Source of the DNA: Vibrio tubiashii
GTDB taxonomy: Bacteria; Pseudomonadota; Gammaproteobacteria; Enterobacterales; Vibrionaceae
Direction of reading: 5' to 3'
Length of the DNA stretch: 64,000 bases
Assembly (NCBI RefSeq): GCF_028551255.1
Contig: NZ_CP117029.1
Coordinates: forward strand, 1,736,001 to 1,800,000
In this document: positions 1-64,000 of the stretch, in pieces
How the letters are laid out: every line of letters begins with the position of its first letter
How positions within the stretch are numbered: position 1 is the first letter of the stretch
Position numbers and translations under genes: made by a program
Notes under the pieces: model-generated
What the model was told of the DNA's origin: nothing
The model's input: the letters and a program-made list of their open reading frames with translations, nothing else
Database searches by the model: none

Positions 1-221
1 ATGCTACCTCCTCCTATGGCTTGAAGTAACAATTGGCTTGTTAAATCCCTAAAGCGCTTATAGCACAATGGTAACAAGCAAATAGAAGCCACCACAAAGC
101 GCAACCCAACAAAACCAAACGGGGGAAGACCTTGTATTGCTTCTTTGGAGAAGATCCAGCCTAAACCAGCCAGTGCAGTGGTGAAGAACAGAATCCAGGC
201 AGCTTTACTTTCAGCGTTCAA
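1..221 (-). CDS. EamA/DMT-family transporter, N-terminal fragment (3' end outside window)
   Basis: The reverse strand is open from a TTG at 221 to the window edge. The roughly 73 residues read like the start of a drug/metabolite transporter: a hydrophobic first helix (AAWILFFTTALAGLGW), then FSKEAIQGLPPFGFVGLRF, and a second hydrophobic stretch. This is the usual EamA opening. An ATG at 228 is followed at once by a stop, so TTG is the likely start, with a purine-rich AGAGA about 9 bases upstream. The family exports small molecules across the inner membrane; the substrate cannot be told. The gene is divergent from the phosphodiesterase gene at 372. Confidence 0.6.
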   Translation of the reverse strand, partial: MNAESKAAWILFFTTALAGLGWIFSKEAIQGLPPFGFVGLRFVVASICLLPLCYKRFRDLTSQLLLQAIGGGS

Positions 222-371
222 TTTACATCTCTCTAAGGTCTAACGACCTATCTATTTTATTATTAATATCCGACTGATAGTGTCAGATTTAGGCTGCAAT
301 GGCTATGAATTATCTATCCAAAATTTAAGCGAAGGAGTAATCTATTCTCTTTCCATCATTGAGAAGAAAAT

Positions 372-1073
372 ATGATTATTGTCGGACATCGCGGAGTCGC
401 CGGTCGCTACCCTGAAAATACAAAATCGAGTATAGAAGCGGCCATTAACCTCGGTCTCGATTGGGTTGAGGTAGACGTACAACCCACAAAGGACGACCAA
501 CTTGTTATCTGTCACGATCATACAATTAATCGATGCAGTGACGGTTCCGGTCGTATCGATAAACTGACTCTGAAGCAGCTAAAGCAGTATGACTTTGGCG
601 CTTGGTTTAATGCAGAGTTTGCTAATCAGCGCCTTCTCACACTAGAGGAACTTCTCACCTTAGCTAAAGCGCAAAACTTAAAACTCAACCTTGAGATAAA
701 AGTAGACTGCCATGATGTTCAAAAAGTGTGTGAGTTACTCAAAGAGCAATTAGCCAAAAGTAATGTTGATCCTTGCGATGTTGTGCTTTCGAGTTTTAGT
801 CATGCAGTGATACGTCAGCTTAGCCAATCGCTCCCACAATATCGACTTGGTGTGTTGTGTAACCGTCTCGACAAGAAAACCAAAACTCTCCTTAAAGAAG
901 TAGGTGCCTTTAGTTGCAACATCAACTACCGATGGGCTAACAAGCTGCAGATTGAACAACTCAAGCATGACGGATATCAGGTATGGAGCTACACCGTCAA
1001 CAACCCGAACTCACTGAAACACCTACCTAACCTAGACGCGATTTTTAGCGACTTCCCCGAACGATTCTTATAG
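372..1073 (+). CDS. ugpQ: Cytoplasmic glycerophosphodiester phosphodiesterase (UgpQ/GDPD family)
   Basis: A 233-residue protein with no signal peptide. Family members hydrolyse glycerophosphodiesters to sn-glycerol 3-phosphate and an alcohol. Visible GDPD landmarks are HRG at residues 6-8, PENT at 15-18, EVDVQ near 33, the catalytic-type HDHT near 49, and EIK near 106. The length is typical of the short cytoplasmic UgpQ type rather than periplasmic GlpQ, which is over 330 residues. No ugpBAEC uptake genes are adjacent, so it appears to be a stand-alone scavenging enzyme. The symbol is by family resemblance. Confidence 0.85.
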   Translation: MIIVGHRGVAGRYPENTKSSIEAAINLGLDWVEVDVQPTKDDQLVICHDHTINRCSDGSGRIDKLTLKQLKQYDFGAWFNAEFANQRLLTLEELLTLAKAQNLKLNLEIKVDCHDVQKVCELLKEQLAKSNVDPCDVVLSSFSHAVIRQLSQSLPQYRLGVLCNRLDKKTKTLLKEVGAFSCNINYRWANKLQIEQLKHDGYQVWSYTVNNPNSLKHLPNLDAIFSDFPERFL

Positions 1074-1091
1074 CGCTACTGACGATCTGAC

Positions 1092-1128
1092 ATACAGTGT
1101 TATCCAGTACTACTGTATAACACTGTAT
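1092..1128. repeat. Inverted repeat after the phosphodiesterase gene
   Basis: Two perfect 12-base arms, ATACAGTGTTAT (1092-1103) and ATAACACTGTAT (1117-1128), flank a 13-base loop. There is no T-run, so it is not a canonical terminator, though it could stabilise the 3' end of the upstream mRNA. The right part, TACTGTATAAC (1111-1121), is identical to the left part of the LexA box at 1302-1312, so a decayed operator is an alternative. Confidence 0.6.
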
Positions 1129-1301
1129 AGGCCATAGTGACCTGTATCACTATTTATGAATTATTTGTCAAATCTCTCTCACACCCAAAAACCTCACATT
1201 TATTATATATATCAAAACCTTAAATAACACCCCGAACTCGCGCCGTTCTAATTCTGTTTAAATGCTGCACAAAAATGCTTGCCAACACAGCCAATAAAAA
1301 C

Positions 1302-1321
1302 TACTGTATAACCATACAGCA
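1302..1321 (+). promoter_or_regulatory. LexA (SOS) box of sulA
   Basis: The core is CTGT-N8-ACAG (1304-1319), within TACTGTATAACCATACAG, matching the gammaproteobacterial LexA consensus. It lies about 22 bases before the chosen sulA start. LexA bound here would block transcription until DNA damage triggers its self-cleavage. Confidence 0.9.
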
Positions 1322-1341
1322 TGTACAAAGGAACAGTAATT

Positions 1342-1737
1342 ATGATTCAGGCACATACTCAAACTCACACGTTCTCTAAATACAATGTTTTGGCTCAACC
1401 TACCGCGCCAATGAACATCGATAACGATACGTTAAGTCGCCTAGCTGGTCTTTCTGGCCAGAAACAATGGATCTTATTTACTGCTGAATGTCCTCGCCCT
1501 GACTATGAGCAGTTCGCTGCTTTCAGTGTGAGCTGTAAGAAAATTATCCAGATGAAAGCTTCTCAAAAACAGTCTGAGTTTGAAATTGTTAAGAAAGCGA
1601 TTGAATCAGGTAATGCGAGTGCTGTTGTTGCATCAAACAATATTCCTATGGTTGAGCAAAGCTTACTCCGCAACCATGCTACCCAATTCCAGTGTGAAGT
1701 CTTTTTCGTTGAGGGCAGAGTTAACCAGTATCACTAA
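1342..1737 (+). CDS. sulA: SOS-induced cell-division inhibitor SulA
   Basis: A 131-residue cytoplasmic protein similar to the Vibrio SulA form. SulA binds FtsZ and stops septum formation during the SOS response. Family-like features are the central WILFTAECPRP stretch and the segment ending in SCKKIIQMKASQ. An ATG at 1321 touches the LexA box, whereas the ATG at 1342 has a good AAAGGAA ribosome site at 1327-1333, so the later start is preferred. It is a single-gene unit with its own LexA box and terminator. The identification rests on overall likeness plus the operator. Confidence 0.82.
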   Translation: MIQAHTQTHTFSKYNVLAQPTAPMNIDNDTLSRLAGLSGQKQWILFTAECPRPDYEQFAAFSVSCKKIIQMKASQKQSEFEIVKKAIESGNASAVVASNNIPMVEQSLLRNHATQFQCEVFFVEGRVNQYH

Positions 1738-1764
1738 CAAGCTCAACAAATTCACTGTCTTTTT

Positions 1765-1795
1765 GCCCTACCTAGCGTAGGGCTTTTTCTTTTTT
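1765..1795 (+). terminator. Rho-independent terminator of sulA
   Basis: The stem GCCCTA/TAGGGC (1765-1770 and 1778-1783) has a 7-base loop and is followed by a T-rich tract (TTTTTCTTTTTT). Confidence 0.85.
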
Positions 1796-1835
1796 GCGCC
1801 CTATTGAGCTGTTTTTCGCCATCTAGAGAAAAAAC

Positions 1836-1886
1836 AAAGCAAACGTTTGCTTTTTCTCTGGCAGCACAAAATAGTTCTGGTATTAT
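1836..1886 (+). promoter_or_regulatory. purC promoter with PurR operator
   Basis: AAAGCAAACGTTTGCTTT (1836-1853) is a perfect 18-base palindrome containing the GCAAACGTTTGC core of PurR operators. An extended -10, TGGTATTAT, ends at 1886, and a weak -35 (CTGGCA, 1858-1863) lies 17 bases upstream. PurR with a purine corepressor bound here would sit at the upstream edge of the polymerase site and repress purC. Confidence 0.8.
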
Positions 1887-1950
1887 GCGAAGCAAATAAA
1901 TTATCTGCGTAGATAATTTCACCACCTTGCTAAAGTATAGGAATGTCAAA

Positions 1951-3054
1951 ATGAGTCTCGCTGATCAAGTTCTTGCTGTTAACGATGATCTTCCAATTCG
2001 TACCGATAAACCCGTCCACAGCGGAAAAGTACGCTCTGTTTACTGGCTAACTGAAGAAGACAGCAAGCGTCTTATCCAAGAAAAAGGTTATGACGTTGCC
2101 CCTGATGCGCCACTTGCTATCATGGTAATCAGTGACCGTATCTCAGCATTTGACTGTATCTGGCATGCTGAAGGCGGCTTAAAAGGAGTTCCTGGAAAAG
2201 GCGCGGCACTCAATGCGATTTCCAACCACTGGTTTAAGCTGTTTAAAGACAACGGCTTGGCAGACAGCCACATCCTTGATATTCCCCACCCTTTCGTTTG
2301 GATCGTTCAAAAAGCGAAACCAATTATGATTGAAGCGATCTGCCGCCAGTACATTACCGGCTCAATGTGGCGATCTTATGAGAAAGGCGAACGTGAGTTC
2401 TGTGGTATTGAGTTACCAGAAGGACTAGAAAAGGATAAAGCGTTGCCAGAGCTGCTGATGACACCTTCAACGAAAGGCATTTTAAAAGGCATTCCGGGCG
2501 TGCCTGAAGCGGATGACGTCAACATCACTCGCCAAAACATCGTTGATAACTTTGCAGCATTCAACTTCTCTAAAGCAGATGACATTGCTCAATATGAAAA
2601 ACTGCTACGCGAAGGTTTTGTTGTCATTAGCAACGCTCTTGCAGAAATCGAACAAATCTTTGTCGATACCAAATTTGAATTTGGCTACGTTCACGATGCA
2701 GCAGGTAAAGAGAAACTTATCTATATGGATGAGGTGGGTACGCCAGATTCATCACGCATTTGGGATGAGCGCGAATATGATGCAGGTAATATCGTAGAGA
2801 ACTCGAAAGAAGGTTTCCGCCAATTCTTGCTTAACCACTTCCCTGATCCTGACATTCTTTTAAACAAAGAACGCATGGATGAGCGTGAAGCTTTAGCGCG
2901 TGACAATGAATTACCTCTAGAAGCCTTAATGGATATTTCTAAGACTTACCTCGGCATCGCTGAGAAAATCACAGGCGCTGAAATCCACCTCAGCGAAAAC
3001 CCTAAACAAGAGATCATCGATATCCTAAGCCGTGGTTACGGCCTGATCGATTAA
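1951..3054 (+). CDS. purC: Phosphoribosylaminoimidazole-succinocarboxamide synthase, long form
   Basis: A 367-residue SAICAR synthetase that joins CAIR and aspartate using ATP in purine synthesis. The N-terminal nucleotide-binding part has GKVRSVYWL near residues 24-32 and [11 protein letters not shown] near 58-68. Further family motifs are [12 protein letters not shown] and the C-terminal [11 protein letters not shown]. It is much longer than the roughly 237-residue E. coli enzyme, but this length is usual in Vibrio. The ATG at 1951 has TAGGAA at 1938-1943; an upstream in-frame start at 1927 lacks a ribosome site. PurR control is indicated by the upstream palindrome. Confidence 0.95.
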
Positions 3055-3072
3055 GCTCCCCCACCCGATTTC

Positions 3073-3103
3073 AAATGCCCTCGCTTTTGAGGGCATTTTT
3101 GTT
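3073..3103 (+). terminator. Rho-independent terminator of purC
   Basis: AAATGCCCTC (3073-3082) pairs with GAGGGCATTT (3089-3098) across a 6-base loop and is followed by TTTGTTTT. Confidence 0.92.
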
Positions 3104-3485
3104 TTGTGATGCTGTCGTTATGGGATTTTCGATTTAAAGCGAACTAGAAATGTTAGAAGAGGCTGGATTGATTATGCCCCAAAGCTTTTCAGTACCAATA
3201 AGCGGACGACCTTGTCAGAGCGCTAATAGACCAAGTTAATCTAATCTGTACTTTGGGCTGTTAGACTGAATTTTCCGTAGTTTACCCCCCGCAACAATAT
3301 GTCGATTCACATAACAGGCTGATACCAGTTGAGTTTCATAATGGACGCCAGCAAGATAGACGGAATGAAAACACAGAAAGATTCCGTCTAATAAGTGTTA
3401 TGACAATTGAGTTCATCAATCTAATGAGATTTCCACAAGAGTGGAGTATGATTAGGACAAGTATAGATAGTTAAAGGTATATCTG
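3104..3485. other. Gene-free AT-rich leader of the ATPase/TOPRIM block
   Basis: No convincing gene lies in these 382 bases. They hold a GTTAGAC heptamer at 3260-3266, which fits the integron core GTTRRRY, and a perfect 10-base inverted repeat, TAGACGGAAT/ATTCCGTCTA (3357-3366, 3381-3390). That hairpin is flanked by two imperfect direct repeats, CAGTTGAGTTTCATAATGGA near 3326 and CAATTGAGTTCATCAATCTA near 3405. Any promoter for the ATPase gene must lie here, but none can be placed with confidence. Confidence 0.5.
3357..3390. repeat. Perfect 10-bp inverted repeat upstream of the ATPase gene
   Basis: TAGACGGAAT and ATTCCGTCTA are separated by 14 bases. No T-tract follows on either strand. It could be an operator, an RNA hairpin in the leader, or a remnant of a recombination site. 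Confidence 0.6.
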
Positions 3486-4610
3486 TTGAAAGTATTGAAG
3501 TTAAGTTTTGAGCAATCTAAACCTAAGCTAATAATTGATAATGTAGAGTTTGGTTCATTGAATGCACTAGTTGGTATATCTGGAGCTGGTAAAACTACAA
3601 TCATTGTAGGTTTACAGAAGCTTGTACAGATAGCACAAGGAGCAAAAGGCCATTCGTTTCAATGGAATTTGAGCTTTATAGATGATCTAGATCGTAAGGT
3701 CGAATGGTCAGGAGAGTTGTCATCTCCTTCATCAGTCACTGATGAAGGCGCTGAGTATGGACATTACCTTGCCGAAATATTAGAGGTTGATGGTGTTAAG
3801 GTTATATCAAGGTCAGAGGATAATATTCAGTACAACGGCGTCACACTACCGAAACTAGACTCACTCACTAGTCTAATTTATCAATTTAGGGATGAAGATG
3901 GGATTGCTGATGTATATGACTCCTTAAACTCGATGACAATTGTTGATGTAGATTCGAATGACTTTTCGAGACCTAAGGCTGTTCCTCTAATTAACGCTAA
4001 AATTCATGAGGAAATAATTAATTCTGGCTTTGATAATATCGAGGAAATATCTAAAAGATACAAAGGTATTAAGTGTAGAGAAAAAATATACTACGCCTTT
4101 AAATTTGATCAAGATAAATTCGATGATTTTATTTTTGCATACAGCAGTATCTTTCCGTCAGTTAAAACAATAGAGCCAAGGTTGATTGAGGCTATTACGG
4201 ATGATTCTGAAGAAAAAAGAAATCTAATTTATATAGATATGCATATGGAATCTGGTGAAGTTGTCAATCAGCACTCAATTTCTTCCGGTATGTTCAAAAC
4301 GATGATGATACTTGCAGAGTTATATTTTGGTAACAATAAGTCACCAATTGTGATCGATGAAATTGAGAATAGCTTGGGTGTGAATTGCTTATCTGATGTT
4401 CTTTCAGAAATGGAAGCAACTGAAAATCAAATTATTTTAACGTCTCACCACCCTAAGGTTATAAATATGATTCCAGCTAAGTTCTGGAGCATTGTTTCTA
4501 GAAAAGGGAATGTTATTTTTACAAGAAAAGCAGAGTCAATTATAGGCTCAACAAGTAGTCACGATAAATTTATTCAGCTTATTAATAGCAAACTATACCG
4601 AGGTGAATAG
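3486..4610 (+). CDS. ABC/AAA-type ATPase of a putative two-gene defence module
   Basis: A 374-residue soluble protein. Walker A is GISGAGKTT (residues 30-38), a signature-like SISSG is at 264-268, Walker B is IVIDEIEN (288-295), and an H-loop is at TSHHP (319-323). This fits the RecF/SMC-like ABC ATPases found in OLD-type and PARIS-type systems. The start is TTG, with AAAGG about 8 bases before it. The next gene starts right after the stop, so the two are translationally coupled. The DNA is clearly more AT-rich, with more ATA/TTA codons, than the neighbouring purC, suggesting transfer. A defence role is inferred from the pairing with a TOPRIM-like protein, not from a recognised named family. 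Confidence 0.65.
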   Translation: MKVLKLSFEQSKPKLIIDNVEFGSLNALVGISGAGKTTIIVGLQKLVQIAQGAKGHSFQWNLSFIDDLDRKVEWSGELSSPSSVTDEGAEYGHYLAEILEVDGVKVISRSEDNIQYNGVTLPKLDSLTSLIYQFRDEDGIADVYDSLNSMTIVDVDSNDFSRPKAVPLINAKIHEEIINSGFDNIEEISKRYKGIKCREKIYYAFKFDQDKFDDFIFAYSSIFPSVKTIEPRLIEAITDDSEEKRNLIYIDMHMESGEVVNQHSISSGMFKTMMILAELYFGNNKSPIVIDEIENSLGVNCLSDVLSEMEATENQIILTSHHPKVINMIPAKFWSIVSRKGNVIFTRKAESIIGSTSSHDKFIQLINSKLYRGE

Positions 4611-5294
4611 GTGAAGTTGTATTTCCTCGTAGAAGGTATTTCCTCTGAAATGCAAGTATACCCTGAGTGGGTGAAGTTGTATCTTCCAAATCTAGAAGTT
4701 CATGATGATTTCGATAGCTTTAAATGTAGCGACACTGGGGTTTATTATATATCGGGTGAGGGCTATCCATCTATCTTAAATCATATAGAGCATTCTGTAT
4801 CAGATATCAAATTGTCAGCAGATGTAGATTACTTCTTTATTGTTTTAGATTCAGATGAAGACTCGATTGAAGCTCGCGAGGAAGAAGTGAAGGTAAAACT
4901 AGAAATGTTAGAGTTACCTGAAAGAGTAAATGTTTGTATCGTAGTTCAGAAAAGATGTTTTGAAACTATTTTATTAGGTAACCGCTATGTAATTCCAAGG
5001 CAACCGAACAGTGAGCCTCTAGTCAGTTACATGAGATACTACAATGTTAACGATAACGACCCAGAGTTAATGGGTGCCTATAGTGACGGTGATACTCATT
5101 CGCAGTTTCATGCAAAATATGCAATTAAAGCGCTTAAAGAAAGGCGAGTGAGGTACTCTAAGTCCAATTGTAGTGGTGTTGCAAATTTGGGGTATTTTGA
5201 GAAAGTCGTTGAGCGAGTAGATAAAGATCAGCATCTTAAATCCCTTTCTCCGCTTATAAATACATTAACTGAAGTGCGTGAAAAATTGTCATAA
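4611..5294 (+). CDS. TOPRIM-like protein partnered with the ATPase
   Basis: A 227-residue soluble protein starting at GTG directly after the ATPase stop, with GAGGT as ribosome site. The N-terminal YFLVEG (E8, with a second acid at E13) and VLDSDED (D80, D82) resemble the acidic metal-binding triad of TOPRIM nuclease folds. Later motifs, QKRCFETILLGN (113-124) and NDPELMG (148-155), also look conserved. In PARIS and OLD-like systems a TOPRIM protein is held or activated by an ABC ATPase; this pair has the same layout but the protein is shorter than AriB as I recall it. No HNH or PD-(D/E)XK motif is seen. Function is inferred. Confidence 0.6.
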   Translation: MKLYFLVEGISSEMQVYPEWVKLYLPNLEVHDDFDSFKCSDTGVYYISGEGYPSILNHIEHSVSDIKLSADVDYFFIVLDSDEDSIEAREEEVKVKLEMLELPERVNVCIVVQKRCFETILLGNRYVIPRQPNSEPLVSYMRYYNVNDNDPELMGAYSDGDTHSQFHAKYAIKALKERRVRYSKSNCSGVANLGYFEKVVERVDKDQHLKSLSPLINTLTEVREKLS

Positions 5295-5319
5295 CAAGAG
5301 ACTATGGCGTCAATAGTTA

Positions 5320-5478
<159 letters not shown>

Positions 5479-5637
5479 CTATACGTGAACTAATCCGTTA
5501 CATTCTAACTTACTAATACAACTAACTCGTTTCTGTCCAAAAATACGTTAGCGAAATAACACTCGTTCAAGCACCATTTGTATGCAGATCACGGATATCT
5601 CGTTCCTCAATTCCAAGATCACGAGACCTTTCCACAC

Positions 5638-5713
5638 CGTCATTCCTGAAACAATGTACCCACGTAAGTAAGTATTTTCACCCTAGGTGGGCATTGTTGT
5701 CAGGAATCTACTT
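5638..5713. repeat. Long REP/MITE-like inverted repeat
   Basis: The left arm ATTCCTGA-AACAATG-TA-CCCAC (5642-5663) pairs with the right arm GTGGG-C-ATTGTT-G-TCAGGAAT, which ends at 5708, around a loop of about 23 bases, with only small bulges. The outer bases CGTCATTCC and GGAATCTACTT are the ends of a dispersed extragenic palindrome family known in Vibrio and Shewanella. No T-run follows. Confidence 0.7.
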
Positions 5714-5756
5714 AAGGGGTGTGCTGGCTTATATTAGTAGATGTGTTTCCGCGCTG

Positions 5757-5792
5757 AGAAAAAACGAAAGCCCCCTGACTATCAAGGGGGCT
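5757..5792 (-). terminator. Rho-independent terminator of the EF-hand gene
   Basis: Read on the minus strand, AGCCCCC (5792-5786) pairs with GGGGGCT (5775-5769) around a 10-base loop, and TTCGTTTTTTC follows. It lies about 50 bases beyond the stop of the gene at 5841. Confidence 0.88.
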
Positions 5793-5840
5793 CGCTGTAT
5801 TTCACGTGCGCGAAAGACCTCACACGTCGCCTAGCTAAGT

Positions 5841-6371
5841 CTACTTATCTTTACCGCCTTTATTTCCACCGCCATTGCCGCCACCACGGTTACCACCGCC
5901 GCCACGATTACCGCCACCTTTATTACTATTACCGCTGTTTCCTCGGCTTTCGCTGCGGTTACTGTTTCCCTGACTTCGAGAACTCGATGAGCTACTCGTC
6001 ACGTTGTTCGATTGTCGATTCGTTTTAAGCTCCCCTGTCCCATTACCCGGATTAGAATACTTAGCATGTGCATTAAGCTCCTCTTGAGTAACAAAACCAT
6101 CGCGATCTTTATCGAACGAAGCAAACGCACTGAGTCCATCTCCTTCTTGCTCAGACTCATCGCCTTCTTCCTCGTCACCGTCATCATCACCCTGACGGAA
6201 CTGATTGAACTCTTCTTGTGATACTAATCCGTCACCATCGGTGTCAATGTCTTCAACACTTGGTGGCGTTTTGGTTCTGTTGCTGCCCGTCTCTTCACCC
6301 TCTTCTTCTTCCGCGTAAGCATTAGAAAATGCCAGTGCTAACAAGACAGCAGTCAATAGCAATTTCTTCAT
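5841..6371 (-). CDS. Secreted EF-hand protein with Gly/Asn-rich tail
   Basis: A 176-residue protein with a clear signal peptide (MKKLLLTAVLLALAFSNAYA). Two EF-hand calcium loops are visible, DTDGDGLVSQEE (43-54) and DKDRDGFVTQEE (87-98), separated by a very acidic linker of D/E runs. The C-terminal 60 residues are low-complexity Ser/Asn then Gly/Asn/Lys (GGGNRGGG-type). It is probably a periplasmic or secreted calcium-binding protein; no enzyme domain is seen and the role is unknown. It is divergent from the LysR gene at 6503, with 131 bases between them, and is closed by a strong terminator. Confidence 0.85.
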   Translation of the reverse strand: MKKLLLTAVLLALAFSNAYAEEEEGEETGSNRTKTPPSVEDIDTDGDGLVSQEEFNQFRQGDDDGDEEEGDESEQEGDGLSAFASFDKDRDGFVTQEELNAHAKYSNPGNGTGELKTNRQSNNVTSSSSSSRSQGNSNRSESRGNSGNSNKGGGNRGGGGNRGGGNGGGNKGGKDK

Positions 6372-6502
6372 AATTCACTCCTGATATATCCCTCAATTAA
6401 AGTCTAGCGGATATCGCGGTGATCGCTTATGTGAGTGACAGGCTATGAATTATTGCGGCGAAGCGGTATAAGTAGCATTCCCAATTTAAGTCCCTTTGAA
6501 TT

Positions 6503-7417
6503 ATGGATTACCTAGCCCTTTCTCGAATCAGCCTTAAACACCTTACCGTGTTACATGTCCTTCTCAGCACTCATAGCGTGACCAATGCCGCCAAGGTTTT
6601 ATGCGTTACACCATCGAGTGTGAGTAAGACTCTCAACCAGCTGCGTGATCAACTTAAAGATGAGCTGTTTTACCGCGAGGGAGGCCAATTAATTCCAACG
6701 CCATTTGCGCTCAATATTGGCTCTGAAGTTCATAAAATATTGTCGAGCATGAATGGTATTTTGCACCAAGGTGCTTTCAAACCAGCGGAATTCGAGGGGA
6801 CGATTTCTCTCTCTATGCGCGAAAGTACCTTTGAACTGTTCGCGTCAAAAATCGCGCTCATCATAAACCAGCTCGCCAACGCGAGAGCCATCAATGTTTA
6901 CGCGAAAGAGCAGTTAAGTTTTGATGCCTTGGTGCGCGGGCAAGTCGATTTTATGATCTTGCCGCATGACATTAGCCAACCGCCAACTCGTAGCCGAGAG
7001 CTAATGTGGAAGCAAATTCATTCAGATGAGATGGTGTGCTTGATGTCAGAGCAGCACCCACTCGCAAAGAGTGAGTTGGATATACCCGGATACCTCTCGT
7101 ATCAGCATATCGGTATTTTGGACAAAGACCTCGCTGAGCCCTACTTCGAGCAAAACCTGACACAAAAATACGGTGCTCGTAAAGTGGCAATGTCCGTTGC
7201 AGATTTTGGCGCTGCCGCGATCATGTGCCACCATTCAGAACACTTGCTGACCTGCTCTAAAATGTGGGCTGAAAATGCAGCGCAAGCGAAAGGCTTAGTT
7301 TCTAAACCTCTTCCTTTTGAGTATGGTGAGGTCGCCTATAGCTTAGTGTGGAACCAAGCAAGCTTAAATAACCCTGCGCTACACTGGCTCCATCAGCAAT
7401 TAACGACCGCTGACTAA
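6503..7417 (+). CDS. LysR-family transcriptional regulator
   Basis: A 304-residue protein. The N-terminal winged helix-turn-helix spans about residues 12-70 (HLTVLHVLLSTHSVTNAAKVLCVTPSSVSKTL). A periplasmic-binding-like effector domain follows from about 95 to 300. In LysR proteins the second domain senses a small molecule and the first binds DNA. It is divergent from the EF-hand gene and convergent with yjjW, overlapping the yjjW stop by 4 bases. The target and ligand cannot be read from sequence; the EF-hand gene is the obvious candidate because it shares the intergenic region. Confidence 0.88.
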   Translation: MDYLALSRISLKHLTVLHVLLSTHSVTNAAKVLCVTPSSVSKTLNQLRDQLKDELFYREGGQLIPTPFALNIGSEVHKILSSMNGILHQGAFKPAEFEGTISLSMRESTFELFASKIALIINQLANARAINVYAKEQLSFDALVRGQVDFMILPHDISQPPTRSRELMWKQIHSDEMVCLMSEQHPLAKSELDIPGYLSYQHIGILDKDLAEPYFEQNLTQKYGARKVAMSVADFGAAAIMCHHSEHLLTCSKMWAENAAQAKGLVSKPLPFEYGEVAYSLVWNQASLNNPALHWLHQQLTTAD

Positions 7418-8280
7418 GTATAAATAGCGGGGGTAAGTATCGGTTGGGCAATTTTATCTGCAAAAAGTGAGCGAAACCGATTCATCTCATCTTCGCTACA
7501 TTTACCCCACTCCAATGCTTGCCCACTCACCCCGTGATGCTGAAACGCATTGAGCCGAACGACGACATCATCTGGCAATGAACGAATTAGCTTAACAACC
7601 TCATCGATTTCAGTGTCCAGATCACTTTTCCCCGGAATATGTAACAGCCTAAGCTCATGCAGTTTTTTGCCTCTTGCTAGGTAGCGAATCGAATCAATCA
7701 CCCTGTGGTTATCTCTTCTGGTTAACCACTGATGCGTTTCACTCTGCCACGATTTTAAATCAAGCATAACGCCGTCAAGAACAGGTGCGACTTTTTCCCA
7801 AGCATGAATAGGTAAATAGCCGTTACTATCAATGAAACAGGTTAGATGTCCTAGTTCTTTGTCTGCTTTGATTGCTCGAAATAGCGCTATGATAAACGGA
7901 AGCTGAAGAGTGGCTTCTCCACCCGAAACCGTGATGCCGGAAATAAAGAAGTGTTGGTTACGGATGAGCTCCAAGACTTGAGTGACATTGTAACGCTTAA
8001 TCTTGGGACTCGATTTGTGACCACAGATATCGATACATTTATCGCAGTGAGTGCAAAGCCCTTCATCCCACACTACTTTGTTATCAATCATAGCTAACGC
8101 TTGTGTAGGACATGAATCAACACAATCGCCACAGTGATTACAATGATTGATCGTATGTGGGTTATGGCAATTTAAGCAATCGAAGTTACACCCTTGTAGA
8201 AAGATGACCAGGCGATTACCCGGCCCATCAACACAAGAGAAATTAAGAATGCGGCTAACTAACGCTGACTTCTCACTCAC
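7414..8280 (-). CDS. yjjW: YjjW glycyl-radical enzyme activase (radical SAM)
   Basis: A 288-residue radical SAM protein. The CxxxCxxC cluster motif is CNFDCLNC (near residues 31-38), followed by two ferredoxin-like cysteine sets (CNHCGDCVDSCP and CTHCDKCIDIC) that bind extra 4Fe-4S clusters. The SAM-contacting TVSGGEATLQ lies near 140. Activases of this kind place a glycyl radical on a partner enzyme; the partner is YjjI, 12 bases upstream in the same operon. Expression under anoxic conditions is expected for such pairs, but no convincing FNR site was found. Confidence 0.93.
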   Translation of the reverse strand: MSEKSALVSRILNFSCVDGPGNRLVIFLQGCNFDCLNCHNPHTINHCNHCGDCVDSCPTQALAMIDNKVVWDEGLCTHCDKCIDICGHKSSPKIKRYNVTQVLELIRNQHFFISGITVSGGEATLQLPFIIALFRAIKADKELGHLTCFIDSNGYLPIHAWEKVAPVLDGVMLDLKSWQSETHQWLTRRDNHRVIDSIRYLARGKKLHELRLLHIPGKSDLDTEIDEVVKLIRSLPDDVVVRLNAFQHHGVSGQALEWGKCSEDEMNRFRSLFADKIAQPILTPAIYT

Positions 8281-8292
8281 TGCTATGCCCTA

Positions 8293-9834
8293 CTACTTGT
8301 ATACTGGCTCTGTTTCCATGCTTACCACGCGAGGTGAACGGTCTAGTATTCCAGTGTTCTTGGCCGCCTCAGCTCCCAAGAAAGTGGTGTTTTTACGTGA
8401 GCCTTCCTCGGCAAACTTGTTGATATCAGAAAGCTTAATCATGTAACCCGTGACACGGACTAAATCATTAGATGCAACGTTCGCGGTAAACTCCCTAAAG
8501 CCTTGCCTCAATGCCCCCTTGCACAAGTTGAACATCGCCTCAGGGTTGGATTTTACCGTTTCATCTATGGTCAAAATATCACTAATGCCAGAGGTGTAAT
8601 ATTTGTGTTGCTCAGCAGTTGCTTGAACATAAGACACAGGATCAGGTTCTGTGCCATAAGGGATACGAACGCCTGGCGTCACATCTTCATCTAAGCTAAT
8701 CCCACCTTGAGCGTGAAGCAGCGCCTTGCCCTCTAAGCCGTATTTCACTGGGCTACTATCGACAAGGTGAGCCAGTTTTTCTGATATTGCCAGTGCGAGT
8801 CGATTTGCCTGATGGCTATGACCGTATTGCTCATCGATGCCTTCTTTATCAAGCAAGATATTGACCGCTTCAGCCATACCATAAATGCCATACATGGGTG
8901 CAAATCGATTCTCTTCAACCAAACCCTCAGTGGTTAAGAAACCTTTGAAGAAATTCGATTTCTCATGCAGGTGACTGCTGCGCGCATCCATAAGCTCGAT
9001 CATTAGCTCACTATAAGATGGCAAAACGTAATCTAGAAAATCTGTTCTATCTTTGGCACGCAATGCGACTTGTTTTAAGTTCATGCGAACTAAGGTATTC
9101 GAACCACCAGCAAGAGGCAGAGAATTGTAGCAACTAACAATGCCAAACTTGTTTTCACCATAAGCGGCCGCATGCATCGGATAATTAGCAATATGAGGTT
9201 TGCTACATTCGCAGATATTGGTCGTCGCTTGTTTGAGTAGATCGTCTGGAGTAACGTTCGCGTCGTACATAAAGGTTAAATTAGGAGCGATCTGCTTTAA
9301 CTCAGCGTCGACTCGCAATATGGTTCGGCAAATAACATTGTCGGTAGGACCAATATTCACATGCATAAAGGCATCAGGCAGCGTTCTATCGAGCATGATC
9401 CAAAAACGTTTCAGCTTGGTGTAAATTTCCGCTTCACTTAAGGTTCCTACATAGGGCAGCAAGACATCATCAAGCTGACCAAGATAGACAGGAATATTCG
9501 TTACAGAAGGAACATGGTGGTAGATGATCGTCAGTAGATTCAGTGCATCATCAAAATCAGTCGCGGGTTCTAGCTCTAGGTAATCTGAGCCTTGCTTAAG
9601 GAATTTCCCATAGTCAGGTAAAACATAGCGAGGTTTGAAAGGGGCATGGCCTTCAAACATGTCACAAATTACGCCCTCTTCCATCGCTTTTGAAACACCT
9701 TCAGAAACCTTCATATAGGGAAGACTGGCTTCCGCTTCTAGGGCTAAGAATTGGTTTTTCTGTTTTGGAGAGAGCTTAGCATCGGTAACGATATTGTTTA
9801 CACGTTGCTGAAATGCGTTGTTAATATCAGACAT
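8293..9834 (-). CDS. yjjI: YjjI-family glycyl-radical enzyme
   Basis: A 513-residue protein of the YjjI family, shorter than pyruvate formate-lyase. The C-terminal RVTGYMIKLSD (near residues 466-476) holds the glycine expected to carry the radical. Candidate catalytic cysteines lie in SCYNSLPLAGG and NICECSKP; which one is used is not known to me. The substrate of YjjI is not established, so no reaction is assigned. It is the first gene of the yjjI-yjjW operon. Confidence 0.92.
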   Translation of the reverse strand: MSDINNAFQQRVNNIVTDAKLSPKQKNQFLALEAEASLPYMKVSEGVSKAMEEGVICDMFEGHAPFKPRYVLPDYGKFLKQGSDYLELEPATDFDDALNLLTIIYHHVPSVTNIPVYLGQLDDVLLPYVGTLSEAEIYTKLKRFWIMLDRTLPDAFMHVNIGPTDNVICRTILRVDAELKQIAPNLTFMYDANVTPDDLLKQATTNICECSKPHIANYPMHAAAYGENKFGIVSCYNSLPLAGGSNTLVRMNLKQVALRAKDRTDFLDYVLPSYSELMIELMDARSSHLHEKSNFFKGFLTTEGLVEENRFAPMYGIYGMAEAVNILLDKEGIDEQYGHSHQANRLALAISEKLAHLVDSSPVKYGLEGKALLHAQGGISLDEDVTPGVRIPYGTEPDPVSYVQATAEQHKYYTSGISDILTIDETVKSNPEAMFNLCKGALRQGFREFTANVASNDLVRVTGYMIKLSDINKFAEEGSRKNTTFLGAEAAKNTGILDRSPRVVSMETEPVYK

Positions 9835-9934
9835 AGTTATTTTCCTTATTATTTATAAGGATTCTAACCAATATCCTCCATGTCCACTATTGAGATTACG
9901 TTGATGACTGATGTCCATTTTGGAAATTAATAGT

Positions 9935-9964
9935 CAAGAAAAAGCCCCGAGCTTTCGGGGCTTT
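9935..9964 (-). terminator. Terminator of the chemoreceptor gene
   Basis: AAAGCCCCGA (9941-9950) pairs with TCGGGGCTTT (9955-9964) around a 4-base loop. On the minus strand it ends in TTT plus TTCTTG, just past the stop at 9978. Confidence 0.8.
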
Positions 9965-9977
9965 AAGAGTCATTGGA

Positions 9978-11861
9978 TTACAGTTTAAATCGCTGAATCT
10001 CTTGCTCTAGTTCGTGAGATAGCTCAGACAACTGTGCGGCTTGTGCTGCAGCGTCGTGCGCTTCATCGGCAAGCTCATTCGAAACATCACGAATACCAAC
10101 GGTGTTACGCGTGATTTCAGAAGTGACTGACGCTTGCTCTTCAGCAGCAGAGGCAATTTGAGTCGCCATATCGCTAATACGCTCTACCGCTGTTTGAATT
10201 TGAGTCAGGCTAACTGCGGCTGAATCAGCGTCCGCCACACTAGTATCGGCCAACTGACGGCTATCACCCATGATGCCGACAGCTTTACCTGTTGTGCCCT
10301 GCAACGTTTCAATCATCTGCTGAATTTCTTGGGTTGAAGCGTGGGTACGTTGACTTAGAACACGAACTTCATCGGCAACCACAGCGAAACCACGACCTTG
10401 CTCACCTGCACGCGCAGCTTCAATAGCAGCGTTAAGCGCAAGTAAGTTAGTTTGCTCTGCAATATCTTGAATCGTAGAAAGAATAGTGCTGATGCTCTTG
10501 CCATGAACTTCAAGCTCTTGGATCACTTCTGTCGCTACCTGAACTTCCGTTGCTAAGTTTTGAATCGAGCCTTGAGTCTGAACGACCTGCTCACCGCCGT
10601 GAACACAGGCAGTTACCGCTTCCGAAGAATTCTGAGCTGTATTGTCAGCATTACCTGCAATTTCTTGCGTTGCAGCCGCCATTTCATTGATCGCTGTTGC
10701 GACCATGTTGATCTCATCTTGTTGCAGGCGAATACGAGCGCTGCGCTCTTCTGCTTGTTGCGCTGTTTGCTTAGATTGCTCTGACAGCGATGCAGATACC
10801 AGGCTTAGCTTAGAAACCATAGTGTGCATATTACCAACGAAGGTATTGAAGTTAGTTGCAAGCTGCCCCACTTCATCATCGCTACGTGGTTCAAGGCGCT
10901 GGGTAAGATCACCTTCACCCGAAGCAATTTCCTCAAGTGCATTGGAAACACGAACTAAGTCTTGGAATAAGAAGCTCACTAACCAAGAAACCACCACTAT
11001 AACGATTAAAGTAATCACGATTGCCGTAATGATTAGACTTTGTAGCAGCTCAGTGTGCGCCGCTTCTTCTGTTGCGCGATCCATCTCAATAGCAAAGATC
11101 CACTGAGTATCTGGAACCTTAGTAAAGAAATAGAGCTTCTCTTGACCATTACGTTCAATCAGCTTGATTGAACCTGCATTTGCAGCCTCTTCGATAGCAC
11201 GTAGAGTGAACTCTTTTGAAAGTGTGGTGACAGGTTTAAGAGAAAGAGATTTATCTGGGTGCGCTAAGAAAGTGCCATTCTGAGTATCAATCAACATCGC
11301 GTAGGCATTTTTACCCGCATCTAAGTTGATCACATCGTTGATTAGTTGATCAATCAATACATCAGCGCCAACCACACCTACGAACTGACCGTTACGGCGA
11401 ATTGGTTCAGCAATCGTCACTAACAAGGCATTCGTAATCGCATCTTTGTATGCCGTAGTGATAATCTGACGGCCTGCATTATTGGCATCGATATACCAAG
11501 GGCGAACACGTGGGTCGTAATCCGCTCGGTTGCGCTCTGGGTGCGAACGGTACATCCCCCCTTCTGGCGTACCTAAGAAGATGTCATCAAAGCCACCTGC
11601 TTTTCTCGCTTGTTGTAGGTAAGGTACAACGTCGACTTCATTGCTGTAGTCATTAAACGCAGAAGCAATATCTTTACGAATATTGATCCAGTCTTTGATG
11701 CCAGTAGACGCCGTCGTAGCGAGACTTTCTGCACGCGCATAAACACCATTTTGCGTTTGCTGCTCAAGTTGATCGGCGGATAGCCATGTTAACGCGCTCG
11801 CCATTAGCACTACTGCTAATAGGCTCGCACCTATAAGTTTTTGCTTTAGTGATAAGTTCAT
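9978..11861 (-). CDS. Methyl-accepting chemotaxis protein with amino-acid-type dCache domain
   Basis: A 627-residue inner-membrane chemoreceptor. TM1 is about residues 9-29, the periplasmic dCache sensor about 35-270, and TM2 about 275-297 ([25 protein letters not shown]). HAMP and the coiled-coil signalling domain follow, with the conserved tip [32 protein letters not shown] split over about 470-500. The sensor carries Y115, R120, W122, Y123 and D167, the order and exact spacing of the amino-acid-binding dCache motif (Y121, R126, W128, Y129, D173 in PctA). Amino-acid ligands are therefore predicted. It is monocistronic. Confidence 0.93.
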
Positions 11862-11988
11862 AAATTAAATATTGGTTGTGGAACAGACAGAGGTTGCGAA
11901 TTTTATAGCCAAATTCTTCTATTTGCACGCAATATTATCGAGTTATTAACTTACACTAACTATCTGTAATATCGTTATTTTCTTGGCG

Positions 11989-12294
11989 TCAGAGAGTCGT
12001 CGCGTGGTCGTTATTAGCTTCAGATTTATCTAGCTCTAACTGTGCCTGCGGGTTGTCTCGATAGTACTTATCGAGTAACTCTTTTCCGTATATCACTTCA
12101 GTTTGCATATGCAGCCCAAACACTATCGCGGCAAAGAGTGCGCAGATAATGTTGAACCATTTGGTGACTTTCTTTCGTCGGACTGGAGAGTAAATAGCAA
12201 TGTTCACAGCTACCAGTGCGAATGGATATATCACGATGATTGCGATTAAAACGGCGAGATAGTTGGAAATCGCCATAGGTGTGTCGTAACCCAT
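11989..12294 (-). CDS. Small two-helix membrane protein, unknown function
   Basis: A 101-residue protein; no family recognised. Two hydrophobic segments (about 9-34 and 47-62) are joined by a basic loop (RRKKVTK), placing that loop in the cytoplasm. The C-terminal 35 residues are hydrophilic. The ATG at 12294 has a strong GGAGGTG ribosome site directly upstream; an earlier in-frame start at 12318 lies before that site and is unlikely. It stands alone between gyrA and the chemoreceptor gene. Confidence 0.65.
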   Translation of the reverse strand: MGYDTPMAISNYLAVLIAIIVIYPFALVAVNIAIYSPVRRKKVTKWFNIICALFAAIVFGLHMQTEVIYGKELLDKYYRDNPQAQLELDKSEANNDHATTL

Positions 12295-12431
12295 AAACAC
12301 CTCCAAGATATGTTTCAATACAATCTACCCATGAAGCATGTCTTAAGTCTCAGACCGGTTTAGGCAATGAGCTTTTTGATGCTCAACACTTGAAGTCACT
12401 CGAAGAAATGAAAATATGGAGTGATAAGGGC

Positions 12432-12458
12432 AAAAAAAAGCCAGACACTGAGTCTGGC
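12432..12458 (-). terminator. Rho-independent terminator of gyrA
   Basis: GCCAGAC (12440-12446) pairs with GTCTGGC (12452-12458). On the minus strand the hairpin is followed by eight T residues (12439-12432). Confidence 0.93.
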
Positions 12459-12481
12459 ATTTTGATGTTCAAATAACTGAA

Positions 12482-15109
12482 TTACTCTTCAGTATCATCG
12501 CTTTCGCTTGGTGCTTCTGATGATTCCGCTGCTTGAACTACTTCGCCCTCGACTGCTTCTTCACCTTCAGCAAGTTCCGCTTCTTCTACCTCATCGATAC
12601 GCTGTAGACCCACAACGTTTTCGTCTTCAGCAGTACGGATTAGCGTGACACCTTGCGTATTTCGGCCTACTTGGCTTACTTCAGCAACGCGTGTGCGAAC
12701 TAGAGTACCAGCGTCGGTGATCATCATCATCTCGTCGCCTTCTTCTACTTGTACCGCACCAACTACAGGGCCATTTCGCTCAGACACTTTGATAGACACA
12801 ACGCCTTGAGTCGCACGACCTTTAGTTGGGTATTCTGCAAGCTCAGTACGCTTACCGTAACCATTTTGCGTCACTGTTAGGATGTCACCTTCATTTGAAG
12901 GAACAATCAGTGAAACTACTTGATCATCTTCGGCTAGCTTCATACCGCGTACACCTGCTGCGGTACGACCCATTGCACGTACTTTGTCTTCTGCAAAGCG
13001 AACGACTTTACCCGCTTTCGAGAACAGCATGATGTCACTGTCACCATTAGTGATGTCGACACCAATTAGCGAGTCATCGTCACGTAGGTTCACAGCAATT
13101 AGACCGTTAGCACGTACGTTAGCAAATTGGTTCAGTGGCGTTTTCTTAACGGTACCATCGCCTGTCGCCATGAAGATGAACTTATCTTCAGAGAACTCAT
13201 CAACAGGTAGAATAGCAGTAATACGCTCACCTTCTTCTAGTGGAAGAATGTTAACAATTGGCTTACCACGAGCGGTACGGCTTGCTTGCGGTAGTTGGTA
13301 AACTTTCAGACGGTAAGTCTTACCACGAGTAGAGAAACATAAGATGTTGTCGTGGGTATTCGCCACTAGAAGACGTTCGATGTAGTCTTCATCTTTCATC
13401 TTAGTTGCGCTCTTACCTTTACCACCACGACGCTGAGCTTCGTAGTCACTTAGAATTTGGTACTTAACGTAACCTTCGTGAGATAGCGTAACAACAACAT
13501 CTTCACGAGCAATCAGCTCTTCCATGTCGATGTCGTGGCTTGCCGCTGTAATCTCTGTACGACGTGCGTCACCGAAGCCATCACGTACCGCTTCTAGTTC
13601 TTCACGAATTACTTCCATCAAACGCTCAGTGCTTGCAAGAATGTGCATTAGCTCAGCGATCTCATCTAGAAGTGCTTTGTACTCGTCTAGAATCTTCTCA
13701 TGCTCTAGACCCGTTAGGCGGTGTAGACGAAGCTCTAGAATAGCTTGCGCTTGAGTTTCAGTCAGGAAGTACTGACCGTCATGGATACCATACTGCTCTT
13801 CTAGCCATTCAGGACGAGCAGCATCAGTACCCGCACGCTCAAGCATTGAAGCAACGTTACCAAGATCCCAACCACGTGAAACCAAGCCCACTTTCGCTTC
13901 TGCTGGTGTTGGCGCGTTTTTGATCAGTTCAATAACTTCATCAATGTTTGCTAGTGCAAGAGAGAGTGCTTCAAGAATATGTGCACGCTCACGCGCTTTA
14001 CGTAGTTCGAAAATAGTACGGCGAGTTACCACTTCACGGCGGTGATCAACAAAGCACTTCAACATATCTTTCAAGTTGAATAGCTGTGGCTGGCCGTTGT
14101 TCAGTGCCACCATGTTGATGCCGAATGTGGTTTGAAGCTGAGTTTGTGCGTAAAGGTTGTTTAGAACCACTTCGCCAACCGCATCACGCTTACATTCGAT
14201 AACAATACGCATACCGTCTTTATCTGACTCATCGCGTAGTGCACTGATGCCTTCAACTTTTTTATCTTTAACTAGCTCAGCGATCTTTTCGATCAAGCGT
14301 GCTTTGTTAACCTGATAAGGGATTTCGGTAACAATAATGGTTTCTTTACCATTCTTGTCTGTTTCGATATCCGCTTTCGAGCGCATGTAAATCTTACCGC
14401 GGCCCGTCTTATAAGCATCGACGATACCTTTACGGCCACTGATTAGCGCTGCTGTTGGGAAGTCTGGACCAGGAATGTAGTCCATTAGCTCATCAATAGT
14501 GATCGCTTCATTATTGATGTACGCAAGACAGCCATCAATTACCTCTGTCAGGTTATGCGGAGGAATGTTGGTTGCCATACCTACTGCGATACCAGAAGCA
14601 CCGTTTACCAATAGGTTAGGAATTTTTGTAGGTAGAACAGCAGGGATCTGCTCAGTGCCGTCGTAGTTAGGCACGTAGTCTACTGTTTCTTTATCTAGGT
14701 CAGCCAAAAGTTCGTGGGCAATTTTTGCCATGCGAACTTCGGTGTAACGCATTGCTGCCGCTGAGTCACCATCGATCGAACCGAAGTTACCTTGACCGTC
14801 GACCAGCATGTAACGAAGTGAGAACGGCTGAGCCATACGTACGATTGTATCGTACACAGCGCTATCACCGTGTGGGTGATATTTACCGATTACGTCGCCA
14901 ACAACACGGGCAGATTTTTTATATGGTTTATTCCAATCATTACCTAGTACATTCATCGCGAACAAAACGCGGCGGTGTACAGGCTTTAGGCCATCACGCA
15001 CATCTGGAAGAGCACGACCCACGATTACTGACATCGCGTAGTCTAGGTATGAACCTCGAAGCTCATCTTCAATGTTTACGGGCGTGATCTCTTTCGCTAG
15101 ATCGCTCAT
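12482..15109 (-). CDS. gyrA: DNA gyrase subunit A
   Basis: An 875-residue breakage-reunion subunit of DNA gyrase, which with GyrB introduces negative supercoils using ATP. The catalytic tyrosine is Y122 (MRYTE). The quinolone-determining region reads [10 protein letters not shown], with S83 and D87, the residues of susceptible wild-type enzymes. The C-terminal beta-pinwheel carries the GyrA box QRRGGKG near residue 560. The last 40 residues are an acidic tail ([15 protein letters not shown] and onward), as in other gammaproteobacterial GyrA. It is transcribed away from ubiG. Confidence 0.98.
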
Positions 15110-15293
15110 AGAGCCATTATCCCTCTATTTATAGATCGTATGTACAATACGCTTAAGGTGCAAAAATATAACATACATTTCAGTGGTTCGGCATTACTTT
15201 CCCTCTCCTTTTATCAGGTTGTGAGCTTGGTTGTGAATCAAACGCCGAGAATTTGCACACTCATCTGATATCTTGCTGATAAATGGTTATATT

Positions 15294-15354
15294 TTATCCA
15301 CCCGTAGAGAAAAGTGATCCCGTCTATGGAGTGTATGTGGTTAACAGGTATAAT
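15294..15354 (+). promoter_or_regulatory. Candidate ubiG promoter elements
   Basis: A perfect -10 hexamer TATAAT lies at 15349-15354, 40 bases before the ubiG start; no good -35 is seen at the usual distance. TTATCCACC (15294-15302) is one base off the DnaA box. The 285-base gyrA-ubiG intergenic region otherwise shows no gene. Confidence 0.4.
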
Positions 15355-15394
15355 GCCTGTCATTCAAGGAAGCGGTTAAATTAGTAGAGTTGTT

Positions 15395-16102
15395 ATGACC
15401 CAATCACAAAACGTCGATCCAAACGAAATTAAGAAGTTTGAGGATATGGCCTCACGCTGGTGGGATTTAGAAGGTGAATTTAAGCCTTTGCATCAGATCA
15501 ATCCTTTGCGCCTCAACTATGTTTTGGACAATTGTGATGGCTTGTTTGGCAAAGAAGTCTTAGACGTCGGTTGTGGTGGCGGAATTCTAGCGGAAAGCAT
15601 GGCCAAAGAAGGCGCGGTTGTTACTGGTCTTGATATGGGTAAAGAACCATTAGAAGTGGCGAGACTGCACGCTTTAGAAACCGGTACTAAGCTCACCTAC
15701 ATCCAGAGCACAATTGAAGATCATGCTGCGGAAAACCAAGGCAAGTATGATGTTGTGACCTGTATGGAGATGCTTGAGCACGTCCCTGACCCACAATCAG
15801 TGATTCGTTCATGTGCGGCCTTGGTGAAACCGGGCGGCCATGTATTCTTTTCAACACTTAACCGCAACCTTAAGTCTTATCTGTTCGCGATTGTCGGCGC
15901 AGAAAAGCTATTGAAGATTGTCCCTGAAGGCACTCACGATCACGATAAGTTCATCCGCCCTGCTGAGCTGATTAAGATGGTTGATCAAACCGACTTAACC
16001 GAAACCGGGATTACTGGCCTGCACTACAACCCTCTTACAGACACCTACAAGCTAGGTCAAAATGTTGATGTAAATTACATCGTTCATACTCAGAAATTTT
16101 AA
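15395..16102 (+). CDS. ubiG: Ubiquinone biosynthesis O-methyltransferase UbiG
   Basis: A 235-residue class I SAM-dependent methyltransferase that carries out both O-methylation steps of ubiquinone synthesis. The SAM-binding motif I is VLDVGCGGG (near 56-64), motif II region [11 protein letters not shown] (near 125-135), and the N-terminal [25 protein letters not shown] is diagnostic for UbiG. The length is normal. gyrA is divergent upstream and nrdA lies downstream in the same direction, but a strong terminator separates them. Confidence 0.96.
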
Positions 16103-16136
16103 CATTTGTCACATACTAGATGTAGTGGTCAAGATT

Positions 16137-16167
16137 AAGGCGATAGCACATGCTCATCGCCTTTTTT
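16137..16167 (+). terminator. Rho-independent terminator of ubiG
   Basis: AAGGCGAT (16137-16144) pairs with ATCGCCTT (16156-16163) around an 11-base loop and runs into TTTTTT. Confidence 0.9.
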
Positions 16168-16369
16168 AGTGCCAATTGAAGCAATTTTTGTCGGTTTGAT
16201 TCCAAAATAATCAAAGCAAAAATCGAAGACAACTTTGACCAAAGATCAAGGAATTTTTTTTTGTTTGTGGTTACTTCTAAACCGATCTAAAAACGGTAAT
16301 TAATTACAATCTTACCCGCTCTAACCTCATCGGTTAGTAGTCACTTACTGTTTTTTTTAATTTTGTTAG

Positions 16370-16378
16370 TTATCCACA
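16370..16378 (+). promoter_or_regulatory. DnaA box upstream of nrdA
   Basis: TTATCCACA is a perfect match to the DnaA box consensus, about 190 bases before nrdA. DnaA regulates nrdAB in E. coli, so a similar role here is plausible. Only one perfect box is seen. Confidence 0.55.
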
Positions 16379-16447
16379 AGTCATCCAAGATCTGTAACTT
16401 GAAAAGCCATGGGGATAGCACTATCTTGTAACTCGCATCTCGATGCA

Positions 16448-16484
16448 CCCCTATATGTTGTGTTTGTACTACAATATATAGATA
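16448..16484 (+). promoter_or_regulatory. Tandem NrdR-box candidates of nrdA
   Basis: CCCCTATATGTTGTGT (16448-16463) and CTACAATATATAGATA (16469-16484) match an ACACTATATATAGTGT-type NrdR palindrome at 12 and 10 of 16 positions. Their starts are 21 bases apart, two helical turns, as expected for NrdR tandem sites. NrdR with an adenine nucleotide would repress ribonucleotide reductase genes. The rest of the 16168-16570 gap holds the nrdA leader and no gene. Confidence 0.6.
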
Positions 16485-16570
16485 GACTTTGATCACAAAG
16501 CCGGAACGATTTTTACAAGAATTACACAAAAATACGGCTTTTATCAGTTTTGTTAGGGAAATGAAGCAGA

Positions 16571-18853
16571 ATGAACCAACAACTTACCGTTACTAAGCGT
16601 GACGGACGCAAAGAAAGTATTGATCTCGAAAAGATCCATCGCGTTATCACCTGGGCTGCCGAAGGTCTAGACAACGTCTCTGTATCTCAAGTAGAACTAC
16701 GCGCTCACATTCAGTTCTACGACGGTATCACTACGTCTGATATCCATGAAACCATCATCAAGTCTGCAGCAGATTTGATTTCTGAAGAGACGCCTGATTA
16801 CCAATATCTAGCGGCACGTTTGGCTGTATTCCATCTACGTAAAAAAGCGTACGACCAGTATGAGCCACCAACGCTATACGATCACGTTGCTCGCCTTGTG
16901 GATATGGGTAAATACGACCAGCACATTCTGGAAGACTACACCAAAGCAGAACTTGATGAGCTAGATGCCTACATCGATCACAAGCGCGATCTCGATTTTT
17001 CTTATGCAGCCGTAAAACAGCTTGAAGGTAAGTACTTTGTTCAAAACCGTGTATCCGGTGAAATCTATGAAAGTGCTCAGTTCCTTTACATCCTAGTTTC
17101 TGCTTGTCTATTCGCGAAATACCCGAAAGAGACACGTCTTGATTACATCAAGCGCTTCTACGATGCGACATCGACATTCAAAATTTCTCTACCTACGCCG
17201 ATCATGTCTGGCGTACGTACTCCTACTCGTCAATTCAGCTCATGTGTACTTATTGAGTGTGGCGATAGCCTAGATTCAATCAACGCGACAGCAAGCTCTA
17301 TTGTTCGTTACGTTTCTCAACGCGCTGGTATTGGTATCAATGCGGGTCGTATCCGTGCGCTAGGTTCAGAGATCCGTGGTGGTGAAGCATTCCACACGGG
17401 CTGTATCCCTTTCTACAAATACTTCCAAACAGCGGTTAAATGTTGTTCTCAAGGTGGTGTTCGTGGCGGTGCAGCGACTGTGTTCTACCCACTATGGCAT
17501 GGTGAATCTCAAGCACTGATGGTTCTTAAGAACAACCGTGGTGTTGAAGAGAACCGTGTTCGCCATATGGACTACGGCGTACAGCTAAACCGCTTGATGT
17601 ATCAGCGTCTAGTTGAAGGTGGCAACATTACTCTGTTCTCACCATCAGATGTACCTGGTCTGTACGATGCGTTCTTTGAAAACCAAGACGAGTTTGAGCG
17701 TCTATACGTTAAGTACGAAAACGATCCTTCAATTAAGAAAGAAACCGTTAAAGCTATCGAGATGTTCTCTATCTTGATGCAAGAGCGCGCTTCTACAGGT
17801 CGTATCTACATTCAAAACGTTGACCACTGTAATACGCACAGCCCATTCGACTCAGAAGTAGCACCGGTTCGTCAATCTAACCTATGTTTGGAAATCGCAC
17901 TACCGACTAAGCCGCTAGTTAACGTTGAAGATGACTCAGGTGAGATTGCTCTATGTACATTATCGGCGTTCAACCTTGGTGCAATTAAGTCTCTTGATGA
18001 CTTTGAAGAGCTGTCAGATCTTGTTGTTCGTGCACTAGACGCACTACTAGATTACCAAGACTACCCGCTTCCAGCTGCGTACAAGTCGACGATGAACCGC
18101 CGTACTCTTGGTGTTGGTGTGATCAACTACGCTTACTACCTAGCGAAAAACGGCGTGAAGTATTCAGATGGCAGTGCAAACGGTTTAACGCACCGCACAT
18201 TTGAAGCGATGCAGTACTACTTGCTAAAAGCATCTGTTGCGCTGGCGAAAGAGCAAGGTAAGTGTCCTTTATTCCATGAAACGAATTACGCGAAAGGCTT
18301 AATGCCAGTCGACACTTACAAGAAAGCCGTTGACCAGATCTGTGACGAGCCACTGCACTACGATTGGGATGGCCTACGTGAAGAAATCATGACGCACGGC
18401 CTACGTAACTCTACCCTAACCGCGCTAATGCCATCTGAGACATCTTCTCAGATCTCTAACGCGACCAACGGTATTGAGCCACCACGTGGTTATGTTTCAG
18501 TGAAGGCGTCTAAAGACGGTATCCTGAAGCAAGTTGTGCCAGATTTCCTTGAGTACAAAGACAACTACGAGCTGCTATGGAACATCGGTTCAAACGATGG
18601 TTACCTGCACCTAGTGGGTATCATGCAGAAATTTGTCGACCAAGCGATTTCAGCAAATACTAACTACGACCCAACGCGTTTTGAAAGTGGCAAAGTGCCA
18701 ATGAAGAAACTGCTTCAAGATCTGCTCACTGCGTATAAGTTTGGTGTGAAGACACTTTACTACCACAACACACGTGATGGCGCGAGCGACGATCAGAAAG
18801 ACGCAGTACAACCACAAGACGACGATTGCGCAGGCGGCGGTTGTAAGATTTAA
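16571..18853 (+). CDS. nrdA: Class Ia ribonucleotide reductase large subunit
   Basis: A 760-residue alpha subunit that reduces ribonucleoside diphosphates to deoxy forms. An N-terminal ATP-cone (about 5-95, from VTKRDGRKESIDLEKIHRV) provides dATP feedback. The active-site cysteines are in SSCVLIECGDS (E. coli C225), NLCLEIALPT (N437, C439, E441) and LCTLSAFNLG (C462). The tail DDDCAGGGCKI carries the redox-shuttle cysteine pair. It is the first gene of the nrdA-nrdB-yfaE operon, with candidate NrdR boxes and a DnaA box upstream. Confidence 0.97.
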   Translation: MNQQLTVTKRDGRKESIDLEKIHRVITWAAEGLDNVSVSQVELRAHIQFYDGITTSDIHETIIKSAADLISEETPDYQYLAARLAVFHLRKKAYDQYEPPTLYDHVARLVDMGKYDQHILEDYTKAELDELDAYIDHKRDLDFSYAAVKQLEGKYFVQNRVSGEIYESAQFLYILVSACLFAKYPKETRLDYIKRFYDATSTFKISLPTPIMSGVRTPTRQFSSCVLIECGDSLDSINATASSIVRYVSQRAGIGINAGRIRALGSEIRGGEAFHTGCIPFYKYFQTAVKCCSQGGVRGGAATVFYPLWHGESQALMVLKNNRGVEENRVRHMDYGVQLNRLMYQRLVEGGNITLFSPSDVPGLYDAFFENQDEFERLYVKYENDPSIKKETVKAIEMFSILMQERASTGRIYIQNVDHCNTHSPFDSEVAPVRQSNLCLEIALPTKPLVNVEDDSGEIALCTLSAFNLGAIKSLDDFEELSDLVVRALDALLDYQDYPLPAAYKSTMNRRTLGVGVINYAYYLAKNGVKYSDGSANGLTHRTFEAMQYYLLKASVALAKEQGKCPLFHETNYAKGLMPVDTYKKAVDQICDEPLHYDWDGLREEIMTHGLRNSTLTALMPSETSSQISNATNGIEPPRGYVSVKASKDGILKQVVPDFLEYKDNYELLWNIGSNDGYLHLVGIMQKFVDQAISANTNYDPTRFESGKVPMKKLLQDLLTAYKFGVKTLYYHNTRDGASDDQKDAVQPQDDDCAGGGCKI

Positions 18854-18898
18854 ACCATAATCCTGACTAAAGGGTTATCAAGGCTTAACAAATTATTC

Positions 18899-18918
18899 GC
18901 CCCTCAGACATGAGGGGC
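18899..18918 (+). repeat. Intercistronic hairpin between nrdA and nrdB
   Basis: GCCCCTC (18899-18905) pairs perfectly with GAGGGGC (18912-18918) around 6 bases. Only TTAAAA follows, so it is at most a partial terminator. It may set the NrdA to NrdB ratio or protect the nrdA 3' end. Confidence 0.65.
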
Positions 18919-18938
18919 TTAAAAGGAATTGAGGCACC

Positions 18939-20072
18939 ATGGCTTACAGTACTTTTAACAGAAACAAAAATGACCAGCTAAAAGAACCAATGTTCTTAGG
19001 TCAATCAGTAAACGTTGCTCGTTACGACCAACAGAAGTTTGAGATCTTCGAAAAGCTCATCGAGAAGCAACTGTCTTTCTTCTGGCGTCCTGAAGAAGTG
19101 GACGTTTCAAGCGACCGCATCGATTACAATAAGCTGCCAGAGCATGAAAAGCACATCTTCATCTCAAACCTTAAGTACCAAACACTACTTGATTCTATCC
19201 AAGGTCGTAGCCCTAACGTTGCCCTACTACCCTTGGTATCTCTACCAGAAGTAGAAACTTGGATCGAAACTTGGTCTTTCTCAGAGACGATTCACTCACG
19301 CTCTTACACACACATCATCCGTAACATCGTGAATGATCCGGGTCTAGTGTTTGACGACATCGTTGAAAATGAGCATATCCTTAAGCGTGCTGAAGATATT
19401 TCTCGCTACTACGACGATCTGATTCAATTGACTAATGATTACCATCGTTACGGTGAAGGTACTCATAACATCAACGGCGAAGAAGTGAAGATTACCCTTC
19501 ACGACCTTAAGAAGAAGCTCTACGTTTGTTTGATGTCAGTTAACGCACTAGAAGCGATTCGTTTCTACGTAAGTTTCGCGTGTTCGTTTGCTTTTGCTGA
19601 ACGAGAGCTAATGGAAGGTAACGCTAAGATCATCAAGCTTATCGCTCGTGATGAGGCGCTGCACCTAACCGGCACACAGCACATGATTAACCTGCTACGT
19701 AACGGTCAAGATGACTTCTCTTTCATGCAAATCGCTGAAGAGTGTAAGCAAGAGTGTTTCGAGCTGTTTAAAGATGCTGCTGAGCAAGAGAAAGAGTGGG
19801 CAGAATACCTATTCAAAGATGGCTCAATGATCGGTCTGAACAAAGACATTCTTTGCCAATACGTTGAATACATTACGAACATTCGTATGCAAGCTGTTGG
19901 CCTAGACGCAGCTTACCCAGAAGCGACTTCTAACCCAATTCCTTGGATTAACGCATGGTTGTCTTCAGATAACGTGCAGGTTGCGCCACAGGAAGCAGAA
20001 ATTTCATCTTACCTAGTTGGTCAGATCGACAGCGACGTACGTGCAGACGACTTCAAGGATTTCGAACTGTAA
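18939..20072 (+). CDS. nrdB: Class Ia ribonucleotide reductase small subunit
   Basis: A 377-residue beta subunit holding the di-iron tyrosyl radical cofactor needed by NrdA. The radical tyrosine lies in [12 protein letters not shown] (E. coli Y122), and the iron ligands are spread over [11 protein letters not shown], and [13 protein letters not shown]. The C-terminal tail [12 protein letters not shown] is the peptide that docks to NrdA. Its stop overlaps the yfaE start (TAATG). Confidence 0.97.
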
Positions 20073-20350
20073 TGCCTAATATCAAAATCAATGCTATTAC
20101 ATCGGTTCAGTCTCACCCTTCTAATACCATTCTCGAAACAATGGAGAATGCAGGGTTAGAGCCTGAATACAACTGTAGAGATGGGCACTGTGGCGCTTGC
20201 CGCTGTAAACTGGTCTCAGGTGAAGTTGAATACGTTGGTTTTGCAATGGCGTACACGCAAGAAAAAGAAATTTTGCCGTGTATCTGTAAGGCGAAAACAG
20301 ACATTGAAGTGGAAGGTGTCAATTACTCGCTTAAAGAAAAACGCGCATAA
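20072..20350 (+). CDS. yfaE: YfaE, 2Fe-2S ferredoxin for NrdB cofactor maintenance
   Basis: A 92-residue plant-type ferredoxin. The cluster ligands are in [14 protein letters not shown] (Cys-x4-Cys-x2-Cys) and LPCICKA. In E. coli YfaE supplies electrons to rebuild the di-iron tyrosyl cofactor of NrdB. The one-base overlap with nrdB (TAATG) implies translational coupling and supports the same role. Confidence 0.95.
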
Positions 20351-20368
20351 GTATGCACGAAATAGACA

Positions 20369-20392
20369 ACGGCCAGCTTAATGCTGGCCGTT
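20369..20392. terminator. Terminator between yfaE and the convergent small gene
   Basis: AACGGCCAGC (20369-20378) pairs with GCTGGCCGTT (20383-20392), with TCTTAT on the plus side. It sits between two convergent genes and may serve both. Confidence 0.75.
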
Positions 20393-20393
20393 C

Positions 20394-20645
20394 TTATATC
20401 TGAACTCGCACTCCAGACAAAAACTCATCCGCAGTCAGCATAGAAACAGGCTTATCTGCGATCTCCCTTCCATCATCATCAAATAACGAAAGTCGATAGC
20501 CCAAACACTCACCACTTGGTTTGTCTTCTGGCGCTTTTAGCCACAAAGAGATAACGTCTTGATGCTTTCCATTAAGTGCTTCACCTAAAAAGACTTTTTG
20601 GCTCGCCACTTGATACCAAACAAGGATCTTGGACTGATTAAACAT
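20394..20645 (-). CDS. Small cytoplasmic protein, unknown function
   Basis: An 83-residue soluble protein; no family recognised. Visible features are a beta-rich opening (KILVWYQVASQKVFLGEAL) and acidic patches (FDDDGREIADKP), with one cysteine. The ATG at 20645 has GGGAGG just upstream; a longer in-frame start lies before that ribosome site and is rejected. It is convergent with yfaE and stands alone. Confidence 0.6.
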   Translation of the reverse strand: MFNQSKILVWYQVASQKVFLGEALNGKHQDVISLWLKAPEDKPSGECLGYRLSLFDDDGREIADKPVSMLTADEFLSGVRVQI

Positions 20646-20889
20646 GCTAACCTCCCTGAGCAATTGAAATCCTGAATTGTCATTTTATAGGTTATTTGGC
20701 CGAATGCACGTATCAAATCTAAGACAAAATCCTCTTCTATTGAAAATCATCCAGTTAAGCGATATTCGAATTTGGCATATAAAAATAATATGAGTATGAA
20801 TGAGTAATAAGAAATAGGATCATTCACTTATTACAGAACAGTAGACTGAACCAATTTGACAAAATTGGCTCACTGTCCTAGTTGAATAA

Positions 20890-22131
20890 TTATGCTTCTA
20901 TTGCGCTGCGTGGTACAAACATTTCTTTGTTTCTGCTTAAAGAACTGTACTGGACAAACATAGGTTTAGCGTTGAGGTAACGGCGTAGCATATCCGCCGC
21001 AACGGTTGTGATCACCAGAGTACGCTCTTCGCGGGTATAGTTGCGATTGAAAGTTAGCGTTTGTCCCCACTCCCCTTCTGGTGCTGCGAGTGCAACTGAG
21101 AATGTTTTATCAATGACCTTAGCTGTCACTATGGCAATATCCGTCGCGCATTTGTCTTTCGTTGCTCCAGCAAGGGCAAATGCGGCGGCAAGTTGGTCGT
21201 CATTTTCATCACCAACATTAACGCGTTCGCCTAACACCCAGCCATGACCACAGTATTCGGCTGCCACCTCTTTTGATTGCAGCCAGTGTGATAACGAACC
21301 ATATGTCGATTGTTCCGCCGTCGCGATAGATTGTTTGCGCTCTTGGATTAGGTAGGCAACATGATCCTGCATAGATTCATCAACACTCACCACATTGCTT
21401 TCAATCAGATTGAAGATAATCTGCAGCAGTTTGACTCGGTTATCTAAATCATTCTTAGGGCCAAACAACTTCACTTCGATGTAAGGCAAGTACGAACGGT
21501 AACCCAGTGTGTAGCCATCAGGAAGTTTTACCTTGTCGAGCTTATCTGACAACGCCGACTCAGAAGTGCCAAAGGTATAGAGCTTACTGCATTCTTGCCC
21601 TATTACATCACTATGAGTGGCTTTCATATCGGGCAGAATTTGTTGCTCGACCATCAGCTTAAACTCACTAGGTACACCCGGCGTGAAATAGAAATCACAG
21701 TCATTAAAGTGAACTTTGAAGCCACAAGCAGTTCCAATTGGGTTATCAAGTAGAACCGAACCTTTTGGCAACATGGCTTGTTTACGGTTACTTTCTGGCA
21801 TAGCTAACCCGCGAGAGGTAAAAAACGTCTCTAGCCTTGCTAACCATTCTGGATACAGAACAAGCTCAGTCTCTGAAGCCACAGCCACAGCTTCAGCGCT
21901 CAAGTCGTCACTTGTTGGGCCTAGCCCACCGTTCACCACGACAACATCACTATTAAAACTAAGCATCAATAGCTCTGCGACAAGAGCTGACATCTCGTCA
22001 CCAACTGTTGAACGTTTAGTTACGCTAAAGCCATGTTCAAAAAACCTTTGTGATAACCACGCAGCATTCGTATCAACGATGTCTCCGTGGAGGACTTCTT
22101 CCCCAGTGCTCAGCATTGCGATTTTCAACAT
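20890..22131 (-). CDS. CinA-like protein with degenerate amidohydrolase site
   Basis: A 413-residue protein of the CinA/YfaY type. The N-terminal MoaB/MogA-like half (about 1-170) has LSTGEEVLHGDIVDTNA and VVVNGGLGPTSDD, as in CinA proteins that hydrolyse ADP-ribose-type pyrophosphates. The C-terminal PncC half (about 255-400) should carry TAESCTGG at the nicotinamide mononucleotide deamidase site, but reads TAEQSTYGS, so the catalytic Ser context is altered. Deamidase activity is therefore doubtful, as for E. coli YfaY. It is a single gene. Confidence 0.88.
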   Translation of the reverse strand: MLKIAMLSTGEEVLHGDIVDTNAAWLSQRFFEHGFSVTKRSTVGDEMSALVAELLMLSFNSDVVVVNGGLGPTSDDLSAEAVAVASETELVLYPEWLARLETFFTSRGLAMPESNRKQAMLPKGSVLLDNPIGTACGFKVHFNDCDFYFTPGVPSEFKLMVEQQILPDMKATHSDVIGQECSKLYTFGTSESALSDKLDKVKLPDGYTLGYRSYLPYIEVKLFGPKNDLDNRVKLLQIIFNLIESNVVSVDESMQDHVAYLIQERKQSIATAEQSTYGSLSHWLQSKEVAAEYCGHGWVLGERVNVGDENDDQLAAAFALAGATKDKCATDIAIVTAKVIDKTFSVALAAPEGEWGQTLTFNRNYTREERTLVITTVAADMLRRYLNAKPMFVQYSSLSRNKEMFVPRSAIEA

Positions 22132-22308
22132 TATTTTATCCTTAGTGGGAAAACGTCACATATTTTATGAGTTTAACTGATATTTATTATGGCATTAGGC
22201 CAAAAAACAACTAAGTTTCTTATTTAGGACAATTTCAGATTCCCAATACGCCAACTTTGTTGGATACTTGTGACCCTGATCATTAAAATAATAACGATGG
22301 AGTACTCA

Positions 22309-23205
22309 GTGTTGAAAAAAAGCATCACCGCTTTAGTTTTGTCAGCTTCTGCCCAGGCCAGTGCCAATGTATATGATTCTAATCAACATATTGAGTTTTC
22401 ATACACTGTAGATCAAGCTGAATCCGACACGTTTTTCTATCATTCTTATCAATATCAATCGTCAGACCCGTTTTCACTCAGTTTGACAGAAAATGACCTA
22501 AAACTCGAAGGTCCAGGGTTACCTAAATATCTCACTGTTTCCGACGGCAAAGATTGGGATTATTTGATGGGGCAAACCTACACGATTTTAGGACTGAGTG
22601 TCGCCACAGTCGGCTTGATGACGCTTCTTCCCGAGTCAATCACAAAATGGGATGAAGAAGATCGTGATATCAGTAATTTGGGTTCCAAGTGGAAAGACAA
22701 TGTCACTTCGGGCCCGACATGGGATCGAGATGAGCACTTCCTAAACTATGTCATGCACCCATATTTTGGTGGTGTTTACTACACAGCAGCACGCCATGCC
22801 GGCTTTAACGAGTTTGAGTCTTTCTTATACTCTGCGACGATGTCGACCTTCTTCTGGGAATACGGTGTCGAAGCCTTTGCAGAAGTGCCTTCTTGGCAAG
22901 ACATCTTTATCACCCCGTTCTTTGGTGCTGTCGTCGGTGAGATGATGTTTGAAGCAGAACAAAACATTGTCGCATCTGGTGGTGAAGTATTAGGCTCTGA
23001 AACGGTTGGCGATGTCTCTCTGTTCTTCCTAAACCCAGTCGGCCATATCCACGGTTGGGTGAGCGGAGCTTGGGGTGGTAGTGCAGAATTCCAATACAGC
23101 AGTAAACCTTGGTTCGGCAATCAAGATGCCGCTAAGTTCGCTATGGCTGCAGGTGCTAGCTATGACAACGTTTTCTACGGCGTCGAGATGAAAGTTAGCT
23201 TTTAA
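22309..23205 (+). CDS. DUF3943-family outer-membrane protein
   Basis: A 298-residue protein when started at GTG 22309, which has GGAG 6 bases upstream and gives a clean signal peptide (LKKSITALVLSASAQASA). Upstream ATGs only add a tail that hides the signal. The middle contains WDYLMGQTYTILGLSV, HFLNYVMHPYFGGVYYTAAR and SFLYSATMSTFFWEYGVEAF, the conserved core of DUF3943, and the C-terminus ends in an aromatic beta-strand (VKVSF type) typical of outer-membrane proteins. The function of the family is unknown to me. Confidence 0.78.
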   Translation: MLKKSITALVLSASAQASANVYDSNQHIEFSYTVDQAESDTFFYHSYQYQSSDPFSLSLTENDLKLEGPGLPKYLTVSDGKDWDYLMGQTYTILGLSVATVGLMTLLPESITKWDEEDRDISNLGSKWKDNVTSGPTWDRDEHFLNYVMHPYFGGVYYTAARHAGFNEFESFLYSATMSTFFWEYGVEAFAEVPSWQDIFITPFFGAVVGEMMFEAEQNIVASGGEVLGSETVGDVSLFFLNPVGHIHGWVSGAWGGSAEFQYSSKPWFGNQDAAKFAMAAGASYDNVFYGVEMKVSF

Positions 23206-23227
23206 AAGCACACCACGTCTGACTGAA

Positions 23228-23254
23228 AAAGCGATGTTTTACATCGCTTTTTTT
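23228..23254 (+). terminator. Rho-independent terminator of the DUF3943 gene
   Basis: AAAGCGATG (23228-23236) pairs with CATCGCTTT (23242-23250), followed by a T-run. Confidence 0.92.
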
Positions 23255-23423
23255 GTGCTCGCGGTTAAAGATCCGTAGCAGTGACAAGGATTTAGGTGTA
23301 AAACTTGACTCAGGTCAAACCCAAGCTTTACGCGCATTCTAAACTGAAGTTAGGTATTAAGATCGCTTTCCTTATTAACAAGTATTGAAAGCACATGCCT
23401 TTCTCAGCGTTTGGAGGCCCAAT

Positions 23424-23936
23424 ATGAACAGCACATTTATTGTTAATTTCGTTGGCAAAGCGACGCCTGCCACTATCAAACAACTTGCCGCTATCACCCA
23501 TGAAAATGGAGGTAAATGGCTCATCAGCAAAGTCAATTTCATCGAAGATCAAGTTGCTGCGGTGATTAAGGTTGAGCTTCCTAGTACGAACGAGCACTTT
23601 GTCAAAGACGCCTTCACTTCCCATCCTGACTTACTGGTACAAATTACAGATTCGGATCAGTTGGCGCACGATGTTGATACTATTTACCAACTCAGACTCG
23701 ATTCCAATGATCGCGCGGGCATCGTTAACGAAATCACCCATGTTCTAGATGGGCAAGGCATTAGTATCCTTGATATGGATTGCCAAAGAGTATTCATTGC
23801 AGGTGGAGGTGGTGTCAGTTCAAGTCTATTTACAGCCAGCCTGTCGATTCGACTACCCAAACAAATCAGTATCGGCGACGTGGCTAATGAACTTGAGTCT
23901 TTAAGTGAAGACACAAGAGTCATGGTAGAAAATTAA
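23424..23936 (+). CDS. GcvR-like ACT-domain regulatory protein
   Basis: A 170-residue protein with two ACT folds: residues about 4-75 (IVNFVGKATPATIKQLAAIT) and 90-165 (LRLDSNDRAGIVNEITHVLDGQGISILDMD). This layout is that of GcvR, which binds glycine and restrains GcvA in E. coli. Whether it controls glycine cleavage here is inference; no gcv genes are near. The ATG at 23424 has GGAGG; an earlier in-frame start at 23385 has none. It converges with nspC. Confidence 0.8.
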   Translation: MNSTFIVNFVGKATPATIKQLAAITHENGGKWLISKVNFIEDQVAAVIKVELPSTNEHFVKDAFTSHPDLLVQITDSDQLAHDVDTIYQLRLDSNDRAGIVNEITHVLDGQGISILDMDCQRVFIAGGGGVSSSLFTASLSIRLPKQISIGDVANELESLSEDTRVMVEN

Positions 23937-23950
23937 AATTGAGTCTAATA

Positions 23951-23980
23951 AAAAAGAGAGCGACGAATCGCTCTCTTTTT
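23951..23980. terminator. Bidirectional terminator between gcvR-like gene and nspC
   Basis: AAAAAGAGAGCGA (23951-23963) pairs with TCGCTCTCTTTTT (23968-23980) around a 4-base loop, with T-runs on the plus side and A-rich bases on the other. It can serve both convergent genes. Confidence 0.93.
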
Positions 23981-23985
23981 TTTGT

Positions 23986-25125
23986 CTAGTTCACAGACCA
24001 TTGAGAAAGTGAACGTTTAAAGTCTGAATAATCAAATTCATTCAGCTTCTGAACCTCTCCCGAAATTCTCTCACAATAGACTGAAGGCATACGCAAACCA
24101 TTGAACCAGTTAAGCTTAACCATGGTATAACCTGCACTATCCAAGATGTGGAGGCGTTGACCAATCTGTAGCGGCTTGTCAAAGTTAGCCACACAGAATT
24201 GGTCACCGGCAAGGCAAGAGCAAGAGCCAATCACATATTCATGCTCACCGCTATCTGACGCTTCAAGAATCGATGCTGGCTCATCATAGATTAACGTATC
24301 TAAGCGATGAGCCTCTGTTGCTGAATCTACAATCGCTGTCTTCTTAACGTTCTCAACTATATCAACCACTGTCACAACAAGATCCGTGGTTTTGGTAATG
24401 ATGGCCTCGCCCGGCTCAAGGTACATCTGTACAGCGTGTTTTTCTGAAAACGCTTTTAGCGCCAAGCCTAATTTCTCAATATCGTAACCCGGCCACGTAA
24501 AGAACACGCCACCGCCCATGCTTACCCAATCAAGCTTATCTAGGTATTCACCAAACTGCTCAGAGATCGAGTCAAGCAAACCAATGAACGCATCAACATC
24601 TTTGTTTTCGCAGTTCATATGGAACATCACACCGTCAATGTCATCGAACACTTCTGGGTTGATGTGATCCGCTTGCACCCCTAATCGAGAGAACTGACGC
24701 GCTGGATTTGCCAGATCTTGACCAGCATAGCTAACACCCGGATTCAAACGTAAACCAACGGATGCTTTACCTTCAACAATATGGCGGTAGGCCGCAAGCT
24801 GAGACTGTGAGTTAAAGATCATCTTGTCACAAATATCAGCCACTTCACGTACGTCATCTTCACTGTAGCCCACACTGTATGCGTGCGTTTCACCGCCAAA
24901 CGTTTCATGGCCAAGCTTGACTTCAAAAGGACCAGAGCTTGTGGTGCCATCTAAGTAAGGCTTAATAATGTCAAACACGCCCCACGTAGAGAAACATTTG
25001 AGTGCCAACACCAGTTTCACACCAGAGATTTCTTTCAGCTGTTTTGCTTTCTCTAGATTTTCAATCAACTTATCTTCGTTGATCATAAAGTAAGGGGTTT
25101 TGAGTTGTTCTTTATTCGATGTCAT
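23986..25125 (-). CDS. nspC: Carboxynorspermidine decarboxylase
   Basis: A 379-residue PLP-dependent fold III decarboxylase, the last step to norspermidine. The PLP lysine is K43 in LALKCFSTW, and the active-site region with catalytic cysteine is [11 protein letters not shown] near 318-328. The length fits the family. Norspermidine is a Vibrio-typical polyamine that influences biofilm formation. It is the last gene of the polyamine cluster, separated from the dehydrogenase gene by 186 bases holding a terminator and a long inverted repeat, so it may be transcribed separately. Confidence 0.96.
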
Positions 25126-25177
25126 TTATATGTACTCAAGCTCTAGCTAAAGGTGAAAGAGTAAAACCAAATGGGTT

Positions 25178-25245
25178 GGCATTGGTAATTTTCAATTTTG
25201 TCCTGTCTGAACGAAGTGAGTTACAAAATTAAAATTACTAATGCC
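25178..25245. repeat. Long AT-rich inverted repeat upstream of nspC
   Basis: The 24-base left arm (25178-25201, GGCATTGGTAATTTTC then AATTTTGT) pairs with the 23-base right arm (25223-25245) with a single mismatch and one bulge, around a 21-base loop (CCTGTCTGAACGAAGTGAGTT). It lies in the nspC leader. It could be a dispersed extragenic palindrome or a structured 5' leader. Confidence 0.75.
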
Positions 25246-25253
25246 CACTTCCT

Positions 25254-25287
25254 ATACCTAAAAAAGGGAACACTACTGTCCCCCTTT
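25254..25287 (-). terminator. Terminator after the carboxynorspermidine dehydrogenase gene
   Basis: On the minus strand AAAGGGGGACA pairs with TGTTCCCTTT around GTAG, with one bulge, and TTTTTT continues. It lies about 25 bases after the stop at 25312. Confidence 0.65.
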
Positions 25288-25311
25288 GATACCAAACTAA
25301 AAAATCAGTCG

Positions 25312-26565
25312 TTACTTTTTAAGTTCGTGAATGACTGGCAGACCTTGACCCGCTTCAAGCTCTTGAACATGCCAATCAAGACCAATGCTTGGCATTGTTT
25401 CTAGGAAGGGGTCTGGGTTTAGCTGTTCCATGTTGAACACACCCTTATCCGCCCACTCACCACGGAAGAACTGTAGCGCTGCCGTAATAGCTGGAACACC
25501 CGTAGTGTAAGAGATCGCTTGGTGTTCTACATCTTCGTAAGCCACTTCGTGGTCAGCATTGTTGTAGATAAATACGCTGCGCTCTTTGCCGTCCTTCTTG
25601 CCTTGTACCCAAGTACCGATACAAGTTAAGCCAGTGTAACCCGGAGCAAGTGACGTTGGATCTGGAAGCAGTGCCTTCAGTACGTGTAGAGGTTGAACAA
25701 CTGTACCATCATGCAGTGTTAGCGGATCTGGGCTAAGCAGACCGATGTCACGCATACAGTTAAAGTAGTTTAGGTACTTATCGCCAAAGCCCATCCAAAA
25801 CTCGATACGTTTCGCTGGGATAAACTCTTTCATTGAACGAACTTCATCGTGCGCCATTGAGTAAACTTTGTGCGTACCACAGTTAGGGAAGTCAAACTCA
25901 AGCATACGTGAGTGACAAGGGACTTGTTTCCACTCTTCGTTTTCCCAGTAGAAAGAGTCACCCTGAATTTCCAGCATGTTGGTTTCTGGGTCAAAGTTGG
26001 TTGCGAACTTCTTACCGTGATCGCCTGCGTTAACGTCCATTACGTCAATCGTATCGATCTCATCGAACAGATGCTTAACTGCGTAAGCAGCAAATACAGA
26101 AACTACGCCCGGATCGAAACCTGCGCCAAGAATACCGGTAATACCCGCTTCAGCAAATTTCTCGCGGTAACCCCACTGCCAATCGTAAGCTTGAGGAACC
26201 TGCTGACCTTCAGAACATAGGTCAACCGCCACTGAGGTATCTAGGTAGTTTACCTTCGCTTGGTAACACGCTTCCATAATCGCCATGTTTACCCACGGAG
26301 GACCCGCGTTGATAACTAGGTCAGGTTGCACTTCTTTGATTAGAGCAACTAACGCTTCCACATCATCCGCGTTGACGGCACGAGCTTCAAGTTTCTTCGA
26401 GCTGTCTTTAAGGTTGTTTTTCTTCTGGATAGATTCGATGATCTTTTCACATTTACCGATTGTGCGAGACGCAATAGTAATGTCACCTAGTACATCGTTG
26501 TTTTGCGCTGCTTTGTGCGCTACAACCCAACCGACACCACCTGCACCAATTTGTAAAATAGCCAT
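25312..26565 (-). CDS. Carboxynorspermidine dehydrogenase (synthase)
   Basis: A 417-residue member of the saccharopine dehydrogenase-like fold. The N-terminal Rossmann motif is QIGAGGVGWVVAHKA (residues 5-19). The enzyme condenses diaminopropane with aspartate semialdehyde and reduces the Schiff base with NADPH to carboxynorspermidine. Further conserved parts are INAGPPWVNM near 92 and GAGFDPGVVSVFAAY near 150. It lies between nspC and the fused DABA gene, 15 bases from the latter, so these two are clearly an operon. Confidence 0.94.
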   Translation of the reverse strand: MAILQIGAGGVGWVVAHKAAQNNDVLGDITIASRTIGKCEKIIESIQKKNNLKDSSKKLEARAVNADDVEALVALIKEVQPDLVINAGPPWVNMAIMEACYQAKVNYLDTSVAVDLCSEGQQVPQAYDWQWGYREKFAEAGITGILGAGFDPGVVSVFAAYAVKHLFDEIDTIDVMDVNAGDHGKKFATNFDPETNMLEIQGDSFYWENEEWKQVPCHSRMLEFDFPNCGTHKVYSMAHDEVRSMKEFIPAKRIEFWMGFGDKYLNYFNCMRDIGLLSPDPLTLHDGTVVQPLHVLKALLPDPTSLAPGYTGLTCIGTWVQGKKDGKERSVFIYNNADHEVAYEDVEHQAISYTTGVPAITAALQFFRGEWADKGVFNMEQLNPDPFLETMPSIGLDWHVQELEAGQGLPVIHELKK

Positions 26566-26580
26566 AGTATTACGTTACCT

Positions 26581-29481
26581 TTATTTCGCTAGCTCAGAAG
26601 CTAAATTTTTGATTTTGTTTAATAAAGACTCAAAGTCAGAAATCTTCAAGCAAGGGTTTAGAATAGTAAATTTAAGCGCCGACTTCTCATTCACTACTGT
26701 TTCTCCAAGTACGGCAATGCCACGAGTCAGGGCCTGCAGTCTTAGAGTCTTATTCAATTCATCTAAATCGCTAGTGTGCGAGTCACACACTCTAAACAGC
26801 ACAGTCGACAGTGAAGGCTGTGCGAGTAACTCAAACGCCGAATCACTTTCAATCAGATCTGCCACCTGTTGTGTCTGCTCAAGAAGATGGTCATACATTT
26901 TGCCCAACGTCTCTGGACCTACGCTTTGCATAGTCATAAAGACTTTTAGTGCATCAAAACGCTTGGTCGTTGCAATCGACTTATCGACTAAATTAGGCAG
27001 TTCATCATGTTCGCGATTGAGATAATCGGCATGATGAAGAAGGTACTTAAAGTTCGCTTTGTCTTTCAGCAGCACCGCGCCACAACTGATTGTTTGATAG
27101 AACAACTTATGGAAGTCAACGCTAACTGAATCTGCACGCTCAATACCCGCTAAACGCGACTTATGGCTGCTTAGAATCAAAGCGCCGCCGTAGGCACTGT
27201 CAACGTGGAACCACAATGCATTTTGCTCAGCGATATCAGCAATGGATGCTAAGTCATCAATCGCACCGTGATCGGTTGTGCCCGCCGTACCTACTACAGC
27301 AAAAGGTATTAGGCCCTGAGATTTCAAAGCCTCGATTTCAACCTTTAAGGCATCAACCTTGATGGTTCCATTTGAATTGGCATCGACACAGCAAACTGAG
27401 CTTTCACCTAAGCCGAGCAAAGACGCAGATTTTTGCACAGTAAAGTGAGATTTCTTCGAGCACAGGATACGCAACTTACTCGCGTACTCTGGTAGACCTA
27501 ACTTTTGAATCGAATGTGAATCAAGCTTATCGGCAATCCAATCGCGTGCGAGTAGTAAGCCCATCAGGTTACTTTGGGTTCCACCACTGGTGAAGATACC
27601 GTCTGCTTGAATGCCTAACTCATACTTCTCGCACATCCAGTCAATCACTTTCTGTTCAACGTAAGTAGCTGCCGATGCTTGATCCCAAGAGTCCATTGAT
27701 TGGTTTAGCGCAGCAATCATCGCCTCAGCGACAATCGAAGGCATCAATGGTGGTGTGTGAAGATGCGCAATACAGTCAGGGTGCTGTACAATAATTGAAT
27801 TCTTAGCAACTAAGTCTGCCGTCTCACCAATCACGTCGATCAACGAAGCGTTTTTATTATCGAGATCAACAGCCTTGATTGCCTGCTCAAGCTGCTTAGG
27901 CTCTAAACCAGAATATGGCGCACCAATTTGCTCAAACACCGCTTTCATTTTCGCCGTAGTATGATTCATGGCTTTAGCGAATTCATCACTGCCAGACTTA
28001 CCTGTTTGAACGAAATGTTGCTTCCACGCAGCATTGCCCTCTTGTGAATCAAGATGGCTACCACCCGCGACAATAATCGCTTCTTCAAGCACGCGCAGAG
28101 CAAAATCAATTTGCTCGAAAGAGATAATCAATGGTGGAAGAAAACGGATCACGGAGCCATCACGTCCACCTTTTTCAACCATCAGACCACGTTCTAACGC
28201 AGCGCGTTGGATTTTCAATGTGAGTTCACCGTCCGAGACAGGCTCACCAAACTTATTAAGCTCATTACCTGGCTTGCGAATTTCAACACCAAGCATCAAC
28301 CCCTTGCCACGTACTTCCGCGATACAGTTTACTCGTGACTGAATCGCTTCGAGACCGTGACGTAGGTACTGGCCAGCAATATTGGCGTGCTCAACTAAGT
28401 TGTCGCGTTGGATAATTTCTAGCGCTTTGGCACCAGAGACCATCGCTAACTGGTTACCACGGAATGTGCCTGTATGCTCGCCCGGTTTCCATGTGTCGTG
28501 CTGCTTGTTAATCACCAGCAAAGACATTGGCATACCGCCACCAATCGCTTTCGACAGACATAGAATATCGGGAACAATGCCTGCTTCTTCGAATGCGAAG
28601 TTATAGCCTGATTTGCCGACACCACATTGAATCTCATCAAAAATCAGTAAGATCCCATGCTCATCACAGATACGACGAAGTTCTTTCAACCAGAAAGCCG
28701 GAGCTGGAACAACCCCACCTTCACCTTGCACAGGTTCAACAACGATAGCAGCTGGTTTCATGATACCCGCTTCGTCATCGTGCAATAGACGTTCAATATA
28801 GCGAATGCTTGCTTTGGCACCCTCGTCACCGCCTAAACCAAATGGGCAGCGCAAGTTATATGGGAACGGCATAAAGTGAACGTCAGACATTAGGCCAGTT
28901 CGACGTGCCTTAGTCCCTAGATTACCCATCATGCCCATGGTGCCGTTTGTCATACCGTGGTATGCGCCACGGAAAGCAAACATGGTGTTTCTACCTGTAG
29001 TTTGCTTTGCGAGCTTAATCGCGGCTTCAACGGCGTCTGCACCAGAAGGCCCACAAAACTGAATGACACAATCGTCGGCCAACTCTTGTGGCAAAAACTC
29101 TTTTACAGTTTTGATGAAGTGCGTTTTTGCTTGGGTCGCGATATCAAGCGTTTGGTACGGTAAGCCACTGTCTAGCTGAGCTTTTAGCGCTTGATTGATT
29201 TCTGGGTGGTTGTATCCCAGCGCCAGAGTACCTGCTCCAGCAAGACAGTCTAAAAATAACTGACCACGAGTGTCTTCAACAAGCGCACCGTAAGCCTGTT
29301 TGATGGCAATAGGCAAACGTCGTGGATAAGAGCGAACTTCAGATTCATGTTGCTCTTGGTCTAGTAGGATCTGATCTGGAGTTAGATCGTAGGTTCCTTC
29401 CAAAACTGGAATCTGAGTTGAAAATGGAGTTGCGATAGCAGTGTTCATCACTGTGTTATCGACTTCAAAGGCTGTGCTCAT
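26581..29481 (-). CDS. Fused L-2,4-diaminobutyrate aminotransferase/decarboxylase
   Basis: A 966-residue bifunctional protein. Residues about 30-460 are a class III aminotransferase, with the PLP lysine in LCLSKAIGGGMPMS, making diaminobutyrate from aspartate semialdehyde and glutamate. Residues about 500-960 are a group II PLP decarboxylase, with the lysine in SVDFHKLFYQ, making 1,3-diaminopropane. The two activities are separate genes (dat/ddc) in many bacteria and fused in Vibrio. It is the first gene of the norspermidine operon. Confidence 0.95.
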   Translation of the reverse strand: MSTAFEVDNTVMNTAIATPFSTQIPVLEGTYDLTPDQILLDQEQHESEVRSYPRRLPIAIKQAYGALVEDTRGQLFLDCLAGAGTLALGYNHPEINQALKAQLDSGLPYQTLDIATQAKTHFIKTVKEFLPQELADDCVIQFCGPSGADAVEAAIKLAKQTTGRNTMFAFRGAYHGMTNGTMGMMGNLGTKARRTGLMSDVHFMPFPYNLRCPFGLGGDEGAKASIRYIERLLHDDEAGIMKPAAIVVEPVQGEGGVVPAPAFWLKELRRICDEHGILLIFDEIQCGVGKSGYNFAFEEAGIVPDILCLSKAIGGGMPMSLLVINKQHDTWKPGEHTGTFRGNQLAMVSGAKALEIIQRDNLVEHANIAGQYLRHGLEAIQSRVNCIAEVRGKGLMLGVEIRKPGNELNKFGEPVSDGELTLKIQRAALERGLMVEKGGRDGSVIRFLPPLIISFEQIDFALRVLEEAIIVAGGSHLDSQEGNAAWKQHFVQTGKSGSDEFAKAMNHTTAKMKAVFEQIGAPYSGLEPKQLEQAIKAVDLDNKNASLIDVIGETADLVAKNSIIVQHPDCIAHLHTPPLMPSIVAEAMIAALNQSMDSWDQASAATYVEQKVIDWMCEKYELGIQADGIFTSGGTQSNLMGLLLARDWIADKLDSHSIQKLGLPEYASKLRILCSKKSHFTVQKSASLLGLGESSVCCVDANSNGTIKVDALKVEIEALKSQGLIPFAVVGTAGTTDHGAIDDLASIADIAEQNALWFHVDSAYGGALILSSHKSRLAGIERADSVSVDFHKLFYQTISCGAVLLKDKANFKYLLHHADYLNREHDELPNLVDKSIATTKRFDALKVFMTMQSVGPETLGKMYDHLLEQTQQVADLIESDSAFELLAQPSLSTVLFRVCDSHTSDLDELNKTLRLQALTRGIAVLGETVVNEKSALKFTILNPCLKISDFESLLNKIKNLASELAK

Positions 29482-29945
29482 GATTTAATCCCTTGAAATG
29501 TAATTCTTTCCCCTCGTAAGAACAAATTCTAAACTGAGGGTATAGCAAGCCGTAGCGCGAATTATTTAAAAAGCGCATACGAGAAAACGATCCATCATGG
29601 ATGGATTACATATCGAGAAATTAGATCAAGGTTCAGTAATGCAACTGTCCTGTAAAACAGGGCATTGAGGAAGAACTAAGCTGATTAATGTAGTTTTATT
29701 ATGTGAGTTCAATGTTGGGTTTCCCATTCACATGCCGCTTAACGACATTAGTATCCCGTCTATCGACAAAAGGACTTGCCGATACCTACCCTACGTGATG
29801 TTCACTCAGCCCGAATGTCATCACGCGTATCCCCCAGAATGTCCTTATTGAGACTCCTCTCCGAGATTGCGGCGAAAATTATCATAAATTGAAATCATCT
29901 GGCAATAAGTTTTCACGATCCGATTAAAATAATGACCTAATTATC
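29482..29945. other. Gene-free upstream region of the norspermidine operon
   Basis: No supported gene lies here. It must hold the operon promoter near 29482-29560. It also contains a small hairpin CCTGT-AAA-ACAGG (29649-29661) and a larger nested stem structure at 29770-29846. Confidence 0.5.
29770..29846. repeat. Nested three-stem inverted repeat, possible structured RNA
   Basis: AAGGAC/GTCCTT (29770-29775, 29841-29846), GATAC/GTATC (29781-29785, 29827-29831) and CGTGATG/CATCACG (29794-29800, 29819-29825) nest around an 18-base loop. Together they give 18 paired bases in one long hairpin with internal loops. No T-tract follows either way. Confidence 0.55.
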
Positions 29946-29974
29946 AAAAAAAGACCAACCGATTGGTTGGTCTT
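29946..29974 (-). terminator. Rho-independent terminator of the adhesin gene
   Basis: AAGACCAACC (29951-29960) pairs with GGTTGGTCTT (29965-29974) around GATT. On the minus strand it ends in a run of T residues. Confidence 0.93.
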
Positions 29975-29988
29975 ATAAGCCAAAATGA

Positions 29989-32900
29989 TTACGCTGCATC
30001 TGTTTTGAGCACTTGAGTTAACATTTCTAACTCACTGGTTATTGAGTTGTTTTCAACGAGTCCTGCATCTTCAAATGCGTTGGTCACTCCTTCAAGAATG
30101 ATGGTTTGCTCTCTACCTTCATCAGTCACTGTCATTACGATGTCATCGCCATCGACTTCAGCACTAATAGAGTCAATTAAGTCACCGACTAAGACATTAT
30201 CGTCTTCTTCTAAAATGCCTCTCAAGTCTATCAAGTCGCTGCCTAAATCAAAGTTGTCAACAACATCGGTACCATTATCCAAAGTAGAGTCTAACCAGAC
30301 AAACACGTTGTCGTTTTCATCACCTAACATGACTTGATTACCTAAGTCAGCATCCAAATCATCCCCTTCAGCCGCAGACAACACCTCGTACTCTGGTGAT
30401 TCTGATACATCAATGGTAACCGTTGATTCATTACTAATAGCTAGGTCTGAGTCGACCGCGACATAATCGAATGTTACGTCTTCGGTAATATCTTGGGTAC
30501 CAGATAGGTATCTCAGCTCCCAGTTGCCTCCGGTTGAACTCAATTCCATCTGTACAATTGGATTATCAGGTGATGAGTAGCTGAAATCGTATAGAATTTG
30601 CTGATTACCGACATCACCTTCATCTTTCTGGTACTGTTCTACATGGGTTGTACCGTCTGCAAAGGTATAGGTCACCTCAACATAAACGTTACTGTTGGTA
30701 TTAAAAGAACCTCCCATACCATCTAAGCCGAATGTCACCACATCAAGTGGGTTGTCGCTAAGATCAACAATCAAAGTTTCTTTCTTGTTCATCCCGTTAC
30801 CATCGGTATCACCAATACCCCAACCAACATGTGGCTTATCTCCAGTGTATTGTTTTAATGGTTTGTCGTTGTTGTCAGTTATCGAAATTCCTATCGTATT
30901 GCCGTTATCCAATGTAATAAGTCGCTCGGTATCGCTTACCCATTCACCCCAATTGTAGAAACCATCATCATCTAACACTATGTCGTCTGGATCACCACTG
31001 TAACCAATCTCAAATGGGTCACCGGGGCCTGGTACATAAGTAAAGTTATCAGGGTCAAACAACTTAGCGGGATCAATTGCATCTCCCCAAACATGGAGGT
31101 CTGCTTCAGTCAGTACACGAGTCTCACCAAAATCATCGGTATAAAGCAAAGTACCGTACTGAGGAAGCGAGGTGATCATGACATTAAGTTCTACGCCATT
31201 AAAATCATCATCTTCATCAGAGATATGATCGAGGTCCTCATCATCAGAGTCGAAGATAATAGGCACAAAGATCGCATCACCCGCATCAACGTCGAAGTCT
31301 TCGGAGACTGGAAGTTCATTGACATTGAGTTCACTCAATTCAACATCTATATCTGTTGATTTCTGAATCCCAAAACCATCAACTTCGGTGGCGGTTACAA
31401 CAAGAGTATGTACATTGGCTAACGCTTCGAAATTGTTGGTAAACGCCAACACCCCTGCTGCCGTTAAGCTGATGTTTCCGTTGGTTGGATGAATCTCGAA
31501 TAGCGGTTCGTCGCTGTCATTGAAGATATTCGTTTTGATGCTGTAAGTGACCTCCTCACCATCAGCATCCGTCGCAGACACAGTACCAATCACATAGTCT
31601 TCTGTATTGTTCTCAAAGTAGGAGAACGCATACTGGTCGCCGTCGTTTGGATCAAATACTGGTGCATTGTCATCTAGGTTGATTTCATCCAGATTAACCG
31701 TCACATCGGTGGTTTTGACTGGGCCCAAGCCTTCATCTTCGGTCGCCGTAACCACAATACTGTGTTCATTTTCGGCTAGCTCGTAGTCGTTAGTGAATGC
31801 GGCGACGCCTGCTGCAGTTAAGCTGATTTCACCCGAGGCTGAATCGACCTCGAATAATGGCTCTTCAGCATCATTAAACACATTAGTTTTAATGCTGTAA
31901 GTGACATTTTCGCCATCGGCGTCGGAGGCGCTGACTGTACCAATCACATAGTCATCGGTTGAGTTTTCGTTATATTCAAAGTTATACTCACCACCTTCAT
32001 CGGTGCCTTCAAATATTGGGGCGTTATCATCCAGATTGACCGTCACATCAGTGGTTTTAACCGGACCGAAGCCTTCATCTTCGGTGGCCGTAACCACAAT
32101 ACTGTGTTCATTTTCGGCTAGCTCGTAGTCGTTAGTGAACGCGGCAACGCCGGCCGCAGTCAAGCTGATTTCACCAGTAACTGAATCGATTTCGAATAGT
32201 GGCTCTTCAGCATCATTAAACACGTTAGTTTTAATGCTGTAAGTAACATTCTCACCATCCGCATCCGTCGCACTGACTGTACCAATGACATAGTCATCGG
32301 TTGAGTTTTCATCGTATTCGAAGTTGTATTCACCGCCTTCATCGGTACCTTCAAATACCGGAGCGTTATCATCTAGGTTAACCTCATCCAGATTAACCGT
32401 CACATCAGTGGTTTTAACCGGACCCAAGCCCTCGTCTTCTGTCGCCGTAACCACTATGCTGTGTTCGTTTTCTGCCAGCTCATAGTCGTTGGTGAACGCA
32501 GCAACGCCTGCTGCGGTTAAGCTGATCTCACCAGTGACTGAATCGATTTCGAATAGCGGCTCTTCAGCATCATTAAACACGTTAGTTTTAATGCTATAAG
32601 TGACATTTTCACCATCCGCATCAGAGGCGCTGACGGTGCCAATCACATAGTCATCGGTTGAGTTTTCATCATATTCAAAGTTGTATTCACCGCCTTCATC
32701 GGTGCCTTCGAATATAGGGGCGTTATCATCCAGATTGACTTCATCCAGATTAACCGTCACATCGGTAGTTTTAACCGGACCTAAGCCTTCATCTTCGGTC
32801 GCCGTAACCACAATGCTGTGTTCGTTTTCCGCTAACTCGTAGTCGTTAGTAAACGCTGTAACGCCAGCTGCAGTTAAGCTGATCTCACCAGTGACTGAAT

Positions 32901-34938
32901 CAATTTCGAAAAGTGGCTCTTCAGCATCATTAAACACATTGGTTTTAATGCTGTAAGTGACATTTTCACCGTCTGCATCACTCGCGCTGACTGTACCAAT
33001 GACATAGTCATCAGTTGAGTTTTCATCGTATTCGAAGTTGTATTGACCGCCTTCATCGGTACCTTCGAAAACAGGTGCGTTATCATCAAGGTTAACCTCA
33101 TCCAGATTAACCGTGACATCGGTCGTTTTGACTGGACCCAAGCCTTCATCTTCGGTCGCCGTAACCACAATTCTGTGCTCATTTTCTGCTAGTTCGTAGT
33201 CGTTGGTGAACGCGGCAACGCCAGCCGCTGTTAAGCTGATTTCACCGGTGACTGAATCGATTTCGAATAACGGCTCTTCAGCCTCATTAAACACATTGGT
33301 TTTAATGCTGTAAGTGACGTTTTCGCCATCCGCATCACTCGCGCTGACTGTTCCTATTACATAGTCATCAGTGGAGTTTTCATCGTATTCGAAGTTGTAT
33401 TCACCGCCTTCATCGGTGCCTTCAAATACCGGAGCGTTATCATCAAGGTTAACCTCATCCAGATTAACCGTGACATCCGTAGTTTTAACTGGCCCTAGAC
33501 CGTCATCCTCCGTCGCCGTAACCACAATACTGTGTTCATTTTCGGCTAGCTCATAGTCGTTAGTGAACGCTGCAACGCCAGCTGCGGTTAAACTGATTTC
33601 ACCGGTGACTGAATCAATCTCAAACAACGGCTCTTCAGCCTCATTAAAGACATTAGTTTTAATACTGTAGGTAACGTTCTCGCCATCGGCGTCGGAGGCG
33701 CTGACTGTACCAATCACATAGTCATCGGTTGAGTTTTCATCGTATTCGAAGTTATACGCTCCTCCCTCGTCAGTGTCTTCGAAAACTGGTGCATTATCAT
33801 CTTCATTGAGCTCGGTAAATATCACATCGACATCGACAGATTGTGGTTCACCAATTCCGTCCCCTTCAGTAACAGTGACGACGATATTGTGGACGTTTTC
33901 AAGAATTTCAAAATCATTCACAAAAGACTCAGCACCTGCCGCTGTCAGGGTAATAACCCCGCTATCTGGGTCAATGGCAAATAGGTCTTCTCCACCTTCG
34001 TTTTGAATATTTGTCGAAATGCTGAAAATAAGAACATCGTTATCTGGGTCAGTCGCTGCTACTTGTCCAATGGCAACTCCCGCCGCGGTGTTTTCCGGTA
34101 TATCAAAACTGTAAACACCATCTTCAAACGCAAAGGTAGAAAGCTGCTCTTCGCCTTCACTGCCACCTGGAACAAAATCATCTGTCGCGACAAATTGAGG
34201 AAGATCATTGGTACCGTTAATCGTCACTGTAACACTGCCAACTGTGCCGTCAGTAGATTCAATAGGGAATACGTCAACGAGCGAATCACCGATATTAAGC
34301 TCATCAAAAGCACTGTTCGCTACATAGGTCCAATTACCATCGGCATCAATAGAAAAGACACCATTGTCACCTGCGACATCACCTTGAGGAATAAATGTCG
34401 GGACATCTGTTTCTGTTGCGACAACCGTACCAGTAATGACCCAAGGAACATCCGTTTCAAATACGCTAACGGCATCATCTCCAACAAACACTGCCTGAGC
34501 CACTAGATCGAGTAGAGAGAGGCTCTGCGTTTCAGAAAGGCCTTGAGACTCAAGGCCTGATGTATCAAATTGAGTTTCCGCTAGTGTTTCAGCTCCGGTT
34601 CGCTCGATGTCTCCGGTCCCTGTAGGGCTTGAACCATTTTGTCCACCGGCGGCGGTTGCAAAGTCTTCATTTTGAGTCGGGTCGACACCTTCTTCAATCT
34701 GCTCGATGATCGAAGCTATTTCATTGTCCAAGTTAAGATCGAAGTTCTCTCCTCCATCGCCTATAAGCTGAGCTTCTATCTGCGGCTCGGTTGCGGCGGT
34801 GGCCCCTTGTCCCAAAACGACAATGACTTCTCCAGGTCCTGGCACCTCTCCTGGCACTAATTCTCTAATCTCACCGTTGATGTCAATTACTACTGTTGTA
34901 CTAGCCAACATAAACGGTGCTAGACTTTTCGCATTCAT
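29989..34938 (-). CDS. Large LapA-type RTX adhesin with retention module and cadherin-like repeats
   Basis: About 1649 residues from ATG 34938 (a longer in-frame ATG at 35013 has no spaced ribosome site). The N-terminal retention module (VVIDINGEIRELVPGEVPGPGEVIVV) is followed by TAAG, at residues 95-98 from this start, the di-alanine site cut by LapG-type proteases. Next come a VCBS-like domain, one divergent cadherin-like domain, six near-identical 119-residue repeats (DENSTDDYVIGTVSASDADGE core) and another divergent one. The C-terminus has a type I secretion target domain (GDENDNVFVWLDST, NFDLGSDLIDLRG). Such adhesins stay anchored in the outer-membrane TolC-like pore until cleaved. The protein is very acidic, as expected for calcium binding. 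Divergent TolC-like and OmpA-like genes are the likely partners. Confidence 0.88.
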   Translation of the reverse strand: MNAKSLAPFMLASTTVVIDINGEIRELVPGEVPGPGEVIVVLGQGATAATEPQIEAQLIGDGGENFDLNLDNEIASIIEQIEEGVDPTQNEDFATAAGGQNGSSPTGTGDIERTGAETLAETQFDTSGLESQGLSETQSLSLLDLVAQAVFVGDDAVSVFETDVPWVITGTVVATETDVPTFIPQGDVAGDNGVFSIDADGNWTYVANSAFDELNIGDSLVDVFPIESTDGTVGSVTVTINGTNDLPQFVATDDFVPGGSEGEEQLSTFAFEDGVYSFDIPENTAAGVAIGQVAATDPDNDVLIFSISTNIQNEGGEDLFAIDPDSGVITLTAAGAESFVNDFEILENVHNIVVTVTEGDGIGEPQSVDVDVIFTELNEDDNAPVFEDTDEGGAYNFEYDENSTDDYVIGTVSASDADGENVTYSIKTNVFNEAEEPLFEIDSVTGEISLTAAGVAAFTNDYELAENEHSIVVTATEDDGLGPVKTTDVTVNLDEVNLDDNAPVFEGTDEGGEYNFEYDENSTDDYVIGTVSASDADGENVTYSIKTNVFNEAEEPLFEIDSVTGEISLTAAGVAAFTNDYELAENEHRIVVTATEDEGLGPVKTTDVTVNLDEVNLDDNAPVFEGTDEGGQYNFEYDENSTDDYVIGTVSASDADGENVTYSIKTNVFNDAEEPLFEIDSVTGEISLTAAGVTAFTNDYELAENEHSIVVTATEDEGLGPVKTTDVTVNLDEVNLDDNAPIFEGTDEGGEYNFEYDENSTDDYVIGTVSASDADGENVTYSIKTNVFNDAEEPLFEIDSVTGEISLTAAGVAAFTNDYELAENEHSIVVTATEDEGLGPVKTTDVTVNLDEVNLDDNAPVFEGTDEGGEYNFEYDENSTDDYVIGTVSATDADGENVTYSIKTNVFNDAEEPLFEIDSVTGEISLTAAGVAAFTNDYELAENEHSIVVTATEDEGFGPVKTTDVTVNLDDNAPIFEGTDEGGEYNFEYNENSTDDYVIGTVSASDADGENVTYSIKTNVFNDAEEPLFEVDSASGEISLTAAGVAAFTNDYELAENEHSIVVTATEDEGLGPVKTTDVTVNLDEINLDDNAPVFDPNDGDQYAFSYFENNTEDYVIGTVSATDADGEEVTYSIKTNIFNDSDEPLFEIHPTNGNISLTAAGVLAFTNNFEALANVHTLVVTATEVDGFGIQKSTDIDVELSELNVNELPVSEDFDVDAGDAIFVPIIFDSDDEDLDHISDEDDDFNGVELNVMITSLPQYGTLLYTDDFGETRVLTEADLHVWGDAIDPAKLFDPDNFTYVPGPGDPFEIGYSGDPDDIVLDDDGFYNWGEWVSDTERLITLDNGNTIGISITDNNDKPLKQYTGDKPHVGWGIGDTDGNGMNKKETLIVDLSDNPLDVVTFGLDGMGGSFNTNSNVYVEVTYTFADGTTHVEQYQKDEGDVGNQQILYDFSYSSPDNPIVQMELSSTGGNWELRYLSGTQDITEDVTFDYVAVDSDLAISNESTVTIDVSESPEYEVLSAAEGDDLDADLGNQVMLGDENDNVFVWLDSTLDNGTDVVDNFDLGSDLIDLRGILEEDDNVLVGDLIDSISAEVDGDDIVMTVTDEGREQTIILEGVTNAFEDAGLVENNSITSELEMLTQVLKTDAA
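31650..33790 (-). repeat. Six tandem ~357-bp repeats inside the adhesin gene
   Basis: The anchor CTTCATCGGT recurs near 31996, 32338, 32695, 33052 and 33409, with a variant at 33766. The spacing is 357 bases (119 codons) four times and 342 once. The short unit lacks 15 bases coding DEVNL between two cadherin domains. Near-identity at DNA level points to recent expansion or gene conversion, and this stretch is prone to assembly error. Confidence 0.9.
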
Positions 34939-35226
34939 AACCCAATTCCCATCTGTGCGATATAAGTCCCCCCACCCCATGAAAGGTGTTAAAACTTTCG
35001 CGTACTCCCACATCCTATAAAGCTAGAACTCGACCTATTGACATTCAACTCAATAGCAAGAAAGTCCATACGAAAGTTTATAAGTCACTAATAATTCAAC
35101 TCATCAATTTCGCATAAAGATTCTCACTTTTGGAATACGTCTACTAAGCTTTTGGTACTTACTTTTGGGGCATTCCCTAAACATAAAAATTGGATTATCG
35201 ACTTAGCAGATATTAAGGAGGCTCCC

Positions 35227-36540
35227 TTGAACCTGAAAAAGTCACTTATCGCTAGTTGTGTGGTTCTCGCCAGCTTCACTGCTTCCTCGCAAACATTGGA
35301 GCAGGCAGTCGCAATCACACTCGCTACCAACCCAGAACTAAAGAGCACCTTCAACGAGTTTAAAAGTGCAGTTAAACAGGCCGACGCTGCAGGCGGAGCT
35401 TATCTGCCAAGCTTGGATCTAGATGCGGGTATTGGGTATGAAGGTATAAATCCAGCAGAATCGACCGGGAGAAGTGATTCTGATCTAACAAGAAAAGAAG
35501 CAACCCTTAGCCTTACCCAACTCTTATGGGACGGTAATGCCACTCTTAACGATATGGACAGAACTGCGGCTGACGCCGAATCCGTTCGCTTTCAACTTTT
35601 ATCGGACGCCTCAGATCTCGCGCTTCGTGTCACTCAAGTTTACCTTGATGCTGTCAAAGCAACTGAGATACTCGCGCTTTCAGAGAGCAATCTAGCCGTT
35701 CACAAAGAGATTTACCGAGACATTCAACGAAGAGCCCAATCAGGTATTGGCTCTACTGCTGATGTGTCACAAGTAGAAGCTCGTATAGCAAAAGCTCACG
35801 GTAATCTACTCGCTGCACAGAATAACTTGGTCGACACCCATACTCAGTTCACGCGTTTAGTAGGTCAACAGCCATTGGGATTAATCTACCCAAGAGCAGA
35901 TGAAACTAAACTGCCTCTTTCTTTGCAAGACGCACTTGTTGAAGCATTCGAGAAACACCCTGTCATTAAAGTATCGATGGTCGACGTGGACTCGGCGCGT
36001 TTTCAATACAAACAGTCGAAAGGTAATTACTATCCGACATTTTCCATCGAAGCGAGTCAAACGTGGCGTGATGACGCTGGTGGCGACCGAGGCAGTAGTG
36101 ACGAAACCTTAGCTATGCTTCGCATGCGCTACAACCTATACAACGGTGGCTCAGATAGCGATCTATCCGAAAGAGCGGCTTACCAGCTCAACCAAGCCAA
36201 AGATCTGCGTGATAATGCCTATCGTCAAGTTGAAGAAAGCCTTCGACTATCTTGGAGTGCGTTGGATTTAACATTGCAACAAAAGAACTTTTTGGCAGAC
36301 CATGTAGACTCAGCGTCTGAAACCGTCATTGCGTACGAGAAACAGTACCGTATTGGTCAACGAACCTTACTTGATTTACTTAATACAGAGAATGAGCTAT
36401 TCGAAGCAAGAAAGGATTATTTAGATGCACATTACGCTGAACAATACGCTAAGTACCGCGTGATGAACGCAACCGGCAATCTGCTTGACGCTTTGCTAGT
36501 AGACACACCTGAAGAGTGGACTCAGCGAGTGGAGTATTAA
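35227..36540 (+). CDS. TolC-family outer-membrane channel, LapE-like
   Basis: A 437-residue protein from TTG 35227, which has a perfect AAGGAGG six bases before it and yields a signal peptide (LKKSLIASCVVLASFTASS). The longer frame from 35152 lacks both. The repeated helical hairpins of outer-membrane efflux proteins are visible (LEQAVAITLATNPELKS, AEQYAKYRVMNATGNLLDAL). It is divergent from the adhesin gene and one base before an ompA-like gene, so it probably forms the export and anchoring pore for that adhesin. Confidence 0.9.
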   Translation: MNLKKSLIASCVVLASFTASSQTLEQAVAITLATNPELKSTFNEFKSAVKQADAAGGAYLPSLDLDAGIGYEGINPAESTGRSDSDLTRKEATLSLTQLLWDGNATLNDMDRTAADAESVRFQLLSDASDLALRVTQVYLDAVKATEILALSESNLAVHKEIYRDIQRRAQSGIGSTADVSQVEARIAKAHGNLLAAQNNLVDTHTQFTRLVGQQPLGLIYPRADETKLPLSLQDALVEAFEKHPVIKVSMVDVDSARFQYKQSKGNYYPTFSIEASQTWRDDAGGDRGSSDETLAMLRMRYNLYNGGSDSDLSERAAYQLNQAKDLRDNAYRQVEESLRLSWSALDLTLQQKNFLADHVDSASETVIAYEKQYRIGQRTLLDLLNTENELFEARKDYLDAHYAEQYAKYRVMNATGNLLDALLVDTPEEWTQRVEY

Positions 36541-36541
36541 T

Positions 36542-37156
36542 ATGAAAGTTAAACAGTTTATCCCATTTACCCTTATGGCTTTCATTCCCATTAGCGCAGT
36601 GATTGCCGAAGACGAGTACGATTACATCAACACACCTGTGGCGAACCAAATATCGGATCTCACTGATGACGATCGAGATGGTGTTGTCAATGCGCGAGAT
36701 ATCTGTCCCGGCACACCATCTGGCGCACAAGTGGACAACGATGGCTGTGGTGCGGCTCTTTTTGAAGAGGAGGAACGCCAACTTCGAATCTTATTTGCCA
36801 ATGACTCTTATGAAATAAATCCTATATTTTCGGATCAAATTCAGACTATGGCAGAGTTTTTGGAGCGTTATAAGTCTGCCTCAATTCAAATACAAGGTTA
36901 TGCCAGTAAAGTCGGCACTGCCGAATACAACCTAGAGCTGTCAAAGAAAAGAGCACACGCAGTAGAAGATGAGCTTTTGTCTTACGAGATAGATCCTAAA
37001 CGAGTAACCATCGTCGGTTATGGTGACACTCGCTTGGAGTCCGAAGGGGTCGATGAAACTTCCCATGCTCTAAACCGACGCGTCACAGCCACTGTCGTCG
37101 GTCTGAAAGAAGAGGTAGTCGAAGAATGGACAATCTTCTCAGTTATTGAGAAGTAG
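36542..37156 (+). CDS. OmpA-family peptidoglycan-associated outer-membrane protein
   Basis: A 204-residue protein with signal peptide (MKVKQFIPFTLMAFIPISAVIA), a thrombospondin type 3-like calcium motif DDDRDGVVNARDICPGTP (52-69) and an OmpA C-terminal domain (about 85-190) with the peptidoglycan contact LELSKKRAHAVEDELL and NRRV. It starts one base after the TolC-like gene. OmpA-like genes recur beside LapA-type adhesin export genes; it may fix the secretion complex to the cell wall. Confidence 0.88.
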   Translation: MKVKQFIPFTLMAFIPISAVIAEDEYDYINTPVANQISDLTDDDRDGVVNARDICPGTPSGAQVDNDGCGAALFEEEERQLRILFANDSYEINPIFSDQIQTMAEFLERYKSASIQIQGYASKVGTAEYNLELSKKRAHAVEDELLSYEIDPKRVTIVGYGDTRLESEGVDETSHALNRRVTATVVGLKEEVVEEWTIFSVIEK

Positions 37157-37184
37157 TAAGATACTGCACCATCCCACAAAAACA

Positions 37185-37211
37185 AAAGCGCCCAATTTAA
37201 TTGGGCGCTTT
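37185..37211. terminator. Bidirectional terminator between ompA-like gene and nhaA
   Basis: AAAGCGCCCAATT pairs with AATTGGGCGCTTT around a single central base. T-rich bases flank on the plus side and A-rich bases on the other, between convergent genes. Confidence 0.9.
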
Positions 37212-37232
37212 CTGTTTTAACCTATTTGGTCT

Positions 37233-38417
37233 TTAGTGCTGAGATTTGACCTGTGCGTTACTCTCAACACTAACGCTCTTCTTTGGCAGCGAAATGTGCA
37301 GTAGGAAGTAACCTAACAGAGCAGCTGTCGTCGAGCCCATCAAGATACCCAATCGTGCGTAAGTATCAAACTCTGCGTTCATTGGGCCAAAAGCAAGCGA
37401 TGAGATGAAGATCGACATCGTAAAGCCAATGCCACATAGCACCGAGACTGCAAAGATATGGCGGAAAGTAATACCTTCCGGCAGTTTAGCCACACCTGAT
37501 TTAACAGCAATCCAACTAAATGTGTAGATACCTAACGGCTTACCAACCAATAGACCAAGAGCGATACCCAGTGGCAGCATTGAAGTCAAACCGTCCATCG
37601 ATACGCCTTCTAACGAAATACCTGCGTTAGCGAATGCGAACAGTGGAAGAATACCAAACGCAACGTACGGGTGAAGTGCGTGCTCCATATGCTTAAGTGG
37701 TGAATGCTCGCCCTTTTTACCTTTAAGAGGAATTGCGAAACCAATGACCACACCAGCTAACGTTGCGTGAACACCGGACTTCAATACCGCAAACCACAAG
37801 ATAGCACCAACAATTATATATGGCGTGAGTTTAGTCACCTTCTTAGCGTTGAGCATAAACAGCGCCGCGGTCATCGCAAACCCAACAGCCAGTGCAGTGG
37901 TAGACAAGTCACCTGTGTAGAACAGCGCGATAATCACAACAACACCTAGGTCATCAATAATCGCCAGAGCAAGCAAGAATACCTTCAAGCTCACTGGTAC
38001 TCGTTTACCGAGCAGAGCCATAATACCTAATGCAAAGGCAATGTCAGTTGCCGCAGGAATTGCCCAACCTTGAACCGCTTGTGCATCTCCATAGTTGAAC
38101 ATCAGGTAAACCAAGGCTGGCGCAACCATACCGCCTACAGCAGCAATGGCAGGGAAGATAGCGGTTTCCTTTGATTTTAGAGCGCCTTCAAGTAGCTCAC
38201 GTTTAACTTCTAGACCAATCAATAGGAAGAAGACTGCCATCAAACCATCGTTGATCCAGTGTGAAACTGACATACCTAACACGTAAGTGTGTAAAAAGCC
38301 TTGGTATGCATCGTTAAGAGAGGTGTTTGCGATTGTCATAGCGATTGCAGCAGCAATAACTAGTAGAATGCCTCCGGCAGACTCTAATTTGAAAAAATCG
38401 CGAATAATATCACTCAT
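37233..38417 (-). CDS. nhaA: Na+/H+ antiporter NhaA
   Basis: A 394-residue inner-membrane antiporter with about 12 helices that expels sodium in exchange for protons. The ion-binding aspartate pair is in [15 protein letters not shown] (E. coli D163/D164), and D133 lies in [12 protein letters not shown]. The length is normal. No nhaR is adjacent. The C-terminal 15 residues are hydrophilic. Confidence 0.97.
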
Positions 38418-38606
38418 GATATTGTCCTTATATTTATTATGTTAATAAGCGATTAACAATGAATACAGTCGAGTTTATAGAGTTGGCTACATCAGGAAAA
38501 ATCGATTGTTTAGATTATATCTTTCGGTTTTTCCGATACACACTTCTTAAAGTTCACCTTATTTCTTTGTTTCATTATAGGCAAAGTATCGGAAATTCCA
38601 CATAAA

Positions 38607-38646
38607 ATACAAAAAGCCACTTCTCATTGGGTAAGAAGTGGCTTTT
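38607..38646 (-). terminator. Terminator of the AttH-like transporter operon
   Basis: AAAAGCCACTTCT (38612-38624) pairs with AGAAGTGGCTTTT (38634-38646) around 9 bases. On the minus strand it is followed by TTTTTG. Confidence 0.92.
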
Positions 38647-38674
38647 AGATCACAAGGATAAAGATGACTGCGAT

Positions 38675-39796
38675 TTAATATCCAGTCAGTTGCATAAAGC
38701 CTTGAGCATTGTGGCTGCCTGTAGTTGTTATTGGTCCTTCCCAATAAGGAAGTACGAATGGCAGCCACAAGTTGTTGTTCATCGCTTGCGTTTCGAGGCT
38801 GACTGAAAGGTGAGGAATGTTGATCATCCAACTCGTTGGTATCGTTTTACCATTTGCCAATACTTCCTCTTGAAGTGGCACCACCTCGATATCTTCATTG
38901 TACAGTGTGACGACTTTCCCATCGTTGGTCGCGATAGTACCAAACACATAAGGTAGCTGGCTCTCATGACGGTAGCGATTGATTGAAAGCGTGGTTTCGT
39001 CATCCAAGTGGAAAACAAACCAGTCCCAACCTTGTTGATCTTCAGCCAATAGTCCACTGCCCCACTCTTTGCTCATCCAACCCGTGCCCTTAACATCAAT
39101 TACCCTGTTAGGTGCGAGCTCTAGTTGGCCTTCAACGGCCAAAAATGGGGCGGTTAAGTTATGGGATGCAATCGGCAGTAGATCGTGTTTAACCACATAG
39201 CCACGCTCACGAGGAATAACAAAGGGGCCCCGCGTTGCCGTCTTTAAACGTACTTTAAATGTGTCTGTTTGCGCGTCCAATAATCCTGGAAATGGCGTAC
39301 GACCTAAAGAGCGCCAGAACCAGTTGTCTATCCAGAGACGAAATGGTTTAGACGTCATTCCAGCCTGTCCGATTCCGCCACGAGCGACGCGTTGCTCTCG
39401 CCATACTTTGTCTTTATTAGAGACGACGACATGAGATATAAACAGCTGAGGGCTCAGCCAACCCGACATATTGCTATCATTGGACGCTATTCTAAAATAG
39501 CTCCACTGGACACCATATTTTTCACCGTATTGATCCTCAACATTAGCGAAAAAGTGCCACCAGCCATGTTGGTATTCATTGTGGAAGGCAAAATCTCGCG
39601 GAATAACAACAGGGTTATCCGGTAGAACAGGCTCAAACACCTGAGTCGGTTTAGACACTAGAACAGAACTTACCTCATTCGTTCTAGCGACAATATTGTT
39701 ACTTGCACTGTGTTCATACAGTGCCACCAAAGCAAACGCACTTAAGATGAGCGTAACAACGAAAACCCCAAGTATTCTCTTACTTCTACTGCTCAT
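38675..39796 (-). CDS. CrtC/AttH-like lipocalin-fold protein
   Basis: A 373-residue protein with an N-terminal signal anchor (RILGVFVVTLILSAFALVAL). The body shows AttH/CrtC hallmarks: HNEYQHGWWHFFANVED near 70-86, KGTGWMSKEWGSG and GWDWFVFHLDD. Family members are lipocalin-like; a hydratase role is known only for carotenoid CrtC, and no carotenoid genes are near. Its ATG immediately follows the permease stop, so it is the third gene of an ABC transporter operon and probably acts in the periplasm with it. Confidence 0.82.
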   Translation of the reverse strand: MSSRSKRILGVFVVTLILSAFALVALYEHSASNNIVARTNEVSSVLVSKPTQVFEPVLPDNPVVIPRDFAFHNEYQHGWWHFFANVEDQYGEKYGVQWSYFRIASNDSNMSGWLSPQLFISHVVVSNKDKVWREQRVARGGIGQAGMTSKPFRLWIDNWFWRSLGRTPFPGLLDAQTDTFKVRLKTATRGPFVIPRERGYVVKHDLLPIASHNLTAPFLAVEGQLELAPNRVIDVKGTGWMSKEWGSGLLAEDQQGWDWFVFHLDDETTLSINRYRHESQLPYVFGTIATNDGKVVTLYNEDIEVVPLQEEVLANGKTIPTSWMINIPHLSVSLETQAMNNNLWLPFVLPYWEGPITTTGSHNAQGFMQLTGY

Positions 39797-42250
39797 CTAT
39801 AACGAATCTCTTAGTGATTTCATCGGCGTATTGCGCACCATTCTTAACACTGGAATAGCGCCCGCAACCATCAATGAAAGCATGGCTAAAGCACCAGAAT
39901 GTAGATATTCCGTCGGAATGAATTGAACCTCTAACGTCCAACCAAAAGATTGTTTTATGACGATATCAACCACCAAGTTCGCCAGAGCTAAGCCTAAAGG
40001 CATGGCTATGAGAATCGCTATCGCACCAAATACGAACAGCTGCAAACTGCCCATTAAAATCAACTCTCTTCCTGACATACCTAAGCAGCGTAACAAAGAG
40101 ATATGCTTTTGACGCGAAACCTCACCCGCAACAGTGGCGAAGAATATACCAAACACGGCAATCACAAGCGTAATGTTACCTAGGGTATCTGCGATAGAGA
40201 AGGTGCGATCAAAGACTCTCATTGCCTGACTGTGAATGTGGCTATTATCAAAAATCCGTTCTGCATCGAGCCTGAAAATGGTTTCTAGACGCCGCTTAAG
40301 GCCAATCGGATTCACACCATCATTTAACACAGCCCCGAGAGCAACGGAACCACTCCCGGCAAAGGCGTAAAGCCAATTACGATGTGATAGCAAGACTTGA
40401 TTATACGGATTGCCATAATCGTAATAGACGCCGACGACTTGCCATCCAGAACCGAGCTTACCAGTTAAGTCGATATAGTCTCCGGGGCGAATACCAAGCT
40501 TAAGGGCCATAGACTCACTGATCATCACCCCTTTTGAGTGATGCAGGTGATACCAATAATTAGGAATACCCAGTTTAACCGTCAGGGCGTCAAGCTCCCC
40601 TTCTGATGCTCCTGTGCTGACAACTTGCAACGCACCTTTATCGGTTGAGATATCTTTTTCCCAGCGCCACCAGACTGAGTCTACTTCCGGCTGTTTGGTC
40701 AGCCAAGTGCTCATGCGTGCCGCTGCACTATTGTTTGGATAAATGTATAAATCCGCAGCTAGTCGCTGGGTTAACCATTTATCCGTTGTATCTCGGAAAC
40801 TGCCGACCATGGTTTCTACACCAATATTGGCAGCCATTGCCAACATAAACGCCATCGTCGCTACGCCACGGTAACTCATGCTCGCCGCCGCGTCAGCAAA
40901 GAACCAACGTACCTTCACCCAGCGCAAAGAGTAGGACAAGCTTTCAAACACTTTCCAGATAATATAAGGGGTAAAGAGCGCTACACTCAGCAGCATTAAC
41001 GCAATAATTGCAAAGCCTGTCTCCTGAGTTTGCGGAGCTTGGTAAAGAGCAATAGCTGCAACACAGCACGCACAAGCAATAAGCGCTTGAATAGTAAATT
41101 CAGCACCAGCAAATCGAACAAGGGATAATCTAGTCGTCAAGCGACTTGGTTGAGACCGTAGCAAACGAACCAAAGGCCAAGCACAAGCCACTATTGCTCC
41201 GGCTAACGAAAGATAAAAGCTGTATAGGCTAGAACGCCAGTCCCATGCGATCGACAATCCAATATTGGTATCATACAAATCGCCTAAGCTCGCAGATACC
41301 GTTGGAATAAGCTGATTAGCCAGTAACATACCTAAGATGTTGCCACATAGCCAACCGACAAAAACTAAGGCAAAGAGTTCGAGTAGCAACGCCTGAGCTA
41401 ACTGCCAACCCGACACCCCCATCTGTCTTAAATTCCCAACCAGAGGCTGACGTTGAGTCAGGGTCATCGACATGGCTTGATAGAAGATAAATAGCCCAAC
41501 TAGAAATGCTAGCATCCCCATCGCACTCAAGTTCAAATGGAACGCTTCGGTCAATGACTCTAGCTCAGCGCGTGAGCTTCGAGTGAGCACCATTCCATTA
41601 GGCAGAACAGACTTAAGTTTAGCGATCTTCTCTTCTGGCATATCCGCACAAGCGATCACCGAGATTCCTGAGCTACGTTCGATCATCCTCAGTAAAGACA
41701 TATCAGCGACGATACGCGTACCGTTCAATCGTCTTTCGGCATCAATACTAATCGGCCCCAGAGCGCTACCATCGTTTAACCGAATAAAGTCGCCATTATT
41801 CCATTTCATATGCAGTGCGAGATCAGCACTAACAAGCACAGGGTATGGTGGCTTCATTAGCGCAAGAGAAGATATATCATCGAGCAAAGAGCCGGATTCA
41901 AACTCGATCATCGCAACCGGATCGATTCCAACCAACATTAAGTCGGTTCCATTTGCCGTCCTTATGCGTAGGCTTTCAAATGGCGCACACTGGTGGAAGC
42001 CATCACGGCGAAGTTGAACATAGAAGCCTTGAGGGATCTTGTTTGCTGCGTGCTTAGGACGAATTCGGTAAGGGAGAGGATTAGAGAATAGCTTTTCGCC
42101 ATGTTCATAGCTCTGTCGGGCATGGCTGTTGATTGAGCTAACACCAACAAGAAGAGAAACACCTAAAGTTAGACCAAGCCAAACTAGGATGATTTGAAAA
42201 GGATAACGTCTGTAATGACCAAGTAGCGCTTTAACTACGGGCCATAACAT
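39797..42250 (-). CDS. FtsX-family ABC transporter permease
   Basis: An 817-residue inner-membrane protein with an N-terminal helix (about 15-35), a periplasmic domain, a central group of helices (about 235-440), a second periplasmic domain and a C-terminal four-helix FtsX block (about 690-817). This doubled FtsX layout is that of YbbP/AttF-type permeases, related to LolC/E and MacB. It overlaps the ATPase gene by 20 bases and abuts the AttH-like gene. The substrate is likely a lipid or hydrophobic compound, by analogy. Confidence 0.88.
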   Translation of the reverse strand: MLWPVVKALLGHYRRYPFQIILVWLGLTLGVSLLVGVSSINSHARQSYEHGEKLFSNPLPYRIRPKHAANKIPQGFYVQLRRDGFHQCAPFESLRIRTANGTDLMLVGIDPVAMIEFESGSLLDDISSLALMKPPYPVLVSADLALHMKWNNGDFIRLNDGSALGPISIDAERRLNGTRIVADMSLLRMIERSSGISVIACADMPEEKIAKLKSVLPNGMVLTRSSRAELESLTEAFHLNLSAMGMLAFLVGLFIFYQAMSMTLTQRQPLVGNLRQMGVSGWQLAQALLLELFALVFVGWLCGNILGMLLANQLIPTVSASLGDLYDTNIGLSIAWDWRSSLYSFYLSLAGAIVACAWPLVRLLRSQPSRLTTRLSLVRFAGAEFTIQALIACACCVAAIALYQAPQTQETGFAIIALMLLSVALFTPYIIWKVFESLSYSLRWVKVRWFFADAAASMSYRGVATMAFMLAMAANIGVETMVGSFRDTTDKWLTQRLAADLYIYPNNSAAARMSTWLTKQPEVDSVWWRWEKDISTDKGALQVVSTGASEGELDALTVKLGIPNYWYHLHHSKGVMISESMALKLGIRPGDYIDLTGKLGSGWQVVGVYYDYGNPYNQVLLSHRNWLYAFAGSGSVALGAVLNDGVNPIGLKRRLETIFRLDAERIFDNSHIHSQAMRVFDRTFSIADTLGNITLVIAVFGIFFATVAGEVSRQKHISLLRCLGMSGRELILMGSLQLFVFGAIAILIAMPLGLALANLVVDIVIKQSFGWTLEVQFIPTEYLHSGALAMLSLMVAGAIPVLRMVRNTPMKSLRDSL

Positions 42251-42902
42251 GAAGCTGTCCTCCTTGTAGCCTTATCTTTCCTTCCATATGCTCAGCAACG
42301 CGCTCACTGTGCGTTACTAAAAGCAGAGTACAATCGAGCTGTTTGGTCAAAGTAGTCAGAAGACGCATTACCGCTTCTGCGTTGCGCTCATCTAAGCTAC
42401 CAGTTGGTTCGTCTGCCAAGAGAATCTTTGGTTCCATATAAAGCGCACGAGCAATGGCTGCCCTTTGCTGCTGACCACCAGACACCTCTTCTGGATAGCG
42501 CCCCAATAGAGGCATCAAATCAAGTGCGGAGAGAATTTGTCGCCAAAGCCCAGAATCTTCAGGAAGACCTTTGAGTTGCCGACAAAAGCGAATATTGTCG
42601 GCAATATTTAGGGTAGGAAGAAGGTTAAACTGCTGAAAGATAAGACCAATATTGTTTCGACGGTAGGCAGTTCGTTTGGTTTCCGCGACTTCATGCATTG
42701 AGAACTTAGGGAAAGTAACCTCACCCGAATCTACGGTATCTAAGCCGGCAATCAAGTTAAGTAAAGTACTCTTTCCGGAGCCACTCTCCCCCATTAAAGC
42801 TATCTGCTCTCCTTGCTTTAATGACAACTCAGCACCTTGTAAAACGGGGTGAAACTCACCACCATCTACATAGCCCTTACATAGGTCTGTTAGTTGTAAC
42901 AT
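42231..42902 (-). CDS. ABC transporter ATPase (LolD/MacB-type)
   Basis: A 223-residue cytoplasmic ATPase. Walker A is GESGSGKST (38-46), the Q-loop GLIFQQFNLLPTLN, the signature VSGGQQQRAAIARAL (near 137-151), and Walker B ILLADEPTGSLDE. It is first in a three-gene operon with the FtsX permease and AttH-like protein. Confidence 0.94.
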   Translation of the reverse strand: MLQLTDLCKGYVDGGEFHPVLQGAELSLKQGEQIALMGESGSGKSTLLNLIAGLDTVDSGEVTFPKFSMHEVAETKRTAYRRNNIGLIFQQFNLLPTLNIADNIRFCRQLKGLPEDSGLWRQILSALDLMPLLGRYPEEVSGGQQQRAAIARALYMEPKILLADEPTGSLDERNAEAVMRLLTTLTKQLDCTLLLVTHSERVAEHMEGKIRLQGGQLHVMARS

Positions 42903-43025
42903 CTATACTCTCGAAAACCTTAAAAATAGGAATGTGAATCTACACTAAATCGTCGAATCAAGAAAGTATTTTGGATACTAGATCACAAGATATGCATCGA
43001 AACACTATAAACTTACGTTCAAAGT

Positions 43026-44402
43026 CTAATTTTCGATCAAATTTCGAATCCATTTGCGTGTCTGCATGCGATAGAGAGAAGCAAACCACTTAATGACCTC
43101 TTCAGTCAAAAACAGCAAATAGATCCATTCCGGTTTCCATCCGAGACCAATCGCAGCGAAAGCGGCTAGAGGAATACCAATCAACCACTGCGCGACAAGG
43201 TCTTGATATAAACAGAATTTAACGTCGCCACCCGCTCGAAGCACACCTACAATAGTCATCATAGGAAGGGAGCGGAGAATAATCCCGACGCTCATCACTA
43301 GCATGAACTTCTCGGACAGGGCTCGTGTTTCTGGTGTAAGTGCGCTAAACGCATCTAAAACCAAACCTTGAACCAGATAAAGCACAACAGCTACGACAAC
43401 ACCGACAAGGACGCTAAGTATCGTTACCCCAATCGCCTGATAGTATACTTCATCGTATTTCTTTGCCCCGATTTGGTTGCCGACGAGTACTGCGGCGGCG
43501 TTTGACATCCCAATCAACAGAGCCAGCGCAATCGACTCCACCGGAGACATCACTGACAATGCAGCCAAACCTTGTACGCCCGATTGTCCCATAATGGCAT
43601 GGTAAGCGAATAAGCCACCTGCCCAAGCGAGAAAGTTAAATGTGGTTGGGAGCGATAACTTCAAAAACTTGATGACACGAGTCAATTCAAGCACATTGCG
43701 AAGGTCGTTAGCGCTAAAGGCAAGCAGGTGTTTTTTGGCGTATAAGTAGCCAAACAAGGTCGCAACTTCTATTGCACCACTTAACACCGTCGCAATCGCT
43801 GCCCCTTTAATGCCCATGGCTGGGACACCCAACTTACCGAAAATAAATACCCAGTTCAGAAAGATGTTGGAGAGAATCCCGATGCCGCTAAAAAAGGTAC
43901 TAAGGCCTGGTTTGTGCATCGCTCTCAGGCCAACTGCCATACTCGCAACGCACGCTACTGCAAACATACTTACTGAGGTGATCACTAAGTATTCAGCACC
44001 TAACTGAATAACTTCCGGATCGTTGGTTGCTAAGCCCATCACCTGCGTTGGAAACAAGATAAACAGCAAAGCGGTAATCGCGGCAAAAACCATGCATACC
44101 AACCAAGTCAACGCGGTACTTTCCCTAACCCCTTTGCGATCACTCGCCCCCCAATACTGAGCGGTAAGCAAAGCCCCGCCTGTTGTGACTCCGACCAACA
44201 TAATGGTGGTGACAAAAGTGGCACGAGCCGCAACTCCAACCGCCGCAATTTCAGCTTCGCCAAGCTGACCCAACATTAAAACATCGACCAAGCTTCGGCT
44301 CGAAAACATGATACTTTGTAAAGTGATTGGCAAAGCAATCGCGATCAAGCGTCTAATAAAATCGCCACGGGTATGGGTTAAAACTTGGGAAAGAGTTATC
44401 AA
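43026..44402 (-). CDS. MATE-family multidrug/sodium antiporter
   Basis: A 458-residue inner-membrane protein with twelve helices in two similar halves. The opening IALPITLQSIMFSSRSLVDVLMLGQLGEAEIAAVGVAAR is the MATE signature (split here by a conserved Ser-rich turn). Family members expel cationic drugs in exchange for sodium or protons. It is monocistronic; no close regulator. Its exact Vibrio paralogue (several exist per genome) cannot be named. Confidence 0.92.
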   Translation of the reverse strand: MITLSQVLTHTRGDFIRRLIAIALPITLQSIMFSSRSLVDVLMLGQLGEAEIAAVGVAARATFVTTIMLVGVTTGGALLTAQYWGASDRKGVRESTALTWLVCMVFAAITALLFILFPTQVMGLATNDPEVIQLGAEYLVITSVSMFAVACVASMAVGLRAMHKPGLSTFFSGIGILSNIFLNWVFIFGKLGVPAMGIKGAAIATVLSGAIEVATLFGYLYAKKHLLAFSANDLRNVLELTRVIKFLKLSLPTTFNFLAWAGGLFAYHAIMGQSGVQGLAALSVMSPVESIALALLIGMSNAAAVLVGNQIGAKKYDEVYYQAIGVTILSVLVGVVVAVVLYLVQGLVLDAFSALTPETRALSEKFMLVMSVGIILRSLPMMTIVGVLRAGGDVKFCLYQDLVAQWLIGIPLAAFAAIGLGWKPEWIYLLFLTEEVIKWFASLYRMQTRKWIRNLIEN

Positions 44403-44504
44403 TCGCGCACCTCAAAATGCAACAGTATGAAAAGAGAGAAAAAATGAGTCGACTATTATATGATCAGTCGGAATATGAAACCATAAAAACCACAGGGGTT
44501 CGGG

Positions 44505-45938
44505 ATGAAAAATGTGCTGGTTTTGGGTGCCTCTGGCTACGTAGGTTCACAACTCCTATCTCAGCTATGTGATCGCGGCTATCATGTTACTGCGGCCGCT
44601 AGGCAAATAGACTACCTTAAAGCCCGTGTTGAGCCTCATCCAAACCTAACGCTACGCTATCTCGACCTTGCTGACGAGGCTGCGACTAAAGAGTTAATCC
44701 CTAATTTCGACCTAATCTATTTTCTGGTCCACGGCATGGCGCATGGGCACGATTTCTTGGACTATGAAGTGTCTTTAGCCGAGAATTTTAAAAATGCTCT
44801 AACCCAGAGCGCTGTTAAGCATGTAATTTACCTAAGTGCGATTCAGCCGCAAACTGGGGACTCTAGCCACCTCAAAGCGCGGCGAATGACAGGAGATATT
44901 ATTCGCAAGTCAGGCGTACCGATCACTGAGCTTCGAGCCGGAGTGATCATCGGCCCGGGTTCTGCAGCGTTTGAGATCATGCGTGACTTTGTTTACAACA
45001 TGCCGATTCTCATTACACCAAAGTGGGTTGAGTCCAAGGCAAACCCCATCGCACTAGAAAACCTCAATCACTATTTGTTGTCTGTTGCCGAAGAATCACC
45101 GACACAGCATCAGCTCTATGAAGTGGGAGGGCCAGATACGCTCAGCTATCGTCAACAGTTCCAAGTCATCGCGAGTACAATCAAAAAGCCTATCTCCATT
45201 TGGCCCACTTCCCTACTCACACCTAAGATGGCTTCTCAATGGCTTGGCGTTGTGACTTCCGTACCCTCAAGTATTGGAGCGGCGTTGCTATCGGGATTAG
45301 AGCATGATTTCATCGCTGATAGCCAAGCAATCAATAGCAAATATCCCCAAACCCTTGTCTCATTCAATGAAATGGTTGCGAACAGTATCGAGCAAGAAGG
45401 AAAATTTGTACGAAGTAATGTTTGGGGCTTTGACCCTGCGGCTCTCTCGCGTTGGCAACCGGGATATGGTTATTACCCAAAACAGACTGGCGCCGAAATA
45501 GAAACCGAGCTTTCGTCTACTCAACTTTGGAAACTCGTTAAACAGATAGGCAGTAGAAAAGAGGGTTACTTCTTTGCCAACACCCTTTGGCGTACCCGTG
45601 AGTGGCTCGATATCTTCTTTGGTGGCGGAAAACCGATTAGACGTTCGCCTCCAGGACCTGAATTACAGGTTGGTGATCATATCGATTCGTGGAAAGTAAT
45701 TCGCTGCGAACAAAATCACTTCATCTCATTGCTGTTTGGTATGAAAGGTCCTGGTTTAGGGCGATTAGAGTTTTTGATTGAGGATTTAGGAGAGAAAAGA
45801 AAACTAACTGTCACCGCGTGGTGGCATCCGCAAGGCTTTAGAGGTCTTTTGTACTGGTTTGCGATGATGCCAGCCCATCTTTTCATCTTTAAGGGTATGG
45901 TCAAAGCCATCGTTAAAAAAGCAAAAGAGCTTCCATAA
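44505..45938 (+). CDS. NAD(P)-binding SDR-like protein with DUF2867 domain
   Basis: A 477-residue protein. The N-terminal Rossmann half (about 1-290) starts VLVLGASGYVGSQL (GxxGxxG at residues 8-14) and resembles atypical short-chain dehydrogenases. The C-terminal half (about 330-470) is DUF2867-like (LWRTREWLDIFFGGGKPIRR, FLIEDLGEKRKLTVTAWWHPQGF). The reaction is unknown. It is divergent from the MATE gene and convergent with the DUF2913 gene. Confidence 0.85.
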   Translation: MKNVLVLGASGYVGSQLLSQLCDRGYHVTAAARQIDYLKARVEPHPNLTLRYLDLADEAATKELIPNFDLIYFLVHGMAHGHDFLDYEVSLAENFKNALTQSAVKHVIYLSAIQPQTGDSSHLKARRMTGDIIRKSGVPITELRAGVIIGPGSAAFEIMRDFVYNMPILITPKWVESKANPIALENLNHYLLSVAEESPTQHQLYEVGGPDTLSYRQQFQVIASTIKKPISIWPTSLLTPKMASQWLGVVTSVPSSIGAALLSGLEHDFIADSQAINSKYPQTLVSFNEMVANSIEQEGKFVRSNVWGFDPAALSRWQPGYGYYPKQTGAEIETELSSTQLWKLVKQIGSRKEGYFFANTLWRTREWLDIFFGGGKPIRRSPPGPELQVGDHIDSWKVIRCEQNHFISLLFGMKGPGLGRLEFLIEDLGEKRKLTVTAWWHPQGFRGLLYWFAMMPAHLFIFKGMVKAIVKKAKELP

Positions 45939-45950
45939 TAGAAGCTCTTG
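45925..45950. terminator. Hairpin at the end of the SDR gene
   Basis: AAGAGCTTC (45925-45933) pairs with GAAGCTCTT (45941-45949), overlapping the stop codon. The T-tract is poor, so termination is probable but not certain. Confidence 0.55.
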
Positions 45951-45972
45951 TCGATTCATTTTCTTGGGTAGT

Positions 45973-46632
45973 TTACACCGTTAAACTGAGTGGAATCTCA
46001 GCTAATCGGTCACCTCGGTTGGCTGGAAAGACTAAATATTCACCGTGATATTTCACGTTGGATTTATAGTCCGTGACCTTATGAACCATAAAGCCAGCTG
46101 CAGACGCTTTCTCGACAAAATCAGCATGGTGACCACGCACAAACCAACTCATCGGTTTGATCATATCTTCACCATCAAAGCTGCTTTCACACTGCTCTGT
46201 ACACATAGCAAGAGAGTTTGGTCCCTCAGTAAAGATTTGCACTTTGCCACAACCAACCAGTTCTTCCGAGGTTGTAACTTCCCAGCCCTGCTCTTCCATC
46301 ATGTCGATGAAGTTATTGATCTCATGATCTTTAAGAATGCGATCTTCTTGGTCTTGAGGGAAAAACTGAGCATAGAACTTGGAAATTCGCTGAAACGTCT
46401 GCATTAAGCCCGCATTGTTGCCCTTTGAGCGACCTGTCTTCTGCCAACGGATTAAATCGTCCGCCACAACACGTGGAAACTGTTGTGACTTGATGGCTTT
46501 AGTAATCCAACGAACCAAATAAAGGTTGTTTGCTGTTGGCCCATTAGTGAGTTTGCCAGCTTTATGCTCATTGGTAATCTCTTCTAGAGCCTTATTCACT
46601 AATTTTTGTATTTCTACCGTATATTCAGACAT
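45973..46632 (-). CDS. DUF2913-family protein
   Basis: A 219-residue soluble protein from ATG 46632, which overlaps the bcr stop (TAATG). Longer in-frame starts run into bcr. The stretch YLVRWITKAIKSQQFPRVVADDLIRWQKTGR and NNAGLMQTF are DUF2913 landmarks. Function unknown to me. Translational coupling to bcr suggests joint expression. Confidence 0.8.
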   Translation of the reverse strand: MSEYTVEIQKLVNKALEEITNEHKAGKLTNGPTANNLYLVRWITKAIKSQQFPRVVADDLIRWQKTGRSKGNNAGLMQTFQRISKFYAQFFPQDQEDRILKDHEINNFIDMMEEQGWEVTTSEELVGCGKVQIFTEGPNSLAMCTEQCESSFDGEDMIKPMSWFVRGHHADFVEKASAAGFMVHKVTDYKSNVKYHGEYLVFPANRGDRLAEIPLSLTV

Positions 46633-47837
46633 TACGCCTTTCTTCCAAATATCCAATAACAAGCCGCAGAGATGACTGAACATGCACTCATCACTGTAAT
46701 CATCGGCCATGTTACACCGCCTGGCATCATTGCCACGACAGCACCAATAACTGAACCTGTACCAAAGCGCAGAGTTCCTGCCAACGAAGACGCCGTTCCC
46801 GCCATCGTTGGGTAGCCACTTAACAGCAGTCCCATTGAGTTACTACCAATTGTCGATAATGTACCAATAAACATCACAACAAAAATGACCGTTCCCCATA
46901 AGCCTGCACCTAACAGCCAAGTAACAAACAAACCAATACCCGCGATGAGTTGAACAATCAGTCCAAAACGTAACATGGTATGTGAGCCGACCTTTTTAAC
47001 CAGTCGCCCGTTGATGCTCGTCATTATGATCATCGCGACAATGTTCAAACCAAACAGATAACCGAACTGCTCAGGCCGCACACCATAAATATCAATGTAG
47101 ACGAAGGAACCCGCCGTTAAAAAGGCAAACATCCCGGCAAACGAAAATGCTCCAGAAAAAATCAGCCCCATCGCCACGGGGTTTTTCGCCAGTTTGATAT
47201 AGTTGCGTAACGTATTGCGAATTCGAAATGGCTGCTTGTTCTCAGCGCTTAACGTTTCTGGAATCTTCCAGAGCACTAAGCAAATAACGACGACAGAGAA
47301 TGCTGCCAGAATCCAGAAAATCGCACGCCAGCCAAACCACACCGCAACGTATCCACCAATCATTGGTGCGATAAGTGGTGCGATGGTAATGACTAATGTG
47401 ACGAACGACATCGCACGGGCAAAGTCTTCACGGTCAAACATGTCTCGAACAACGGCTTGAATAATCACCGCAGCAGCAGCGCCTGCAAAGCCTTGCGCCG
47501 TTCGGACCCAAGTTAACGCTTCAATACCGGTTGTTGTGGCACTCACTACAGCTGCCAGCCCAAAGAAGAGCACGCCCAGAATTAAAACCGGACGACGACC
47601 ATAACTATCGGCTAATGGTCCATGAATCAACTGACCTAATGCAAATCCAGCGGTATAAGCAGTTAACGTAATTTGCACCGCCCCTTCAGCAACACCAAGA
47701 TCTCTGGCGATCGTTGGCATCGCAGGCAGGTACATATCAATCGCTAATGGGGTTAATGCACCAATGGCGCCCAAAACAAGGAATAACAGAAAACTGATTT
47801 GCGGGGCCTTGGTTTGATCTAAGGTTCTCTCAGACAT
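46632..47837 (-). CDS. bcr: Bcr/CflA-family drug efflux MFS transporter
   Basis: A 401-residue twelve-helix MFS protein. The start ATG 47837 has TAGGAGA upstream; the longer frame adds an unlikely 45-residue leader. Motif A is GPLADSYGRRPVLILG between helices 2 and 3, and the opening LGAIGALTPLAIDMYLPAMPTIA is typical of Bcr/CflA. Members export drugs and dipeptides with proton influx. The order rsuA-bcr next to radD is the same as in E. coli. Confidence 0.9.
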   Translation of the reverse strand: MSERTLDQTKAPQISFLLFLVLGAIGALTPLAIDMYLPAMPTIARDLGVAEGAVQITLTAYTAGFALGQLIHGPLADSYGRRPVLILGVLFFGLAAVVSATTTGIEALTWVRTAQGFAGAAAAVIIQAVVRDMFDREDFARAMSFVTLVITIAPLIAPMIGGYVAVWFGWRAIFWILAAFSVVVICLVLWKIPETLSAENKQPFRIRNTLRNYIKLAKNPVAMGLIFSGAFSFAGMFAFLTAGSFVYIDIYGVRPEQFGYLFGLNIVAMIIMTSINGRLVKKVGSHTMLRFGLIVQLIAGIGLFVTWLLGAGLWGTVIFVVMFIGTLSTIGSNSMGLLLSGYPTMAGTASSLAGTLRFGTGSVIGAVVAMMPGGVTWPMITVMSACSVISAACYWIFGRKA

Positions 47838-48027
47838 AAATCTCCTACTCGGTTGCGAATCAGATGCAGCTTCCGTGCTGCAACCAAACAGAATAAATGA
47901 CACTAAAGTGTTGTGGACTGTTGACCTTATGCGGTTAACAGACCTGAAGTGAATCGATCTATATTCAATCAATTCTGTCTAAAAGACTAGTTCCTAGATG
48001 GAAATAAAGTATTTCCTCAATAAAGAA

Positions 48028-48729
48028 TTAATTCCAAACAGAGTCAATTTCTTCTTGAGTTAAATAGCGGTATTCACCCGGTTCTAAGGTTTCGCATAGC
48101 TCAATCTCACCAATGCGTTCACGGTGAAGATGCTCAACTTTGTTGCCAAGTGCAGCAAACATACGCTTCACTTGGTGGTACTTACCTTCGGTGATGGTCA
48201 GTAACACCTCTTTCTCGTCTTCATCTACCACTTCTAACTTGGCAGGGAGAGTCAAACCTTTTTCATTTCTTAATTGAATACCTTCGGCAAACTTCTCTGC
48301 ATAATCCGCTTGGAGCGGATCAACCAGCCACACTCGGTAAGTTTTCTCACACTTGTGTTTAGGCGAAGTGATTCGGTGCGACCATTGGCCATCATCAGTA
48401 ATCAAGACAAGACCCGTAGTATCAACATCAAGGCGACCAGCAAAGTGCAAGTCTTCCATTTTGACTTCATCTAACAACATAAATGCCGTCTGGTTGAAAC
48501 CATCTTCATGCGAACAAACAAAACCATCTGGCTTAAAAAGCATGATGTAGCGAGGGCCCGGTTTTTGAACCTCTCGGCCTTGCCATTCTACCGTGCACTC
48601 TTCAGTCACTTTAGTCGCGCCACTTTTCTGCACCACGTCATTGACGGTAACATCACCACTTTTAATGATTTTTGTTGCTTCTTTACGTGTTGCCCCAAGT
48701 GCATCACATAGATATTTATCTAAACGCAT
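48028..48729 (-). CDS. rsuA: 16S rRNA pseudouridine-516 synthase RsuA
   Basis: A 233-residue enzyme. An N-terminal S4 RNA-binding domain (about 1-60, RLDKYLCDALGATRKEATK) precedes the catalytic domain, whose nucleophile is D101 in GRLDVDTTGL. It converts U516 of 16S rRNA to pseudouridine. It is divergent from radD and upstream of bcr, a neighbourhood conserved in E. coli. Confidence 0.94.
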   Translation of the reverse strand: MRLDKYLCDALGATRKEATKIIKSGDVTVNDVVQKSGATKVTEECTVEWQGREVQKPGPRYIMLFKPDGFVCSHEDGFNQTAFMLLDEVKMEDLHFAGRLDVDTTGLVLITDDGQWSHRITSPKHKCEKTYRVWLVDPLQADYAEKFAEGIQLRNEKGLTLPAKLEVVDEDEKEVLLTITEGKYHQVKRMFAALGNKVEHLHRERIGEIELCETLEPGEYRYLTQEEIDSVWN

Positions 48730-48802
48730 GAATACCTCATCTTTGCTAGGTGGGGTATTATAGTGCGACTAGACTAAATAGTTGAGCTATTTCACACATT
48801 TT

Positions 48803-50542
48803 ATGTATACACTCCGTCCCTATCAGGCTGACTCCGTCAAAGCGGTCATTCATTATTTTCGAAAACACTCGTCACACGCTGTGTTGGTACTCCCCACTGG
48901 CGCAGGTAAAAGCTTAGTTATCGCTGAGCTGGCTCGCTTGGCTAAAGGGCGTGTATTGGTGCTTGCTCATGTAAAAGAACTCGTCGAGCAAAACCATCAA
49001 AAATACGAAGGATACGGACTGAAAGGCTCAATTTTTTCTGCGGGTTTGGGTCGCAAAGAAACCGACCAGCAAGTCGTTTTTGCTTCAGTGCAATCTGTCG
49101 TGCGCAACCTCGATCAGTTTAAAAACCAATTTTCACTTTTGGTCATCGATGAATGTCACCGAGTGCCCGACGACAAGAACACCAGCTATCAAAAAGTCAT
49201 CAACCATTTGCGCGAGCAAAATGCGGGCATAAAGGTGCTTGGGCTCACCGCCACCCCTTACCGTTTAGGCATGGGTTGGATTTACCAATACCACACACGG
49301 GGATTAGTTCGTAGTGAGGAACCGCGCTTCTTCCGCGACTGCATATTTGAGCTACCCATTCGCTACTTACTGGATGAAAAGTTTCTCACTCCAGCACGCA
49401 TGATGGATGCGCCCGTACTGAGCTATGACTTTTCTCAGCTCAAGCCCGCGAATACTGGCCGCTATAAAGAGTCAGAAATGGATATGGTGATTGATAAGGC
49501 GAAACGTGCAACACCGCAGATCGTCGAGCAAATCATTCATATGTCTACCGGTAAGCAAGGTATTATGATTTTTGCTGCGACAGTCCGCCATGCTCAAGAA
49601 ATTTTTGGCCTACTACCGGAAGGACAAACAGCCATCGTGATCGGCGATACGCCAACACCTGAACGTGATGCCATCATTCAAGACTTTAAAGAGCGCAAAA
49701 TTAAATACTTGGTCAACGTGTCAGTACTGACAACGGGCTTTGACGCACCGCACGTTGATTTAATTGCTATTTTACGACCAACCGAGTCGATTAGCCTTTA
49801 TCAGCAAATTGTTGGGCGCGGATTGCGTCTCTCTCCTGGTAAAGAGGAATGTTTGGTTCTGGATTACGCGGGCAATAGCTACGATCTCTATCAACCTGAA
49901 GTGGGTGATGCTAAACCCGATTCAGACAGCGAAATCATTACCATTCCCTGCCCTGCGTGCGGCTTCAATAACAACTTCTGGGGAAAGCTAGACAGTAACG
50001 GCTTTCTAATTGAACATTTTGGCCGCAAATGCCAAGGGTTCTTTGAAGATGAAGAAACTGGCGAACGTGAACACTGCGACTACCGTTTCAGAGCTAAGTA
50101 TTGCGGAGAGTGCGGAGCCGACAACGATATCGCCGCTAGAATCTGCCATGAATGCGATGCCACTTTAGTCGACCCAGACAAGAAGCTTAAGGAGGCGTTA
50201 AACCTTAAAGACGCTCTCGTCTTTGAGTGCTTAGAAATGGCTTTAAGCGTTCACAAAGATGACAAAGGGAAAAGCAGCTTAAAAGTCTCTTACATTGGAG
50301 ATAATCAGGCTCAAGTGAGTGAATTCTGGTCATTGACGACGAAGAATCAGAAACAACGCTTCAAGGATCAGTTTGTTCGCCCTCACCTAGCAGACAAACA
50401 TAGGCCTTTTGAAGACGCTTCACCGACTAAAGTGGTGAATAATCAACACCGATTCCGTCCACCTCAATTTGTTATTGCAAGGAAGTCAGGACGATTCTGG
50501 AAAATGCGAGATAAGATTTTTGCTGACGAGTTAACCAACTAA
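48803..50542 (+). CDS. radD: DNA repair helicase-like protein RadD (YejH)
   Basis: A 579-residue superfamily 2 ATPase. The Q-motif and Walker A are TLRPYQADSVKAV and PTGAGKS (near 34-40); the Walker B is a DECH box (LLVIDECHRVP), with motif III LGLTATPYRLG and motif VI QQIVGRGLR. Cysteine clusters CPACGFNN and CGECGADNDIAARICHEC suggest zinc binding. It closely matches E. coli RadD, which acts in recombination-related repair. The ATG at 48803 is chosen over an upstream TTG because it begins at the family start (MYTLRPYQ). Confidence 0.94.
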   Translation: MYTLRPYQADSVKAVIHYFRKHSSHAVLVLPTGAGKSLVIAELARLAKGRVLVLAHVKELVEQNHQKYEGYGLKGSIFSAGLGRKETDQQVVFASVQSVVRNLDQFKNQFSLLVIDECHRVPDDKNTSYQKVINHLREQNAGIKVLGLTATPYRLGMGWIYQYHTRGLVRSEEPRFFRDCIFELPIRYLLDEKFLTPARMMDAPVLSYDFSQLKPANTGRYKESEMDMVIDKAKRATPQIVEQIIHMSTGKQGIMIFAATVRHAQEIFGLLPEGQTAIVIGDTPTPERDAIIQDFKERKIKYLVNVSVLTTGFDAPHVDLIAILRPTESISLYQQIVGRGLRLSPGKEECLVLDYAGNSYDLYQPEVGDAKPDSDSEIITIPCPACGFNNNFWGKLDSNGFLIEHFGRKCQGFFEDEETGEREHCDYRFRAKYCGECGADNDIAARICHECDATLVDPDKKLKEALNLKDALVFECLEMALSVHKDDKGKSSLKVSYIGDNQAQVSEFWSLTTKNQKQRFKDQFVRPHLADKHRPFEDASPTKVVNNQHRFRPPQFVIARKSGRFWKMRDKIFADELTN

Positions 50543-50612
50543 GAGCTAATTCATTTGGTGTTCATCTATCAACACGTATACTGACTCACAGTAATTTCAA
50601 GAAGGTAAGATT

Positions 50613-51011
50613 ATGTTGAAGCGTCCGTTAGTAAGTCTGACAGCCATATTGGCGTGCGTCTTTGTTTCATTTCCAATATTGGCTAAGAAGCATCACGATG
50701 AAGATGGGCATGCGCTAGTTCAAGACGTGCATAAACCTGGTACGCGAATCGAGTTCGAAGAAGACCAAGATGAGGTCTACGACGCTGTACAAAAAGGCTA
50801 TGTTCGCCCATTTTCTGAAATGTTTGCGGCGGTAGAGCGTGACTTAAACGGTCGGATCATTCATGTCGAACTCGAAGAAGACGATGATATTTGGGTCTAT
50901 GAGCTTAAATTGAACCACAATAACAATATCATCAAAGTTGAATACAACGCCGAAACCCTTGAAATGCTGCAAATTAAAGGCAGAAACATTAAAGAAGCAC
51001 TAAAAAAATAG
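50613..51011 (+). CDS. Periplasmic PepSY-domain protein
   Basis: A 132-residue protein with a signal peptide (LVSLTAILACVFVSFPILA). The PepSY-like core is about 55-130 (MFAAVERDLNGRIIHVELEEDDDIWVYELKL). It is 13 bases upstream of a response regulator and so belongs to the same operon. Such proteins often feed signals to, or are outputs of, the adjacent two-component system. Confidence 0.85.
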   Translation: MLKRPLVSLTAILACVFVSFPILAKKHHDEDGHALVQDVHKPGTRIEFEEDQDEVYDAVQKGYVRPFSEMFAAVERDLNGRIIHVELEEDDDIWVYELKLNHNNNIIKVEYNAETLEMLQIKGRNIKEALKK

Positions 51012-51024
51012 AAGATTAAAGCTT

Positions 51025-51684
51025 ATGAAAATTCTTGTAGTGGAAGATGAACCGCGTCTTGGTGAACAAATTGTCGAAATTCTGGAACAAACCGGTTGGG
51101 TTCCTGAACTGTCTCAAGACGGTATCGATGCTCTGTACCGAGCGACTTCAGAAGAGTGGGATGCGATCGTGCTCGATCTAGGTCTCCCAAAACTAGACGG
51201 TCTGACGGTACTCAAAGGCATTCGAGACGAGAATATTAACACACCAGTCGTGATCCTTAGCGCTCGTGACACGTTAACTCAACGTGTAGAAGGCTTAAAC
51301 GCAGGCGCAGACGACTACCTAACCAAGCCATTTGAAATGGTTGAGTTAATTGCCCGTATCCGAGCTCAACTTCGACGCGCTTCTGGTAATGCCTCTCCTG
51401 TTATGCAAGTCGGTAATTTAAGTCTTGATACCCGCACTTCAAAAGTGATGTGGCAAGGCCAAGCGATTAGTTTGACAGCCTTAGAATACAAGGTTGTCGC
51501 TTACTTTATGCATAACCCTGAGAAGGTCATTTCGCGCACAGAATTGGTCGAGCATATTTACAAACAGGATTTTGACCGTGATTCAAACACCATTGAAGTG
51601 TTTATTGGTCGAATTCGCAAAAAGATTGCACCAAAAGTAATCAAAACAGTGAGAGGCTTGGGGTACCAGCTTAATGCCGAATAA
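51025..51684 (+). CDS. OmpR/PhoP-family response regulator
   Basis: A 219-residue protein. The receiver domain (1-115) has acidic E7/D8, phosphorylation site D51 (IVLDLGLPKLDG) and the lysine of YLTKPFE. The C-terminal winged helix (about 130-215) contains LEYKVVAYFMHNPEKVISRTEL and ends TVRGLGYQLNAE. The kinase gene overlaps its end by 11 bases. Targets cannot be read from sequence. Confidence 0.93.
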   Translation: MKILVVEDEPRLGEQIVEILEQTGWVPELSQDGIDALYRATSEEWDAIVLDLGLPKLDGLTVLKGIRDENINTPVVILSARDTLTQRVEGLNAGADDYLTKPFEMVELIARIRAQLRRASGNASPVMQVGNLSLDTRTSKVMWQGQAISLTALEYKVVAYFMHNPEKVISRTELVEHIYKQDFDRDSNTIEVFIGRIRKKIAPKVIKTVRGLGYQLNAE

Positions 51685-53014
51685 CAAACGCTCACTACTT
51701 AAAAGACTGAGTTTAAAAAGCCGATTAGTTCTAGCGGCTGTGGTTTGGCTAACAGCTATGGTAATAGCGGTTGGCGTGAGTGTGCCTAACCAAGTCTTCA
51801 ACTATATGGCTGGCGACGCAAAGTCTCAGTTATCCATTTATATGGACGAGATTTCCGCATCGATAGAAGCCGATGAATCAGGCAACATCACTCTCGCCTC
51901 CAACCTTTCCGACCCACGCTTTAATCGTCCTTATAGCGGGTTATATTGGTCAGCGAAAACCGAGACAGACTTGCTTCGCTCACGCTCTTTGTGGGATCAA
52001 CGAATTGAAAGCAAAAAGAACGGTAAAGAATATGTTGGCGCTCGCGACGAAAAACTCATCTATATAAAAACCAAACTCTATTACCCAGATTATGATGGGC
52101 CCATTGAAGTTCTGATTGGTATTGATGAACAACCCATTGAAGATACTGTACGCGATTTAATGAGTCAGCTGTGGATTATTCTCGCTCTACTCTACTTCGG
52201 TGTTTTGGCAGTAATCATGTTGCAAGTTCAGTGGTCGCTTAGTCCACTCAACAAGATGCAAAAAGAGTTGAACCAGCTTCGCTCCGGAGATAAAACAAGC
52301 CTAGATGAAGAGTATCCAAAAGAGGTGGCTCCGGTCGTTTCCGATCTCAATGCACTGGTTTTCCATTACCAAGAATTGCTTGAACGCGCTCGCCATCATG
52401 CAGGCAACCTTTCTCACGCGCTAAAAACCCCCTTGTCAGTACTAAGAAATGAAATTGGTTCGCTCGACAAAGAGACACGAGATTATCTCTTGCCTCCGGT
52501 TCATCAAATCCAAAGCCAAATTGATTACCACTTAGGTCGCGCGCGAATGGCAGGCTCTAAGAATATTCTCTCTGTTCGTGCTAATCCCGCAGAGCGCGTT
52601 GATGCAATTTCGATGGCGTTTGACAAAGTATACGCCGAGCGAGGCGTCGCTTTGATTAATGAGCTTGACTCAGACATCGAAGTTGCCGTCGACCCAACCG
52701 ATCTAGACGAAATGGTAGGTAACTTGCTAGAGAATGCCTACAAGTGGTCTTGCAATATTATTCGTGTCCACTCTGAAGAAAATGAGCCGGGTACCATTGA
52801 GATTATTATCGAAGATGACGGCCCTGGCATTGACGATGAAGATATTCAGCAAGCACTTAAACGTGGTGTGAGATTAGACGAAACTAAGCCGGGAACAGGT
52901 CTTGGACTGAATATCGTTAACGAAATGGCACACAGTTATCGCGGTAAGCTTGCGCTATCAAGAAGCTCTATGGGTGGATTAAAAGCTGTCCTTGCGTTTA
53001 ATACATCCAACTAA
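51674..53014 (+). CDS. PhoQ-like sensor histidine kinase
   Basis: A 446-residue inner-membrane kinase. TM1 is about 18-38, the periplasmic sensor about 40-165, TM2 about 166-187, then a HAMP-like linker. The phosphorylated histidine is H248 in NLSHALKTPL, the PhoQ-type variant. ATP-binding boxes are NLLENAYKWS (N), DDGPGI (G1) and GTGLGLNIV (G2). The acidic periplasmic patches would fit cation or peptide sensing as in PhoQ, by analogy only. It is coupled to the regulator gene by overlap. Confidence 0.92.
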   Translation: MPNNKRSLLKRLSLKSRLVLAAVVWLTAMVIAVGVSVPNQVFNYMAGDAKSQLSIYMDEISASIEADESGNITLASNLSDPRFNRPYSGLYWSAKTETDLLRSRSLWDQRIESKKNGKEYVGARDEKLIYIKTKLYYPDYDGPIEVLIGIDEQPIEDTVRDLMSQLWIILALLYFGVLAVIMLQVQWSLSPLNKMQKELNQLRSGDKTSLDEEYPKEVAPVVSDLNALVFHYQELLERARHHAGNLSHALKTPLSVLRNEIGSLDKETRDYLLPPVHQIQSQIDYHLGRARMAGSKNILSVRANPAERVDAISMAFDKVYAERGVALINELDSDIEVAVDPTDLDEMVGNLLENAYKWSCNIIRVHSEENEPGTIEIIIEDDGPGIDDEDIQQALKRGVRLDETKPGTGLGLNIVNEMAHSYRGKLALSRSSMGGLKAVLAFNTSN

Positions 53015-53040
53015 GTCAATCTTGAGTCAAATAACAATGA

Positions 53041-53068
53041 AAGCGACGTAATCTGCGTCGCTTTTTAG
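53041..53068 (+). terminator. Terminator of the two-component operon
   Basis: AAAGCGACG (53041-53049) pairs with CGTCGCTTT (53057-53065), followed by TT and A/T. Confidence 0.9.
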
Positions 53069-53163
53069 TTGTTGAGAATGATTTAGAGTGATTCAGTACT
53101 GACTAAGGTTATCGAATTCGATAATAGACTGACGAATAAAAACCATGTCAGCTCTGTTAGCAA

Positions 53164-53931
53164 ATGAAAAATGCCCCTTTTACCTTATCGGCCTTATCAT
53201 CGATTTTAAGCCTGCTGCTGTTACCCTCTCTTTCTTTTGCACAAGACGAGGAGAGCTCCAACGTTGAAGAGTCGCCTTTCACCGCGCAAACCAAACTTGG
53301 CTTTATCTATACAGAAAACACCAGTTCTTCTCTTTCTGTAAATTCAGCTTTGTACCTCAATTATCAGCAAGAGTCTTGGCTACATAAGGCGTCATTTGAA
53401 AGCTACTATACTGACGCCGACAATGCTGATGATGGAGCAAATCGCTATACGGTCAATGCGGGATCAACCTATGACTTTGCAGAGAAAACCTTCGTACGTG
53501 GTGCTGGCCGATTTGAAAATGACTTGTATGGTACTTACCGTAAGCAGTGGATATTAATGAGCGGTATTGGTGTCTATTTGGTTAACAATGACATCGTAAA
53601 AACCTCTATCTCTCTTGGTCCTGGTTATCGTATCACGCAAAGACAGCCGTTCGATTCTGAATGCCCAGACCAAATGAATTATGAAGTGATTGCTTCTTCT
53701 ACCCTCGATAGCTCTATTGTTTTCTCGGAGAGGCTTTCAATGGGCGCAACCTTTGACGTGGCACACGGTGAAGAGAACACCCATTACAACACTAAGGCAT
53801 ACATCAAGAATACCTTAATGGCGAACCTGTCTTTAGTTTTCGACGTTGAGTACATCTACAACACAACCGTTGCTGAAGACCAATCACCGGATGAAATCTA
53901 CAGTACGATGAGCTTAAGCTATGATTTTTAA
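53164..53931 (+). CDS. DUF481 outer-membrane protein (YdiY-like)
   Basis: A 255-residue protein with signal peptide (SALSSILSLLLLPSLSFAQ). Alternating beta-strands with aromatic ends and a C-terminal SYDF indicate an outer-membrane barrel of the DUF481 family (TAQTKLGFIYTENTSSSLSVNS; GSTYDFAEKTFVRGAGRFENDLYG, split by turns). Function unknown. It is monocistronic. Confidence 0.82.
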   Translation: MKNAPFTLSALSSILSLLLLPSLSFAQDEESSNVEESPFTAQTKLGFIYTENTSSSLSVNSALYLNYQQESWLHKASFESYYTDADNADDGANRYTVNAGSTYDFAEKTFVRGAGRFENDLYGTYRKQWILMSGIGVYLVNNDIVKTSISLGPGYRITQRQPFDSECPDQMNYEVIASSTLDSSIVFSERLSMGATFDVAHGEENTHYNTKAYIKNTLMANLSLVFDVEYIYNTTVAEDQSPDEIYSTMSLSYDF

Positions 53932-53951
53932 CGCCAACTTAAGCCCTATTC

Positions 53952-53975
53952 AAAAACAGCGCCACTAGGGCGCTG
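53952..53975 (-). terminator. Terminator of the RND/ToxR-like operon
   Basis: On the minus strand CAGCGCC pairs with GGCGCTG around 5 bases and TTTTT follows, 18 bases past the stop at 53993. Confidence 0.85.
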
Positions 53976-53992
53976 CTCTCTCTTAACTATGT

Positions 53993-54445
53993 TTATGACT
54001 CCAAATGTAAAGCCACTTTCTTGCCGACTAATATTGAGCCTTTATCACCAATATCGATAAGGTTCATTAGGCCATCAAACGAACCCGGTCTAACAAACAG
54101 TTGCTCAATCACCCCTCCTTTCGCCCCCTCTAGGTCAAGTGGGGTGTGCGTATCATGCATGAACAATATTCCGTCTGAGTCCATGCTGTACTGCCCTTTG
54201 CCTGAAAAACCAACTTGGCTTTGCGGTAACATTGCAAACACGCCATAAGTGTTGTTTTCATTTAATGTCAGTTCAAGTCTCATTGGCAAAGACGTAGAGA
54301 AGACAGTTGATGGCTCTTCAATATGAATGTGTGCCACCGTGCTACTCGTAAAATGCCTGTTTGGCTGATCACCAGTATTAAAGGCAATACCGACTCCAAC
54401 GCCTAACCCCAATATCGCTGCGCCAAGGATAATTTCTTTATTCAC
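53993..54445 (-). CDS. ToxS/VtrC-like small membrane partner, copy A
   Basis: A 150-residue protein starting at GTG 54445, which lies inside the end of the ToxR-like gene (shared GTGAATAA, 8 bases). One N-terminal membrane segment (about 4-23) is followed by a periplasmic domain of about 125 residues with no cysteine. It is homologous to copy B at 59581 (GFSGKGQYSMDSDGILFM versus GFNSAGEYHFTRYGLSLM; both end with an ILV hydrophobic strand). In VtrA/VtrC and ToxR/ToxS such proteins bind and stabilise the periplasmic part of the regulator; a lipid or bile ligand is possible but inferred. Confidence 0.7.
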   Translation of the reverse strand: MNKEIILGAAILGLGVGVGIAFNTGDQPNRHFTSSTVAHIHIEEPSTVFSTSLPMRLELTLNENNTYGVFAMLPQSQVGFSGKGQYSMDSDGILFMHDTHTPLDLEGAKGGVIEQLFVRPGSFDGLMNLIDIGDKGSILVGKKVALHLES

Positions 54446-55130
54446 AATTCACTACCCCACTTTGATTGCTGAAACTGACAGAACGACCTTGCTCATCAAG
54501 CATTAAGCTAAGCTCATCAAACTGATACACCGTTGGATTCTGGTAATAGATTCTTTCGCCATTGTTTGTTGGCTCATACCAGCACTGGTTATAAGTTTTA
54601 GCAACATACTGGCTAGAGATCAGTAGCTCTTTAGCTAGCATCGTCCCAAAGAAGCCAATCACAATCGCAGCAGCAAACACCGAGGCGGCTTTATAGCTGA
54701 TTGACGAACCCACTTTTGGTGGGGAAAGCTTGCGCTGCTTATCAGTCTGCGGTGTTTTCTTCTGTTCGGTTGCCAATGGTTCATTCTGAGAAACTTTAAC
54801 TTCAGAGAGGCATGTTATCTTTTTAACCGTACCGATAAATTCATAGCCCACGCCACGCTCTGTGCGGATGATTTCACCAGAGCGATCTTCTAAGCCGCGA
54901 CGACAACTGGATATGGAGTGCAGCAAACTGCTGCTCTCCACGACAATGCCACGTTTATGCCATACTTCTTCCATAAGCTCATGTTTACTCAATACTTTTC
55001 CTTTATGAGAGAACATGTAGGTCAACAATGAAATCTCATTGATACCAATTGGGTGACGGATCTGGCTCTTAAGGCTTTGAATATAGCCGCCAGTGTCGTC
55101 AAGTATGTGAGTTCCGTTGATTAGCAGCAT
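54438..55130 (-). CDS. ToxR-like membrane-bound transcriptional regulator, copy A
   Basis: A 230-residue protein. A cytoplasmic OmpR/ToxR-type winged helix (about 5-100, ending ERGVGYEFIG) is followed by a polar linker, one membrane helix (about 147-165) and a short periplasmic domain with C183 and C229. It is transcribed 5 bases after the RND gene and overlaps its ToxS-like partner. Such one-component regulators bind DNA while embedded in the membrane. The two periplasmic cysteines are 46 residues apart, as in copy B, and could form a disulphide like that of ToxR. The efflux operon is its likely target. Confidence 0.82.
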   Translation of the reverse strand: MLLINGTHILDDTGGYIQSLKSQIRHPIGINEISLLTYMFSHKGKVLSKHELMEEVWHKRGIVVESSSLLHSISSCRRGLEDRSGEIIRTERGVGYEFIGTVKKITCLSEVKVSQNEPLATEQKKTPQTDKQRKLSPPKVGSSISYKAASVFAAAIVIGFFGTMLAKELLISSQYVAKTYNQCWYEPTNNGERIYYQNPTVYQFDELSLMLDEQGRSVSFSNQSGVVNCE

Positions 55131-55135
55131 CGTCT

Positions 55136-58100
55136 TTACCCCTCTGTAGCTAGCTCAAAGCGTTTCGATTTTTCAGTCACCTTAGCGAACGCAACATACG
55201 CCATAGGCACAATGAATAACGAGAAGAAAGTCCCCACCGTTAAGCCACCAACCAAAACTAAGCCAATGTTGGTACGTCCTAATGAACCTGGGCCATCCGC
55301 CAGTGCAAGTGGCAATGAACCAATAATCATCGTTAGTGAAGTCATTAGAATTGGACGTAAGCGAGATTTCGCACTCATAAGAGCCGATGTCATCGCACTG
55401 TAGCCCTCTTTACGCTTAATGTTGGCAAACTCGACAATCAAAATACCGTGCTTAGTGACTAGACCTACCAAGGTCAACAATCCAATCTTTGAATACAGGT
55501 TTAAGCTATGGCCAAACACACTTAATGTCAGTACTGCACCAACCAAACATAGCGGTACGGTAATTAAGATGATTAGCGGGTCGACAAAGCTTTCAAACTG
55601 CGCAGCCAGAATCAAGAAGATGAACACCAGTGCCAAGCCAAATAGGATCTGCATTCCTGCTTCAGATTCATTGAGCTCTTTAACCACACCGTTGTATTCG
55701 TAGTTTTGGCCCACTTTCAGCAGTTTTGGTAACTCGGCATCTATGTAAGCCTGAATATCACTTGCACTGAAACCTGGCATTAGATCAGCTGTAATTTCTG
55801 CTGCATCCTTACCACCATAAGTCTTAATGTTTGATTCCGCTGTCACTGGCTCAATCGAAACAAACTGAGACAATGGTAGTCTTTGACCCGAGTCAGAGCT
55901 TACGTACAGCTTATCTAGAACTTTGAAATCACCTAATGCCTGACGGTTTACCTGCACCTGAATTGGGTATGTAAAACCATCTTCTGCCTGTAAATCTGCT
56001 GCTTTTACGGAACCAAGGAAGGTAGAAATAGCGCTAGTGACATTGCCGTAGTCTACTCCTGACAGCACAATTGCATTACGATCAATGGAGAGGTCAAAAC
56101 GTAGCTGATCTCGGTGTGTCGAGTTGTCTACATTCGAAAGACCTTCATAGTTTTCCAGCAGCTCTACTACTTTCTCTGCGGTATCAGATAACGCATCTAA
56201 ATCACGGTTAACTGTGGTCAATTCAAGAACGAGATTGCTTGCTACATCTAGGTTATCCGCAGAGCGCACAGAGAAAGAAGTTGAATAGGCTGAAACCGTT
56301 TCACCCGCTTTAGCCATCATCTCTTGAATGATCTCATCAGCACTTTGGTCACGCTCTTCCCAAGATTTAAGTAGAACATGGTTGGTTGGCGCTGACTCGA
56401 TATAAGCTAGGTTTGCTTCAATCGCATCACTGTCTTTGAACACATTGTTTATCTGTTCGGCATTTTCCAGATCATAGAGACGACCTGCGCCCGCTGGACC
56501 ATGAGACGAGACTTCAATAAAGCCTGTATCTTCCGTCGGCAAAAGAACCTTTGGCATAAACCATACTGCAACACCTGATAAAACAATCAGAGCAGCCGTG
56601 CCACCCAGCACCATACGCGGACGTTTGAACCAAGCATTGAGATACAGCATGTACTTTTCAGTCATCGCATCTAACTTGGTTTCAACCCACTGGAACCACT
56701 TTGGTGACGTTGTCACCGATTTGAGCATGTAAGCGCTCATCATCGGAGATAACGTCAGCGCAACAAAGCCTGAGATGATCACAGATGCAGCAAGCGTATA
56801 AGCAAACTGCCTGAACAGATCTGCAGTTAAGCCAGACATTAAACCAATTGGAAGATAAACCACCGCAAGTGTTAACGTCATTGCGATAACTGGGAATACG
56901 ATCTCTTTACAGCTCTTCAGCGCTGCTTGAAACGGGGATAATCCCTCTTCAATGTGACGGTAACAGTTTTCTACAACGACAATCGCATCATCGACAACCA
57001 ACCCGATCGCAAGGATGATCGCGAGAATGGTCAATACATTAATACTGAAACCAAGCATTGCCATAACCGCAAATACACCAATCACACATACAGGAATGGT
57101 AATCAGGGGAATCGCCGCTACACGCAGCGAGCCAAGGAAGAGCACGACAATTGCGGAAACCAATACAATGGCTTCAACTAAAGTCATAAAACCTTGATCG
57201 ATCGCTTCTTCGATAAAGTCGGCCTGATTGTAGACCATCTTCATCTCGATACCTTCTGGTATCTGCATCGTTTCCATTGCCGCTTTAACACGATTAGCCA
57301 CCGTCACTGGGTTTTCAGTTTTAAGCGGTAATACTTGCAGAGACATCGCCATGTCGCCATCGACGTTAAGCATACTTGGCTCTAGGCTTTCTTCACCCAT
57401 TTGGATGTCAGCAATGTCGCTAACACGAATGATTTTGCCATTATCAACACGCAGTACAAGATCGCGAACATCTTCAATGGTAGTAACTTGATTGACTGGG
57501 TTAATGGAGAAGTCACGCACTTCGCCTTTAATCGTACCAGCAGTAAAAGTTGCGTTATAGGTGCTTAGCGTTCCAACCACATCGGATGCACTGACATTCA
57601 GTGCCGCCATGCGCTCTGGCTGCAACCACACTCGAATTGCGCGGCTCGAACCACCATAAGGCCCCCAGACTCCGCCAACGCCTAGAACATTCTTGAACTG
57701 TGGCGAGATTTGCTGATTGATGAAGTCAAACATCTCTTGTTTGTCCATCGAGCCATTATTGACAAACGTAATGATGTTACTTGGCATTGAAGTATCAGAT
57801 GAGTCATCTGTCACCGTTGGTTTGTCTGTCATCGCAGGCGGAAAATCAGAGATTCCATCTACCTTGCTACGCAGGTTGTTCATCAAACTCGCGTATTCAA
57901 CGTCACTAATGCCGTCTTCGAATTGAATCTTTAAAGAACAACTTCCCTCTTGGCAGTCGGTTGTCATCGTTTTGATTTTGTCTAACCCAGTAACAGCAGT
58001 AATAAGTTCTTCCGCTACGTTTTGCGACATGAACTCAGCACTCGCTCCTGTGATTGAAGCGCTCACCGTGACAGAGGCCGTTTGACGCTCAGGAAAGTAC

Positions 58101-58204
58101 TGAATAGCCAGTTTCTGGTAAGAGACGATACCAAGTAACACAATCGCGATACTTAGCACCGAAGCAAGTACCGGATGCTTGATACATATTTCAGGCAGCT
58201 TCAT
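55136..58204 (-). CDS. RND multidrug efflux pump, inner-membrane subunit
   Basis: A 1022-residue HAE-type RND transporter with twelve helices and two large periplasmic loops. TM1 starts near residue 13 (VLASVLSIAIVLLGIVSY); the proton-relay aspartates are in GLVVDDAIVVVEN near 400; the C-terminal block has GLLTLVGLVTKHGILIVEFAN. It overlaps the fusion-protein gene by 14 bases. No outer-membrane channel gene is in the cluster, so it presumably uses a general TolC. Likely substrates (bile salts, detergents, drugs) are by analogy with Vibrio Vex pumps. Confidence 0.93.
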   Translation of the reverse strand: MKLPEICIKHPVLASVLSIAIVLLGIVSYQKLAIQYFPERQTASVTVSASITGASAEFMSQNVAEELITAVTGLDKIKTMTTDCQEGSCSLKIQFEDGISDVEYASLMNNLRSKVDGISDFPPAMTDKPTVTDDSSDTSMPSNIITFVNNGSMDKQEMFDFINQQISPQFKNVLGVGGVWGPYGGSSRAIRVWLQPERMAALNVSASDVVGTLSTYNATFTAGTIKGEVRDFSINPVNQVTTIEDVRDLVLRVDNGKIIRVSDIADIQMGEESLEPSMLNVDGDMAMSLQVLPLKTENPVTVANRVKAAMETMQIPEGIEMKMVYNQADFIEEAIDQGFMTLVEAIVLVSAIVVLFLGSLRVAAIPLITIPVCVIGVFAVMAMLGFSINVLTILAIILAIGLVVDDAIVVVENCYRHIEEGLSPFQAALKSCKEIVFPVIAMTLTLAVVYLPIGLMSGLTADLFRQFAYTLAASVIISGFVALTLSPMMSAYMLKSVTTSPKWFQWVETKLDAMTEKYMLYLNAWFKRPRMVLGGTAALIVLSGVAVWFMPKVLLPTEDTGFIEVSSHGPAGAGRLYDLENAEQINNVFKDSDAIEANLAYIESAPTNHVLLKSWEERDQSADEIIQEMMAKAGETVSAYSTSFSVRSADNLDVASNLVLELTTVNRDLDALSDTAEKVVELLENYEGLSNVDNSTHRDQLRFDLSIDRNAIVLSGVDYGNVTSAISTFLGSVKAADLQAEDGFTYPIQVQVNRQALGDFKVLDKLYVSSDSGQRLPLSQFVSIEPVTAESNIKTYGGKDAAEITADLMPGFSASDIQAYIDAELPKLLKVGQNYEYNGVVKELNESEAGMQILFGLALVFIFLILAAQFESFVDPLIILITVPLCLVGAVLTLSVFGHSLNLYSKIGLLTLVGLVTKHGILIVEFANIKRKEGYSAMTSALMSAKSRLRPILMTSLTMIIGSLPLALADGPGSLGRTNIGLVLVGGLTVGTFFSLFIVPMAYVAFAKVTEKSKRFELATEG

Positions 58205-59381
58205 TCGTTACCTCCGTCGACTTGTCCGCTTTAGGCTCGGCGATTTTGCTTGCTTCTTTGTTAGGCGTTTCAGCAACTGGCTTTACCTGCTGTTCTTTCT
58301 TCTCAGGCTGAGCCGGTAAGGTTCTCGCTGGCAAAGTCACGGGAGACTTGGTTTGCTGAACAGCCACTTGAACATCTTGATGTAGATTTTGACGACCAGT
58401 GACAACAACACGCTCTCCAGCATTTAATCCAGACACGATCACAACGTAGCCGTCATTGGTGTTTTGCCCTAGCTCAACTGAACGCTTGGTTGCTTTGTTG
58501 TCTTCAATAACCCAAACAAATCGCTGATCACCTGACGTATCTACTGCAGTTTGAGAGACCACCACATCATCTGACGCCTCTCCGACACTTTGCGATACCT
58601 TAGCGAACATTCCTGGTACCAGTTTGTTATCACTGTTATCTAAGTGAGCATGGACCTCGACTCGACCTGAGTTCTCATCAACTAAAGGCGCAATATAGTC
58701 GACCGTACCGGTAAACTCTGTTTCACCATAAGCATCCACTTTTACCGACACTTGCTGACCAAGTTGAGCTTTGCCGACCTCTGCCTGAGAAATTGAGTAG
58801 TGCACTTCTACCGGATCAAGCTTGATAAGGCTAACCAAAGCTGTCGCAGCTTCAACGCGGCTTCCTACTGAATGGGTAAAGTTAGTGAGTTGCCCGTCAA
58901 AGGGTGCAACAAGTTGGTAGTTTTGTAGGTCAGTTTTCTTTTGACTGAAATCCGCTTTTGCCAAACTTGCTTGCTGCTTTAGCTCTTCAACATCTTGAGC
59001 TGACATTGAGTCTGGTTGTTTCTTTAATAAAGCTAAAACACGAGCAAGTTTTGATTCAGCGAGCGCCAACGAGCTTTCTGCTTTGTCTAATTCAGCTTTC
59101 GCTTGCGAGTCATCAAGTTGAGCAATGAGCTCCCCTTTCTTAACCACATCGCCGTCATTGAAGTTGAGTTGCTTTAATTTTTCGCCAGCACTAAATGTTA
59201 ATGCTGCGGAGTCTGTCGCTTTCAGCTTACCGACTTCTTCAATACTAGAAGCGGTCATTTGTTGCTTCGCGATCTCGATGGTAACAGGGACACTTTCCAT
59301 AGTCTCTGCAAAAGCAGTTGAACCGATAATAGTGGTGCCAATACAGAAAATAGACAGGGATAAAGTCTTAGTATTTTTCAT
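58191..59381 (-). CDS. RND efflux periplasmic adaptor (membrane fusion protein)
   Basis: A 396-residue protein with signal peptide (MKNTKTLSLSIFCIGTTIIG, then STAFA) and no lipobox cysteine. The lipoyl-like halves flank a helical hairpin (about 105-165, AELDKAESSLALAESKLARVLALLKKQ), followed by beta-barrel and membrane-proximal domains. The C-terminal 60 residues are Pro/Lys/Glu-rich. It is first in the pump operon; its promoter must lie in 59382-59524, just downstream of the copy B regulator pair. Confidence 0.92.
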   Translation of the reverse strand: MKNTKTLSLSIFCIGTTIIGSTAFAETMESVPVTIEIAKQQMTASSIEEVGKLKATDSAALTFSAGEKLKQLNFNDGDVVKKGELIAQLDDSQAKAELDKAESSLALAESKLARVLALLKKQPDSMSAQDVEELKQQASLAKADFSQKKTDLQNYQLVAPFDGQLTNFTHSVGSRVEAATALVSLIKLDPVEVHYSISQAEVGKAQLGQQVSVKVDAYGETEFTGTVDYIAPLVDENSGRVEVHAHLDNSDNKLVPGMFAKVSQSVGEASDDVVVSQTAVDTSGDQRFVWVIEDNKATKRSVELGQNTNDGYVVIVSGLNAGERVVVTGRQNLHQDVQVAVQQTKSPVTLPARTLPAQPEKKEQQVKPVAETPNKEASKIAEPKADKSTEVTNEAA

Positions 59382-59524
59382 AGTGCGACTCTGATTGATG
59401 GAAGTTGTCGCTTGTTATACCTAAGATTTTTCTGACAAAGTTATCGTTTTGTCAGCCAGAGAATGATTAATCCTTAACGAACCTTAAGAAAAATCAAACC
59501 TTTGATTTTAAATGATTTATATAC

Positions 59525-59558
59525 AAAAAAGCCGCAGCACCTTGCAAAGTACTACGGC
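59525..59558 (-). terminator. Terminator between regulator pair B and the efflux operon
   Basis: On the minus strand GCCGTAGTAC pairs imperfectly with GTGCTGCGGC around TTTGCAAG, and TTTTTT follows. It lies 23 bases past the stop at 59581, so pair B and the pump operon are probably separate transcripts. Confidence 0.8.
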
Positions 59559-59580
59559 GATTTAAAACTGATTAATGACG

Positions 59581-60030
59581 TTATTCAGCGTACTTTGAAA
59601 ACAAGTATGAGTACCTAGGAGCCACCAAAATAACTTGGTCCTGCGAATAGGGAATCATTTTAAGCTCTTCTAACGAATGCATGCCACGCTGTGAAAACAT
59701 CGTTTCCAATAGAGATACTTTTTGCGAAGAAGGCAGGACTTGTTCCGATGTGGTTGGCATCAGTGAAAGCCCATAGCGGGTAAAGTGGTATTCTCCCGCC
59801 GAGTTAAAGCCGACATCTCCCTCCGTCAAAAAGAACATCTCGTACTGACCAGATCGTTTGAGATTAATTGCCGACTTCATCTTAATGATGTGAGTATTGT
59901 CATCCGATTTAACCAGTAGACTGGTATCACTTTGCAACGCTTGAGCGATAGTTGGCGAGTTTACTACACCAGCCAAAACTCCAATAAATAAGCCTGAAGC
60001 AATACTGGCCGCTAGAATTTTCTTATTCAC
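59581..60030 (-). CDS. ToxS/VtrC-like small membrane partner, copy B
   Basis: A 149-residue protein from GTG 60030, sharing GTGAATAA with the end of its ToxR-like partner, exactly as copy A does. One N-terminal membrane helix (about 4-25) and a periplasmic domain. It is clearly homologous to copy A but diverged. The probable role is chaperone or ligand-binding partner of the adjacent regulator. Confidence 0.7.
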   Translation of the reverse strand: MNKKILAASIASGLFIGVLAGVVNSPTIAQALQSDTSLLVKSDDNTHIIKMKSAINLKRSGQYEMFFLTEGDVGFNSAGEYHFTRYGLSLMPTTSEQVLPSSQKVSLLETMFSQRGMHSLEELKMIPYSQDQVILVAPRYSYLFSKYAE

Positions 60031-60673
60031 AATCCACCTCCACTTCAGAAGGAATAAAGCTGATTGAATTCCCCTCTTGATCGACCAAGATGGTTTGGTT
60101 TTCAGAAGTAAAAGCGCGAACGTTGTTCATCACTAGTGACTTGTCACTACCAGGTTGAGGGATAACGCAGCCAACATATCGGCTCTCTTGATAATCAGCC
60201 TCTACCCATGGCGTGCTCAACCAACTATAAGCCGTAAAACCGACTGCCGCACTAAGTGTAAAGGCAATGAGGTAAGCCGTATTATTGCGTTTAAGCTGCT
60301 TTGGTTCGCTGGGGCTCGACTCTCGGGTAATAAGCGGAGAATCGATTTCTTGCGGTTGGTAGCTTTCTACATGGCCATTAAACTGATAGCCGACACCGCG
60401 GACTGTGGTAATAATTTCACCACCGCGGTCTTCTAATGCTTTACGACAAGTCGATACCGCATGGAGTAAGCTACTTTCCTCTACCACCACGCCTTTCTTG
60501 TACCAAATTTCATCGAGAAGCTGAGCCTTTGAGAGTGGCTTATGAGGATGCTCAATCATAAACTGCAACAGAGCAACTTCGTTGCTGCCAAGAGCGACTT
60601 TGATACCACTGTCTCGCTCTTCTAACGTCCCCGTTAAAGCGTTAAGAATGTATTTATTGTTTATCAACAACAT
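60023..60673 (-). CDS. ToxR-like membrane-bound transcriptional regulator, copy B
   Basis: A 216-residue protein paralogous to copy A: the same opening (MLLIN, then ILN), the same winged-helix landmarks (SSLLHAVSTCRKALEDRGGEI, VRGVGYQFNG), a membrane helix at about 132-151 and a periplasmic domain with C169 and C215, again 46 residues apart and again ending Cys-Glu. It lies upstream of the efflux operon on the same strand, in the position expected of a local activator. Confidence 0.83.
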   Translation of the reverse strand: MLLINNKYILNALTGTLEERDSGIKVALGSNEVALLQFMIEHPHKPLSKAQLLDEIWYKKGVVVEESSLLHAVSTCRKALEDRGGEIITTVRGVGYQFNGHVESYQPQEIDSPLITRESSPSEPKQLKRNNTAYLIAFTLSAAVGFTAYSWLSTPWVEADYQESRYVGCVIPQPGSDKSLVMNNVRAFTSENQTILVDQEGNSISFIPSEVEVDCE

Positions 60674-60731
60674 AGGTAATAATCTGAATTCTTTATATTA
60701 TTACCTTAACCATATCTTAAAATTCATAAAA

Positions 60732-60759
60732 TGGAAGAGCCCAGCGTAATGCTGAGCTC
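60732..60759 (-). terminator. Hairpin after the DUF2931 gene
   Basis: GAGCCCAGC (60737-60745) pairs with GCTGAGCTC (60751-60759) with one mismatch. On the minus strand TTCCATTTT follows, so it is a moderate terminator for the T6SS module. Confidence 0.65.
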
Positions 60760-60765
60760 TGTTGT

Positions 60766-61497
60766 TTAATTTAACTCGGTGATTTCGTAGTTGGAATAAA
60801 CCTTGTTAACTTTGTCCCATGGGATCGGGTCTAAAATCACGTTGGCTTGCTCTGCTCTATCAGCAATTCTCGCGCTATAGTTAGCTTTGTAAATTTCGGC
60901 ATTGTTACCACGCGAGTCTGCTTCAAGCTCAGCATCTGGCATTAGTTCTGTTACATATTTATACTCGCCACAGCCATCTAACCAAACCTTAGTGTTTCCA
61001 TTAGGTAAGAATCCAAAAACAATGTCACTTTGATAGCAGTCTAGGATCGCGCCATCCCATGTGGTCATTTTCCGTTTTGTAACCATCGCTGCTTTGACCT
61101 CTTTAGTTAAGTCAAATTTAGTCACAAAGAATCTTGTATTGCTTATCGATGCCCAATATACAAAGACGCTGTCTGGCAGTGTTTGAGTCCCAGCCACTTG
61201 CGGTAAAACCCCTACTGCCGAACCCAACGGAATTCCAAAACCATTATAATTTGGTAACTTATCTAAAACTCTATCTAGCTCCGTCCTGCGAATAAAGTGG
61301 AGATCGTTGTGAACAAATGAGGTCCAGTCAGCATCATTGTTAACACCATAAGCTTTCGTCACCTTTGCTGGATAAAGTGAAGACATGGCGTAACCAATGC
61401 GCCATTTAGGCATATCTTCAGGAACACTAGGTACTTTTGCGAATGCGTTGGAAACGACCGGAACTACCAATAGTAGTGTGGCTATTAATTGCTTCAT
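60766..61497 (-). CDS. DUF2931 protein, presumed immunity partner of the lipase effector
   Basis: A 243-residue protein from ATG 61497, which has GGAAAG upstream and follows the effector stop by one base; the longer frame adds a basic leader that hides the signal. The signal peptide (MKQLIATLLLVVPVVSNAFA) has no lipobox cysteine, so it should be a soluble periplasmic protein rather than the lipoprotein often seen. WRIGYAMSSLYPAKV and VFVYWASI are DUF2931 landmarks. Genes of this family sit next to T6SS phospholipase effectors, where they are thought to neutralise the toxin in the periplasm; the link here is by position. Confidence 0.8.
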   Translation of the reverse strand: MKQLIATLLLVVPVVSNAFAKVPSVPEDMPKWRIGYAMSSLYPAKVTKAYGVNNDADWTSFVHNDLHFIRRTELDRVLDKLPNYNGFGIPLGSAVGVLPQVAGTQTLPDSVFVYWASISNTRFFVTKFDLTKEVKAAMVTKRKMTTWDGAILDCYQSDIVFGFLPNGNTKVWLDGCGEYKYVTELMPDAELEADSRGNNAEIYKANYSARIADRAEQANVILDPIPWDKVNKVYSNYEITELN

Positions 61498-61498
61498 C

Positions 61499-63571
61499 TT
61501 AGCTTTCCTTTTTGCATTCAAATATTTCTCGCACAAACGTATCACCATGCTCGTGTGGTTTGTTCGCGATAGAACAATCTGAAGAATGGTGAATTAAGTT
61601 CGCTTTCATAAGGCTAACCATGATAGAGCTATCTTTCACATCTTCAATATTACTAACATCAAGCTCGCTTAAAAGCTCTCCACTTTTGGCTGCAGATAAC
61701 GCTTTTTTGCAAAACTTTCCAAAGTCATAATTACCAACGGTTTGCGGTACTGAGTAATAGCTATCCCCTTCTTCATTCCAAACCCCGCCTTGTTTATCAT
61801 CTAGGGGGACTTTCGCATGTTCAGCAAACCCAAACATAACGCGAAGATACAATCGTGATAAGTCCCCTTCTACCACGCGTTTTTTCTGCAGAGTACCTTC
61901 CAAATAGGTTTGATCATTACGTCCTTGATTAACCGTTCTATAGCCGACAATATAATCATCTTTATTCCAACCTAAAGACACTTCGTGGTCGATGACTTCT
62001 TTGAATTTTTCATCTAGCGACGCCTTCACCTTATCGTAGTTCCAACGTCCAACATCTCGCCTTAATCTTTTAACTGGTTTTACTTCTAGGAGCGGTAACA
62101 AATATCTATCCTGTGTCTGACCACCGACAGTGTCATAAGCTATCGTAGACTGGTAGCCACCTCCAAGATCAGAGTGCGCTCCGGGGACGACATATTCTTT
62201 GAACTTACAGCTTGTATTTACCTTGTTTAGGCAAAAGTTATATCTATATTCGGTCTTCTTATGCGCTGTAAGATGGACGACGTTTTCAATGCGACTCGGC
62301 TCTAACCAAAGCCTTACGTCACCGTTATCATCGTTATGAGGAGTAAAATCGCCGCTAAATGGGTCAAAAATAGCAGCAACAGTGTCAAAAACACCAACAA
62401 ACTTTATACAACACGATTCGTTGCTATCCCAATCATAACCCGATTTCAAAGCAATTGAATTGGACTTACATGCCTCAGTAAACTTAGTTGCGAATAGGCC
62501 TTTTTCACCATCTATTATGACATTTGTAAAATGCCTTGCCGCTGCTGCACCTCTACTAAACCCAAAGACATCGAGTTCCAATTTGGATATACCATCAGCC
62601 ATAGCTTCCACATAAGCACGAGATTGACGAATCTGATTGAGGTTATCGCACAGTGCACTTATTCCAGTCTCAACTTTTGCTACTACACCATAATCACCTG
62701 TTCCGAATGCTTGCCCTGGAACTACGGACTCATCTGCTGGCTTAGTATTATCAACGTCATTGCCTGTACCAATACCTGTAACGTATTCGGGATGAACAAA
62801 TGTTCGGCTTTCTTCCAAGTATTCGTCCCTCAAATACAAATCATGTAGTTTCTGGATGTTCGTCAGCTCGTTGGCAGCACTTCCATCGACTGCAAAATCT
62901 TCTTCCCAAAAGAAATGAAACTTCTCATCTTCTGGAAACTTGAACATATCGCTAGGCCACTCGGTCACAGCCTTATGTTTATTAGCCGCATGTTTGTTGC
63001 GCCATTTCGTATAATACTTATCTAACTGGCTCTTACCCCATTGAGCGCTGTAAGTATTATTGCCTGTCCCATCAAAAAACATCCCTACGCGTAGAGTAAT
63101 AAAATTGAAGCCTTTTACTTTAAGTACATAACTCTTATCTGCGACGAGTTTAAATGTATCGGCTTTTCCTTGTTGGTGGCGTGTAGGTAATGCTTGATCT
63201 TCGGTTAGTTCAGTTAGATCCCCTGCTGTAACCTCAAAGAAAGTGGGTTTGGAATTTTTATGTCCTTGATATTCATTGGCAAAGTCTTTAGTAGGATTAC
63301 CTTCAGAGTTTGGCTTGCGCTCGTTCCCTTGAGATTCGATTAACCAAGACTTACTGTCTAGCTTCAGCGTGACTTCACCTGGACAGATATCTTCTACAAG
63401 GATTGGGGAATCACCCAAAGTAATGGGGTACTCATTGCAAGCTCCATCAATGAGAACACCACTAACGCCTTGGAACGGTTTATTAAATTCATCCCTTACT
63501 TGTACTTCAATCCAGTGTGTTTTCTTCTCACATGGAGTGCAATAAGGGCTAGCTCCGGTGGCGCTGCTCAT
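61499..63571 (-). CDS. Tle1-family (DUF2235) T6SS phospholipase effector
   Basis: A 690-residue protein from ATG 63571 (the DUF4123-like gene's TGA overlaps it as ATGA). An N-terminal domain (about 1-80, starting ASPYCTPCEKKTHWIEVQV) resembles a loading domain of Vibrio T6SS effectors. The DUF2235 hydrolase core has GMFFDGTGNN (about 163-172), the nucleophile elbow GFSRG (Ser339), FVGVFDTV with the likely acid, and GAHSDLGGGY with the histidine, the full Tle1 triad set. Such effectors hydrolyse phospholipids in rival cells. It is probably carried by a VgrG encoded just outside the right edge. Confidence 0.85.
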   Translation of the reverse strand: MSSATGASPYCTPCEKKTHWIEVQVRDEFNKPFQGVSGVLIDGACNEYPITLGDSPILVEDICPGEVTLKLDSKSWLIESQGNERKPNSEGNPTKDFANEYQGHKNSKPTFFEVTAGDLTELTEDQALPTRHQQGKADTFKLVADKSYVLKVKGFNFITLRVGMFFDGTGNNTYSAQWGKSQLDKYYTKWRNKHAANKHKAVTEWPSDMFKFPEDEKFHFFWEEDFAVDGSAANELTNIQKLHDLYLRDEYLEESRTFVHPEYVTGIGTGNDVDNTKPADESVVPGQAFGTGDYGVVAKVETGISALCDNLNQIRQSRAYVEAMADGISKLELDVFGFSRGAAAARHFTNVIIDGEKGLFATKFTEACKSNSIALKSGYDWDSNESCCIKFVGVFDTVAAIFDPFSGDFTPHNDDNGDVRLWLEPSRIENVVHLTAHKKTEYRYNFCLNKVNTSCKFKEYVVPGAHSDLGGGYQSTIAYDTVGGQTQDRYLLPLLEVKPVKRLRRDVGRWNYDKVKASLDEKFKEVIDHEVSLGWNKDDYIVGYRTVNQGRNDQTYLEGTLQKKRVVEGDLSRLYLRVMFGFAEHAKVPLDDKQGGVWNEEGDSYYSVPQTVGNYDFGKFCKKALSAAKSGELLSELDVSNIEDVKDSSIMVSLMKANLIHHSSDCSIANKPHEHGDTFVREIFECKKES

Positions 63572-64000
63572 ACCCAACTCTCCTTAATGGCTTCTAGCTC
63601 TTTTAGTTCTTCAAATGTTAAGTGGAAAGGAATAGAAAACTCTGAAATGTGAGTACCTGTAATTTTGGCCAGTTCAACCATTGCACCGTACTCTAACTTT
63701 TCAATTTTAAAGCCAACATCTATCCCTTTTTGTAGTGCTCCGACTAGGACGACTGATGGCGTATCTAGCTTTTCCATTAGTTGTGGAAACAGCTCCCACC
63801 ATCTTCTTTCTATCGCATGGGCATGAGCTTTAATGTTGTATAGCTCAGCTAGATGATGAGGCTGTATTTTCCACCAAGCTTCGCTTTGTGGCTTAAAGTC
63901 TGGTTTAGGTGTATTTGAAAACACTCTAATTTCATCGTCAAAAAAGGCAATTTCACTGATATTTCCCATAAAACTTGCCAACTCTCCCTCGTCCATAGCT
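63568..64000 (-). CDS. DUF4123-like T6SS adaptor, C-terminal part (5' end outside window)
   Basis: The frame is open from 63568 through the window edge, so the gene is cut at its 5' end. About 143 residues are visible and resemble the C-terminal part of DUF4123 adaptors (ASFMGNISEIAFFDDEIRVF near the visible start, then a helical tail). These adaptors load effectors onto VgrG. The TGA overlaps the effector ATG (ATGA), which supports the assignment; the match itself is weak, so it is tentative. Confidence 0.55.
   Translation of the reverse strand, partial: AMDEGELASFMGNISEIAFFDDEIRVFSNTPKPDFKPQSEAWWKIQPHHLAELYNIKAHAHAIERRWWELFPQLMEKLDTPSVVLVGALQKGIDVGFKIEKLEYGAMVELAKITGTHISEFSIPFHLTFEELKELEAIKESWV

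What the first reader, a model, noticed from the sequence alone, without database searches (positions are those of the whole stretch)
53993..60673. Two paralogous ToxR/ToxS-like regulator pairs flank one RND efflux operon
Seen in sequence: regulator and partner B, then fusion protein and RND pump, then regulator and partner A, all on the minus strand. The two regulators share the winged helix, one membrane helix and a short periplasmic domain; the partners share a single N-terminal helix and a similar periplasmic fold. Inference: the two pairs arose by duplication and act as two sensors on one pump, or one senses the external signal and the other sets basal level. I know of VtrA/VtrC, ToxR/ToxS and TcpP/TcpH, but not of a pump bracketed by two such pairs.
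Basis: partly seen in the sequence, partly recalled or inferred. Interest (0 to 1): 0.78.

Follow-up and report, generated by a model that had tools for sequence, protein, structure and literature searches.

The report
Efflux pump between two sensor pairs
In this marine Vibrio an efflux-pump operon lies between two related pairs of membrane sensor-regulator genes, one pair ahead of it and the other apparently inside its own transcript, a layout kept across related species and so probably a real control circuit for the pump.

Summary
Confirmed. In transcription order the minus strand reads regulator A, partner A, terminator, conserved promoter region, adaptor (MFP), RND pump, regulator B, partner B. 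Both pairs belong to the co-component (ToxR/ToxS, VtrA/VtrC) superfamily: ToxR-like DNA-binding domain, membrane helix, two invariant periplasmic cysteines, partner start overlapping the last cysteine codon, and (partner A) a predicted barrel matching ToxS and VtrC best. A and B are paralogues that split before their species did.

The bracket is not chance. Of 227 Vibrio genomes, all 14 with a close adaptor copy (69% or more) have it. RND and regulator B lie -1 to 5 bp apart in 13 of these 14, so B is very probably in the pump operon while A has its own unit. Five relatives lack the pump but keep A, B and the pump's promoter region, now directly before B; their pump was probably lost.

A related single pair lies beside the same kind of pump, a VolA/Pla-1-like lipase and FadL in 26 genomes. 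I infer that such pairs sense lipid-like amphiphiles. That either pair controls the pump, and with what sign, is inferred. New variant of a known kind; not found in the papers searched.

The parts
60023..60673 (-). regulator A (216 aa): N-terminal ToxR/OmpR-type winged helix, one predicted membrane helix, about 50-residue periplasmic tail with Cys169 and Cys215
59581..60030 (-). partner A (149 aa, GTG start overlapping the last Cys codon of regulator A): predicted membrane helix 3-23 plus eight-stranded lipocalin-like barrel
59525..59558 (-). intrinsic terminator after partner A (12-pair stem, T run)
   Evidence: like hairpins are seen by eye in the other pump-bearing sequences aligned
59414..59506 (-). 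conserved promoter region of the pump operon: ATCAA-N4-TTGAT (59506-59493), CTGACAAA..C..TAACTTTG (59455-59436), -10-like TATAAC (59419-59414)
   Evidence: the hexamer assignment is by eye
58191..59381 (-). periplasmic adaptor (membrane fusion protein) of the RND pump
55136..58204 (-). RND inner-membrane transporter (ACR_tran, HAE1 type)
54438..55130 (-). regulator B (230 aa), starts 5 bp after the RND stop
53993..54445 (-). partner B (150 aa, GTG start overlapping the last Cys codon of regulator B)
53957..53975 (+). terminator-like hairpin between partner B and the convergent DUF481 gene
   Evidence: 7 terminator-like sites found, 5.6 expected, so weak
53164..53931 (+). DUF481 protein, convergent neighbour; a DUF481 gene also lies beside the pump in many lipase-type loci

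Best explanation
Two paralogous co-component sensor pairs control one RND efflux operon, in series. Pair A (own transcript, ended by a terminator) is made first; when its periplasmic heterodimer binds a hydrophobic amphiphile (fatty acid, lysolipid, bile-type detergent), membrane-tethered regulator A acts on the promoter between partner A and the adaptor gene. That transcript carries adaptor, pump, regulator B and partner B, so inducing the pump also makes a second sensor with a similar DNA-reading helix and a partner whose fixed differences from A lie mostly near the presumed pocket lid. Pair B then feeds back on the pump promoter and on targets elsewhere. Shown by sequence: gene order, paralogy, fold family, the tight RND-regulator B junction, the conserved promoter region and its retention upstream of B where the pump is missing. 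Inferred: that A and B bind this promoter, the sign of the feedback, the ligand class.
Against: No expression or binding data. The regulator A upstream region is not clearly like the pump promoter (fewer than 5 of 200 shuffles as good in 2 of 13 sequences, 16 to 172 in the other 11), and the volA-fadL upstream region of the bracket genomes is not like it either (7 to 128 of 200 shuffles as good, 9 genomes), so no common operator was found. Five genomes keep both pairs without the pump. Three genomes keep the lipase-type pump with no pair found beside it, and five carry remoter pumps with none beside them. The clustering near the lid is weak: that stretch is conserved in general, with 2 of the 12 positions shared by A and B also in it.
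Confidence: 0.6

Rival explanations
1. The pairs are lipid-scavenging or host-surface regulators with distant regulons; the pump is a passenger or a minor target that happened to settle between them.
For: Both pairs persist without the pump in five genomes, and the comparisons that could be computed show purifying selection. In 10 of 14 bracket genomes, 0 of 5 pump-free ones, a volA-like/fadL operon lies elsewhere (one-sided Fisher p 0.011, not corrected for descent).
Against: In all 14 genomes with this pump it sits in the same slot between the pairs, with B 5 bp or less behind it in 13 and overlapping in the other; in G132 the cassette lies at another genomic place yet keeps the order A-MFP-RND-regulator B.
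Confidence: 0.2
2. B is a brake: it is made with the pump and shuts the operon down, by competing with A for the same sites or by forming mixed heterodimers, giving a pulse or a set point.
For: Apparent same operon, similar recognition helices, homologous regulators and partners.
Against: Several known relatives are activators (MarT, GrvA, VtrA; PMC9214523 section 6); VtrB in V. parahaemolyticus is autoactivated from read-through of its own target operon (PMC10971746, abstract). Nothing here fixes the sign.
Confidence: 0.3
3. A activates only B or itself; the pump is run by another regulator such as the true ToxRS or the neighbouring two-component system (51025-53014).
For: A separate ToxS gene exists in the bracket genomes G001 and G013; a kinase like the window's lies next to the bracket in 13 of 14 bracket genomes.
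Against: The kinase stays when the pump is gone and G132 has the bracket without it nearby.
Confidence: 0.15

Closest known systems
VtrA/VtrC and the co-component superfamily (Kinch et al. 2022, PMC9214523)
   Same: membrane-tethered winged-helix regulator plus an often overlapping gene for a lipocalin-like partner; conserved Cys near the regulator C terminus overlapping the partner start; neighbouring pairs are known there too (Salmonella STM0341/0342 and STM0344/0345)
   Different: here two pairs flank an RND pump and one seems to be inside its operon; VtrA itself lacks the disulfide and serves a type III secretion system; that paper's main text holds neither 'efflux' nor 'RND'
ToxR/ToxS
   Same: ToxS and ToxR are the best structural matches for partner A and the regulator A winged helix; ToxR answers to loss of RND efflux in V. 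cholerae
   Different: partners do not match Pfam ToxS; a separate ToxS gene exists in G001 and G013; A and B overlap their partners, ToxR/ToxS do not (PMC9214523)
VtrB read-through loop (PMC10971746, abstract and outline seen)
   Same: a ToxR-family regulator gene transcribed from the operon it controls
   Different: VtrB lies behind an intrinsic terminator; here B is within 5 bp of the pump gene. That VtrB lacks a partner is recalled
V. cholerae and V. parahaemolyticus RND systems with local regulators (vexR, breR, VP0040 before vmeC)
   Same: RND pump with a neighbouring regulator
   Different: VP0040 is a putative TetR-family regulator (PMC3831635, passage), and VexR and BreR are recalled as TetR type; none is recalled as a membrane receptor

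Membership tests
co-component signal transduction (VtrA/VtrC superfamily) | N-terminal OmpR/ToxR winged helix in the regulator | tested here: met
co-component signal transduction (VtrA/VtrC superfamily) | single membrane helix and short periplasmic domain in the regulator | tested here: met
   model of A: helix 126-152, then strands 162-206; a prediction, made for A only; B by alignment
co-component signal transduction (VtrA/VtrC superfamily) | regulator periplasmic domain shares the VtrA/ToxR periplasmic fold | tested here: inconclusive
   the structure list for regulator A covers residues 1-102 only; the tail was not modelled or searched alone
co-component signal transduction (VtrA/VtrC superfamily) | conserved cysteine near the regulator C terminus (disulfide) | tested here: met
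   Cys169 and Cys215 invariant in 53 of 53; the bond itself was not tested
co-component signal transduction (VtrA/VtrC superfamily) | partner gene downstream, start overlapping the Cys codon | tested here: met
   50 of 53 regulators end in TGTGA, any of A/G/T, TAA or TAG, with GTG overlapping the Cys codon; 49 of 50 aligned partners start GTG; the published cases tend to start ATG
co-component signal transduction (VtrA/VtrC superfamily) | partner with one N-terminal helix and lipocalin-like barrel | tested here: met
   partner A pLDDT 80.1, ToxS and VtrC chains rank 1-7 in Foldseek; partner B by homology only
co-component signal transduction (VtrA/VtrC superfamily) | obligate periplasmic heterodimer that binds a lipid | not testable with these tools
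   needs purified domains
ToxR/ToxS proper | partner matches Pfam ToxS (PF17323) | tested here: not met
   no ToxS match for partner A or B at E 1; all 19 genomes of the genus searched have a ToxS gene, one of them (G009) in two pieces
VtrA/VtrC proper | regulator without periplasmic disulfide | tested here: not met
   two invariant Cys; that VtrA lacks a disulfide is from PMC9214523
RND efflux pump, HAE1 type | ACR_tran transporter with adaptor of the RND_mfp family | tested here: met
   ACR_tran 789.6 bits over 28; TIGR01730 222.9 bits over 94.9; NF033617 842.5 bits is below its 1250 cut-off; no outer-membrane channel gene among the six

The most novel reading that the evidence does not exclude
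The pairs belong to a Vibrionaceae branch of co-component receptors for exogenous lipids. They evolved beside a VolA/Pla-1-like lipase and FadL, whose products they sense, and recruited an RND pump that removes toxic amphiphiles. In the window lineage the receptor was doubled so that A reads one amphiphile and fires the pump, while B, made only with the pump, reads another and decides whether efflux goes on.
Probability: 0.3. Interest if true: 0.72.

Novelty: new variant of a known kind. Interest (0 to 1): 0.52.

Why it matters
Ligands are known for few ToxR-like co-component receptors (recalled), and why some come in neighbouring pairs is open. Here genome context supplies both a candidate ligand class (products of an outer-membrane lipase, taken up by FadL, pumped out by RND) and natural experiments: relatives without the pump that keep its promoter region and both receptors. 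It also points to membrane receptors, not only soluble repressors, as local controllers of RND efflux.

Tried and rejected
Shared operator: TTAAG-N5..7-TTAAGG occurs only twice in the window, before the pump and before regulator A (expected 0.12), but the pattern was made after seeing both sites, and whole-region comparison does not bear it out. Not claimed.

Promoter of the distant volA-fadL operon likened to the pump promoter: 7 to 128 of 200 plain shuffles as good in 9 genomes. Not claimed.

Promoter scan: its one hit in the pump promoter region pairs CTGACA with AAAAAT, not TATAAC, and the stretch had fewer promoter-like sites than shuffles (4 against 11.6); the TATAAC assignment is by eye.

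Profile comparison of partners with ToxS: E 0.0072 over 106 columns but probability 5%; sequence alone does not decide. Partner profile against solved-structure sequences: nothing better than E 5.8.

Naming the pump as one of the V. parahaemolyticus Vme pumps by matching the 24 published RT-PCR primers for the pump genes of PMC3831635 to 10 of the 29 lipase-type loci: no match above 16 bases. This does not show that it is none of them.

Pump gain after duplication: the regulator B part of the tree and the kinase-alone tree would allow it; the helicase-plus-kinase tree rejects one pump clade. One or two losses cannot be told apart (p-AU 0.178). G034 and the G132 cassette are not pump rows of that tree: no kinase row came out for G034, and G132 was grouped as 'other' because its cassette lies elsewhere. 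The regulator tree carries a tool warning that long branches meet; for it I left out G145 A, G132 B, G198, G031 and G128 rows and kept 12 of the 28 single-pair genomes. Alignments A1 and A2 hold 50 of the 70 partner and 53 of the 75 regulator sequences collected (counts of sequences, window included).

Literature: searches listed no paper that I recognised as describing an RND pump flanked by co-component pairs; only listings were seen for most, and the library lacks most subscription journals. The VolA paper (10.1128/mBio.00305-13) is not held.

Full report
What is there. On the minus strand the window reads, in the direction of transcription, regulator A (60673-60023), partner A (60030-59581), adaptor (59381-58191), RND pump (58204-55136), regulator B (55130-54438), partner B (54445-53993). 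Adaptor and pump overlap by 14 bases, pump and regulator B are 5 bases apart, each regulator overlaps its partner by 8 bases. The only long gap is 199 bases between partner A and the adaptor. Families: Trans_reg_C for both regulators, ACR_tran for the pump, HlyD-type for the adaptor, none above cut-off for the partners.

The two pairs are paralogues. Regulators: 35% identity over the whole length, E 2e-43. Partners: 22% over 121 columns, E 6e-6. In a tree of 54 regulators (window included; rows left out are told under Tried and rejected), A and B form two clades of 19 rows each, supports 100/99 and 100/98, each holding pump-bearing and pump-free genomes. So the duplication is older than the split of these species. 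The tool warns of long branches in that tree.

The bracket is conserved. In 227 genomes of the genus (Vibrio, by the named matches), 48 have the adaptor at E 1e-50 or better (8 candidates scored per genome). Fourteen of these (69-98% identity) have A-MFP-RND-B; twelve with six open frames, G145 with split frames in regulator A and RND, G132 with regulator B of 162 codons and no partner B found. Twenty-nine (57-62% identity) have another layout; five remoter adaptors (40-53%) have no such pair beside them.

Two units, B apparently in the pump operon. A 12-pair hairpin with a T run follows partner A (59558-59525; -19.1 kcal/mol, z -5.0). Behind it the region up to the adaptor holds conserved blocks in the 13 pump-bearing sequences aligned, the window and 12 genomes. 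RND stop to regulator B start is -1, 3 or 5 bases in the window and 13 of 14 bracket genomes; in G145, with a split RND frame, the last piece overlaps regulator B by 10. So a promoter for B alone would have to lie inside the pump gene.

Natural deletions. Five genomes (G242, G157, G120, G033, G149) carry regulator A, partner A, regulator B, partner B in a row beside the same kinase, and none of them has an adaptor hit at E 1e-50. The stretch between their partner A and regulator B is homologous to the pump promoter region: z 9.7 to 20.7 in 20 of 20 comparisons, against the window and three other pump-bearing genomes. In four of the five the terminator hairpin is gone, by eye. On helicase plus kinase the 18 A/B rows tested (window included, G034 missing) are one clade (100/100), the 13 pump-bearing ones are not (p-AU 0.0019), so loss is the simpler story; one loss or two is open (p-AU 0.178). 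In G132 the cassette lies away from that kinase, on another contig, and its host is outside the clade, so the cassette has probably moved at least once. The four sensor genes look to be under purifying selection without the pump: dN/dS 0.10 to 0.24 for G157/G120 and 0.08 to 0.13 for the three other pump-free gene comparisons that could be computed; the other five were saturated. In the four pump-bearing pairs compared, the sensor genes gave 0.03 to 0.14, so some relaxation after pump loss is not excluded.

A wider family tied to lipid uptake. In 26 of the 29 genomes of the second layout a single related pair faces away from genes for a lipase (mostly 720-780 residues), FadL, adaptor and RND pump; the pair is damaged in two of these (G198, G094), and lipase, FadL or RND frames are broken in a few (G094, G217, G019, G178). 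The other three (G086, G190, G212) have no pair found there. The lipase of one locus (L096) matches the VolA/Pla-1 family at 203 bits, below its 384-bit cut-off, so it is VolA/Pla-1-like rather than VolA; the next gene is FadL family. G126 and G156 have pair, lipase and FadL but no pump there. Outside Vibrio, the regulator profile found members in 3 genomes of one other genus (50 of 296 genomes in 2 of 13 genera in all), and in 3 of 3 the pair again faces lipase and FadL, with no pump in the 13 kb read. Of 227 genomes 39 carry this lipase at E 1e-80: 29 in the second layout or its pump-free form, 10 among the 14 bracket genomes, where lipase and FadL lie together elsewhere; none of the five pump-free A/B genomes has it at that cut-off. 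VolA frees fatty acids from outside lipids and FadL takes them up in V. cholerae (PMC12208996 and PMC11323476, passages).

How it most likely works. The lipocalin-like partner and the lipase-FadL context point to a lipid amphiphile as ligand (inferred). A, always present, would fire the pump promoter; the pump transcript brings B. The recognition helices of A and B agree at 14 of 18 majority positions (whole winged helix 55 of 104), while 7 of 12 partner positions fixed differently in A and B lie at 111-123, next to the helix at 107-113; a loop with a helix covers the presumed lipid site in the ToxS model of Kinch et al.. That fits two inputs on one kind of DNA site; it is suggestive only, as that stretch is well conserved in general. 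A precedent for a ToxR-family regulator driven from its own target operon is VtrB (PMC10971746, abstract), and V. cholerae ToxR answers through its periplasmic domain when RND efflux fails (PMC5773229, passages). The sign of B is open.

Against this reading. No operator common to the pump, regulator A and volA-fadL regions was found. Three genomes hold the second-layout pump with no pair found beside it. The pairs outlive the pump. All regulation is inferred from sequence.

Verdict.

Noticed in passing
window 61499-63577 (-) and 60766-61548 (-): Tle1-like type VI secretion phospholipase (PF09994, 47.5 bits) followed by a DUF2931 protein, a possible effector-immunity pair (recalled pairing), just before regulator A. 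Relatives carry other genes in this slot (VTT/LssY_C protein in G001, CTP transferase and others in G150), so it may be an insertion hotspot.
   Followed up: partly
G001, G079, G100, G092, G093, G145, G021, G034, G202, G203 (L175-L184): A VolA/Pla-1-like lipase and FadL gene pair, with no regulator of this family beside it, in 10 of the 14 bracket genomes and in none of the 5 pump-free relatives; candidate distant target of pairs A and B.
   Followed up: partly
L172-L174 (second genus of the family, unnamed): The same kind of regulator-partner pair faces a VolA/Pla-1-like lipase and FadL without any pump found, in 3 of 3 genomes with a match.
   Followed up: partly
L064, L065, L066 (G202, G092, G021): A third pair of the same family (in L066 only the regulator was picked up by the script), near genes that look by eye like secDF and a periplasmic binding protein; target unknown.
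   Followed up: no
L105 (G094): Two 306-residue ORFs, one a DDE transposase, the other not compared, interrupt the lipase and the partner of the single pair.
   Followed up: no
window 53164-53931 (+): DUF481 protein convergent with the operon; a DUF481 gene also ends beside the RND pump in many second-layout loci, though five bracket loci (L048, L049, L056, L058, L063) show none, so a functional link with the pump is possible.
   Followed up: partly
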